Source: a bacterium (GTDB lineage: Bacteria > UBP4 > UBA4092 > JAOAEQ01). Taken from it: 37,871 nt of DNA. How positions within the stretch are numbered: position 1 is the stretch's first letter; the number at the start of each line of letters is the position of its first letter. The notes under the pieces are model-generated. The model saw only the letters and a program-made list of their open reading frames with translations, was not told the DNA's origin and did not search any database. Positions 1 to 37,871 of this stretch are shown here, piece by piece. A program made the position numbers and the translations under genes. The stretch is taken from the NCBI GenBank assembly GCA_026416715.1, contig JAOAEQ010000027.1, positions 1 to 37,871 on the forward strand, in the 5' to 3' direction.

Positions 1-296
<296 letters not shown>

Positions 297-304
297 AAAT
301 TGGA

Positions 305-372
305 CTGCAACGTTATCGTTGCAGAATAAGTTTGTCTCTCGCTCAAATAAACTGAACAAATTAACTTTGTTC
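305..372 (-). other. 16S leader hairpins, possible rRNA processing stems
   Basis: Just upstream of the 16S 5' end are two hairpins. One is an 8-bp perfect stem (305-312 with 317-324, loop ttat). The other is a 7-bp stem (354-360 with 366-372). Such stems in rRNA leaders commonly take part in processing or ribosome assembly; this role is inferred from position only. Confidence 0.5.
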
Positions 373-420
373 TACTCAAACTGAATCAACGTTTGGGACC
401 GTATATTTTCCATCCTATTT

Positions 421-440
421 AGTTTTCAAAGACCAACCGG
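421..440 (-). promoter_or_regulatory. boxA-like antitermination motif in the rRNA leader
   Basis: On the minus strand the leader reads GGTCTTTGAAAACT, close to the boxA-type TCTTTGAAAAC motif found before 16S genes of Gram-positive and many other bacteria. It lies between the proximal promoter and the 16S 5' end, where Nus-factor antitermination signals sit. Assigned by motif and position. Confidence 0.5.
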
Positions 441-494
441 ATTAAACAAACTTATCCGATTAAAGTTTAGCTCATTTAGTGAGCCGAGTTAAAT

Positions 495-522
495 ATTATA
501 TCACAATATTATAATTTGTCAA
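495..522 (-). promoter_or_regulatory. rRNA promoter P2 (proximal)
   Basis: Reading the minus strand, a perfect TTGACA (-35, 522-517) is followed after 16 bp by a perfect TATAAT (-10, 500-495). It sits ~200 bp before the 16S 5' end and gives a leader of about 190 nt. Two perfect hexamers are typical of a strong growth-rate-controlled rRNA promoter. Confidence 0.85.
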
Positions 523-620
523 GAGGGAAAATAAGAAAATAACAACTTTTTTTGAAATTATTTTTGGCAGGTTACAGCCTGACGCTTTGTAGTATTTCCC
601 TATGTATATTCTTACTAAAA

Positions 621-650
621 ATTATAATCTAATTCAGTCTTCTGTGTCAA
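621..650 (-). promoter_or_regulatory. rRNA promoter P1 (distal)
   Basis: A second minus-strand promoter has TTGACA (650-645) and TATAAT (626-621) with an 18-bp spacer, about 125 bp upstream of P2. Tandem P1-P2 promoters are the usual arrangement for rRNA operons. Confidence 0.75.
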
Positions 651-659
651 GTGTTTTTT

Positions 660-1260
660 TGATTTTTGATTATTATATTGAGTGATATTTTAGAAAAAGA
701 ATTAGCTTTTTTCAGGTTGTCCTGTCGTCATATATTAGTATTGAATTTTACGCAATTAGCGTTATTTTCAAGTTAAGGTACAATAAGAACCATTTCTACT
801 AGGAAACGAGATTCTGACAATTTATCAAAATTCGTTACTTGAATTTGTCTTCTGTGAAAAACAATTCGACGTTGTTATAAATATAAATATTTAATCAACA
901 TGGAAAGATTCAAATTTGAATTTAGCTAATTCAGAACCGAATTCAACATATTGATGTCACTGACGGTAGATTGTCTATCTCTGTCACCTTAAATTTTTCA
1001 CCACAGGAGCAAAGTTCAAGGTCAATCAGGTATAATGATGGACTTAAACCCGAATTGATCTGATCAATTCGGGTTCCTCTCTAGATTTACAATTGTAAAA
1101 AATACAATGAACTTAAAAAATATAATCTGGTAGCTTATATTTGAAAATGACTGTAGTTGAAAAAATAACAACAATATAATCTTTCTTTGATTTTCAATAA
1201 GTAGTCGTATTAATAAAAAATATTTTATAATTATATAATTATTAATTTTCAATCTTTTCT
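660..1260. other. Non-coding AT-rich gap between the rRNA promoters and the membrane protein gene
   Basis: I see no supported gene in these ~600 bp. The short minus-strand frame at 1064-1252 is AT-rich and low-complexity and I do not accept it. The only clear structure is a perfect palindrome at 1047-1075 (14-bp arms around one base), which would form a strong hairpin in RNA of either strand. It lacks a clean U-tract, so it is at best a poor intrinsic terminator. A weaker imperfect stem lies around 957-985. Confidence 0.6.
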
Positions 1261-2916
1261 ATGATTTGGCGTAAAATTTCTATCCAAATTATTCATATTA
1301 TCTTCATAATAATCCTAGGCATCAGTTCATTTATTTGGGCTATTAAAGCTGGAGAACGTGGTTTTTTCCCCTTTGACCAATCGATAGTTTTCGATGGCGG
1401 ATATCGAATTCTTTCCGGTCAAATTCCGTTTAAAGATTTTATTCTTCCCTTTGGACCTACTACCCTATGGATTCAAGCGATATTTTTTAAATTATTTGGT
1501 ATTAACTATTTTTCATATATTTTAAACGCTGCGGTTATCAATGTTTTAGCTACACTAGGAAGTATATTGATATTATATTTTCTTTTCCCAAAGCAAAAAT
1601 ATCTTGCCTATCTATGCGGTATAATCACCTTGTTTTGGTTTCAACCGCCATTCGGTACTCCTTGGTTTGAACAAACCGCATTTTTCTTTGCTATATTATC
1701 AATTATAACCTTATTAGGTTCTATGTTATATAACAGATGGCGAAAGGAATATTCCTCTTGGGGGATGTTTATTTCCGGAGTAAGCGCATTTCTTTCGTTT
1801 CTAAGCAAACAAAACGTTGGATTGTCTATGTTTTCTGTGTATTTGTTATTTCTGTTGTTTCCCTTAAAGATTGGTTGGAAACAGAAAATTAAGCATACTC
1901 TGTTTTTTTTAACAGGTGTACTATGCGGTATAGTAATATTTACTTTCTGGTTATGGCGATATGCTGATATATCGATTTTTATGAATTACTTTTTTATTAT
2001 TCCATTGAGACTCGGTATCTCACGCTTGGGGAACTTCAAAACAGACTTTTTCCCGCCATTTGATTTCGCGCCGAAAGAACATACTTTTATTTCGCTTATT
2101 ACATTTAGTAGTGCCACTTATATCATTTCACTACATTGGTATAACTTACATCGAGGAAAAAAATATTTTACGAGAGAAATATATGCAGGTTTACTTGGAA
2201 TCGGATTACTAATCGCACAATATTTATTTACTCATACGACTAATAACCAACCGGAAAATGGCGCTCCCTTTATTGGGATAATCGCAGCTATTGGTATTGG
2301 ATTATGGTTACGAATATCATCCTCCTTACAATTTCGGAATATTCTACCACAAGAATTTAAACGAACCGGAGTTACTATTAGTATAAAACTAATTCTAGGA
2401 TTAATCCTATTGTGGCTGGTAATTCAAGGTATATCTGTTGGATTAAACCGCAATGTACATGATGTATTCACTAATTCAAAATTTCCACATTATTGCGTTG
2501 AAGATAAATTATCCATACTACGTTGGGGAAATCCTACCCATATCTATGGCAGACTGTTAAAAGAAGAGGATTTTGTATATCTGCTTAATTATCTCAAACA
2601 GCAGAATAAATCAGTATTTATCTTTCCGGATTATACAATAATTTATGGATTACTGAATCTACCATCTCCACAACCCGTATTATGGTTTCATAAAGATTTG
2701 ACCTATTCCTTATCATTGAAACACAATGAGTTAGACAACTGGATAGTTAATGATTTGAAGAAAAATGGCGTAGAATTAGTCGTTTTAGAAGATATATCTT
2801 GGCTAGGAACAAACTCTCGATTAGATGATTTTCCGTATTTAAAACAATACATAATAGCTAATTTTAAGTTAAGCAATCAAATTGGGATGTTTTATATTTT
2901 TCATAAAAAGGTATAA
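1261..2916 (+). CDS. Polytopic membrane protein, GT-C/PMT-like glycosyltransferase candidate
   Basis: A 551-residue protein with about ten hydrophobic segments. The first segment (residues ~10-28) is followed by an extracytoplasmic loop containing FFPFDQSIVFDGGYR (D39, D45) and then GQIPFKDFILPFGPT. An acidic pair in the first loop, many membrane passes and a smaller soluble C-terminal part (~residues 400-551) are the layout of GT-C enzymes such as ArnT/PMT family 39, which transfer sugars from polyprenyl-phosphate donors. Donor and acceptor cannot be told. The ATG at 1261 has no visible Shine-Dalgarno, and the gene is more AT-rich than most neighbours. It stands alone, facing the pilin genes. 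The GT-C assignment is inference from topology and these motifs. Confidence 0.6.
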   Translation: MIWRKISIQIIHIIFIIILGISSFIWAIKAGERGFFPFDQSIVFDGGYRILSGQIPFKDFILPFGPTTLWIQAIFFKLFGINYFSYILNAAVINVLATLGSILILYFLFPKQKYLAYLCGIITLFWFQPPFGTPWFEQTAFFFAILSIITLLGSMLYNRWRKEYSSWGMFISGVSAFLSFLSKQNVGLSMFSVYLLFLLFPLKIGWKQKIKHTLFFLTGVLCGIVIFTFWLWRYADISIFMNYFFIIPLRLGISRLGNFKTDFFPPFDFAPKEHTFISLITFSSATYIISLHWYNLHRGKKYFTREIYAGLLGIGLLIAQYLFTHTTNNQPENGAPFIGIIAAIGIGLWLRISSSLQFRNILPQEFKRTGVTISIKLILGLILLWLVIQGISVGLNRNVHDVFTNSKFPHYCVEDKLSILRWGNPTHIYGRLLKEEDFVYLLNYLKQQNKSVFIFPDYTIIYGLLNLPSPQPVLWFHKDLTYSLSLKHNELDNWIVNDLKKNGVELVVLEDISWLGTNSRLDDFPYLKQYIIANFKLSNQIGMFYIFHKKV

Positions 2917-3044
2917 CTCTAAACATCAGCCATAAATTTTAAAAGTGCGTATATTAAATCACGAACAAAGACTACCTCGTTCGTTCCTTTTAGACCGAAT
3001 CTATATGTTCAAGGTAAAAATCTGATATACTCGTTTAATAGAAA

Positions 3045-3617
3045 CTATTGGTTAAATCCCGCTCGACCAACACCATACTTCTGGGTACGATAAATATCAC
3101 CATTACTAACCGTTCCATTTGATGGGTCGTAATATTGATTTTCTGCTGTTTCCGAATCCCGATCCGGACCAAGTGACCATAACCGCCACATTCCATCACC
3201 TTCGGTCCCTTGTGGATAGGTAACCGTAGCGTTTCCTCCACGCGTCGCCCAATTTACATACCGATATCGTTCACCAATTCGTTCAGTTGAACCACCAGGA
3301 TTTCTCAACACAGCAAAAGGATCATAGAGTTTATTACTTGTAATATATGTAATCGGTGTACTTATGGCATTCGGCAAATAGAATGGCCATGCTGGAGGCC
3401 AACCTAAAAAATCTAGCGGATAAAATGTATTATCTACATAATACGATTCAAGTGCCGTAGCAATTGTTTGGTGCTCTTTTTTAACTTGAGATACTTTTGC
3501 TCGAGTCTGTGCGGCGAGAAAGTTCGGTATCGCTATCGCAGCGAGAATCGCAATTATCGCTACCACAATCAGCAACTCAATTAACGTAAACCCAAAATTC
3601 TTTTTGTTAAGTTTCAT
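3045..3617 (-). CDS. Type II secretion/type IV pilin-like pseudopilin (copy 1)
   Basis: A 190-residue protein with a class III signal: short basic leader, cleavage after Gly9 in KKNFG|FTLIE with Glu at +5, then a hydrophobic helix ending AIPNFLAAQTRAKVS. The mature part has YYVDNTFYP, a Gly/Pro-rich middle and a C-terminal WSLGPD...YDPSNG stretch like the GspG/DUF1559 pseudopilins. After cleavage by a prepilin peptidase it should sit in the inner membrane and may join a filament. The start at 3617 follows GGGGGTGA on the minus strand. It lies downstream of copy 2 but behind that gene's terminator, so it probably has its own promoter. No assembly genes are in the window. Confidence 0.85.
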   Translation of the reverse strand: MKLNKKNFGFTLIELLIVVAIIAILAAIAIPNFLAAQTRAKVSQVKKEHQTIATALESYYVDNTFYPLDFLGWPPAWPFYLPNAISTPITYITSNKLYDPFAVLRNPGGSTERIGERYRYVNWATRGGNATVTYPQGTEGDGMWRLWSLGPDRDSETAENQYYDPSNGTVSNGDIYRTQKYGVGRAGFNQ

Positions 3618-3710
3618 TTTAATTCACCCCCTATACTTTTAAAAATAATTTGTTTTAGATATGTAGGTTCTGTATGGAAAGATTAAAATCCATTGGACGG
3701 ATAAATTAGT

Positions 3711-3748
3711 AAAAAAAAAGGAACGAATACAAAAGTATTCGTTCCTTT
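3711..3748 (-). terminator. Intrinsic terminator after pseudopilin copy 2
   Basis: A perfect 14-bp stem (3748-3735 with 3730-3717) with a 4-nt loop is followed on the minus strand by a run of T (3719-3711). It begins 20 bp past the stop of the upstream pilin gene and separates the two pilin copies transcriptionally. Confidence 0.9.
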
Positions 3749-3767
3749 ATCAACCTTTGAAAAAATT

Positions 3768-4445
3768 TTATTCCACACCCATGTCTGTTAGTGAACCGTA
3801 TTCCGTTCTATGGTCAGCTTCTTTCTGCGAACGAATCACATCACCCCAACTCATCGTGCCATTGGTTGGATCGTATAGAAGCGCATTAGCATCCCAAACA
3901 TATTGCGGCGGAATAGTCACGCCTTTATAGATCAACCCTGCATAAGGACCTGCGGTGCCATCCGGTCCGCAAGAAGATAACCGCCATTTACCATAATTCC
4001 ACCGACCTTTTTTAGCCGACTCTCGACCAACCAAATCTGGCCAGTTAGCTCCGTATCGGTTATCATAGTGCCCATTTACTTCACAATCATAATTGATATA
4101 CCGATAACGGTCCCCAGGATACATCCCACCATAAATTCCAATCGGTCGCATTAAATCTCGAAGCTTACCACTGGCAATATACGCTACCGGCGTACTGATA
4201 CAATCCGGAACATACCATGGCCAACCACCACTGTGTAATATCAAATCATCCGGATATGCCGTGTTATCTACATAATACGCTTCCAACGCCGTGGCTAACG
4301 ATTTCATCTCACCTTTCGCTCGGGTTACCTTTGCTCGAGTCTGTGCGGCGAGAAAGTTCGGTATCGCTATCGCAGCGAGAATCGCAATAATCGCTACCAC
4401 AATCAATAACTCAATTAACGTAAATCCAAAATTCTTTTTACTCAT
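3768..4445 (-). CDS. Type II secretion/type IV pilin-like pseudopilin (copy 2)
   Basis: A 225-residue protein with leader SKKNFG|FTLIE (cleavage after Gly7, Glu at +5) and the same hydrophobic helix as copy 1. The globular part continues with YYVDNTAYPDD, WYVPDCISTPVAY, a long Gly/Tyr-rich region and WRLSSCGPDG, then YDPTNGTMSWGD. It is ~35 residues longer than copy 1 in the variable C-terminal half. A strong AAAGGAGGTGA lies upstream of ATG 4445. Its first ~110 bp are almost identical in DNA to copy 1, pointing to recent duplication or gene conversion. Role as a filament or secretion pseudopilin is from family knowledge; substrate unknown. Confidence 0.85.
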   Translation of the reverse strand: MSKKNFGFTLIELLIVVAIIAILAAIAIPNFLAAQTRAKVTRAKGEMKSLATALEAYYVDNTAYPDDLILHSGGWPWYVPDCISTPVAYIASGKLRDLMRPIGIYGGMYPGDRYRYINYDCEVNGHYDNRYGANWPDLVGRESAKKGRWNYGKWRLSSCGPDGTAGPYAGLIYKGVTIPPQYVWDANALLYDPTNGTMSWGDVIRSQKEADHRTEYGSLTDMGVE

Positions 4446-4485
4446 TTATAACTTTCACCTCCTTTACTAGAAAATCAAAAACAAT

Positions 4486-4544
4486 AAAAATGTAATTACA
4501 TTTTTACACTATATAAAATAACACAAAGTAAAGAATATCGTCAA
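4486..4544 (-). promoter_or_regulatory. Possible promoter and palindromic operator before pseudopilin copy 2
   Basis: On the minus strand TTGACG (4544-4539) and TATTTT (4520-4515) with 18-bp spacing form a weak sigma70-type promoter. Just downstream is a perfect 20-bp palindrome, aaaaatgtaattacattttt (4486-4505), placed where a repressor would bind or where the transcript would fold. Both calls rest on pattern only. Confidence 0.35.
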
Positions 4545-4613
4545 CAAAAAGTTACATAATTATTGAGATTTATATACCAGTTTATTATTTATTCTGATAA
4601 CTATTAATATTAA

Positions 4614-4643
4614 TTGACAAAAAAGCTGAATTCTAGCTATAAT
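4614..4643 (+). promoter_or_regulatory. Promoter of rpsU
   Basis: Perfect TTGACA (4614-4619) and TATAAT (4638-4643) with 18-bp spacing. The start site would be near 4650, giving a ~65-nt leader before rpsU. With no terminator seen before apt, it may also drive the RNA structure at 4948-5060 and apt. Confidence 0.8.
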
Positions 4644-4716
4644 CTATACATAAATTATATATCATCATAAGTATATAGTGATAAGGATAAAAGAGAGAAT
4701 AGGGGGTGGACTATGG

Positions 4717-4920
4717 ATGCCAGAAGTTAAAGTGATGGACAATGAAACTATCGATAAAGCATTGCGTCGGTTCAAAAAAGAATGCGAAAAACAGGGGTTA
4801 ATGCAAGAACTTAAAAAACGCGAATACTACGATAAACCTAGCATTCGTAAAAAGAAGAAACAAATCGCTGCGTTACGGAAAAAACAGAAACGACACTATT
4901 CGAGTCGGTTTGAAGCTTAG
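4717..4920 (+). CDS. rpsU: Small ribosomal subunit protein bS21
   Basis: A 67-residue, very basic protein with the bS21 pattern: an N-terminal stretch VMDNETIDKALRRFKKECEK, then LKKREYYDKPSIRKKKK, and a Lys/Arg-rich C-terminus. bS21 binds the 30S platform next to the 3' end of 16S rRNA and helps initiation. I choose ATG 4717 because AGGGGGTGG (4701-4709) lies 7 nt before it. A GTG at 4678 would extend the frame by 13 residues without conservation or a ribosome binding site. The strong SD contrasts with several neighbours that lack one. Confidence 0.95.
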   Translation: MPEVKVMDNETIDKALRRFKKECEKQGLMQELKKREYYDKPSIRKKKKQIAALRKKQKRHYSSRFEA

Positions 4921-4947
4921 AATATATAAACATTTTAAATTTACATA

Positions 4948-5060
4948 GGTTAGGTCATTCCGCACCGCATATTAGGACTGGACAATTTTACTATCCATGA
5001 AACAACAATAGTCTTATCTTATCGAACTTATCCAAATACACTGTGTGGGATGACCTAACT
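4948..5060 (+). ncRNA. Structured RNA segment between rpsU and apt (unknown class)
   Basis: Bases 4949-4965 pair with 5043-5059 over 17 consecutive positions, two of them G.U, and 4948-5060 adds another G.U. A second stem, AGGACU (4974-4979) with AGUCUU (about 5011-5016), lies inside. The wobbles would be A.C mismatches on the other strand, so the + strand is the likely RNA. The closing helix ends in CUCUUUUU, 12 nt before the apt start, and no clear SD lies between. It may be a cis-regulator of apt or a small RNA with a terminator. It does not match the purine riboswitch, 6S, SRP or T-box patterns I know. Confidence 0.5.
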
Positions 5061-5071
5061 CTTTTTATGGT

Positions 5072-5590
5072 ATGCCACTGAATTTAGTCCAATATATTCG
5101 TGATTTACCGGATTGGCCGAAACCCGGAATTATTTTTCGCGATATTACTCCTTTATTAAAAGATAAAACTGCATTTGCTGCAGCAATTAACTGGATAAGT
5201 GAACCGTATTTACACCAACCGGTAGATTTAATTGTCGGCATCGAATCCCGTGGATTTATTTTAGCGAGCGGAGTTGCGTATCGTCTCGGGGTTGGCTTCG
5301 TTCCAGCTCGTAAACCTGGTAAACTCCCTTGGAAAACGGTTACCGCATCATATCAATTAGAATATGGAACTGATAGTTTGCAAATTCATCAAGATGCAAT
5401 CGAACCGAAACAGAAAGTGGTCATCATAGATGATGTTCTAGCGACTGGCGGAACATTAAGCGCAACTATTGAACTAGTTAATAAGTTGCAAGGTGAAATC
5501 GTTGAAATTGTCACGCTAATTGAGTTAACCTTTTTACAGGGACGACAAAAATTAGGAAATTATCCTTATCGGTCATTGATAAGGTACTAG
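5072..5590 (+). CDS. apt: Adenine phosphoribosyltransferase
   Basis: A 172-residue cytoplasmic enzyme that joins adenine and PRPP to make AMP. Visible family marks are the N-terminal IRDLPDWPKPGIIFRDITPLL, GIESRGFILASGVAYRLGVGF, the RKPGKLPW loop, and the PRPP-binding VVIIDDVLATGGT. Length is normal for the family. The ATG at 5072 fits the conserved N-terminus, but no ordinary Shine-Dalgarno precedes it; instead the 3' arm of the long RNA helix ends 12 nt upstream. With adenine deaminase and the Bmp-type importer further right it forms a purine-salvage theme. Confidence 0.97.
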   Translation: MPLNLVQYIRDLPDWPKPGIIFRDITPLLKDKTAFAAAINWISEPYLHQPVDLIVGIESRGFILASGVAYRLGVGFVPARKPGKLPWKTVTASYQLEYGTDSLQIHQDAIEPKQKVVIIDDVLATGGTLSATIELVNKLQGEIVEIVTLIELTFLQGRQKLGNYPYRSLIRY

Positions 5591-5606
5591 CGCACTATAC
5601 CCCAAT

Positions 5607-5708
5607 AAATTCCAAGTTCCAAGCATCAAACTCCAAACAACACCCTGAAAGACTAGAACTTGGAATTTGCAATCTATTGGAATTTTGGAATTTGGATTTT
5701 GGAATTTC
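5607..5708. repeat. Low-complexity 'ttggaattt/ttccaa' intergenic repeat with inverted arms
   Basis: Directly before the tRNA lies a run of variations on TTCCAA/TTGGAA. It includes a perfect 13-bp inverted repeat (5607-5619 with 5656-5668) and then several tandem ttggaattt-like units. Such phrase-like repeats are scattered in intergenic DNA of many environmental bacteria. Short frames here are not genes. Confidence 0.6.
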
Positions 5709-5718
5709 GATGTATGGT

Positions 5719-5795
5719 GCGCCCGTAGCTCAGTTGGATAGAGCAGCGGTTTCCTAAACCGCATGCCGGGGGTTCAATTCCCCCCGGGCGTTCCA
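5719..5795 (+). tRNA. tRNA-Arg (anticodon CCU), CCA encoded
   Basis: A full cloverleaf can be folded: acceptor GCGCCCG with CGGGCGU, D-arm GCTC/GAGC, anticodon stem GCGGT/ACCGC around loop TTCCTAA (anticodon CCU, reading AGG), T-stem GGGGG/CCCCC with loop TTCAATT, then T73 and an encoded CCA (5793-5795). The first acceptor pair is G1.U72, unusual for arginine tRNA, and the discriminator base is U. Confidence 0.93.
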
Positions 5796-5885
5796 AATCA
5801 AAGGGAAATTGTTTATTTTTATTTGTTGTGATTTTAAATCTATATTTTAATTATCTTATCAAGAGGAGTTTATACCAAACGACTT

Positions 5886-6608
5886 ATGGCCGATGCAAAA
5901 CATATAAAACTTGATAAAAAAACTTTGAAAAAAAACGAATTAGCAATTTTTGTTGACCATGCCATTCGATACACCCGAACTCATCCAAAACAAGTCATTA
6001 TCCCGGTCGTTGCAACGGTAGTTGGGATACTTCTCATTTATGCAAGTATTTCCTATTTCAAAGAACAGCAAAAATCTGCTGAATTAAGCCTGTTAGAAGG
6101 GATTCAATTCTATCACAATGCATTTCAGAGCCAAGACCGAGCAACGCAGACAATTAATTATACTCAATGTATTGAAAAATTTAAATCGGTTTCAGAAAAA
6201 TATTCCCGAACCAAATCAGGTCAATATGCCCGACTCTATCTAGCCGATGTTTATTTTCGCTTGAATAGAACTGACGATGCTATTAATACTTACCAAGAGA
6301 TTCTAAAAAAGTCGCCGCGCGGATTTATCGCTGCATGGGCACAATTATCACTTGGCTATATCTACTTAAACCGGCACGATTTCCCAAAAGCCATTGCAGC
6401 GTTTGACCAGTTGGTAAACCATCAGCCAGATAGTTTTTTAATTTCAGAAGCTTTAGTTCAACTCGGAAAGAGCTATGAACAAACCGGAAATTTAATGAAA
6501 GCGAAAGAATGTTACAATCGCGTAATAAAAACCTATCCAAATTCAGGTTGGGCAGCTGAAGCTTCCAGTCGGCTTGGCGTATTAGCTAATCTAAAACCTA
6601 ATGGATAA
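5886..6608 (+). CDS. Membrane-anchored TPR protein
   Basis: A 240-residue protein with a basic cytoplasmic N-terminus, one transmembrane helix (~residues 38-57, VIIPVVATVVGILLIYASIS) and at least three TPR units in the remaining extracytoplasmic part (for example ARLYLADVYFRLNRTDDAI, AQLSLGYIYLNRHDFPKAI, ALVQLGKSYEQTGNLMKAK). This matches the YfgM-like/tetratricopeptide-2 architecture, used for protein-protein contacts at the inner membrane. Its stop overlaps the start of the downstream CtpA-type protease by 8 nt, so the two are probably translationally coupled, and the TPR protein may serve as an adaptor for that protease (inference). GAGGAG (5863-5868) is rather far (17 nt) from ATG 5886. 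Confidence 0.8.
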   Translation: MADAKHIKLDKKTLKKNELAIFVDHAIRYTRTHPKQVIIPVVATVVGILLIYASISYFKEQQKSAELSLLEGIQFYHNAFQSQDRATQTINYTQCIEKFKSVSEKYSRTKSGQYARLYLADVYFRLNRTDDAINTYQEILKKSPRGFIAAWAQLSLGYIYLNRHDFPKAIAAFDQLVNHQPDSFLISEALVQLGKSYEQTGNLMKAKECYNRVIKTYPNSGWAAEASSRLGVLANLKPNG

Positions 6609-7998
6609 GAAAAGTGAGAAAATTTCTATGAACAAAACCTTTTTATCTCGGGCGTTAAAAATATTCGGACTCGTAGTTCTTATCTTAGTTCTTAGTCTCT
6701 TATTAAGCAGTGGATTTTCAAAACCAAAATCTGCGCAACAAACCGAGTTATATGAGAACCTCAAACTGTTTAGTGAAGTACTCGCTCGTATCCAATCGAA
6801 TTATGTTGAAGAAGTTCAGCCGAAAGAACTGGTTCGTGGAGCGATTCGCGGTATGTTACGCACGCTCGACCCGTATAGCCAGTTTATGGAACCCGACCAA
6901 TTAAAAGAACTAGAGATTGACACTCGGGGCGAATTTGGCGGGCTGGGTATTCGAATAACAATTCGGGATGGTTGGTTAACTGTAGAATCACCGATAGAAA
7001 ATACACCGGCATTTCGTGCGGGGATTAAAGCCAACGATCGCATTGTTGAAATTGATGGAAAGAGCACTGAAGGAATTACACAAGAAGATGCGGTAAAAAA
7101 ACTGCGCGGTCCGAAAGGAACCCAGGTAACATTAAAAATCGCTCGAGAAGGGCAGAAAGATTTATTAACATTCACCATAACTCGCGATATTATTAAACTG
7201 GAAAGTGTTCGTGGAAAACTTATTACCGATTCTATTGGATATATCCGTATCACTGAATTTCGCGAAAAAACACCGGAGGATTTAAAACGAATCTTAACGC
7301 AATTGGAAAAGGAAGGAATGTCCGCAATCATATTAGACCTTCGATATAATCCTGGCGGTTTGTTGAAATCAGCGGTTGCCGTTAGCGATTTATTTCTTCC
7401 CGCAAACAAGATCATTGTGAGTACCCGTGGGCGTGCTCCTGGACAAGATAGCGTATATAAATCTACGGATGAACAACCGAAATTTTTGAAATATCCGATA
7501 GCTGTTTTGGTTAATGAAGGAAGCGCGAGTGCTTCAGAAATTGTCGCTGGTGCTTTACAGGACTGGAAACGAGGTGTCATTATTGGTCCTAAAGGAAAAC
7601 GAACTTTTGGAAAAGGTTCAGTCCAATCGGTAATGGATTTAAGTGGTAACTGTGGATTACGGTTAACCACCGCAAAATATTATACACCGAGTGGAAAAAG
7701 TATTCATCGGACTACATCAGAACCGACAACAGGTGGTATTGTCCCTAACATTGAAGTAGAAGTTCCGCCAGAAGTTGAAATGGCACTAATGGCACAGGGA
7801 ACCCTTGGAGATTTAAAAGTTCCAAAAGTTAAAATTGAAAATGAAAAAATTATCACCGAAAAAGAAATGGTAGAAGATGTCGAACTCGTTCAAGCGATTA
7901 ATATTTTGAAGGCTTCTGATTATTTTCGGAACATAAATTCGGGGACAACTTTCCCCGAACAAACTATCGCTTCGGATACAGGTAAATCTAAAATATAA
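6601..7998 (+). CDS. ctpA: Carboxyl-terminal processing protease (S41 family, CtpA-type)
   Basis: A 465-residue periplasmic serine protease anchored by an N-terminal hydrophobic segment (~residues 18-40). Order: N-terminal helical region, PDZ domain (~95-180, containing GGLGIRI and PAFRAGIKANDRIVEIDG), then the S41 catalytic core. By alignment to the Prc motif SASASE the nucleophile is Ser310 and the general base is Lys338 in TFGKGSVQ. Three extra residues (GKR) sit before TFGKG compared with common forms. These enzymes trim or degrade substrates from their C-termini. ATG 6601 overlaps the TPR gene by 8 nt; ATG 6631 is an alternative that still keeps the signal/anchor. Confidence 0.95.
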   Translation: MDKKSEKISMNKTFLSRALKIFGLVVLILVLSLLLSSGFSKPKSAQQTELYENLKLFSEVLARIQSNYVEEVQPKELVRGAIRGMLRTLDPYSQFMEPDQLKELEIDTRGEFGGLGIRITIRDGWLTVESPIENTPAFRAGIKANDRIVEIDGKSTEGITQEDAVKKLRGPKGTQVTLKIAREGQKDLLTFTITRDIIKLESVRGKLITDSIGYIRITEFREKTPEDLKRILTQLEKEGMSAIILDLRYNPGGLLKSAVAVSDLFLPANKIIVSTRGRAPGQDSVYKSTDEQPKFLKYPIAVLVNEGSASASEIVAGALQDWKRGVIIGPKGKRTFGKGSVQSVMDLSGNCGLRLTTAKYYTPSGKSIHRTTSEPTTGGIVPNIEVEVPPEVEMALMAQGTLGDLKVPKVKIENEKIITEKEMVEDVELVQAINILKASDYFRNINSGTTFPEQTIASDTGKSKI

Positions 7999-8209
7999 TG
8001 AATACTTGTATTAACAAGTTCCCTAATAACTAAGGAATATTCACATCATAGTGTTAGATTATACTTAAACGGTGACAGGTTAGTTATGTGATTCTCACGC
8101 GATTAGCATATCTATGGTATATGGATATCTATGATATTGCACAACTACACCTGGAATTATATCACTTCACCCTGAATTAATTTATTTATTTTAACTTCAT
8201 TCAATTGTT

Positions 8210-9922
8210 ATGAGTATAGAAACGTTAATTAGTGTTAGCAAAGGCGATATTCCAGCAGATATTGTTCTTAAAAATGGTCAGATAGTTAATGTATTAACCG
8301 GAGAAATATATCCGGCAGATGTCGCTATCTTCCAAGATAAAATAGCAGGTATAGGGTCTTACCATGGTAAAGAAGAAATTGATGTTACTGGAAAATATAT
8401 CGCTCCAGGTTTTATTGATGGCCATCTGCATCTCGAAAGTTCTATGGTAACCGTTTCGGAATTTGCGAAAGCGGTTGTCCCCCACGGAACTTCAACGATT
8501 ATCATTGACCCGCATGAAATAGCTAATGTTCTCGGTGCAGAAGGTATTTTATATATTCTTAAATCAAGTAAATATAATCCGATTAGTGTGTACATCATGC
8601 TTCCCTCATGTGTGCCAGCGACGCATCTCGAAACCGCTGGTGCGGAATTAAAAGCAATCGATTTATTTTCGTTTTTTAATGATAAATGGGTTCTGGGACT
8701 TGCAGAGGTGATGAATTACCCCGGAGTTCTTCTCCAAGATAGTGATGTGTTAGATAAACTTAAAATTGCGGGACAGAAACGAATCGATGGACACTCACCT
8801 GGTTTATCTGGAAAAGAGTTGAATGCCTATATCGCTGCCGGAATCGCCAGTGACCATGAATGTACTACCGTTGAAGAAGCGCGCGAAAAACTTCGGTTGG
8901 GAATGTATGTTATGCTTCGAGAAGGAACGGTAACAAAAAATCTCCGCGATTTACTTCCGCTGGTTACCCCCTATAACGTTGACCGATTAATGTTTGTTAC
9001 CGACGATCGAACACCCTTTGATTTGATGACCGAAGGCCATATAGATTCGATGATTCGAGTTGCTATAGAGATGGGAATACATCCGGTGTTAGCAATTCGG
9101 ATGGCAACGATTAATACAGCGAAATATTTCAAATTAGGTCAACTTGGAGCGATTGTGCCGGGATATATTGCTGACATTGTTGTTATTGATGATTGGAAAT
9201 CATTTACCATAAATATGGTCTTTAAACAAGGGAAAAAAGTGGCAATGAATGGTGTTTGTATTGTTCCGGAAACACCACGACCGCCGGTGCATGTGCGCAG
9301 TAGTATTAATGTGAAATGGCTTTATGAAACGGATTTCAAAATTCCTGCTGGAAAAGGAAAATGCCGCGTCATCGAACTTATCCCTCATCAGATAACGACG
9401 CGACAAAAACTTGTTGAACCAAAACTCGAAAATGGATGTGTCGTCGCAGATACAACCCGGGATTTATTAAAGTTAGCGGTCATCGAACGACATAATGCTT
9501 CCGGTAACATTGGACTCGGATTACTGCATGGATTTGGATTGAAATCAGGCGCGTTAGCTACCAGTGTCGCACATGATTCGCATAATCTTATTGTGGTTGG
9601 AACTAATGATACAGATATGCTGACTGCAGCGGTGCAAATAATAAAAATGCAAGGTGGATTAGTTGTTGTTAATAACCAACAAATTATTGAATCACTTCCC
9701 CTACCAATTGCTGGGTTAATTTCACCACTACCACTACCTGAGGTTAAAAATAAACTTGCTGCGGTGAATCGTGCAGCAAAATCGCTCGGAGCACTACCGG
9801 AAGACCCATTTATGACCTTATCATTCTTAGCATTGCCCGTTATACCAGAACTAAAATTAACGGATAAAGGATTAGTCGATGTAACCAAATTTGAATTGGT
9901 TAGTCTTTTTATTGATGCTTAA
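8210..9922 (+). CDS. ade: Adenine deaminase
   Basis: A 570-residue amidohydrolase that converts adenine to hypoxanthine and ammonia. Family marks: ADIVLKNGQIVNVLTGE at the N-terminus, the metal-binding HLHLES (His72, His74), IIDPHEIANVLG, GLAEVMNYPGVL, DGHSPGLSGKELNAY and DHECTTVEEAREKL, with the extra C-terminal domain typical of Ade (NIGLGLLHGFGL...VAHDSHNLIVVG). Length fits the family. It precedes a Bmp-type nucleoside importer, and apt lies 3 kb upstream, so adenine can go either to AMP or to hypoxanthine. No SD is evident before ATG 8210. Confidence 0.97.
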   Translation: MSIETLISVSKGDIPADIVLKNGQIVNVLTGEIYPADVAIFQDKIAGIGSYHGKEEIDVTGKYIAPGFIDGHLHLESSMVTVSEFAKAVVPHGTSTIIIDPHEIANVLGAEGILYILKSSKYNPISVYIMLPSCVPATHLETAGAELKAIDLFSFFNDKWVLGLAEVMNYPGVLLQDSDVLDKLKIAGQKRIDGHSPGLSGKELNAYIAAGIASDHECTTVEEAREKLRLGMYVMLREGTVTKNLRDLLPLVTPYNVDRLMFVTDDRTPFDLMTEGHIDSMIRVAIEMGIHPVLAIRMATINTAKYFKLGQLGAIVPGYIADIVVIDDWKSFTINMVFKQGKKVAMNGVCIVPETPRPPVHVRSSINVKWLYETDFKIPAGKGKCRVIELIPHQITTRQKLVEPKLENGCVVADTTRDLLKLAVIERHNASGNIGLGLLHGFGLKSGALATSVAHDSHNLIVVGTNDTDMLTAAVQIIKMQGGLVVVNNQQIIESLPLPIAGLISPLPLPEVKNKLAAVNRAAKSLGALPEDPFMTLSFLALPVIPELKLTDKGLVDVTKFELVSLFIDA

Positions 9923-9974
9923 CGGTAGAGATATGTAATGTATCAAATCCTGTAATAAAGGGGAACTATATCTT

Positions 9975-11033
9975 ATGGTCAACAAATATATTTCTTGGTT
10001 AATTATCGCAGTATTATTGATGAGCTTCTATGGTTGTTCCAAAACCCCGGAACCGGCAACTTCAGGTTCAGAAAAAATGAAAGTAGGATTGGTTTTTGAT
10101 ATTGGCGGCCGCGGTGATAAATCGTTTAACGATTCAGCATATGAAGGATTAGAACGCGCACGAAAAGAACTGGGAATCGAATATGAATATCTCGAAACCC
10201 CCCAAGCGACTGACCGCGCCACCCAACTCCGCCAATTAGCACGGAATCCGGAAATAAAACTTATTTTCGGAATCGGTTTTCTATTTACTGACGATATCAA
10301 TGCGATTGCAAAAGAATTTCCGGATAAAAAGTTTGCCTGTGTAGATTATACCGTTGATCCAAACAAAGAAATTCCTCCCAATGTGGTTGCACTCAAATTT
10401 AAAGAAGAAGAAGGCAGTTTTTTAGTGGGTGCACTAGCAGGATTACTAACCAAAACCAACAAAGTCGGGTTTATCGGTGGAATGAAAATCCCATTGATTG
10501 AAAAATTTGAAACTGGATATAAAATGGGCGTTAAATATGTTAATCCGAAATGCGTTGTTTTTGCTAATTATGCTGGATTAACCGGAAACGCATTTAAAGA
10601 CCCAACTAAAGGAAAAGAACTAGCTCTAGCTATGTATGATAACGGAGCTGATATTATCTACCATGCTTCAGGGTCAACCGGTCTAGGTGTTTTTGAAGCC
10701 GCGTTTCAAAAAAAGAAATATGCTATCGGAGTTGATGCTGATCAATTCCAAACTGCACCAAAAGAAATGCAGGAAGCACATACTATCCTCACTAGCATGG
10801 TCAAACGAGTTGATGAAGCCGTGTTCCAAACCATCAAATCCGTTCAAGAAGGACAATTTCATGGGGGAGTACACACCTTTGATTTAAAATCGAATGGTAT
10901 TGACTATGTTTACGATGCAAACAACCAATCACTAATTCCACCAGCTGTTCATCACCAGGTCGAAATGCTGCGTGACAAAATTATCAAAGGTGAAATTGTC
11001 GTTCCAACAACGTTAAAAGACTTGCCAAAATAG
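9975..11033 (+). CDS. BmpA/PnrA-like substrate-binding lipoprotein
   Basis: A 352-residue secreted lipoprotein of the basic membrane protein family (type 1 periplasmic binding fold). The N-terminus is a signal peptide ending SFYGC, with Cys21 as the likely lipidated residue, followed by a Ser/Pro/Thr linker. Mature marks include VGLVFDIGGRGDKSFNDSAYEGL, FACVDYTVD, AGLLTKTNKVGFIGG and YAIGVDADQ. Characterised members (PnrA, BmpA of Firmicutes) bind purine nucleosides; the substrate here is inferred from that and from the adjacent adenine deaminase. AAAGGGGA (9957-9964) precedes ATG 9975. It heads the ABC transporter genes. Confidence 0.93.
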   Translation: MVNKYISWLIIAVLLMSFYGCSKTPEPATSGSEKMKVGLVFDIGGRGDKSFNDSAYEGLERARKELGIEYEYLETPQATDRATQLRQLARNPEIKLIFGIGFLFTDDINAIAKEFPDKKFACVDYTVDPNKEIPPNVVALKFKEEEGSFLVGALAGLLTKTNKVGFIGGMKIPLIEKFETGYKMGVKYVNPKCVVFANYAGLTGNAFKDPTKGKELALAMYDNGADIIYHASGSTGLGVFEAAFQKKKYAIGVDADQFQTAPKEMQEAHTILTSMVKRVDEAVFQTIKSVQEGQFHGGVHTFDLKSNGIDYVYDANNQSLIPPAVHHQVEMLRDKIIKGEIVVPTTLKDLPK

Positions 11034-11037
11034 ATTC

Positions 11038-11100
11038 ATGGTATAGGTATTTGGTACTCGGTATTTAGCATTTGGTACTTAGTACTAGATACTTGATACT
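11038..11100. repeat. 'ggtactt/tatttgg' phrase repeat
   Basis: A degenerate run of ggtac/tacttg/tattt phrases fills the gap between the BmpA-like gene and the ABC ATPase. It resembles, in style, the repeats before the tRNA and near 25.5 kb. It contains a TTG (11072) in frame with the ATPase, which I regard as an accidental extension. Confidence 0.5.
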
Positions 11101-11113
11101 CGTATCTTCATTC

Positions 11114-12637
11114 ATGCTTTCTCCAATAGTACAAATGCGCCAGATAACAAAACGGTTTGGTTCAATTATCGCGAATGATGCTGTGGATTTGGACATTGTA
11201 CCGGGAGAGATCCATGCTTTGGTTGGAGAAAACGGCGCTGGGAAAACTACATTAATGAACATACTCTATGGATTACTCCATCCAGATTCCGGCTCAATCT
11301 ATATCAAAAACAACTTGGTTACTTTTCATAACCCGAACGATGCCATCCGTCAAGGGATTGGTATGGTGCATCAACATTTTATGCTCATTCCACCCTTTAC
11401 GGTAACGGAAAATGTTATTTTAGGTAACGAACCTCGCCGGTTTGCTTATATGCTCAATAAGCTATCAGCTCAAGCAAAGGTTAAAACAGTATCAACAGAA
11501 TATGGGCTCCAAATTGACCCGGAAAGTAAAATTTATCAATTGGGTGTAGGACAAGCACAGCGAGTAGAATTAATTAAAACGTTATATCGAGGAGCAGAAA
11601 TCCTTATTCTTGATGAACCAACTGCCGTTCTTACTCCACAAGAATCTGATGAACTGTTCTCTATTCTTCAACAATTTAAACAACAAGGAAAGACGATTAT
11701 TTTTATTACGCATAAACTTAATGAAGTAATGGAATTAAGCGACCGGATAACCGTTATGAAATCGGGGAAAGTGGTTGGACGTCTAACAACACGTTCAACC
11801 ACGAAAGAAGAAGTAGCACGATTAATGGTCGGTCGCGAAGTGTTATTCCATATTCAGAAACCACCGGCGAAACCTGCTGAAATTGTATTAGAACTTGAAA
11901 AAGTTTCCGCGATTAATTCCCAAAAAATCACGATATTAAAAAACATATCTTTTACATTACGTGCTGGCGAAATTCTTGGTATTGCTGGTGTTGAAGGAAA
12001 TGGTCAAACAGAACTGATCGAATGTATCACCGGATTACGAAAAATCCATTCTGGCTACATTCGGTTTTTAAATGTTAACATTACGAATTTACCTACCCGA
12101 AAAATCCTACAACTTCCGATAGGACATATTCCCGAAGATAGGCTTAAACGCGGATTAATTCTAGATTATACAATTTCAGATAATCTTATTCTAGGTCGAC
12201 ATTGGGAGTCGAATTTTTCACATCACGGCTTCCTTAGATTAAAAAACATTGAAGATAATGCGCAGAAGCTTATGCGTACTTACGATATTCGACCTACGAA
12301 CCCATATTTTCTTGTTCGGAATCTATCCGGTGGTAATCAGCAGAAAGTGGTTATTGCTCGGGAATTATCCCGGTTGCCAAAACTGTTAATTGCCGCTCAA
12401 CCAACCCGGGGATTAGATATCGGTGCAACTGAATATATACATCAGCAGCTGATTGATGCACGAACTCAAGGTGCGGGGATTCTTTTAGTTTCAGCCGATT
12501 TATCAGAAATTTTATTGTTATCAGACCAAATTGCGGTGATGTATGAAGGAAAAATTGTTGGGATAGTCCCAGCCGAACAAACCGATAGTCGCCAATTAGG
12601 ACTTATGATGACCGGTGTTCTCCAAGCAGAGTCATAA
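11114..12637 (+). CDS. ABC transporter ATPase, double nucleotide-binding domain (nucleoside/sugar type)
   Basis: A 507-residue cytoplasmic ATPase of the YufO/RbsA type with two fused NBDs. NBD1 has Walker A GENGAGKTT (38-46), a divergent signature LGVGQAQ and Walker B ILILDEPTAVL. NBD2 has a degenerate P-loop (GVEGNGQTE), signature LSGGNQQKV and the altered Walker B AAQPTRGLD, as is normal in this family, where NBD2 is the weaker site. It should power the Bmp-type importer with the lipoprotein upstream and the permease downstream. ATG 11114 is chosen because the protein then begins just before the conserved MRQITKRFG; a longer TTG start lies inside a repeat. Confidence 0.93.
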   Translation: MLSPIVQMRQITKRFGSIIANDAVDLDIVPGEIHALVGENGAGKTTLMNILYGLLHPDSGSIYIKNNLVTFHNPNDAIRQGIGMVHQHFMLIPPFTVTENVILGNEPRRFAYMLNKLSAQAKVKTVSTEYGLQIDPESKIYQLGVGQAQRVELIKTLYRGAEILILDEPTAVLTPQESDELFSILQQFKQQGKTIIFITHKLNEVMELSDRITVMKSGKVVGRLTTRSTTKEEVARLMVGREVLFHIQKPPAKPAEIVLELEKVSAINSQKITILKNISFTLRAGEILGIAGVEGNGQTELIECITGLRKIHSGYIRFLNVNITNLPTRKILQLPIGHIPEDRLKRGLILDYTISDNLILGRHWESNFSHHGFLRLKNIEDNAQKLMRTYDIRPTNPYFLVRNLSGGNQQKVVIARELSRLPKLLIAAQPTRGLDIGATEYIHQQLIDARTQGAGILLVSADLSEILLLSDQIAVMYEGKIVGIVPAEQTDSRQLGLMMTGVLQAES

Positions 12638-12638
12638 T

Positions 12639-13115
12639 ATGAAAACTTTAATTTCCTATTTGACCGCATTGTTACTGTATATATTCTTTAGTCGAGCGGT
12701 ATCTATTCCCGCAGCGTTAGCTCTGCACATTCGCACTTGGGTCGTGTTTCTCGCCGTATTTGGGTTGGATTTGCTACAAATTCCGTTATTTTTCCGTTTA
12801 TATGAAAAAGAAATTCCTAAAATTCCGATATTGAACCTATTAACCAAACGATTGCCAACAAAAGAACAATTTGAAAAAAGTAGAATCAGAAAACTAGCTC
12901 AATCATTTGGTGGTCTAGGCGTCATATTAGTTGCAGCTATGCCGACTTGCGGCGGTGGCATGTGGACAGCGGTACTTCTAGCGCATATCTTAAAACTAAG
13001 TCGGAAACAAAGTTATACAATGCTCGCAATAGGTAGTTTTATTAGCTGCGTTATTTTTACCATCGGATTCGGTTTTATCTTTAAGATATTACATATCATC
13101 CCAAGATTGTGGTGA
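12639..13115 (+). CDS. Small membrane protein, Sm_multidrug_ex (COG2426)-like
   Basis: A 158-residue protein with about four hydrophobic segments and the pattern AAMPTCGGGMWTAVLLAHIL followed by a second hydrophobic hairpin, which matches the PF06695 'small multidrug export' family. The family name is historical and its transport activity is poorly established. ATG 12639 begins 1 nt after the ATPase stop; a longer frame from 12615 would overlap the ATPase. Its place between the ATPase and the permease is odd and suggests insertion into the transporter operon, or a functional tie to it. A Cys stands where many relatives have Gly in the Pro-Thr-Gly-Gly motif (recollection). Confidence 0.75.
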   Translation: MKTLISYLTALLLYIFFSRAVSIPAALALHIRTWVVFLAVFGLDLLQIPLFFRLYEKEIPKIPILNLLTKRLPTKEQFEKSRIRKLAQSFGGLGVILVAAMPTCGGGMWTAVLLAHILKLSRKQSYTMLAIGSFISCVIFTIGFGFIFKILHIIPRLW

Positions 13116-13166
13116 TGGTGCTTATAAATCGATAGTTGTATACCCGAACGATTTATTATCTATAAC

Positions 13167-14237
13167 ATGAATAAAAAAATGATTTTATCTAGCCGAATTG
13201 TGTCCGATTTCATTGTCCCGATTGTTGCCGTATTGATATCGTTGGGAATTGGCGGAATTTTTATATTAATAATCGGAAAAAATCCGGTGTTAGTTTATCA
13301 ACTATTACTTGAAGGAACATTCGGTACAATTAAGACGGTAAATTGGTATGGAATCGGTCAAGTTTTATTCAATGCAACGCCATTAATTTTCACAGGACTT
13401 TCGGTGGCAATTGCATTTCGTGCAGGCCTATTTAATATCGGCGCTGAAGGACAATTATATCTTGGCGCTTTTTTAACTGCAATAACGGGAGCTATGTTCC
13501 CTACCCTTCCAAAAATTATTTTACTGCCAATATGTATTGTAGTTGGCTTTATTGGTGGAGCTATCTGGGGATTCATTCCCGGATTACTGAAAGCGAAACT
13601 TGGTGTTCACGAAGTCATTAATACCATTATGCTAAACTTCATTGCGGTCGCTTTAGTTGCGTTTCTCGGACAACATTATTTTTATTTGGATCAAACAGTT
13701 CATACAGCTGAAATTTTACCTTCGGCAAGATTACCTCGACTCCAGAACTGGCTCCCTTTTTTCCAAGGTTCTTTAGCAAACACAAGTTTACTGCTCGCAA
13801 TAGGTTGCGTATTTTTGCTCAAAATTCTCTTATATAAAACGAAGTACGGTTATGAACTTCGCGCGACAGGATTATCTCCGAGTGCTGCAGAATGTGCCGG
13901 AATTAATGTCAAATATATCATCATATCTACTATGATGTTAAGCGGAGGACTATCAGGTTTGGTTGGAACTAACTTTGTTCTTGGATACAAATATTTTTTT
14001 GAAGATGGTTTTTCTTCCGGAATAGGATTTATGGGAATTGCCGTCGCTTTATTAGGCAGAAATCAACCGTTTGGTGTTTTTTTCGCCGGGTTATTATTTG
14101 GTACTTTAAGTCACGGTGGATTAGTCATAAATTCGTTAGTACCGAAAGAGCTTATTGAAGTATTACAGGGTATCATTATTATTACGGTCGTTTTAAGTTC
14201 ACAATTATTCTGGAAATTATTACGAAAATATTGCTAA
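13167..14237 (+). CDS. ABC transporter permease (YufP/BmpC-like)
   Basis: A 356-residue inner-membrane permease of the branched-chain/ribose superfamily (BPD_transp_2) with about nine to ten hydrophobic segments. Typical marks are TPLIFTGLSVAIAFRAGLFNIGAEGQLYLGA, KAKLGVHEVINTIMLNFIA, GYELRATGLSPSAAECAGI and GLSGLVGTNFVLGYKYFFEDGFSSGIGFMGIAVALLG. It should carry the substrate delivered by the BmpA-like lipoprotein, probably a nucleoside. Known systems of this kind have two different permeases; the second (YufQ/BmpD-like) is not next to it here. No SD before ATG 13167. Confidence 0.93.
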   Translation: MNKKMILSSRIVSDFIVPIVAVLISLGIGGIFILIIGKNPVLVYQLLLEGTFGTIKTVNWYGIGQVLFNATPLIFTGLSVAIAFRAGLFNIGAEGQLYLGAFLTAITGAMFPTLPKIILLPICIVVGFIGGAIWGFIPGLLKAKLGVHEVINTIMLNFIAVALVAFLGQHYFYLDQTVHTAEILPSARLPRLQNWLPFFQGSLANTSLLLAIGCVFLLKILLYKTKYGYELRATGLSPSAAECAGINVKYIIISTMMLSGGLSGLVGTNFVLGYKYFFEDGFSSGIGFMGIAVALLGRNQPFGVFFAGLLFGTLSHGGLVINSLVPKELIEVLQGIIIITVVLSSQLFWKLLRKYC

Positions 14238-14296
14238 AATTAATCATATACCGCTTTTCAAGTTTTAACGAAGAGATACTGAATGATAAAATTAGC

Positions 14297-14325
14297 TTGA
14301 CAAATATTGACTGTCTTGGTATATT
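14297..14325 (+). promoter_or_regulatory. Promoter of the cold-shock gene
   Basis: Perfect TTGACA (14297-14302) and TATATT (14320-14325) with 17-bp spacing. The start site near 14332 gives a leader of about 140 nt before the GTG start, long for a 69-residue protein but typical of cold-shock mRNAs. Confidence 0.75.
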
Positions 14326-14390
14326 AAATACGGCAACGGGTATTAGCAGTGGATTGTTTTATTTTGCATAATATTATTTCGCTTAAATAC

Positions 14391-14445
14391 AAAACCATCT
14401 TATTGTCATGAAACTTTGAATGACTTGAAAGATGGTTTTTTATTT
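14391..14445 (+). promoter_or_regulatory. Terminator-like hairpin inside the cold-shock mRNA leader
   Basis: An 11-bp stem (14391-14401 with 14429-14439) with an inner gtcat/atgac stem is followed by a T-rich run (14436-14446). It lies downstream of the cold-shock promoter and just upstream of the SD. It could therefore act as an attenuator, or as a temperature-responsive structure, rather than as the terminator of the permease operon alone. Confidence 0.6.
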
Positions 14446-14471
14446 TCTATCAGAAAGGAGGTACGATACGC

Positions 14472-14681
14472 GTGGCAGATCGAGTTAAAGGGCGAGTGAA
14501 ATGGTTCAATGACCGAAAAGGTTACGGATTTATTGCGCAAGATAATGGTGAAGATGTTTTTGTCCATTATTCTGCTGTGCAAGGCGACGGATTTAAAACC
14601 CTTGCTGAAGGACAAACTGTAGAATTTGAAATTGTTAAAGGGGAAAAAGGATATCAAGCGATCAACGTAACCAAAGTTTAA
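14472..14681 (+). CDS. csp: Cold-shock domain protein (CspA family)
   Basis: A 69-residue OB-fold RNA/ssDNA-binding protein. RNP1 is seen as KGYGFI and RNP2 as DVFVHYSA, framed by [10 protein letters not shown] and the C-terminal [10 protein letters not shown]. Such proteins melt RNA structure and aid transcription antitermination and translation. The start is GTG 14472 with an excellent AAAGGAGGT (14454-14462) 9 nt before it. The gene has its own promoter and a leader hairpin, consistent with post-transcriptional control. Confidence 0.95.
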
Positions 14682-15022
14682 TCATTGACTATACCCGAAC
14701 ATAGCGATCACAGGGTAAGTTTCGGTAAGGCAAGTGGTAATGAAATATCAGTATTAACTCAGAGGATAATTTAACCTATTTGAGTTAACCCTAATTTTAT
14801 TCTGTAAATTGTCTAAGTAGTTTTGTTCGTTGGTTAATCCGTATAGAATTACTTGTAAATATCCTGATGCTGGGTAGGCTAGTAAATTAGGATTTCAGAT
14901 GTGTTAAATAAATTAGGGTTTTTTTATTTATAAAAATTTAGCGGGTTAATTTATTACTATTTGACTAATTTCTCATAACATCATACAATTTTTAATTATT
15001 TAGTAATTATCAGATATTCATT
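14682..15022 (+). promoter_or_regulatory. Gap between csp and serS with alternative RNA pairings
   Basis: No gene is seen. Bases 14787-14797 (aaccctaattt) can pair perfectly with 14910-14920 (aaattagggtt), which is followed by a T-tract (14919-14925), a terminator shape with a very long loop. The same bases can also pair, with one mismatch, with the near-copy at 14884-14894 (aaattaggatt). Bases 14754-14761 pair with 14781-14788, overlapping the first arm. This could be a switch in the serS leader or just the csp terminator region. The T-box core TGGNACCGCG is absent. Confidence 0.35.
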
Positions 15023-16303
15023 ATGCTCGATATTAAGTTTATTAAAGAGAATCTTGATAGGGTACGGTTTGGTATCGCTAATAAAAACCAATCGGTAGAT
15101 TTAGATACGTTATTATCCCTTGATGAACAGCGACGCAAACTCTTGGTCGAGGTGGAAACTCTTAAAGCATTACGGAATAAAACCTCGGAAGAAATTTCGA
15201 TGTTGAAACGAATGAACCAAGATACAACTGAAAAAATCAACGCAATGCGCTCAGTATCCGATACTATCAAACTGCTTGACGAAAAAGTTCGTCTAACAGA
15301 AGCGAAACTTGAACAGTTACTTTTAACTGTTCCGAACGTACCTCATCCAACTGTTCCGATTGGAAAAGATGAACGCGATAATCAAGAGATTCGGCGTTGG
15401 GGAGAGATTCCGCAATTCAACTTTGACCCGCTGCCACACTGGGAACTTGGCGAACTCCACGATATACTTGATTTACCGCGTGCGTCGAAAATCGCTGGTG
15501 CTCGGTTTCCGCTTTATAAAGGATTAGGTGCTAAACTTGAACGCGCATTAATTAACTTTATGCTTGACTTGCATACATCCCAGCACGGGTATAAAGAAAT
15601 TTTTCCGCCGATTCTCGCTAATGAGCAAAGTATGACCGGAACAGGGCAATTACCGAAATTGGAAAATGAAATGTTTAAATGTGAAACGGATGGATTTTAT
15701 CTTATCCCCACGGCAGAAGTTCCGCTAACCAATATCCACCGAGATGAAATTATTGATGGAGCAAGTTTACCGCTGTATTATACAGCATTTACACCGTGTT
15801 TCCGTCGTGAAGCTGGAGCGGCAGGAAAAGATACCAGAGGACTCATTCGAAACCATCAGTTCAACAAAGTCGAATTAGTTAAATTTGTTAAACCAGAAGA
15901 ATCATATAATGAATTAGAAAAGCTCGTCGCCGATGCAGAAAAGGTGTTACAATTACTCAACCTACCTTATCGTGTGGTATTATTATGTACAGCCGACTTG
16001 AGTTTTGCCGCTACAAAATGTTATGATATTGAGGTATGGATACCAAGTTCGGGAACGTATCGTGAGATATCGTCTTGTAGTAATTTCGAAGATTTCCAAG
16101 CACGCAGAGCAAATATTAAATTTCGCCGCAATCCAAAATCAAAGTTGGAATATGTCCATACATTAAACGGTTCAGGGTTAGCTATCGGCAGAACTTTTGT
16201 TGCTATTTTAGAAAATTTTCAACAAGCAGACCGGTCTATTTTAATTCCGCCGGTATTACAACCCTATATGAATGGTTGTACAGCTATTACCTTAGAAAAA
16301 TGA
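15023..16303 (+). CDS. serS: Seryl-tRNA synthetase
   Basis: A 426-residue class II aminoacyl-tRNA synthetase. The N-terminal helical arm ([21 protein letters not shown], coiled coil to about residue 105) contacts the tRNA-Ser variable arm. The catalytic core shows motif 2-like [30 protein letters not shown], the [15 protein letters not shown] segment and motif 3 [20 protein letters not shown]. Length is typical. The stop TGA overlaps the next ATG (ATGA), coupling it to a response regulator gene. The gap upstream holds a possible regulatory leader but no T-box. Confidence 0.98.
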
Positions 16304-16755
16304 TTATGGCTAAAAAACGAATCCTTATTGTTGATGATAACCCAGATATTATCCGAATACTTGAAACTCTCCTCACAGAAAAGTATGAGGTGCTCACTGC
16401 TGCTGATGGAATGGCCGGGTTAGAAAAAGCGTTTAAATATCAGCCGGATTTAGCGATCATTGATATTATGATGCCCAAAATGAGTGGGTATCAACTTGTA
16501 GAAAGTATGAAAAAACATCCGCAGATGCAATCTATTCCAATAATATTCTTGACTGCAAAAGGTACTCCGGTAGAAAAAGAGTTCGGATTAAAAAAAGGTG
16601 CGACAATTTACATGACCAAACCATTCGACCATATTGAACTTCAGCAAACCATAGAGATACTTTTAAAATTTGGTGCAACTGAAAAGAAAACCCGACCGGA
16701 TATTGAGAAGGTCATAAGTGAAGAGTCCACCAAAAAAGATGTGGAATGGAAGTAA
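16300..16755 (+). CDS. Receiver-domain response regulator (single domain)
   Basis: A 151-residue CheY-like protein: acidic pocket IVDDNPD near the N-terminus, phospho-acceptor Asp55 in [10 protein letters not shown], Thr in IFLTAKG and the conserved Lys in [11 protein letters not shown] charged ~30-residue tail without a DNA-binding domain follows. It is thus a stand-alone receiver acting on a partner protein. ATG 16300 overlaps the serS stop; ATG 16306 would remove two residues. A second receiver follows 50 bp downstream. No histidine kinase is in the window, so the phosphodonor is unknown. Confidence 0.92.
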
Positions 16756-16805
16756 TATTTCAAATTGGGAAATTGAAATTAGAAATCGTATAGTATTTCT
16801 AAACT

Positions 16806-17186
16806 ATGATTAAAGTTTTAGCAATTGATGACCAATATGATAACCTAGCTATCATTCAGATGAGTTTGCATCTTGAAGGATTTGAAGTAATAACTTGCGA
16901 TAACGGGCGGGAAGGAATTGAAAAAGCAGAGTTGGAACAGCCGGACATTATCCTATTAGACATGATGATGCCGTATATGGACGGCTTTGAAGTATATCAG
17001 CAGCTTAAAAAAAAGAAAACTACCAAAAATATTCCGGTGATTATGCTTACCGCAGTTGATCAGCCGCAACATATGGAAAAAGCAAAAAAAATGGGAATGG
17101 AAGATTATATTACGAAACCATTTGACCCGCTCAATCTCGCTACTCGTATCCGCTACTTCCTTGATAAAGCGAAAAAGCAAACCTGA
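16806..17186 (+). CDS. Receiver-domain response regulator (single domain)
   Basis: A 126-residue CheY-like receiver with AIDDQYDN (Asp8/Asp9), phospho-acceptor Asp52 in LLDMMMPYMDGFEV, Thr82 in IMLTAV and Lys104 in ITKPFDPLNL. It ends just after the fold, so it has no output domain. Together with the receiver immediately upstream it forms a pair of orphan response regulators that could act in a relay or on motility/pilus proteins. Partner kinases are not visible. Confidence 0.92.
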   Translation: MIKVLAIDDQYDNLAIIQMSLHLEGFEVITCDNGREGIEKAELEQPDIILLDMMMPYMDGFEVYQQLKKKKTTKNIPVIMLTAVDQPQHMEKAKKMGMEDYITKPFDPLNLATRIRYFLDKAKKQT

Positions 17187-17214
17187 ATCCTTTTATTCAT
17201 TTGGTAGTCAATTT

Positions 17215-17580
17215 TTAACCGGGAGGCCAACCTAACTGCCGTCCGCCAAGGAGATGCAGATGAATATGAAATACTGCCTGACCCGCATCGCGATTGCAAT
17301 TGAATACCAATCGAAACCCTGATTCGGCTATACGTTCGTCCTGTGCGATTTTATTGGCTACTAACACCATCTTACCGAGTAAACGCGCATCCGATTCTTG
17401 TGCTTCTAAAACGGTTGGAATATGTTTTTTAGGGATAATGAGAATATGCACCGGCGCTTTTGGTTGAATATCTTTAAACGCAAGTAGGTCATTATCTTCA
17501 TACACTTTTTGTGAAGGAATTTCTCCGTTAACAATTTTACAAAAGATACAAACTCGTTCATCATGGAATAATTTACTCAT
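17215..17580 (-). CDS. HIT-family (HinT-like) nucleotide hydrolase
   Basis: A 121-residue protein with CIFCKIVNGEIPS near the N-terminus and the histidine triad HIHLHLLGG (His105, His107, His109), plus NCNRDAGQ. HinT-type enzymes hydrolyse purine nucleoside phosphoramidates such as AMP-lysine or AMP-NH2. Cys11 and Cys14 with upstream His residues may bind zinc, as in many bacterial members. I prefer ATG 17580, with AGGATGG upstream; ATG 17595 adds five residues but directly abuts the purine-rich SD-like sequence. It follows mtaB closely and is convergent with the receiver gene. Confidence 0.92.
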   Translation of the reverse strand: MSKLFHDERVCIFCKIVNGEIPSQKVYEDNDLLAFKDIQPKAPVHILIIPKKHIPTVLEAQESDARLLGKMVLVANKIAQDERIAESGFRLVFNCNRDAGQAVFHIHLHLLGGRQLGWPPG

Positions 17581-17601
17581 AGAATTGGTTACCATCCTTC
17601 C

Positions 17602-18903
17602 CTAATGAGATTTTCTTCCTATTAATATCATTCCTCTCATATGTTCAATTGTAACTGAAATCAGCTGGTTAAACAAGGTTGCATCTCCCGGGAAATTCAC
17701 GCGAAGATACTGGTTTGTTAATCCAGTTAAAAATCCGGTCTTGTTATCTAGTTTTTCTTCTACTAAAACATCAACTGTCTTCCCGATCCATTTTTTTCTG
17801 TATTCACTGGCAACTTCCTCTGCGAGCTGAATAAGCTGGCGTACGCGCTGTTTTGCAATTTGGCTATCAATCTGATTTCCCATCATACTCGACTTGGTTC
17901 CCGGACGAACAGAATATCGAAACACATGGGTTTTTGCAAATCCAATACGGCAAAGCATTTCTATTGTTTGTTGAAAATGTTTTTCAGTTTCACCAGGAAA
18001 CCCGACGATGATGTCGGTAGTTATCGCAATATCAAAAATACATTCCCGAATACGATTGATCATTTCTTCATATTGCTGAACAGTATAGGTTCGTTGCATT
18101 GCGGATAGAATTTCATCACTTCCGCTTTGTAGCGGAATATGCAGATGGTGACATAATTTCGGTTCAGTCCTAAACACATCCAATAATGCGGGTAACTCTA
18201 TATCCATCGGTTCGAGTGATGATAATCGAATCCGTTTAATTCCATCAATCGCAGTTAATTTTGAAATGAGCGTAGATAAATTGCTTCCTGGAGTAGCATA
18301 GTTATCTTTACCATAGAGACCTAATCTAATTCCTGTTAAAACAATTTCTTTATATCCTTTTTGCGCTAATAATTCAACTTCATGAATAATCTCTTGCTCC
18401 GGTCTGCTTCTCGGTTCCCCGCGGACTTTGGGAACGATACAATATGCGCAATACCCATTACATCCATCCTGAACTTTTATAAATGCTCGGGTATGGCCAG
18501 CAAACTCTGATATCGATGTTAATATTGTTTTAGCAGGTTTTTGATACATCCCGTTTCTCTGACTAATCAATTCGATGATTCGTTCTTGTTCCCTATTCCC
18601 TAAAACAAACGATACTTTGGGTAATTGTTTTAATTCTGCAGGATACAATTCCGCAGAACAGCCAGTAACGATAATCTCTGCTTGCGGATGATTTCGTGCA
18701 ATTGACCGAATTAATTGTCGAGCTTTACGGTCGCTATCAGCCGTAACCGTGCAGGTATTAATGACATAAAGCTGTGCTTCTTCATGCGCTTTTACTTCTT
18801 TCCATCCGGCAGCAATAAATGCCGCACGCAGCCGCTGGGTATCGTACTGATTTACTTTACAGCCAAAAGTATAAAATGCAATGGTATTATTTTTTGTAAT
18901 CAT
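17602..18903 (-). CDS. mtaB: tRNA N6-threonylcarbamoyladenosine methylthiotransferase
   Basis: A 433-residue radical SAM methylthiotransferase, cytoplasmic, which adds a methylthio group to t6A37 of tRNAs reading ANN codons. The N-terminal MTTase domain supplies Cys15 (TFGCKVNQYD), Cys51 (INTCTV) and Cys82 (VTGCSAE) for one Fe-S cluster. The radical SAM cluster is Cys148, Cys152, Cys155 in CNGYCAYC, followed by VPKVRGEPRSRP, the stretch by which MtaB differs from MiaB. A TRAM-like C-terminus follows (VDVLVEEK). It is followed closely by the HIT gene, probably in one operon. Confidence 0.95.
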   Translation of the reverse strand: MITKNNTIAFYTFGCKVNQYDTQRLRAAFIAAGWKEVKAHEEAQLYVINTCTVTADSDRKARQLIRSIARNHPQAEIIVTGCSAELYPAELKQLPKVSFVLGNREQERIIELISQRNGMYQKPAKTILTSISEFAGHTRAFIKVQDGCNGYCAYCIVPKVRGEPRSRPEQEIIHEVELLAQKGYKEIVLTGIRLGLYGKDNYATPGSNLSTLISKLTAIDGIKRIRLSSLEPMDIELPALLDVFRTEPKLCHHLHIPLQSGSDEILSAMQRTYTVQQYEEMINRIRECIFDIAITTDIIVGFPGETEKHFQQTIEMLCRIGFAKTHVFRYSVRPGTKSSMMGNQIDSQIAKQRVRQLIQLAEEVASEYRKKWIGKTVDVLVEEKLDNKTGFLTGLTNQYLRVNFPGDATLFNQLISVTIEHMRGMILIGRKSH

Positions 18904-19021
18904 AAATTCTATTAATTATTTTAACGTAATATGAATTGAATAAACTAATAAATCAGCGGAGTTTAAGTGTGTCGCAATTTAAGTAATTCTCAAAACTCTT
19001 AAATAGTACGCTACGGTGACG

Positions 19022-19036
19022 CCGCCTGGTTGGCGG
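19022..19036. other. Small GC-rich hairpin between mtaB and the NIF3-like gene
   Basis: A 5-bp ccgcc/ggcgg stem with a 5-nt loop stands out as GC-rich in an otherwise AT-rich 277-bp gap between divergent genes. I see no gene or convincing promoter in the gap. It may be a remnant of a dispersed repeat. Confidence 0.3.
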
Positions 19037-19180
19037 TATCAATCAATCTTATAATCAAAAATAAAACATTTCTTCTACACTCAAATCTATAATTCGTTAT
19101 TATTCGTTTTCTACCTTGAAAATTCAAGACTTATATCATAGAATTTTTTATCTTTTATATGTGAAAAGGAGAAAAATAGT

Positions 19181-19990
19181 ATGAATACAACAGAAATCAT
19201 GCAACTTGCGTTAGATTTAGTCGGATATAAAGAGATTCCATGCGATAGTGAAATTTATGTTGCTGGTGAAAATATCAAGAAAATCGCTATTGGAATTGAT
19301 ATGGGCGTCCCTGAATTATTGTTAGCAAAACAGCTCGGTTGCGATTGTGTTATCGCCCACCACCCACAAGGAAACCATGCTGTGGTGAATTTTGCCCCGA
19401 TTGTCTTGCGTCATATAGACTTTTTAACTAACGCTGGAGTACCGCATTTTGTTGCAGAAAAAGTCGTACAGAATCTCTATCAAAAATCTATAGTTAATAA
19501 CCATATGCAGAACTATGACCATAAGCCGTCAATAGCTCGATTGTTAAATATGCCGTATATGAATATTCATAACCCCTGCGATGAACTCGGTCGCCGTATT
19601 ATGCAAAATCAGATTGATAACTCGTTAAAATCAGATTCAACGGTGGCGGATGTAATTAGCTGTTTAATGGAACTGCCTGAATTTCAAAAAGCCGTGACCA
19701 AAATTGAACTTCGACTTGGAAAACTAACCAATCTTGCGGGAAGAGTAGTGGTGGTTCACGGTGCAGGAACGAACGGGGGTTATGAAATTGCAAAAACTTA
19801 TTATCAATATGGCATATCTACGGTCATTTATATCCATATTTATCATGAGGAGTTAACCAAATTGCAAGCGGAAAATATCGGGAATTTAATTATCACCGGT
19901 CATATTGCCAGTGATGCGGTCGGAATAAATCCGTTCATTAAGGAACTAGAAAAACATGGATTAGAAGTTATCCGGATGAGTGGACTATAA
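19181..19990 (+). CDS. NIF3-like metal-binding protein
   Basis: A 269-residue protein of the NIF3/DUF34 family. The pattern IAIGIDMGVPELLLAKQLGCDCVIAHHP (His60, His61) gives the dinuclear metal site, completed near the C-terminus by TGHIASDAVG. Members were once annotated as GTP cyclohydrolase 1 type 2; the true reaction is not settled. The start is supported by AAAAGGAG (19164-19171) 9 nt before ATG 19181. It is alone in its orientation, convergent with the small SAP/Cys gene. Confidence 0.85.
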   Translation: MNTTEIMQLALDLVGYKEIPCDSEIYVAGENIKKIAIGIDMGVPELLLAKQLGCDCVIAHHPQGNHAVVNFAPIVLRHIDFLTNAGVPHFVAEKVVQNLYQKSIVNNHMQNYDHKPSIARLLNMPYMNIHNPCDELGRRIMQNQIDNSLKSDSTVADVISCLMELPEFQKAVTKIELRLGKLTNLAGRVVVVHGAGTNGGYEIAKTYYQYGISTVIYIHIYHEELTKLQAENIGNLIITGHIASDAVGINPFIKELEKHGLEVIRMSGL

Positions 19991-20078
19991 TTGTAGATTA
20001 TTGATTCCAAATCTGAAATAAATCAATAAAAAAACAAATTGTTATGCAATATCGTTTCATTAATTACAAGCCGTTTGC

Positions 20079-20261
20079 TTATTTCAGACAGTCTTCCCGC
20101 CATAAACAATTCAACTGATCGCAATAACCTTGTGCGGTTCCGAAACAATCGAAATTCCCTTCCGCTTTTTGAATCATCCGGATGATTTCAGCTTTTGTTT
20201 GTCGAGCGGCGAGTTTGATGCCTTTATCTTTTGCAATCTTGCGAACTTCATTAATCGTCAT
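20079..20261 (-). CDS. Small SAP-domain protein with a Cys-rich tail
   Basis: A 60-residue protein: residues 1-33 (MTINEVRKIAKDKGIKLAAR...AEIIRMIQKAEG) look like a SAP/Rho-N helix-extended-loop-helix nucleic-acid-binding motif, and the tail FDCFGTAQGYCDQLNCLWREDC carries four Cys (39, 47, 52, 58) that could bind metal. Similar small proteins occur in many anaerobe genomes, with unknown function (recollection). ATG 20261 is chosen because GGGGGGAAAT lies directly before it; a longer frame from 20318 overlaps rsmE. It follows rsmE on the same strand, probably in one transcript. Confidence 0.8.
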   Translation of the reverse strand: MTINEVRKIAKDKGIKLAARQTKAEIIRMIQKAEGNFDCFGTAQGYCDQLNCLWREDCLK

Positions 20262-20304
20262 ACATTTCCCCCCAAATTCTATTAGATAATTATTATATCT
20301 TATC

Positions 20305-21036
20305 CTACTCGAATTCATAAAGTAAAATGCTTAAAACGGCTATCGCTGCAGTTTCTGTTCGTAACACTCGAGAACCCAACGAAACAATTTGAGCACCAGC
20401 TTGTTTCGCTAATTCCGCTTCCGCCATAGTGAATCCACCTTCCGGACCGATAAACAATGCGAGTGAATTTAATGTCCGTCGTTTTTTTAAAATTGATTTG
20501 AGCGTGTTTTCCTTTTCTTCTTCCCAGAAAAATAATCGGAGTTCCTCGGATACACTATTTCTTAACCCCTGCATAAACGGAACCGGCGGTTTGATTTCAG
20601 GAATTCGCGTTCTACCGGACTGTTCCGCAGCAGCAATCGCTATTTTCTGCCAACGTTCTACTCGGAGATTCGCTTTTTCCGCAGTTAACCTTGGGATAGT
20701 CCGGTCGGTGATAATTGGAATAATCCGAGACACTCCTAATTCCGTAGCTTTCTGAACAATTAATTCCATTTTTTCAGATTTTGGCAGTCCTTGTAGTAAG
20801 GTGATATCTAATTTCGGCTCACGATTGATTATGCGTTTGGATGTAATAGTACCGCGAATTTCATTTTTACCGAGTTGATTTAGTACCACCTGATATTCTT
20901 GTCCATGCCCGTCGAAAATAATCACCATATCACCGGAGTTTAATCGTAATACACTCCTTACTCGATGTCTCGGTTCATCAGGAAAAAATATTTCATTTTC
21001 TGAAACATATTCTGGAGGAATATATATTCGATGCAT
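20305..21036 (-). CDS. rsmE: 16S rRNA (uracil-1498-N3)-methyltransferase
   Basis: A 243-residue SPOUT-fold methyltransferase that methylates N3 of U1498 in helix 44 of 16S rRNA. Visible marks are the PUA-like N-terminus (HRIYIPPE, DEPRHRVRSVLRLNSGD), LLQGLPKSEKMELIVQKATELGV, AAEQSGR, and the C-terminal knot LFIGPEGGFTMAEAELAKQ and SLGSRVLRTETAAIAVLSIL. I take ATG 21036, which starts at the conserved MHRIYIP; the frame extends six residues to 21054. No SD is visible. It is divergent from the DUF948 gene. Confidence 0.95.
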   Translation of the reverse strand: MHRIYIPPEYVSENEIFFPDEPRHRVRSVLRLNSGDMVIIFDGHGQEYQVVLNQLGKNEIRGTITSKRIINREPKLDITLLQGLPKSEKMELIVQKATELGVSRIIPIITDRTIPRLTAEKANLRVERWQKIAIAAAEQSGRTRIPEIKPPVPFMQGLRNSVSEELRLFFWEEEKENTLKSILKKRRTLNSLALFIGPEGGFTMAEAELAKQAGAQIVSLGSRVLRTETAAIAVLSILLYEFE

Positions 21037-21066
21037 AATGTATGATAATATCACGATTAGGTTGAC

Positions 21067-21095
21067 TTGACAAGTATGGCGGGCTATGTTAATCT
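21067..21095 (+). promoter_or_regulatory. Probable promoter of the DUF948-ytxH pair
   Basis: A perfect TTGACA (21067-21072) followed after 17 bp by TAATCT (21090-21095). The -10 is weak, but the spacing and distance to the gene (start site ~30 nt before ATG 21131) fit. AAGGAGGA (21113-21120) is the ribosome binding site. Confidence 0.5.
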
Positions 21096-21130
21096 GAAAT
21101 AGTTAATTCTTTAAGGAGGAACCCTATTTT

Positions 21131-21532
21131 ATGGAAACATTTATTGCTCTTGGAGTATTGGTTATAGCCACAGTTTTCGTTATTTTACTATTTTATCTTA
21201 TCCCTGTATTAAAACAACTCCGGCAAACAGCAGCAACTGCAGAAAAAACTTTGAATCATATAGACCGCGAGCTCGTTCCTTTACTTCAACAAACAAAGAA
21301 AACTATTGAAGATATCAATCAAATCACCGCTGGTTTGAAAGAACAAATTTCGCTTATTGAAAAAGTGATAGAGAATTTCCGAACCATTGCTGAGCGTGCA
21401 CATCAGATAACTTCGTTAGTCTACGACCAAATCGAACTGCCGATCATTAATGTTCTCAACAATATCAATGCGGTTAAAAAAGGTATTGCAACGTTTGTAA
21501 ATACCCTATTTGTTCGGAGAAAGGAGGGATAA
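21131..21532 (+). CDS. DUF948 domain protein
   Basis: A 133-residue protein with one N-terminal transmembrane helix (~residues 5-27) and a long amphipathic/coiled-coil region (about 30-110) with heptad-like leucines, ending in a basic tail. This is the DUF948 (YtxG-like) pattern, often encoded next to YtxH, as here: the next gene begins 5 bp downstream. The pair is linked to envelope stress in Bacillus; the mechanism is unknown. Excellent SD AAGGAGGA before ATG 21131. Confidence 0.85.
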   Translation: METFIALGVLVIATVFVILLFYLIPVLKQLRQTAATAEKTLNHIDRELVPLLQQTKKTIEDINQITAGLKEQISLIEKVIENFRTIAERAHQITSLVYDQIELPIINVLNNINAVKKGIATFVNTLFVRRKEG

Positions 21533-21537
21533 CAGAT

Positions 21538-21870
21538 ATGTCGAATCATGAACACGAAACATGTTGGGGGAGTATTTTATTAGCTTTTGCTGCCGGGGCG
21601 GTTATCGGCGCAGGAATCGCTTTATTATACGCACCACAATCCGGGAAAGAAACTCGAGAAATGCTCGCTAAAAAAGCAGGAGAATTGAAAGAAGCAACGG
21701 TTGAAGCGTATGAGAAAACCGTTGAAAAAGGCGCAGAAATAATTGATAAAGGGAAAGAATTTGTCCGCGCAAAAAAATCTCAAATTGCTGCTGCTTATGA
21801 AGCGGGAAAAGAAGCATACCAAGAAGGTAAACCGAAATCAGACCGTGAAGTAACGCAAGGGTTAGGATAA
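21538..21870 (+). CDS. YtxH domain protein
   Basis: A 110-residue protein with a Gly/Ala-rich transmembrane segment (residues ~11-30, SILLAFAAGAVIGAGIALLYAP) followed by QSGKETREMLAKKA and a highly charged helix with repeated Lys-Glu patterns, as in the YtxH family. It follows the DUF948 gene within 5 bp, with its SD (AAGGAGGG, 21521-21528) inside the end of that gene, so they form an operon. Probably an inner-membrane-anchored structural or stress protein. Confidence 0.88.
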   Translation: MSNHEHETCWGSILLAFAAGAVIGAGIALLYAPQSGKETREMLAKKAGELKEATVEAYEKTVEKGAEIIDKGKEFVRAKKSQIAAAYEAGKEAYQEGKPKSDREVTQGLG

Positions 21871-21895
21871 TTTTGATAATCATCATAGCCACAAA

Positions 21896-21959
21896 ACAGT
21901 AGACAGAATACAGGATTTTTTGAATTATTTTTTCTGATTTCTGTCTACTGTATTTTTTT
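21896..21959. terminator. Hairpin terminator between convergent genes
   Basis: A perfect 12-bp inverted repeat (acagtagacaga at 21896-21907 with tctgtctactgt at 21940-21951) is followed on the + strand by seven T (21953-21959). It ends the ytxH transcript. The last codons of the convergent minus-strand gene lie in its 3' arm. Confidence 0.75.
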
Positions 21960-22688
21960 GCGGGTTATTTCTAATCTATGCGAAATATAGATAACCGCAA
22001 CGATGAGGAGAGCACAGAAAATTGTTGCGTAAGCGTATTGGGCTGTGTTATATGAATAGAGCGTGCTAACTCGACCGATAAAAACCGATGTTCGTGCCAT
22101 AACGGTATAGCCGTAAGAAGAACCGAAGGTTATCATCAGAAAATAAATCCCGATTTTCCCAGTAACGTTAAGTACTCCCCGATGTTCCAAAGAAAAGAAA
22201 AAGTAACTTAACACGCAAATCACGCCGATAAATATCAGCAGATTATTAATCACCGCCGGTTTCCCCCATTCAAACAGAGACAACCCATTTAATTTCAGGC
22301 AGTCGATTGTTCCGTGTAATTGGCCTACCAAATCGCTATTAGCAAGTCCGGTCATACGTAACGCGGCAAAAGTCCCAACCATAATCGCTAGCGGATAAGT
22401 TGAGAGCCAAAATGTTTTCTTATTCAACCGCATTAAAAATAATATGCCAAAGATTCCTGCACCGATCCGAATCCATTGTCCGCCCGGCGCAGCAGTAAAT
22501 AACGGGGCAACACAATCCCAGAAATTCGGTTTTATCGTATATACTAGAATGGTTACAAAACCATATCCTGCAGCAACGCCAACGTAAATATGTTCTGCGA
22601 GTTTATATATCGGATTATCACGATAGAGAAAACTCATTATCGCCAAGGTGAAGAAAACCGTGAGAAATCCGCCGATGATATCGACCAT
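21945..22688 (-). CDS. Polytopic membrane protein of unknown function (cluster gene 4)
   Basis: I do not recognise a characterised family. The 247-residue protein has about seven hydrophobic segments, starts MVDIIGGFLTVFFTLAIMSFLYRDN and continues IYKLAEHIYVGVAAGYGFVT. A conserved-looking cytoplasmic or loop segment KIGIYFLMITFGSSYGYTVMARTSVFIGRVSTLY precedes the last helix; the C-terminus is basic (RLEITRKK). Its ATG overlaps the TAA of the upstream gene by one base, so the two are translationally coupled. It is the last gene of a four-gene membrane cluster and ends within the terminator hairpin. Confidence 0.75.
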   Translation of the reverse strand: MVDIIGGFLTVFFTLAIMSFLYRDNPIYKLAEHIYVGVAAGYGFVTILVYTIKPNFWDCVAPLFTAAPGGQWIRIGAGIFGILFLMRLNKKTFWLSTYPLAIMVGTFAALRMTGLANSDLVGQLHGTIDCLKLNGLSLFEWGKPAVINNLLIFIGVICVLSYFFFSLEHRGVLNVTGKIGIYFLMITFGSSYGYTVMARTSVFIGRVSTLYSYNTAQYAYATIFCALLIVAVIYISHRLEITRKKIQ

Positions 22689-23548
22689 TATTTCTTCCTC
22701 CGAGTCGCTTTTTGTAAAAAGAACGCAATGTTACCGATAAGAATCAACAAAATAATGCAGAGGTGAATAGCCGATTGAACTGTTAATCCGGCATGAGCCA
22801 TACCGTGTCGGTTAAGCAAAGTTTCATATTCCGCTGCGCCGATTAGTCCAGCTAATAACCCTTTCAACTGGCCTGATTGATAGAAAGAATACAGATCAGG
22901 GGACATGATCCCGGTAGCACCGCAAAGCATTTTAACGTTATACCGCCGTTGCACCTGTTGTAACCATTCACGAATCCCCGGATGCCCTACGGAAAAATTG
23001 ACCATTAACGCAATATCATCGAAATTTTTAACCTGTCTCATCAACGGGATTTTCTCAACCGGTGTGCTTTTAACATCAACCGGATATGTTTCCGCAAAAG
23101 ATGTTCCCAGTCGCGTCATAACCACATCACTCCCGGACTTATATCCGAGATTAACATAATCTACCCCATATACTTTTATTTTCCCTTCTTTTTCCAGCTC
23201 AGCACAAACTTCATCAAATGCTTTATCGATTAACGGCACACCTTCGATCCAGAGCGTTGAAACAATGATTTTAACATCTTTTTCAAGCAGACGACGAACC
23301 ACCGCTTTATGCATCGGATATAGTTCCGGAACCACGCTCACGGTATAATCCGCAGTAATATGCACTACATCGCCAGCTTTTAGTTGTTCTATTGAATCAT
23401 AAAAACTTTGCGTTTGCGGAGTCACCTTAATTGGCATCGGTATGGTTACTTTATAGAATATCAATGCTATAACCAAGATTAATAGAAATATCCAGCGTCT
23501 ATCAAGGGTAAGGATTTTCTGATATAACTTTTGATAATCTAGACTCAT
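22688..23548 (-). CDS. Bitopic membrane protein with a large soluble domain, unknown function (cluster gene 3)
   Basis: A 286-residue protein with a transmembrane helix near each end (about 19-38 and 258-278) and a ~210-residue alpha/beta domain between them. Positive charges before helix 1 (LDRRW) and after helix 2 (KATRRKK) put both ends inside and the domain outside the cytoplasmic membrane. The domain alternates strands and helices (GDVVHITADYTV, DVKIIVSTLW, IALMVNFSVGHPGI, VKMLCGATGIMSPDLY), suggesting a Rossmann-like fold. No catalytic motif is known to me. It overlaps gene 4 by one base and follows gene 2 by about 50 bp. Confidence 0.75.
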   Translation of the reverse strand: MSLDYQKLYQKILTLDRRWIFLLILVIALIFYKVTIPMPIKVTPQTQSFYDSIEQLKAGDVVHITADYTVSVVPELYPMHKAVVRRLLEKDVKIIVSTLWIEGVPLIDKAFDEVCAELEKEGKIKVYGVDYVNLGYKSGSDVVMTRLGTSFAETYPVDVKSTPVEKIPLMRQVKNFDDIALMVNFSVGHPGIREWLQQVQRRYNVKMLCGATGIMSPDLYSFYQSGQLKGLLAGLIGAAEYETLLNRHGMAHAGLTVQSAIHLCIILLILIGNIAFFLQKATRRKK

Positions 23549-23599
23549 ATATCTTTGAATTTCGTTCTGATTTCGTACTTAATCCTACGTTCTATCTTG

Positions 23600-24235
23600 T
23601 CACTCTCCACGTAAATATGACCGTTCAATGCCAAGAATAGTTTTTAATCCGACCGCAATAACTCCGATCGTTGCACCCATAATTATCCCACGTTGTCCCG
23701 CAGCATTCGGAACTGTCATAATCCAGTTCGCTAATTGTGGGAATAGACCAGAAATCGCCATTCCTATAGGTACACGACCAAGCATCACCAGAATCGCCGC
23801 TGATAACATCAACGTTGCTTCAATATTTTTTGCACGGAACGCACGAAATGCAGCAGAAGCAATATAAAACGCTAATAATGCATACATCGTTGACCCTAGC
23901 GGTAACAAAACGTTCATAAAAATGAAATTAAAGACATTCTTACCGGAAATATCACCTTGGACAGCAAACAGCACCAACCCGGAGATAACCGTTATTACAA
24001 ATGCAATAAGCATAACGACTTTATATTGCCAATCCGGTCGGCGCCGAATGATAGTCAGGAGATTTAATCGGAATAGGTTAACAATTCCTAGCAAAATAGC
24101 AAAAGCCGCAATAACCAAACACCATTGTTCAAGTTCATTTGCTATCCCTTCTACAATCGGTATTTTTAAAAAGAATTTTGCGGTCATAAAAATACCGACA
24201 AAGAAGGTTATGAAAAATACGATTTTTCGTTTCAT
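23600..24235 (-). CDS. Polytopic membrane protein of unknown function (cluster gene 2)
   Basis: A 211-residue protein with about six hydrophobic segments (starting MKRKIVFFITFFVGIFMTAKF) and a short basic C-terminus. Segments such as GSTMYALLAFYIASAAFRAFRAKNIEATLML and GRVPIGMAISGLFPQLANWIMTVPNAAGQRGIIMG look like specific, conserved loops rather than random hydrophobic sequence. No characterised homologue is recognised. It lies between the repeat element (24241-24501) and cluster gene 3, on the same strand. Confidence 0.75.
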   Translation of the reverse strand: MKRKIVFFITFFVGIFMTAKFFLKIPIVEGIANELEQWCLVIAAFAILLGIVNLFRLNLLTIIRRRPDWQYKVVMLIAFVITVISGLVLFAVQGDISGKNVFNFIFMNVLLPLGSTMYALLAFYIASAAFRAFRAKNIEATLMLSAAILVMLGRVPIGMAISGLFPQLANWIMTVPNAAGQRGIIMGATIGVIAVGLKTILGIERSYLRGE

Positions 24236-24240
24236 ATATT

Positions 24241-24501
24241 AGCTCGGTCTATTACCAAGAACAACTCTGCGCTCTCTGCGGTACTGAGATTGCTTCTGGT
24301 TAATCCCGAAAGGATGATTGAGGTTAGCCCAGCCATTTATAGCTGGGTCGCAATGAACCACCACCACACCGCACTAGTCCCGTCAGGGACGACTGATCGG
24401 TCTACATAGCCCGAGTTTTAACTCGGGGCATGAATCAACACCAGCCCTGCTGGGTTTCAACCCAGAATAACCGGAAAACCTCTGTGCGCTCTGCGGTGAA
24501 A
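24241..24501. repeat. Hairpin-array repeat element, copy A
   Basis: This 344-bp gap between cluster genes 1 and 2 has no gene but a string of short hairpins: cccagc/gctggg (24330-24347), gtccc/gggac (24377-24390), cccgagtt/aactcggg (24410-24427) and ctgggtt/aacccag (24450-24465). It is bordered on both sides by variants of 'ctctgcggt' (about 24272-24282 and 24489-24499). Higher GC than its surroundings. A related copy is at 31861-32066. REP-like or non-autonomous mobile repeat is the likeliest nature. Confidence 0.7.
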
Positions 24502-24579
24502 CTACTATAACCATATTCGCTCCATCGCTATTGAACAACTTCGACTTAACCCCGAAGCAACATATCGAGGTTCAAAAAC

Positions 24580-25455
24580 CTAAAATATCAGAATAATATA
24601 ATCTAGCAGTTGCGGATTAAGTATCGCTACAAAAATACTGATGATTAAAACCACTAGCATACATAGTTTCAAAGCATCCGCTGCTTTAATTCCAGCAAGT
24701 AGCGACGGTTCTTTAGATAAATATGCTGACGCTGCATAATACTCTTCGCCAATGATAGTATAATCACAGGCAGCTATAAAAAATGGTAACTGTGCAATTG
24801 AGGCTGTTCCGGCGATTTGAATCGACCCGCTGGCGAATCCGGTCTCGGCTAAGACTAACGATTCGGAATAAAAACTACCCATATAGATATTCGTTGCCGG
24901 TTTTTCGCGGAGCATAATCCCGCACACCGCAGCAGTGAATGCGAACTGGTCATCAGTAAGAAACCGCAAGTTATTGCGGTTAAAATATTCCAGTTTCCCG
25001 GCAATGATATATGACTGTCGAACAATATCTTCAGCAACGGATAGCACTACAGAAGTTCGGGTAGTAACAATCAGTGGGATTTCAAACTGTGCAGTTTTTT
25101 CCGCGACATACGGTAGAATATTCAAACTCGCTAATGTCTGGATTTCATCGATATCATCTATCCCAGGAACATATAGCACCGGTTTCCCCATTTCAGTCGC
25201 TCTGCCGATAGCTTCATCTAACGCTTTCAGTCCGGCTATCTGGCGGAAGAACAGCGGTTTCCCTTTTCGGGCGCGACGTAATAAAAACAAAAATAGAAAC
25301 AGAAACGCGACTATATAAAATAAAACATTTAATCGGTCGAGATAAATGAACGAGGTAACCTGTTCAACTGGTGGAGGTTCCGTTGTTTCAGCAAATCCAA
25401 GGAAAACTATAGAAAAAAACAAAATAAAGAACATTGTTGATAAGGGAAGTATCAT
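24580..25455 (-). CDS. Membrane protein with DUF6754-like cytoplasmic domain (cluster gene 1)
   Basis: A 291-residue protein: N-terminal signal or helix (residues ~5-22, ending FGFAETTEP), a second helix (~45-60) followed by the strongly basic RRARKGK, a ~200-residue alpha/beta domain, and a hydrophobic C-terminal helix (~267-290). The basic stretch places the domain in the cytoplasm. It contains ALDEAIGRATEMGKPVLYVP, IPLIVTTRTSVVLSVAEDIV and GTASIAQLPFFIAACDY. From memory this resembles the uncharacterised DUF6754 family. The ATG at 25455 follows an in-frame TTG at 25458. It heads the four-gene cluster but is separated from gene 2 by a repeat. Confidence 0.7.
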   Translation of the reverse strand: MILPLSTMFFILFFSIVFLGFAETTEPPPVEQVTSFIYLDRLNVLFYIVAFLFLFLFLLRRARKGKPLFFRQIAGLKALDEAIGRATEMGKPVLYVPGIDDIDEIQTLASLNILPYVAEKTAQFEIPLIVTTRTSVVLSVAEDIVRQSYIIAGKLEYFNRNNLRFLTDDQFAFTAAVCGIMLREKPATNIYMGSFYSESLVLAETGFASGSIQIAGTASIAQLPFFIAACDYTIIGEEYYAASAYLSKEPSLLAGIKAADALKLCMLVVLIISIFVAILNPQLLDYIILIF

Positions 25456-25489
25456 CAATTGAATTAACCCTGCGATTTAGTAGTCAACT

Positions 25490-25548
25490 AAAACAAGAAG
25501 TAAGAAGTATGAATAATCTGACTTCTGACTTCATACTTCTTGCTTTCT
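25490..25548. repeat. Inverted phrase repeat 'aagaagtatgaa', possible ychF terminator
   Basis: The bases aagaagtatgaa and ttcatacttctt (12-bp arms) flank a repeated gacttctgact core, next to another 'aagaagtaagaagta' run. The element lies just past the ychF stop on the minus strand. It could end ychF transcription, but there is no long U-tract. In style it matches the other phrase repeats in this window. Confidence 0.5.
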
Positions 25549-26646
25549 CTATACTTGGAATCGAAACTGGATTATATCTCCGTCGTGAACGATATAGTCT
25601 TTTCCTTCAAGTCGAACAAGTCCTTTATGTTTCGCTTCCGCCATAGACCCAGCGGAAATCAAATCATTATAATGGATAACTTCCGCTTTAATAAACCCTT
25701 TTTCGAAATCGGTATGAATCGCACCCGCAGCATGAACCGCGTTTGTCCCCTGTTTAATCGTCCACGCTTTAACCTCATCTTTACCGATGGTGAAAAACGA
25801 TATTACGTTGCACACCTGATACGCTGTCACTATCACCCGGTCGCGCACTAACGATTGTATCCCTAACTCGTGCATAAACTCTTGCGCTTCATTTTTCGGC
25901 ATTGACATCAATTCCATTTCGGTATTCGCGCAAACTTCCAGCCATTTAAAATTCTTTTCTGCAGCATACTGCTGGAATTGATGCTGTAGTTGATTCGGCG
26001 GTTCGCCAAGCTGATGTTCATCAATATTCGCTACTAGAAATAGCGGTTTCGCAGTTAAAAAGCAATATCCGCGAATCGCTTTCTGTTCATCTTCAGATAA
26101 CGAGAGCTGATTGATAAATTGACCATGTTCTAACGCATTTTTCAAATGATGCAGCAGGTGAATTTCTTTCGTTTTTTCGACCTGCTCTAGTTTGGGCAAT
26201 TTCGCTAATCCCGGCTCGATTTTCTGCAGGCGCCGTTCGATGATTTCTAAGTCGATAAACAGCAGTTCAGTATGAATTTGGTCGATATCCCGAACCGGGT
26301 CGAGGGTTTCAGCGGTATGTGGCACATTCGGATTCTCAAATAGCCGAACAAGATGCACTAACGCATCGGTGTTCCGTAACGCAACGAGTTGCGCTTCTTC
26401 AGCGCTAGCGTATTTACCCGGTTTGATACCGAGTCCGCCGACATCAACGAATTCAACTTGCGCATGGATAACTTTCCGTGGCGGGAACATCTCACCGAGT
26501 TTATCTAATCGCGGATCTGGAACTGAAATAATGCCGAGATGCGATTCTGCCCTATGGATACCGGTATGGACGTGCTGACCAGAGAGAACATTAAACAAAG
26601 TGGTTTTCCCAACCTGCGGTAATCCGATTATCCCGATTTTAAGCAT
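25549..26646 (-). CDS. ychF: Redox-regulated ATPase YchF
   Basis: A 365-residue Obg-family P-loop protein of the cytosol that binds ATP in preference to GTP and associates with ribosomes. The P-loop is GLPQVGKTT near the N-terminus (usual form GLPNVGKST), followed by VDVGGLGIKPG (switch II region) and the NIDE segment at the G4 position that gives adenine preference. The C-terminal TGS-like domain includes VISFFTIGKDEVKAWTIKQGTNAVHAAGAIHTDFEKGFIKAEVI. Length and layout are standard. AGGA lies ~10 nt before ATG 26646. Confidence 0.96.
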   Translation of the reverse strand: MLKIGIIGLPQVGKTTLFNVLSGQHVHTGIHRAESHLGIISVPDPRLDKLGEMFPPRKVIHAQVEFVDVGGLGIKPGKYASAEEAQLVALRNTDALVHLVRLFENPNVPHTAETLDPVRDIDQIHTELLFIDLEIIERRLQKIEPGLAKLPKLEQVEKTKEIHLLHHLKNALEHGQFINQLSLSEDEQKAIRGYCFLTAKPLFLVANIDEHQLGEPPNQLQHQFQQYAAEKNFKWLEVCANTEMELMSMPKNEAQEFMHELGIQSLVRDRVIVTAYQVCNVISFFTIGKDEVKAWTIKQGTNAVHAAGAIHTDFEKGFIKAEVIHYNDLISAGSMAEAKHKGLVRLEGKDYIVHDGDIIQFRFQV

Positions 26647-26857
26647 AAAATATTTTTCCTATAAAGACACCAAAACGCTAAGTAATATCTAATATGAACA
26701 AACTCATTTCTTATCGGAGAGAATGGAGTTATATTGTCTTTACAGGAATATACCGTTAAAAAATATTTTTCCCTTGCAGAAAATATTGCAATTAGTGTAA
26801 ATTGTATTACGTATTTTGTAAAGATACAATATCAAAAAAAAATAATTATTTTTTTGT

Positions 26858-28273
26858 ATGGAATTAACGTTTTACGGTGCAGTGCGGACGGTAACCGGAT
26901 CGATGTTTGTCATAACCAATGACGGAACGACTGTGCTTTGTGAATGCGGGTTATTTCAAGGACATCGCGCAGAGAGTAACTTAAAAAATCGGAATCTGCC
27001 GTTTGACCCGGTAACAATCAACGCGATGCTTTTATCCCACGCGCATATTGACCACAGCGGAAATATTCCGACTTTGGTGAAAAAAGGATTTTCCGGCGGA
27101 ATTTATACGACGTTTGCGTCTCGCGATTTATGTTCTATAATGTTGCGAGATAGTGCGCATCTACAGGAGAAAGATATTGAACACGTCAACTGGCTAAATG
27201 AACAGAAAAAGAAAAATGGCAAACTCAAAAATTCGGAACGGCTCGAACCGCTATATACGGTAGCGGATGCGGTATCGAGTTTGCGATCATTTCGAGGGGT
27301 GATGTATGACCAACCGATTCAGATTACGGATGATATACACGTAACCTATCGAGACGCCGGACATATTCTCGGTTCCGCAATGTTAGAAATCGAACTTCGT
27401 AAACGGTTGAAAAAGCGGAAACTTGTTTTCACTGGCGATTTAGGTCGGAAAAACCTGCCGATTTTGAAAGACCCCTACCCGATAGAGTCAGCGGATGTCC
27501 TGATTATCGAAAGCACCTACGGGAACCGACTCCACGACCCGCTGGAAACCGCTGCCGAAAAACTCGCTGCGCTGATTAATGAAACTGTGCATCGTGGTGG
27601 GAAAATTATTGTACCGGCGTTTGCCGTTGAACGAACGCAGGAGTTTATCTATATTTTGCATCAACTGACGGAGCAAGGCAAAATCCCGTTAATTCCGATT
27701 TATGTTGATAGTCCGCTGGCAATCAATGCGACGGAAATATTCCGACTCCATCCGGAATGTTTAGATGAGCAAACGCTCGAATATATCGAAAAGAAAGAAG
27801 ATCCGTTCGGATTCGGCAAATTGAAATATGTCCGAGACGTAGAAGAATCGAAAAAATTAAATAACATTACCAGCCCTTGTATTATCATTTCATCTTCTGG
27901 GATGTGCGAAGGTGGACGGATTCTGCATCATTTACGGAACAATATCGGCGATGAACGGAACCTCATTCTGATCATTGGGTTTATGGCAGACGGAACGCTC
28001 GGGAAACGGATTGTTGACAAAATGCCGGTGGTACGAATTTTCGGTGAAGAATATGCGTTAAAAGCGCAGGTAAAAAAACTCAATAGTTTTTCTGCCCATG
28101 CTGACCAGAACGATTTAATTGCGTTTATTAACAATTTTCAGAAGAAACCGAAACAGGTTTTTGTTATCCACGGCAATTCCGACCAGGCGGAACCACTCGT
28201 TGCTGCGATTAAAACTATGGGGATACCGAACGTTCTTATTCCGCCGGTAGGAGAAACAATCCCGATTGTTTAA
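26858..28273 (+). CDS. Beta-CASP metallo-beta-lactamase RNA nuclease
   Basis: A 471-residue zinc-dependent nuclease of the YSH1/CPSF73-like bacterial group. The MBL core shows HAHIDHSG (His61, His63, Asp65, His66), later AGHILGSAMLEIEL, TGDLGRKNLPIL and ESTYGNRLH. The beta-CASP part has VPAFAVERTQEFIYIL, SPLAINATEIF, IISSSGMCEGGRILHHL, and the C-terminal FSAHADQNDL and FVIHGNSDQAE. These enzymes process or decay RNA. No SD is visible; a 20-bp A/T palindrome abuts the start codon. Transcribed away from ychF. Confidence 0.95.
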   Translation: MELTFYGAVRTVTGSMFVITNDGTTVLCECGLFQGHRAESNLKNRNLPFDPVTINAMLLSHAHIDHSGNIPTLVKKGFSGGIYTTFASRDLCSIMLRDSAHLQEKDIEHVNWLNEQKKKNGKLKNSERLEPLYTVADAVSSLRSFRGVMYDQPIQITDDIHVTYRDAGHILGSAMLEIELRKRLKKRKLVFTGDLGRKNLPILKDPYPIESADVLIIESTYGNRLHDPLETAAEKLAALINETVHRGGKIIVPAFAVERTQEFIYILHQLTEQGKIPLIPIYVDSPLAINATEIFRLHPECLDEQTLEYIEKKEDPFGFGKLKYVRDVEESKKLNNITSPCIIISSSGMCEGGRILHHLRNNIGDERNLILIIGFMADGTLGKRIVDKMPVVRIFGEEYALKAQVKKLNSFSAHADQNDLIAFINNFQKKPKQVFVIHGNSDQAEPLVAAIKTMGIPNVLIPPVGETIPIV

Positions 28274-28531
28274 CTTGCCTGCCAAATCCCTCTGCAACCC
28301 ACAATCAAACATTTCCTGCGGCAGGAACTTTGATTCATCTATTAATATCGTCAAACTTCGTTTTGTACAGCTTCGATTGATAAAAAGTTCAGTTCTTACC
28401 CAATGTAGTTTTAGCGTAATGGTGCTTTACGCATAGACAAATTAAACTTTACATGAAGAATTTATGTCATATGAACGGCTGTTTTTCTTTGAGAAAGAGA
28501 CCTATGTGAAAGTTTTAAATATTATAATCGA
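28274..28531. other. Gap between the nuclease and the restriction enzyme gene
   Basis: 258 bp between convergent genes, with no supported gene. A 6-bp ttcctg/caggaa hairpin (about 28311-28325) lies just after the nuclease stop. A similar 'cctgcaggaaaacttt' phrase (read on the minus strand) occurs near 30712-30727 on the other side of the restriction-modification genes. Confidence 0.4.
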
Positions 28532-29302
28532 TTAGAATTCTGCGAGTCTTTCATCTATTTCAGTCCTTAATTCCATACCTGTTTGTTCAAAAATATCGAG
28601 TAAATCTTCATAAGTTCCTTCACCACCGAGAAAATTCCAAAATTCTTCGGCAACCAGGACCTCGTTTTCTAGGTCATATAGTCCCTGTAACGTCCAACGA
28701 CTATATGGATTCGGTTCCTCCGGATTGTACGGTATGCAAATATATGTTCTTACTCTGATATTCCGGTCAATACTATATCTCATTGCTTTCCATTGCAAAA
28801 GTTTCTCTTTAGTTCTTGTAAAAACATCAATATTGGGTTTAACCGTTTTGATTTCAAAATAATACTCAGTATTGTTTTGCATAACAAAAAGGTCAGCTCT
28901 TGTTCTCCGCAAATTTCCAAGTGTTCCTTGATTAGCAACAGACCGAATTCTATTATTCTCAGAGGATTCACTTGCTTGGCGTGCAGCACTTCTTAAATTA
29001 GACATTATCCTATCTATTTCTAAAACTGCATTACTACTTAGGTATCCTTCAAATCTATATTGCGCTTCCGCTCGTTCAAAATTTGACCGAGCAATAATTT
29101 CAGCTACTTTCTCAAAAATAGATTGACCGAGCATTGTATTTACCGAATGAATAAATGAATATAACGCCATTCGATCTCTACCGAGTAACCGAAAATGAAA
29201 CGGCATCGATTGAGTTTCAGGAGAATAATCGCGCAATTTTCTTCTTATTTTTTCTATTAAATGCGATTCAATTACTTGCCGTTGCTCCCTAACAATACTC
29301 AT
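28532..29302 (-). CDS. Type II restriction endonuclease (TdeIII-family-like)
   Basis: A 256-residue protein resembling TdeIII-type type II restriction enzymes. The PD-(D/E)XK core is visible as Asp137 in RRTRADLFVM and Glu150-x-Lys152 in YYFEIKTVKPN. N-terminal helices lead into LGRDRMALYSFIHSVNTMLGQSIFE, a family-specific stretch. It would cut unmodified DNA at the site protected by the adjacent methyltransferase. Its ATG overlaps the methyltransferase TGA (ATGA), so the toxin-like enzyme is made only after, and with, its antidote. Family assignment is by memory of the pattern; the site cannot be read from sequence. Confidence 0.8.
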   Translation of the reverse strand: MSIVREQRQVIESHLIEKIRRKLRDYSPETQSMPFHFRLLGRDRMALYSFIHSVNTMLGQSIFEKVAEIIARSNFERAEAQYRFEGYLSSNAVLEIDRIMSNLRSAARQASESSENNRIRSVANQGTLGNLRRTRADLFVMQNNTEYYFEIKTVKPNIDVFTRTKEKLLQWKAMRYSIDRNIRVRTYICIPYNPEEPNPYSRWTLQGLYDLENEVLVAEEFWNFLGGEGTYEDLLDIFEQTGMELRTEIDERLAEF

Positions 29303-30528
29303 CGGTTTGATTCTTTCACGAAATAGAATATTGATTCGAAATATTTATTCGCATCTCTCTCAGTTCTCATCAAGACCGGTCGACGAAAAACGTCAACGAA
29401 TTTAAATCCACAGTGCAGACCGATTTCTGGATATAGATTAAATTTATCATTAGCGACAATGAATACCGGCGCTTCGTTTTTGAGATATTGAGAAACATTC
29501 TTAAAAACTTCTATTATTCCTTGTGTATATTCCTTGATTGCTGTTCCATTTTGTCGTTTTGCAGCGGGACCAATTTCTAATTCATCTTGTCTCGGAAAAT
29601 CAAATAACTCATAGGCATACCGATGTTGTTCATGGTAATCGATAATCCCGACATACGGCGGAGAAGTAAAAATCCCATCTATTTTTTGATTGGCAGGTAA
29701 TTTTACTGTTCGTGCATCTCCTTGAATGATTTTAATAAACGCATTGGTTCGAAGTTTATCAAATTCTTTTATCCGTTTTATGGTATCAAAACTATAGCGA
29801 TTGATAAATTTTAATGCCTCTTGTATTGGTTCGCAATATCTTTTATGTTTTATACACCAATAGGTTTCACGTACTGGTTTCTGGGGTCGTGCAAGGTCGT
29901 AATGTGGGATTAATCTCGCGGAACGTGCGGAACGAGATAAAATGATTTTTAAGACATCTTGATTTTTATATTCCTTAATGATATTTCTATAGAACAAAAT
30001 TTCCTGCAATGCTCTCTCTGAAAACCATTCTTTTAAGTATTGACTAGCGGTTTCAATTCGTTCGGTATGTGTTTCAAATAACTGCTGATAATTATCCTTT
30101 AACCCGGCACTAAATATTTTCAGTCGCTTTAATGCATCGTTAATTTCCCATTCAACTTCATGAATATTATATTGTTTAGTTTTGACTTCTTGAATTAAAC
30201 AGTTAAAAGGTGAAAGTTCAATTCCAATCGCATTTATCCCTAGAACGTTCGCTTCGATTAAGGTGGTTCCTGAGCCGGAAAATGGGTCGAGAATGATATC
30301 GCCTTTTTTGAAATACTTCTTCAAAAAAACTTCGACTAACTGAGGTATAAATTTACCAAGATAAGGATGTAAACGATGAACATGTTTTGTCCTTTCAAAT
30401 TCACGAACACTTAAAAAAGTTAAATCATTACCTAAAATTTCAATGTTTTTCTTACTATCAGTTTTTTCTTCTATGAATTTTGTATCTATTCTATATTTGA
30501 CTGCAGCAGTTTTATTTATCTCAAGCAT
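29299..30528 (-). CDS. Type II DNA methyltransferase (N4-cytosine/N6-adenine class)
   Basis: A 409-residue SAM-dependent amino-methyltransferase. Motif I is DPFSGSGTT (81-89) and motif IV is TSPPY (288-292), with motif I first in the chain. SPPY favours N4-cytosine methylation, but N6-adenine cannot be ruled out. A Cys/His-containing insert, YWCIKHKRYC, lies between, as in related enzymes. It protects host DNA from the endonuclease encoded immediately downstream, with which it overlaps by 4 nt. The start at ATG 30528 has no clear SD; a very AT-rich stretch precedes it. Confidence 0.92.
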   Translation of the reverse strand: MLEINKTAAVKYRIDTKFIEEKTDSKKNIEILGNDLTFLSVREFERTKHVHRLHPYLGKFIPQLVEVFLKKYFKKGDIILDPFSGSGTTLIEANVLGINAIGIELSPFNCLIQEVKTKQYNIHEVEWEINDALKRLKIFSAGLKDNYQQLFETHTERIETASQYLKEWFSERALQEILFYRNIIKEYKNQDVLKIILSRSARSARLIPHYDLARPQKPVRETYWCIKHKRYCEPIQEALKFINRYSFDTIKRIKEFDKLRTNAFIKIIQGDARTVKLPANQKIDGIFTSPPYVGIIDYHEQHRYAYELFDFPRQDELEIGPAAKRQNGTAIKEYTQGIIEVFKNVSQYLKNEAPVFIVANDKFNLYPEIGLHCGFKFVDVFRRPVLMRTERDANKYFESIFYFVKESNR

Positions 30529-30945
30529 ATCTATAACTAATTATACAAATTTCAAATAATTTTATTTTTTTATTTTATATCTCATTTTGGTTTTCTGCAA
30601 GATGAACCACTAACTTATCCAAAATAAATTTTTTAAAATATTTCTAAAGATTTTATTATCGTTATTTTGAAATTATAAATGTCTAATCGAATTATCAAAT
30701 AAAAGTTAGGAACAAAGTTTTCCTGCAGGTGCTTCCTATGCTCAAAGGATTGATATCCCGAAAAGAAACACTGCCCTATGACCATATTGTTCCAAAATGG
30801 ATACAATCTAGGATAAATGATTCTCCTGAAAGACGAAAAATCCGTAGTAGCAGGGTTAAGCCAATAGCGTATAGCCTTAATCCTACTCCACTCCATCTCA
30901 AAAATATTTTCGGAATAATATTACTGTTCCGTATGGATACACTAT
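30529..30945. other. Non-coding gap upstream of the restriction-modification genes
   Basis: The first ~180 bp are extremely AT-rich and probably hold the methyltransferase promoter; I could not fix one with confidence. The rest (30706-30945) has higher GC and two small overlapping frames on opposite strands, neither with a family match or ribosome binding site. It might be a degenerate repeat or a decayed gene. No gene is claimed. Confidence 0.5.
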
Positions 30946-31782
30946 TTATTTCTGCAGTGAACCGTAACTATGTAATCCGGGAAGGAGAACGTTCACGCCG
31001 AGATAACAGAATAATACTGCTAAGAAGCCAAATACCGAAACCCACGCCGCTTTTCTGCCGCGCCAGCCGATAATCAACCGCGCATGCAAATATCCCGCAT
31101 AAATCAGCCAAGTTATCAGCGACCAGGTTTCTTTCGGATCCCAACTCCAATATGAACCCCAAGCGACATTCGCCCAGACCGCTCCGGTAATAATTCCAAC
31201 CGCAAGTAGAACGAACCCGAACGCTATTAACCAATAAGTATGCGTATCTAACGATTCCATATCCTGAAATCGCGAGTAGAATCCATTGGTTTTTCCTTTT
31301 CGGAACCAATGCGCCTGCAGTAAAAACAAGCACCCTGTGCCGAACGCTAACGCAAACGACGCATAGGCTAAAAATGCGGTTACTACATGGACTTCCAGCC
31401 ATTTGCTCTGCAACGCTGGCAGTAACGGTTCCGCTACACGATATCGGCTCGGTAAACCGATAGCGAGCGCTGAACATACTGCGGTTAACGGCGCAATAAT
31501 AATTCCAAGACTTTTCGTCGGGCGAAAGATTTCTACGCAAACGAACTCAAACGCAATCACCCAAGCGAAAAAGAGTAACGATTCGTATAAATTCGCAAAC
31601 GGCGCATGACCAGATTCAATCGTCCGCATAACTAACCCAACAGTATGAATCACCAGCCCGAAAATAAACAGGGTTAATACTGTTCGCGTAGCGAGTTTGC
31701 TGTCTTTCGCCAATAGTATAACATAGCCGAACGATGCGATGAGATAAAAAATAAAACTGACGATGAAAAATGGATAACTCAT
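30946..31782 (-). CDS. ccsA: Cytochrome c assembly protein CcsA/ResC (system II)
   Basis: A 278-residue membrane protein with about eight helices that carries the tryptophan-rich WWD motif, WGSYWSWDPKETW (208-220), and candidate haem-ligand His residues (for example H46, H132 and one in GYLHARL). With ResB it forms the system II synthetase that exports haem and attaches it to CXXCH motifs of c-type cytochromes outside the membrane. It is encoded downstream of resB on the same strand, separated by a repeat element. Implies c-type cytochromes elsewhere in the genome. Confidence 0.95.
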   Translation of the reverse strand: MSYPFFIVSFIFYLIASFGYVILLAKDSKLATRTVLTLFIFGLVIHTVGLVMRTIESGHAPFANLYESLLFFAWVIAFEFVCVEIFRPTKSLGIIIAPLTAVCSALAIGLPSRYRVAEPLLPALQSKWLEVHVVTAFLAYASFALAFGTGCLFLLQAHWFRKGKTNGFYSRFQDMESLDTHTYWLIAFGFVLLAVGIITGAVWANVAWGSYWSWDPKETWSLITWLIYAGYLHARLIIGWRGRKAAWVSVFGFLAVLFCYLGVNVLLPGLHSYGSLQK

Positions 31783-31860
31783 AGTTGAATTCCTCCATTA
31801 AATAAAATATTCATTCATAAATCTTAACGCCAAACAATTCCCGCTGAAAAAATGGGATTA

Positions 31861-32066
31861 GTTCGGTTTATTACCAAGTAGAACTTCGGCGAACCCTGCG
31901 AACTCTGCGGTGAAAGATTCTTGTTCATTCATGCGTCCCGAACGGGACTAGGTCGTTTTTTCTCGACCTGATTCCTAGCATTACATGCTGGGCTAAATTC
32001 AATCGCACTTTGCAGGGCTAACCTAGAAGAACCTCAGCGAACTCGGCGATCTCTGCGGTGAAGAGG
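31861..32066. repeat. Hairpin-array repeat element, copy B
   Basis: This fills most of the 307-bp gap between resB and ccsA. It shares with copy A the lead-in 'cggt(c/t)tattaccaag' and ends in variants of 'ctctgcggtgaa' (about 31903-31914 and 32051-32062). Hairpins: gtccc/gggac (31935-31948), aggtcg/cgacct (31950-31969) and cctagcat/atgctggg (31973-31991, one G.T). No coding frame. It probably inserted between two genes that were once contiguous. Confidence 0.7.
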
Positions 32067-32089
32067 ACAAAATATTTCCACGCCTGAAT

Positions 32090-33559
32090 TTACCGACTAT
32101 ATGATTCAATTTGGTTCGCGAATTTCTCCAATTCGACTCGTAGCTGTTTCGTGTTCCGGTTCGATGTGCCAGCTAACTGAATGATACTTCCGGAATCGGT
32201 TTTCTGGAGGAGAATCCATACCCGACGATGGTCAATAAATAAGGTTAACATCAATCCGAGAATTAATCCGCTAAATCCAAGGTAAATTAACGGCACGCCC
32301 GGGTCTTTAACCACCTGCAAAACCGAATATGAATTTAGCGCTATATTTGCATCGGTGATTTCGTAATTAAATCTGGTTTTTCCGGAATAGTGAAATTCTG
32401 GGAATCGAACGAAAACCCAAGTCGTGCCGACTAATTTCGTATCGGTATATTCTTCAATTAACGCCGCAGGATTGTTCAATTGATTCGATTTACTGACCGC
32501 TTCTTTTGTCGCTAAATCGAATGAAAAATCCGGATAGAATTTCGCTAGTTTAATTTGCATGTTATGTTCCGGTATTTGAACCGATTGCCCGATTTCGAGT
32601 TCAACAGTTTTAATTTCGTTATTCGTTTGCCGGTCGCAGAGTTTCAGGATTAAACTTTTAACGGTTGCGGTCGTACCATAACTATTCTGATAAAACGTTA
32701 TCCCCCGGTAGGTTAACGGATGATTCACGCGAATGATTGCTTCTACTTCCGGTTGGTCGTTGTTATAGAGCGTAACATAACTGCGAAACTCTTTCGGCAG
32801 CTGCGAATTTGGATAGGTTTCAACTTCAAATTTCCGCAGATACAGTTTCAATTGTACTTTCTGGTTCAAAGTAGAATGCACTTTTTTGCGTAACGAGTTG
32901 AGCCATAGCGGAACTGGCATCGGCACGGTAACCATTTCACCTTCCGCAACGGTCAGTGGAAACCTGAATCCGAACCTGCCGATAATTGCGCCGAGCAAAA
33001 TTATCACGATACTGATATGCAGAAGGAAATTGCCCCAGCGGTTTAGTAATCCTTTTTCGCCAAAAAGATAGGTTCGTTCGCGGTCAGTTCGAGTTTTCAC
33101 ATGATATCCAGCGGTTTTCAAGAGCATACCGAGTTTGGTTACAATCGCAGAAGATTCTAAGTTTGATTCTAATCGCACCGCAGTGTTCGGATTGTTAACT
33201 ATATGTTCGGGAATAATCATTTCCTGCGAGGCGCGTTCAGACCGTTGTAATGCCATATAGCGATTATATGCGCAAACTGTAGTCGCTAACCCGAGTAGCG
33301 TTAATACCGTAATAAACCACCAGCTACCATAAACATCAATAATGCCGGTTATCCGAAACAAGTGATATATCGGCATACCGTAGTGCTGGATATAGAATTG
33401 TGCGAATTCTTTTTGCGGGATTAAAGTTCCAAGGATAGACGCAATGATAACTAATCCAAATAAACTGAGGGTAACTTTTATCGAGCCCCAGAAATGGAGA
33501 AACCGAGAAACAATATGTGACGATGGTTGCTGTAACGGAAGGATTGTATGGTTATCCAT
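32090..33559 (-). CDS. resB: Cytochrome c biogenesis protein ResB (system II)
   Basis: A 489-residue membrane protein with the ResB plan: three helices in the N-terminal ~200 residues (VTLSLFGLVIIASILGTLIPQ, WWFITVLTLLGLATTVCAYNRY, RWGNFLLHISIVIILLGAIIGRFG), a large extracytoplasmic domain with HPLTYRGITFYQNSYG, and a C-terminal helix (~VPLIYLGFSGLILGLMLTLF) before a basic tail. It works with CcsA to deliver haem and keep the apocytochrome thiols reduced. It begins 13 bp after the polyprenyl synthase gene, probably in the same operon. No SD before the ATG. Confidence 0.95.
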   Translation of the reverse strand: MDNHTILPLQQPSSHIVSRFLHFWGSIKVTLSLFGLVIIASILGTLIPQKEFAQFYIQHYGMPIYHLFRITGIIDVYGSWWFITVLTLLGLATTVCAYNRYMALQRSERASQEMIIPEHIVNNPNTAVRLESNLESSAIVTKLGMLLKTAGYHVKTRTDRERTYLFGEKGLLNRWGNFLLHISIVIILLGAIIGRFGFRFPLTVAEGEMVTVPMPVPLWLNSLRKKVHSTLNQKVQLKLYLRKFEVETYPNSQLPKEFRSYVTLYNNDQPEVEAIIRVNHPLTYRGITFYQNSYGTTATVKSLILKLCDRQTNNEIKTVELEIGQSVQIPEHNMQIKLAKFYPDFSFDLATKEAVSKSNQLNNPAALIEEYTDTKLVGTTWVFVRFPEFHYSGKTRFNYEITDANIALNSYSVLQVVKDPGVPLIYLGFSGLILGLMLTLFIDHRRVWILLQKTDSGSIIQLAGTSNRNTKQLRVELEKFANQIESYSR

Positions 33560-33572
33560 GAAACTCAGCTGT

Positions 33573-34580
33573 TCATTTATCGCGATGAATAATATATTCT
33601 CCTAACCTCAACAAAGCGGTTTTATATACCGATTCCGGAAACCCGAGCAGAAGTTCGTTCGCTTCATCAACCAGATTCCTTGCATAATTGCGAACATATT
33701 CAACTGAATGATGCTGGTCAATCATTTTATTCAACCAAATGATATCTGATTCAGTTATTGTGCGGTCAGCTAATGAGAGAAGTCGCGCGCGTGCCTGCGG
33801 TTCTAAGGTATCTCGGAGATGAATCAACGGTAAGGTTATTTTCCCCTGATAGAAATCGTGGTTGGTTGGTTTGCCTAATCTAGAGAGATTTGCGGTGAAA
33901 TCGAGTGTATCGTCAATCATCTGGAAAACTATGCCTAATTTTAACCCGAATTCTTTTAACCGTGCCGATTCCTCTTTCGGAATATCATTGACGATGCCAC
34001 CAAGTTCAGCGCTTACCGACATCAATATTCCGGTTTTCCGGCGGATAATCTGGAGATATTCCGATTCAGGTATTTCGAAATTCCCTTCCTGTTCAATCTG
34101 ACGAATTTCGCCAAGACACATTTCCGTGGTCGCTTCCGCTAACATTCGCGCATATCGCTGGATTCCATTTTGTACCGCTAGTGTAGACGCTTTTGCATAG
34201 AGATAATCGCCAACTAATACCGCTACCTGATTTCCCCATTTTCCATTTACAGAAGGTTGCCCACGACGGAACGGAGATTCATCAACGATATCGTCATGGA
34301 TTAACGTTGCGGTATGAATTATTTCAAGCGCAGCGGCAAGTTCGATGCTTTCCGGTTTAATCCCGCCGGTTAATCCGGATGTGAGTAATAATAATATCGG
34401 GCGAATACGTTTCCCGCCAGCGTTAAATAAATGGGCTGCGGATTGGTTGACCAAAGCGTAATCTGAAACAATCGTGCGCTGAATTTGGCTAGTAACTTGC
34501 TGAAGTGGCTCGGCGAGTAACTGTTCAATAGTTTCCAGAGCACATTTTGCAGTTTGCGATTCAACACTAACTCTATTCAT
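33573..34580 (-). CDS. Trans-polyprenyl diphosphate synthase (octaprenyl/heptaprenyl type)
   Basis: A 335-residue all-alpha prenyltransferase that extends farnesyl-PP with isopentenyl-PP to make a long side chain, most likely for menaquinone or ubiquinone. The first aspartate-rich motif is HDDIVDES (Asp96, Asp97, Asp100), the second is MIDDTLDF (Asp223, Asp224, Asp227); GGKRIRP (55-61) binds IPP. Product length cannot be read safely. It sits directly upstream of resB, linking quinone and cytochrome c functions. Start ATG 34580 without an obvious SD. Confidence 0.93.
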   Translation of the reverse strand: MNRVSVESQTAKCALETIEQLLAEPLQQVTSQIQRTIVSDYALVNQSAAHLFNAGGKRIRPILLLLTSGLTGGIKPESIELAAALEIIHTATLIHDDIVDESPFRRGQPSVNGKWGNQVAVLVGDYLYAKASTLAVQNGIQRYARMLAEATTEMCLGEIRQIEQEGNFEIPESEYLQIIRRKTGILMSVSAELGGIVNDIPKEESARLKEFGLKLGIVFQMIDDTLDFTANLSRLGKPTNHDFYQGKITLPLIHLRDTLEPQARARLLSLADRTITESDIIWLNKMIDQHHSVEYVRNYARNLVDEANELLLGFPESVYKTALLRLGEYIIHRDK

Positions 34581-34814
34581 AAAATATAATTATATGATAC
34601 ATCTTTGTATTTCAACAAGAATTGTAGCTTCCTTTTCCTTATTGTTTAAGGTTGAAGAATATCATTTCGTTAATTTTTGGATATAATAATGTCAAGGTAG
34701 GTAAATGTTATCAGATTAATCGGAGGTAATGTCAATCGTTGCTGAAGAATGAGATAGATTGGTCATAGCAACCGTGGATGTATTTCTTGTAAGGTTCTTT
34801 CTTTTTCATGTTCG

Positions 34815-34867
34815 CTGCAAGGTAGACGCTGTATACAAGCTAACAGTCTGCACTACTCCCTGCTTGC
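34815..34867 (-). other. Nested stem structure just past the alpha-2-macroglobulin gene
   Basis: On the minus strand the first ~53 nt after the stop can fold into a nested stem: tgcaag/cttgca outside, then gcagac/gtctac (one G.U). No U-tract follows, so it is a weak terminator candidate or an mRNA 3'-end stabiliser. The rest of the gap to 34580 shows nothing. Confidence 0.35.
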
Positions 34868-34868
34868 A

Positions 34869-37800
34869 TTATTTCACCACTAGTTCAATCGGCTGGGATA
34901 GACTTGCTACTTGCGGATTATAATATTCATACACTTTCGATTGCGGGGTTTTCGCCCGAATCGGATATTTCGCTTGCAACCGATACTTGAACGTAATCGG
35001 TTTTCCAGCTTCAACTTTATCCAAGTAAACAATTATTTGCCGACCGGTGAGATTATACTTTTTGATAACATCTTTAGTAACCAACTCATGCAAATCCGGT
35101 GTTAACACATCAAATCCCGGCGGGATACCTAAATCGACGATAACCATATTTGCAGTACCTGTTGGCCGGTTATTTTTAACCTCGATCCTTGCGGTGATAA
35201 TATCGTCTTTCTGCAACTGGGTTTTATCGTAGGTTACGGAGATATCCAGCAGTTCATGTTCTGGAATCTCCAATCTCCACGGACGATAATAGGTTCCAAC
35301 AATCTGATACAACATGCTCCCCTGCCCTTGAAACTTTAAGACAACGGTATTTTTGCCTCTTTTAACCAGCGGTTCTTTCAAATCTACCTGCCGCATCACA
35401 TCGCAGTTTGCCGGCGTGATTTCAAACGCAGAAACTTCTTTTCCGTTAACGATTACCTGCACTGTTGCATTCACTTTTTCAGTCAATCCCTGTAACGACA
35501 TTAACAGCGCTTTCAAGCAGAGAATTGTTGCCTGAGTCGAATTCCAGTTCCCGTTCGCATCTTTTTTGCTAATGATATAGTTCAGCGCTTTCCCGGTAAC
35601 ATCCGGATACCGACCGGCGTTCATTAACGCAATCGCAATCAATGCGGTTGATTCGATATCCGCGCTATCTCCGCGTGAGAATGTTACCGTCTCAACGTTA
35701 CTCGACCAATGCACTTTGCCATCTTGTTCAATTTTCTGCGCAACAATTTTATCCAGCAGGCCGAGCGTTCGCGAGTCATCCTTCTTCCAGCAGACTAGCG
35801 CATTCGCTAGTAACGCTTGCGTATAGATATCGTTAGCTTCTTTGCTATGTTGCAGTAAATACTCGACCGCTTTCTCTATCTCTTTCGATTTCATATCCGT
35901 TGCCAATAATGCCCAGGTGATATATGCGGTAACCAAAAGATTGCTATTCTGAATCTTACCCCAGCTTTCTGCGTGAAGATATGATTTATCCGGTGTCCAG
36001 GAGCCGTCCTGATTCTGCTGGTGAATTAACCACGACTGCGTCCGGCTGATTATCGCCGGGTCAACGTTGAACACTTTCGACATATCGCTGAACTCCATAA
36101 CACCCCATGCGGTCAGAATTTTGTTCGCCGGCGCGTTCCCAAACCATTCGAATCCGCCGCCTTGCACTTCATAACTCAACAACCGCTGGTATCCGGCATT
36201 GATGAACCCTTCTGCTTTCATTTGGATTTCCGGAGTAACCTGTTTTGTGGTTTTCAGATAATCAAGCACTAGAATATTCGGATAGGTTACCGATGACGTC
36301 TGTTCGAAACAACCGAATGGCATCCGCAGCATACTCGCTAATCCTTCAACAATTTGACTGAATATTCCTGGATATACTTTCACCTGCAGTTTACTGGCCT
36401 TCTCAATTGCTTCCTGGGGAATAGTAATTTCCTTTTCGATATCTTTACTCAACCGGTCACTAATACTCACCTGATATTCTTTCCCATCCGGTACGACTGC
36501 AATCATCCGCTGAATCGCATCGCTTAACTTGCTGCCATAGGCATAGACCGTGAACTTATGGTAACCGATTTCTTTAACCTTAATTGAATAATATACCGCA
36601 CGGACTTCATCTTTTTCGAGTTTAACCGTTTTGATTTTTTCATCTTTCAACTCAAACCACGGTTCCGGCATCAATTCTAATCGAACGGTTTGTGCGCCTG
36701 GCAGATAGTTATACACCGCTACCGGAACACTAATTTCATCATTTTGCGTTAATGCTACCGGGAAATCAATATCTATAAAGAAATCCTGAAATACCCGCAA
36801 CGGTGAACTCGTACTACCCATTCTACCGTTTAATGCGGAACCGAGCGTGGTCATCCGCCAAGAAGTAATCGAATCTGCTATTGTAAGTTTGAGTGTTCCT
36901 TTTCCGGTAGCATCGGTGATAAATGCCGGGTTGAAATATAATGTTTCCGGGAAAAACATTCGCAACCGAATTTCTTCTTTCGGCTGACTTCCAGCGATAC
37001 CAACTTCGCCTTTTGCAATACCTCGCTCTTCCGCCATTTTCATTGCTACAATTGGCATTGGTTCAGGATGTGCCGCTAAATCGCCTAAAAATCCATTCCT
37101 AGCATTTAAGAACCTGCGCACTGCCTGTCGGGCTACACCTTCGCCGAACTGATCCCAACCTGCAGGCGATGTAACATCATCAGCAGTATTCCAGACCGTA
37201 TCCGGTCCTGCGGAAAGCAACCTAAAACTATGGAATCTGCCGCAACTACACGGTTCCGCTTTATACCTCACGCCCCACGGATCTATTAAATCCGTCTCCC
37301 GCAGGAATCCTTCTTTAATCAGGATTTCAATTCCTTGCTCCCTCGTCGGATATTCGCTATGTTTATTATAATACGCTTGGATTCCTTTCCAAATATGCTG
37401 ATAATCTTTATCGAGTCGTTTCTGGATTTGTTCCCGATACTTCAGTTCTTTTTGATCGAAAGTATTAATCGCGAGCGTAAACGGTTGCGGTTCCGGTGCG
37501 GATGCGAGCAGAACTGTTGCTGCTTCCTGCTGGAGTGGAGTCCAATCCGCTTTTGTATTTTGTTCGAGTGGAATCACTGGCGGTTGCGGATGCTTAACCA
37601 GTTCTTCGAGCGAATACCCGTGAATTTCATATCGCGGTTTCATAATCTCTTTTTCGAGCGTGAAATATACCTTCTCTAATCCCGGCTGCATATCCTGCAA
37701 TGCGAACACCGCTTCATCCACAATTGAGATACCTAACGCTGCGAGAACCGGATGTCCGGTCTTATCCTGAACGAAAAATTGCACGGTCGCTTCTTCGCCT

Positions 37801-37871
37801 GGTCGGTACGTCTTCTTGTCCGGTGTGATGACGATGCGCAGTTCATCTGCCGGATTGACATAGACTAATCG
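34869..37871 (-). CDS. Alpha-2-macroglobulin-like protein, C-terminal 1000 residues (partial), with inserted GspG-like domain
   Basis: The frame is open to the window edge, so the N-terminus is missing; the GTG at 37784 is not the start. Order in the fragment: macroglobulin domain (PDKKTYRPGEEATVQFFV...), ISIVDEAVFALQ, PRYEIHGY, then a GspG-like pseudopilin domain (residues ~155-233). Next come the FPETLYFNP and ITSWRM segments, the thioester motif GCFEQ (Cys521, Gln524), the helical thioester domain with repeated alpha units, and a receptor-binding-like C-terminus (YDKTQLQKDD, YYNPQV). Bacterial relatives are envelope or periplasmic proteins thought to trap foreign proteases by covalent thioester attack. 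The intact Cys-x-Glu-Gln suggests it is functional. The penicillin-binding partner pbpC is not seen. Confidence 0.92.
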   Translation of the reverse strand, partial: RLVYVNPADELRIVITPDKKTYRPGEEATVQFFVQDKTGHPVLAALGISIVDEAVFALQDMQPGLEKVYFTLEKEIMKPRYEIHGYSLEELVKHPQPPVIPLEQNTKADWTPLQQEAATVLLASAPEPQPFTLAINTFDQKELKYREQIQKRLDKDYQHIWKGIQAYYNKHSEYPTREQGIEILIKEGFLRETDLIDPWGVRYKAEPCSCGRFHSFRLLSAGPDTVWNTADDVTSPAGWDQFGEGVARQAVRRFLNARNGFLGDLAAHPEPMPIVAMKMAEERGIAKGEVGIAGSQPKEEIRLRMFFPETLYFNPAFITDATGKGTLKLTIADSITSWRMTTLGSALNGRMGSTSSPLRVFQDFFIDIDFPVALTQNDEISVPVAVYNYLPGAQTVRLELMPEPWFELKDEKIKTVKLEKDEVRAVYYSIKVKEIGYHKFTVYAYGSKLSDAIQRMIAVVPDGKEYQVSISDRLSKDIEKEITIPQEAIEKASKLQVKVYPGIFSQIVEGLASMLRMPFGCFEQTSSVTYPNILVLDYLKTTKQVTPEIQMKAEGFINAGYQRLLSYEVQGGGFEWFGNAPANKILTAWGVMEFSDMSKVFNVDPAIISRTQSWLIHQQNQDGSWTPDKSYLHAESWGKIQNSNLLVTAYITWALLATDMKSKEIEKAVEYLLQHSKEANDIYTQALLANALVCWKKDDSRTLGLLDKIVAQKIEQDGKVHWSSNVETVTFSRGDSADIESTALIAIALMNAGRYPDVTGKALNYIISKKDANGNWNSTQATILCLKALLMSLQGLTEKVNATVQVIVNGKEVSAFEITPANCDVMRQVDLKEPLVKRGKNTVVLKFQGQGSMLYQIVGTYYRPWRLEIPEHELLDISVTYDKTQLQKDDIITARIEVKNNRPTGTANMVIVDLGIPPGFDVLTPDLHELVTKDVIKKYNLTGRQIIVYLDKVEAGKPITFKYRLQAKYPIRAKTPQSKVYEYYNPQVASLSQPIELVVK

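What the first reader, a model, noticed from the sequence alone, without database searches (positions are those of the whole stretch)
37170..37410. GspG-like pseudopilin domain inside an alpha-2-macroglobulin protein
Between the ALGISIVDEAVFALQ/PRYEIHGY part and the next conserved segment lies a ~80-residue stretch reading IQAYYNKHSEYPTREQGIEI, DPWGVRYKAE, FRLLSAGPD and NTADDV. This is the core pattern of the type II secretion major pseudopilin GspG C-terminal domain (YPT.EQGL, DPWG..Y, SAGPD...DD), without its N-terminal helix. The position is near where macroglobulins carry protease-sensitive inserts. The two pseudopilins at 3-4.4 kb share the same GPD-type ending. A pseudopilin fold in a protease trap could serve as bait, as a calcium-stabilised spacer, or tie the protein to a secretion filament.
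Basis: partly seen in the sequence, partly recalled or inferred. Interest (0 to 1): 0.65.

Follow-up and report, generated by a model that had tools for sequence, protein, structure and literature searches.

The report
Pseudopilin domain inside bacterial protease trap
A bacterial relative of the blood protein alpha-2-macroglobulin, which catches proteases when they bite its bait, carries in the bait region a calcium-binding domain otherwise known from secretion-system filaments, and this fusion is conserved across many bacterial phyla.

Summary
Residues 154-231 of the window's macroglobulin fragment (window 37179-37412, minus strand) match Pfam T2SSG above the curated cut-off. A profile of 47 homologous inserts finds GspG structures first in the PDB (3g20, E=2e-11). 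An AlphaFold model (pLDDT 92) has only GspG structures as its 13 best matches. The domain is not peculiar to this genome. It marks one clade of 74 thioester macroglobulins from about a dozen phyla, always between the MG6 'VDE(A/S)VFAL' strand and the 'RxxFPET' start of the next domain. That is where animal macroglobulins have the bait and C3-C5 the anaphylatoxin. The Ca loop G-x-D-x6-D-D is conserved (D3 and D10 73/73). The prepilin N-terminus is absent. About 65 disordered, fast-evolving residues follow the domain and are the likely bait. I favour a Ca-stabilised folded module in the bait loop beside a 'plug-in-channel' trigger: cleavage in the linker fires the trap, cleavage before the module may not. 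Docking to a secretion filament is unsupported: 15 of 40 carrier genomes lack a GspG above cut-off, and there is no linked operon. The mechanism is inferred. New variant of a known kind.

The parts
34869..37871 (-). C-terminal 1000 aa of a thioester alpha-2-macroglobulin; the frame runs off the contig end
   Evidence: Pfam A2M, TED_complement and A2M_recep; Foldseek best matches are vertebrate A2M, A2ML1, CD109 and C3
37602..37871 (-). MG6 first part (VDEAVFAL strand) and the conserved segment PGLEKVYFTLEKEIMKPRYEIHGY just before the insert (residues 1-90)
   Evidence: conservation in 35 homologues
37467..37547 (-). short helix and loop before the domain (consensus AAxVLFAS....NTY, residues 109-135); by eye kept also in the transmembrane-insert relatives
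   Evidence: consensus; predicted helix; sequences
37167..37463 (-). GspG/T2SSG-type pseudopilin domain (residues 137-235; Pfam match residues 154-231 = 37179-37412)
37272..37283 (-). DPWG signature (residues 197-200); its D is invariant
37176..37208 (-). Ca-binding loop GPDTVWNTADD (residues 222-232), equivalent to GPDGVPNTEDD that binds Ca2+ in GspG 3g20
   Evidence: Ca ligands in 3g20 described in PMC3396595
36969..37166 (-). variable, predicted-disordered linker between the domain and MG7 (residues 236-301); likely bait
   Evidence: pLDDT below 50 for residues 239-297; least conserved long stretch, Ala/Gly-rich; fastest-evolving in most pairs
36951..36962 (-). R304-x-x-F307 directly before PET, aligned with R732-x-x-F735, the channel 'plug' of human A2M
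   Evidence: invariant R304 and F307; alignment to human A2M; RxxF in 71/74; role from PMC9352918
36672..36944 (-). A2M domain (MG7, PF00207)
35505..36359 (-). thioester domain (PF07678, residues 505-789)
36300..36311 (-). thioester motif C-F-E-Q (residues 521-524)
   Evidence: invariant in 35 homologues
34911..35156 (-). receptor-binding-type C-terminal domain (PF07677, residues 906-987)

Best explanation
This is a secreted, thioester-type bacterial alpha-2-macroglobulin of a widespread clade whose bait region contains a folded, calcium-stabilised GspG-type domain. Shown by computation: the domain's identity, its site, its conservation and its Ca-loop residues; the intact thioester motif; and conservation of the sequence pieces of the animal trigger (the RxxF plug before FPET and the VLPKF linker that lines the channel). 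Inferred mechanism: the chain leaves MG6, forms a short helix and the GspG domain on the outer side of the ring, continues as a disordered linker of about 65 residues (the bait), and threads back through the MG2-MG3 channel into MG7. A protease that cuts the linker frees the plug, the channel collapses, the thioester is exposed and the protease is covalently caught. The folded domain holds the loop out as a protected, Ca-dependent spacer and stopper. Cuts in the linker fire the trap, whereas nicks inside or before the domain may not, because the domain is too bulky to pull through the channel. This parallels the C3/C5 anaphylatoxin domain, which sits at the same site with an unrelated fold.
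For: Domain identity. Site immediately before the point aligned with human A2M VEEPHTETVRKYFPETW. Disordered linker (residues 239-297, pLDDT below 50) next to a confidently folded domain (blocks 85-90). Conservation gradient TED 0.66, T2SSG 0.42, linker 0.27. Mostly low dN/dS of the domain (about 0.06-0.5) with a usually higher value in the linker. Ca loop G 73/73, D3 73/73, D10 73/73, D11 71/73. One origin in a clade of 74, SH-aLRT 95, on a tree built without the insert. Trigger pieces: RxxF 71/74, VLPKF-like 52/54 full-length, MPxGCFEQ in 69 of 74. The own N-terminal half on contig C32 has a hydrophobic N-terminus that looks like a signal peptide, MG2-MG4 and YVLPKF. Plug-in-channel trigger, including the finding that cleavage inside a closed loop does not fire human A2M: PMC9352918.
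Against: No experiment on any member is known to me or was found. The 1000-aa model lacks the N-terminal half, so the channel itself was not modelled and the domain's placement relative to it is inferred. The window's Ca loop has Thr where the strict PERCAL motif has Gly; only 19 of 74 sequences match the strict motif. Artificial Gly-Ser baits work in human A2M (PMC9352918), so a folded module is not needed for the trigger, and why it is kept is open.
Confidence: 0.5

Rival explanations
1. Docking handle: the GspG-type domain binds the type II secretion or type IV pilus machinery, or a periplasmic partner, and so localises the trap or lets it be exported.
For: All 40 carrier genomes tested have a secretin. 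GspG over cut-off in 25/40 carriers against 58/145 in a relatives sample. Relatives with transmembrane helices at the same site lack GspG over cut-off in 9/9 genomes, so the module tracks diderm-like hosts.
Against: No alpha1N helix or prepilin site, so it cannot polymerise as a pseudopilin does. 15/40 carriers lack GspG over cut-off, among them a record described as a single WOR-3 chromosome (L070). No conserved neighbours, and prepilin-like neighbours in only 4 loci. Secretins are common in diderms, so the enrichment is confounded by ancestry.
Confidence: 0.17
2. Releasable signal or effector: cutting on both sides of the domain releases it, as anaphylatoxins are released from C3-C5, and the free domain acts on other proteins.
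For: Same site as the anaphylatoxin; low-confidence linkers on both sides (residues 56-136 in part, and 239-297). The site has accepted other modules (CarboxypepD_reg in L115, a weak dockerin match in L107).
Against: No receptor candidate; the upstream segment (residues 61-90) is highly conserved rather than bait-like; nothing shows a second cut.
Confidence: 0.1
3. Passenger module: the domain was inserted once in a permissive loop and is kept only because its loss would misfold or over-expose the loop; it has no role of its own.
For: Large loops without this domain work in animals. The same site carries transmembrane helices in sister clades. The domain is less conserved than MG6 and TED.
Against: No loss seen within a clade of 74 from many phyla; aspartates of the Ca loop almost invariant; purifying selection.
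Confidence: 0.18
4. The domain itself is the bait, cleaved when Ca2+ is lost, so the trap is armed by low calcium.
For: GspG needs Ca2+ to fold its C-terminal region correctly (PMC6692295).
Against: High-confidence compact fold and selection on it, while an obvious disordered linker lies beside it. Not tested.
Confidence: 0.05

Closest known systems
GspG / PulG / EpsG major pseudopilin (T2SSG, PF08334; PDB 3g20, 1t92, 5o2y)
   Same: soluble domain: helix alpha1 second half, YPT..QG turn, DPWG, beta hairpin, Ca loop G-P-D-x6-D-D; top sequence and fold match
   Different: no prepilin N-terminus or transmembrane helix; embedded in the middle of a macroglobulin; not in a secretion operon
Human alpha-2-macroglobulin, A2ML1, CD109
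   Same: MG domains, bait site, RxxFPET plug, CxEQ thioester domain and receptor-binding domain; profile E=5e-98 to human A2M
   Different: a folded GspG-type domain in the bait region; bacterial
E. coli YfhM (ECAM) and Salmonella Sa-A2M, type I bacterial A2M
   Same: bacterial, thioester-containing protease trap
   Different: much more distant in sequence than human A2M (E=2.5e-8); membrane-anchored lipoprotein and PBP1C operon in ECAM-type proteins (PMC4498604, PMC5764988), neither seen here; no inserted domain described in the passages read
Complement C3/C4/C5 with the anaphylatoxin domain
   Same: a folded domain inserted at the same site of the same scaffold, before the alpha'NT strand that threads the channel
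   Different: the anaphylatoxin is an unrelated helical domain; no evidence of release here
PERCAL Ca-binding motif in bacterial animal-type peroxidases (PMC3396595)
   Same: G-x-D-x6-D-D loop, and pseudopilin 3g20 as its structural reference
   Different: there an 11-residue loop inserted in peroxidase domains; here the whole GspG domain

Membership tests
GspG-type pseudopilin domain (T2SSG) | profile match above curated cut-off | tested here: met
   24-29 bits vs 21; 36 of 47 homologues match at E<=0.01
GspG-type pseudopilin domain (T2SSG) | pseudopilin fold | tested here: met
   Foldseek top 13 all GspG, 3g20 E=2.7e-4, probability 1.00, TM 0.52/0.60
GspG-type pseudopilin domain (T2SSG) | Ca loop G-x-D-x6-D-D | tested here: met
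   window GPDTVWNTADD; D3 and D10 73/73, D11 71/73
Major pseudopilin GspG as a filament subunit | prepilin cleavage/methylation site and alpha1N membrane helix | tested here: not met
   no N_methyl match in the A2M, which the two window pilins have; no hydrophobic segment in the region
Major pseudopilin GspG as a filament subunit | encoded with T2SS genes | tested here: not met
   no conserved neighbour families; prepilin-like ORFs in 4 loci only
Thioester (type I) alpha-2-macroglobulin | CxEQ thioester in a TED | tested here: met
   CFEQ, residues 521-524, invariant; TED_complement 180 bits
Thioester (type I) alpha-2-macroglobulin | MG1-MG7 ring with bait position | tested here: met
   A2M and receptor domains; MG2-MG4 and part of A2M_BRD on the N-terminal half in contig C32
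Thioester (type I) alpha-2-macroglobulin | traps a protease after bait cleavage | not testable with these tools
   needs biochemistry
ECAM-type bacterial A2M | lipobox anchor and PBP1C neighbour | tested here: not met
   own N-terminus has no lipobox; no PBP1C family recurs next to homologues
Anaphylatoxin-bearing complement factor | anaphylatoxin fold at the site | tested here: not met
   fold is GspG
Strict PERCAL motif G-x-D-G-x2-[GN]-[TN]-x-D-D | Gly at position 4 | tested here: not met
   Thr in the window; 19 of 74 homologues match the strict motif

The most novel reading that the evidence does not exclude
A bacterial counterpart of the complement architecture: a clade of secreted thioester traps independently placed a folded, Ca-dependent domain in the bait loop, where it sets which cuts fire the trap (or is released on firing). 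The same site was filled with other modules in sister clades (transmembrane helices) and within the clade (regulatory-like domains), so the bait region is an evolvable module port.
Probability: 0.3. Interest if true: 0.75.

Novelty: new variant of a known kind. Interest (0 to 1): 0.55.

Why it matters
Macroglobulin baits are usually described as disordered stretches, and how cleavage triggers the trap has only recently been worked out. A natural bait region with a folded, metal-stabilised domain tests the plug-in-channel model: which side of the domain must be cut, and must the domain be able to pass the channel. It also shows a filament-subunit domain reused as a soluble module, parallels the anaphylatoxin of complement, and offers a natural design for protease traps gated by calcium or by cleavage position.

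Tried and rejected
Chance match: rejected, since 36 of 47 homologues match independently and the profile and fold both return GspG first. Assembly or frame artefact: rejected, since the same fusion occurs in unrelated assemblies and no stop interrupts it; the contig break lies upstream of the insert. A lineage-specific accident: rejected by the one-clade result across phyla. Tether to a secretion filament: tested by neighbours and by presence of GspG and secretin; not supported. Similarity of bacterial 'RYEIHGY' to a short stretch I remember in the human bait: not tested, not used. The key Ca paper (Korotkov 2009) is not held, so ligands are taken from PMC3396595. Literature: no held paper contains both 'macroglobulin' and 'pseudopilin', and none pairs alpha-2-macroglobulin with T2SSG. 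Subscription journals and domain-architecture databases were not searched, so prior notice as a listed Pfam architecture is possible.

Full report
WHAT IS THERE. The window's minus strand from 37871 down to 34869 is one open frame of 1000 codons that begins off the contig. It holds Pfam A2M, thioester (TED) and receptor-binding domains, with T2SSG (PF08334) at residues 154-231, 24 bits against a curated cut-off of 21. The genome-wide search gives the same place at 27.5 bits among 14 T2SSG matches, of which two (contigs C1 and C19) are genuine GspG by the NCBIfam model as well. The genome has one A2M-domain gene. Its N-terminal half lies at the edge of contig C32 (positions 3-1847, minus strand): a hydrophobic N-terminus that looks like a signal peptide without lipobox, MG2, MG3, MG4 and the start of the bait-region domain. 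Together about 1615 residues are seen, close to the 1610 of the nearest homologue; the join itself is not sequenced.

IS IT A PSEUDOPILIN DOMAIN. Yes, in sequence and predicted fold. I aligned 47 inserts from homologues (A1). Thirty-six match T2SSG on their own. A profile of them finds GspG chains of several proteobacteria first in the PDB, E=2.2e-11 for 3g20, with no other molecule below 0.006. The AlphaFold model of the window insert has mean pLDDT 91.9, and the 13 best Foldseek matches are all GspG. The E-value (2.7e-4) and TM-scores (0.52/0.60) are moderate; part of that is probably the extra N-terminal helix and the shorter alpha-beta loop. What is missing is the prepilin cleavage site and the membrane half of helix alpha1, so this is a GspG-type domain and not a filament subunit.

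WHERE IT SITS. Directly before the A2M domain, at 'VRKYFPETW' in human A2M (alignment), and after the MG6 strand 'VDEAVFAL'. In animals this interval holds the bait, and in C3-C5 the anaphylatoxin (established knowledge; PMC9352918 discusses the ANA domain and the alpha'NT strand). In the model of the whole fragment the domain is confident (blocks 85-90), and residues 239-297 between it and MG7 are below 50. This linker is the least conserved long stretch (mean commonest-residue frequency 0.27, against 0.42 for the domain and 0.66 for the TED), rich in Ala and Gly. In closely related pairs the domain mostly evolves under purifying selection (dN/dS roughly 0.06-0.5) and the linker usually faster (some pairs are saturated at synonymous sites).

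HOW WIDESPREAD. One scan of named genomes returned 80 loci from Poribacteria, Armatimonadota, Hydrogenedentota, Cloacimonadota, WOR-3/Stahlbacteria, Zixibacteria, Zipacnadia, Hebobacteria, Planctomycetota, Acidobacteriota, Deltaproteobacteria, Chloroflexi and others, mostly metagenome bins whose labels I did not check. On a tree from MG7 to the end of the TED (insert left out), all 74 sequences with the domain form one side of a branch (SH-aLRT 95). The 4 Chloroflexi sequences with six hydrophobic segments at the same site are their sister, and the 5 Clostridia sequences with two are next. Three changes explain everything, the least possible. It is a quick tree, long branches are present among the outgroups, and loci were sampled by similarity to the window, so true frequency is not estimated.

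CALCIUM. In GspG 3g20 the loop GPDGVPNTEDD holds Ca2+, and a peptide with this consensus binds Ca2+ with Kd 33-79 uM (PMC3396595). The aligned loop in the window is GPDTVWNTADD. Across 73 sequences G1, D3 and D10 are invariant, D11 is D in 71 and E in 2, T8 is T in 64. Ca2+ binding is therefore likely but untested. The strict PERCAL motif is matched by only 19 of 74.

TRIGGER PARTS. In human A2M the strand after the bait (R732, F735) is threaded through a channel lined by the MG2-MG3 linker (F224-V225-L226); cleavage lets it retract, and cleavage within a closed loop does not fire the trap (PMC9352918). Here R304 and F307 are invariant in 35 homologues, RxxF is found in 71 of 74, a VLPKF-like linker in 52 of 54 full-length proteins, and the MPxGCFEQ thioester in 69 of 74. 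The own N-terminal half has 'YVLPKF'. So the sequence elements of the trigger are present; that they work the same way is inference. By sequence these proteins are far nearer to human A2M (E=5e-98) than to E. coli YfhM (2.5e-8), and the fold search agrees.

FUNCTION. I favour a folded, Ca-stabilised module held in the bait loop. It keeps the cleavable linker exposed and acts as a stopper, so that cuts after it fire the trap and cuts before it may not. The step from anatomy to stopper is inferred. The secretion-filament idea was tested indirectly. All 40 carrier genomes have secretins, but only 25 of 40 have GspG over cut-off, against 58 of 145 in a relatives sample. Neighbour genes are not conserved, and prepilin-like neighbours occur at 4 loci. 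This does not exclude a partner in the envelope, and the contrast with the transmembrane-insert relatives (0 of 9 with GspG over cut-off) is confounded by cell-envelope type.

KNOWN OR NEW. Each part is known; the combination was not found in the held literature, which omits most subscription journals, and Pfam's own architecture lists could not be checked. I call it a new variant of a known kind.

Noticed in passing
L118, L119, L121, L122, L123 (Defluviitaleaceae/Oscillospiraceae bins), bait-region site: The same site holds two hydrophobic segments; the second follows positive charges and ends in a lipobox-like [LF]-[AST]-S-C ('FLASC-AG', 'FLTSC-SS'). This could be an internal lipoprotein signal peptide that would make a two-chain, lipid-anchored macroglobulin.
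   Followed up: partly
L096, L105, L116, L117 (Chloroflexi/Anaerolineae), bait-region site: Six or so predicted transmembrane segments lie in the middle of the macroglobulin at the site where the sister clade has the GspG domain.
   Followed up: partly
L115 6286-7100 (and by eye L099-L104, L114, L120), Acidobacteria: A carboxypeptidase-regulatory-like domain (PF13620) follows the GspG-type region in the bait region.
   Followed up: partly
L107 6295-7000: GspG domain followed by a dockerin-like stretch (PF00404, below its cut-off, E=0.004) in the bait linker.
   Followed up: partly
L019 1057-1725: Insert about 90 residues longer, with what looks by eye like a second, degenerate GspG-like copy ('DAWG') before the intact one.
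   Followed up: no
L017, linker before FPET: A CxxCH haem-type motif (CAQCHEPHS) in the bait linker; weak Paired_CXXCH match.
   Followed up: no
L125 (contig C32) 5504-9958, minus strand: Two genes upstream of the macroglobulin start, on the same strand, is a large secreted-looking C25 (gingipain-type) peptidase with CARDB repeats, separated by a glnE-like gene. A possible endogenous target of the trap, untested.
   Followed up: partly
window 34869-37871: This bacterial clade is much closer to animal A2M/complement than to E. coli YfhM by profile score (5e-98 vs 2.5e-8), which bears on where animal macroglobulins came from.
   Followed up: no
window 3045-3617 and 3768-4445, minus strand: Two adjacent prepilin-type proteins with nearly identical N-terminal helices and a 'GPD' but no Ca-loop D-D; the genome has at least 26 matches to the GspG model, mostly pilin N-termini.
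   Followed up: partly
window residues 505-789 of the frame: The thioester domain also matches squalene-hopene cyclase C-terminal models (39-42 bits), as expected for two alpha/alpha toroids.
   Followed up: no
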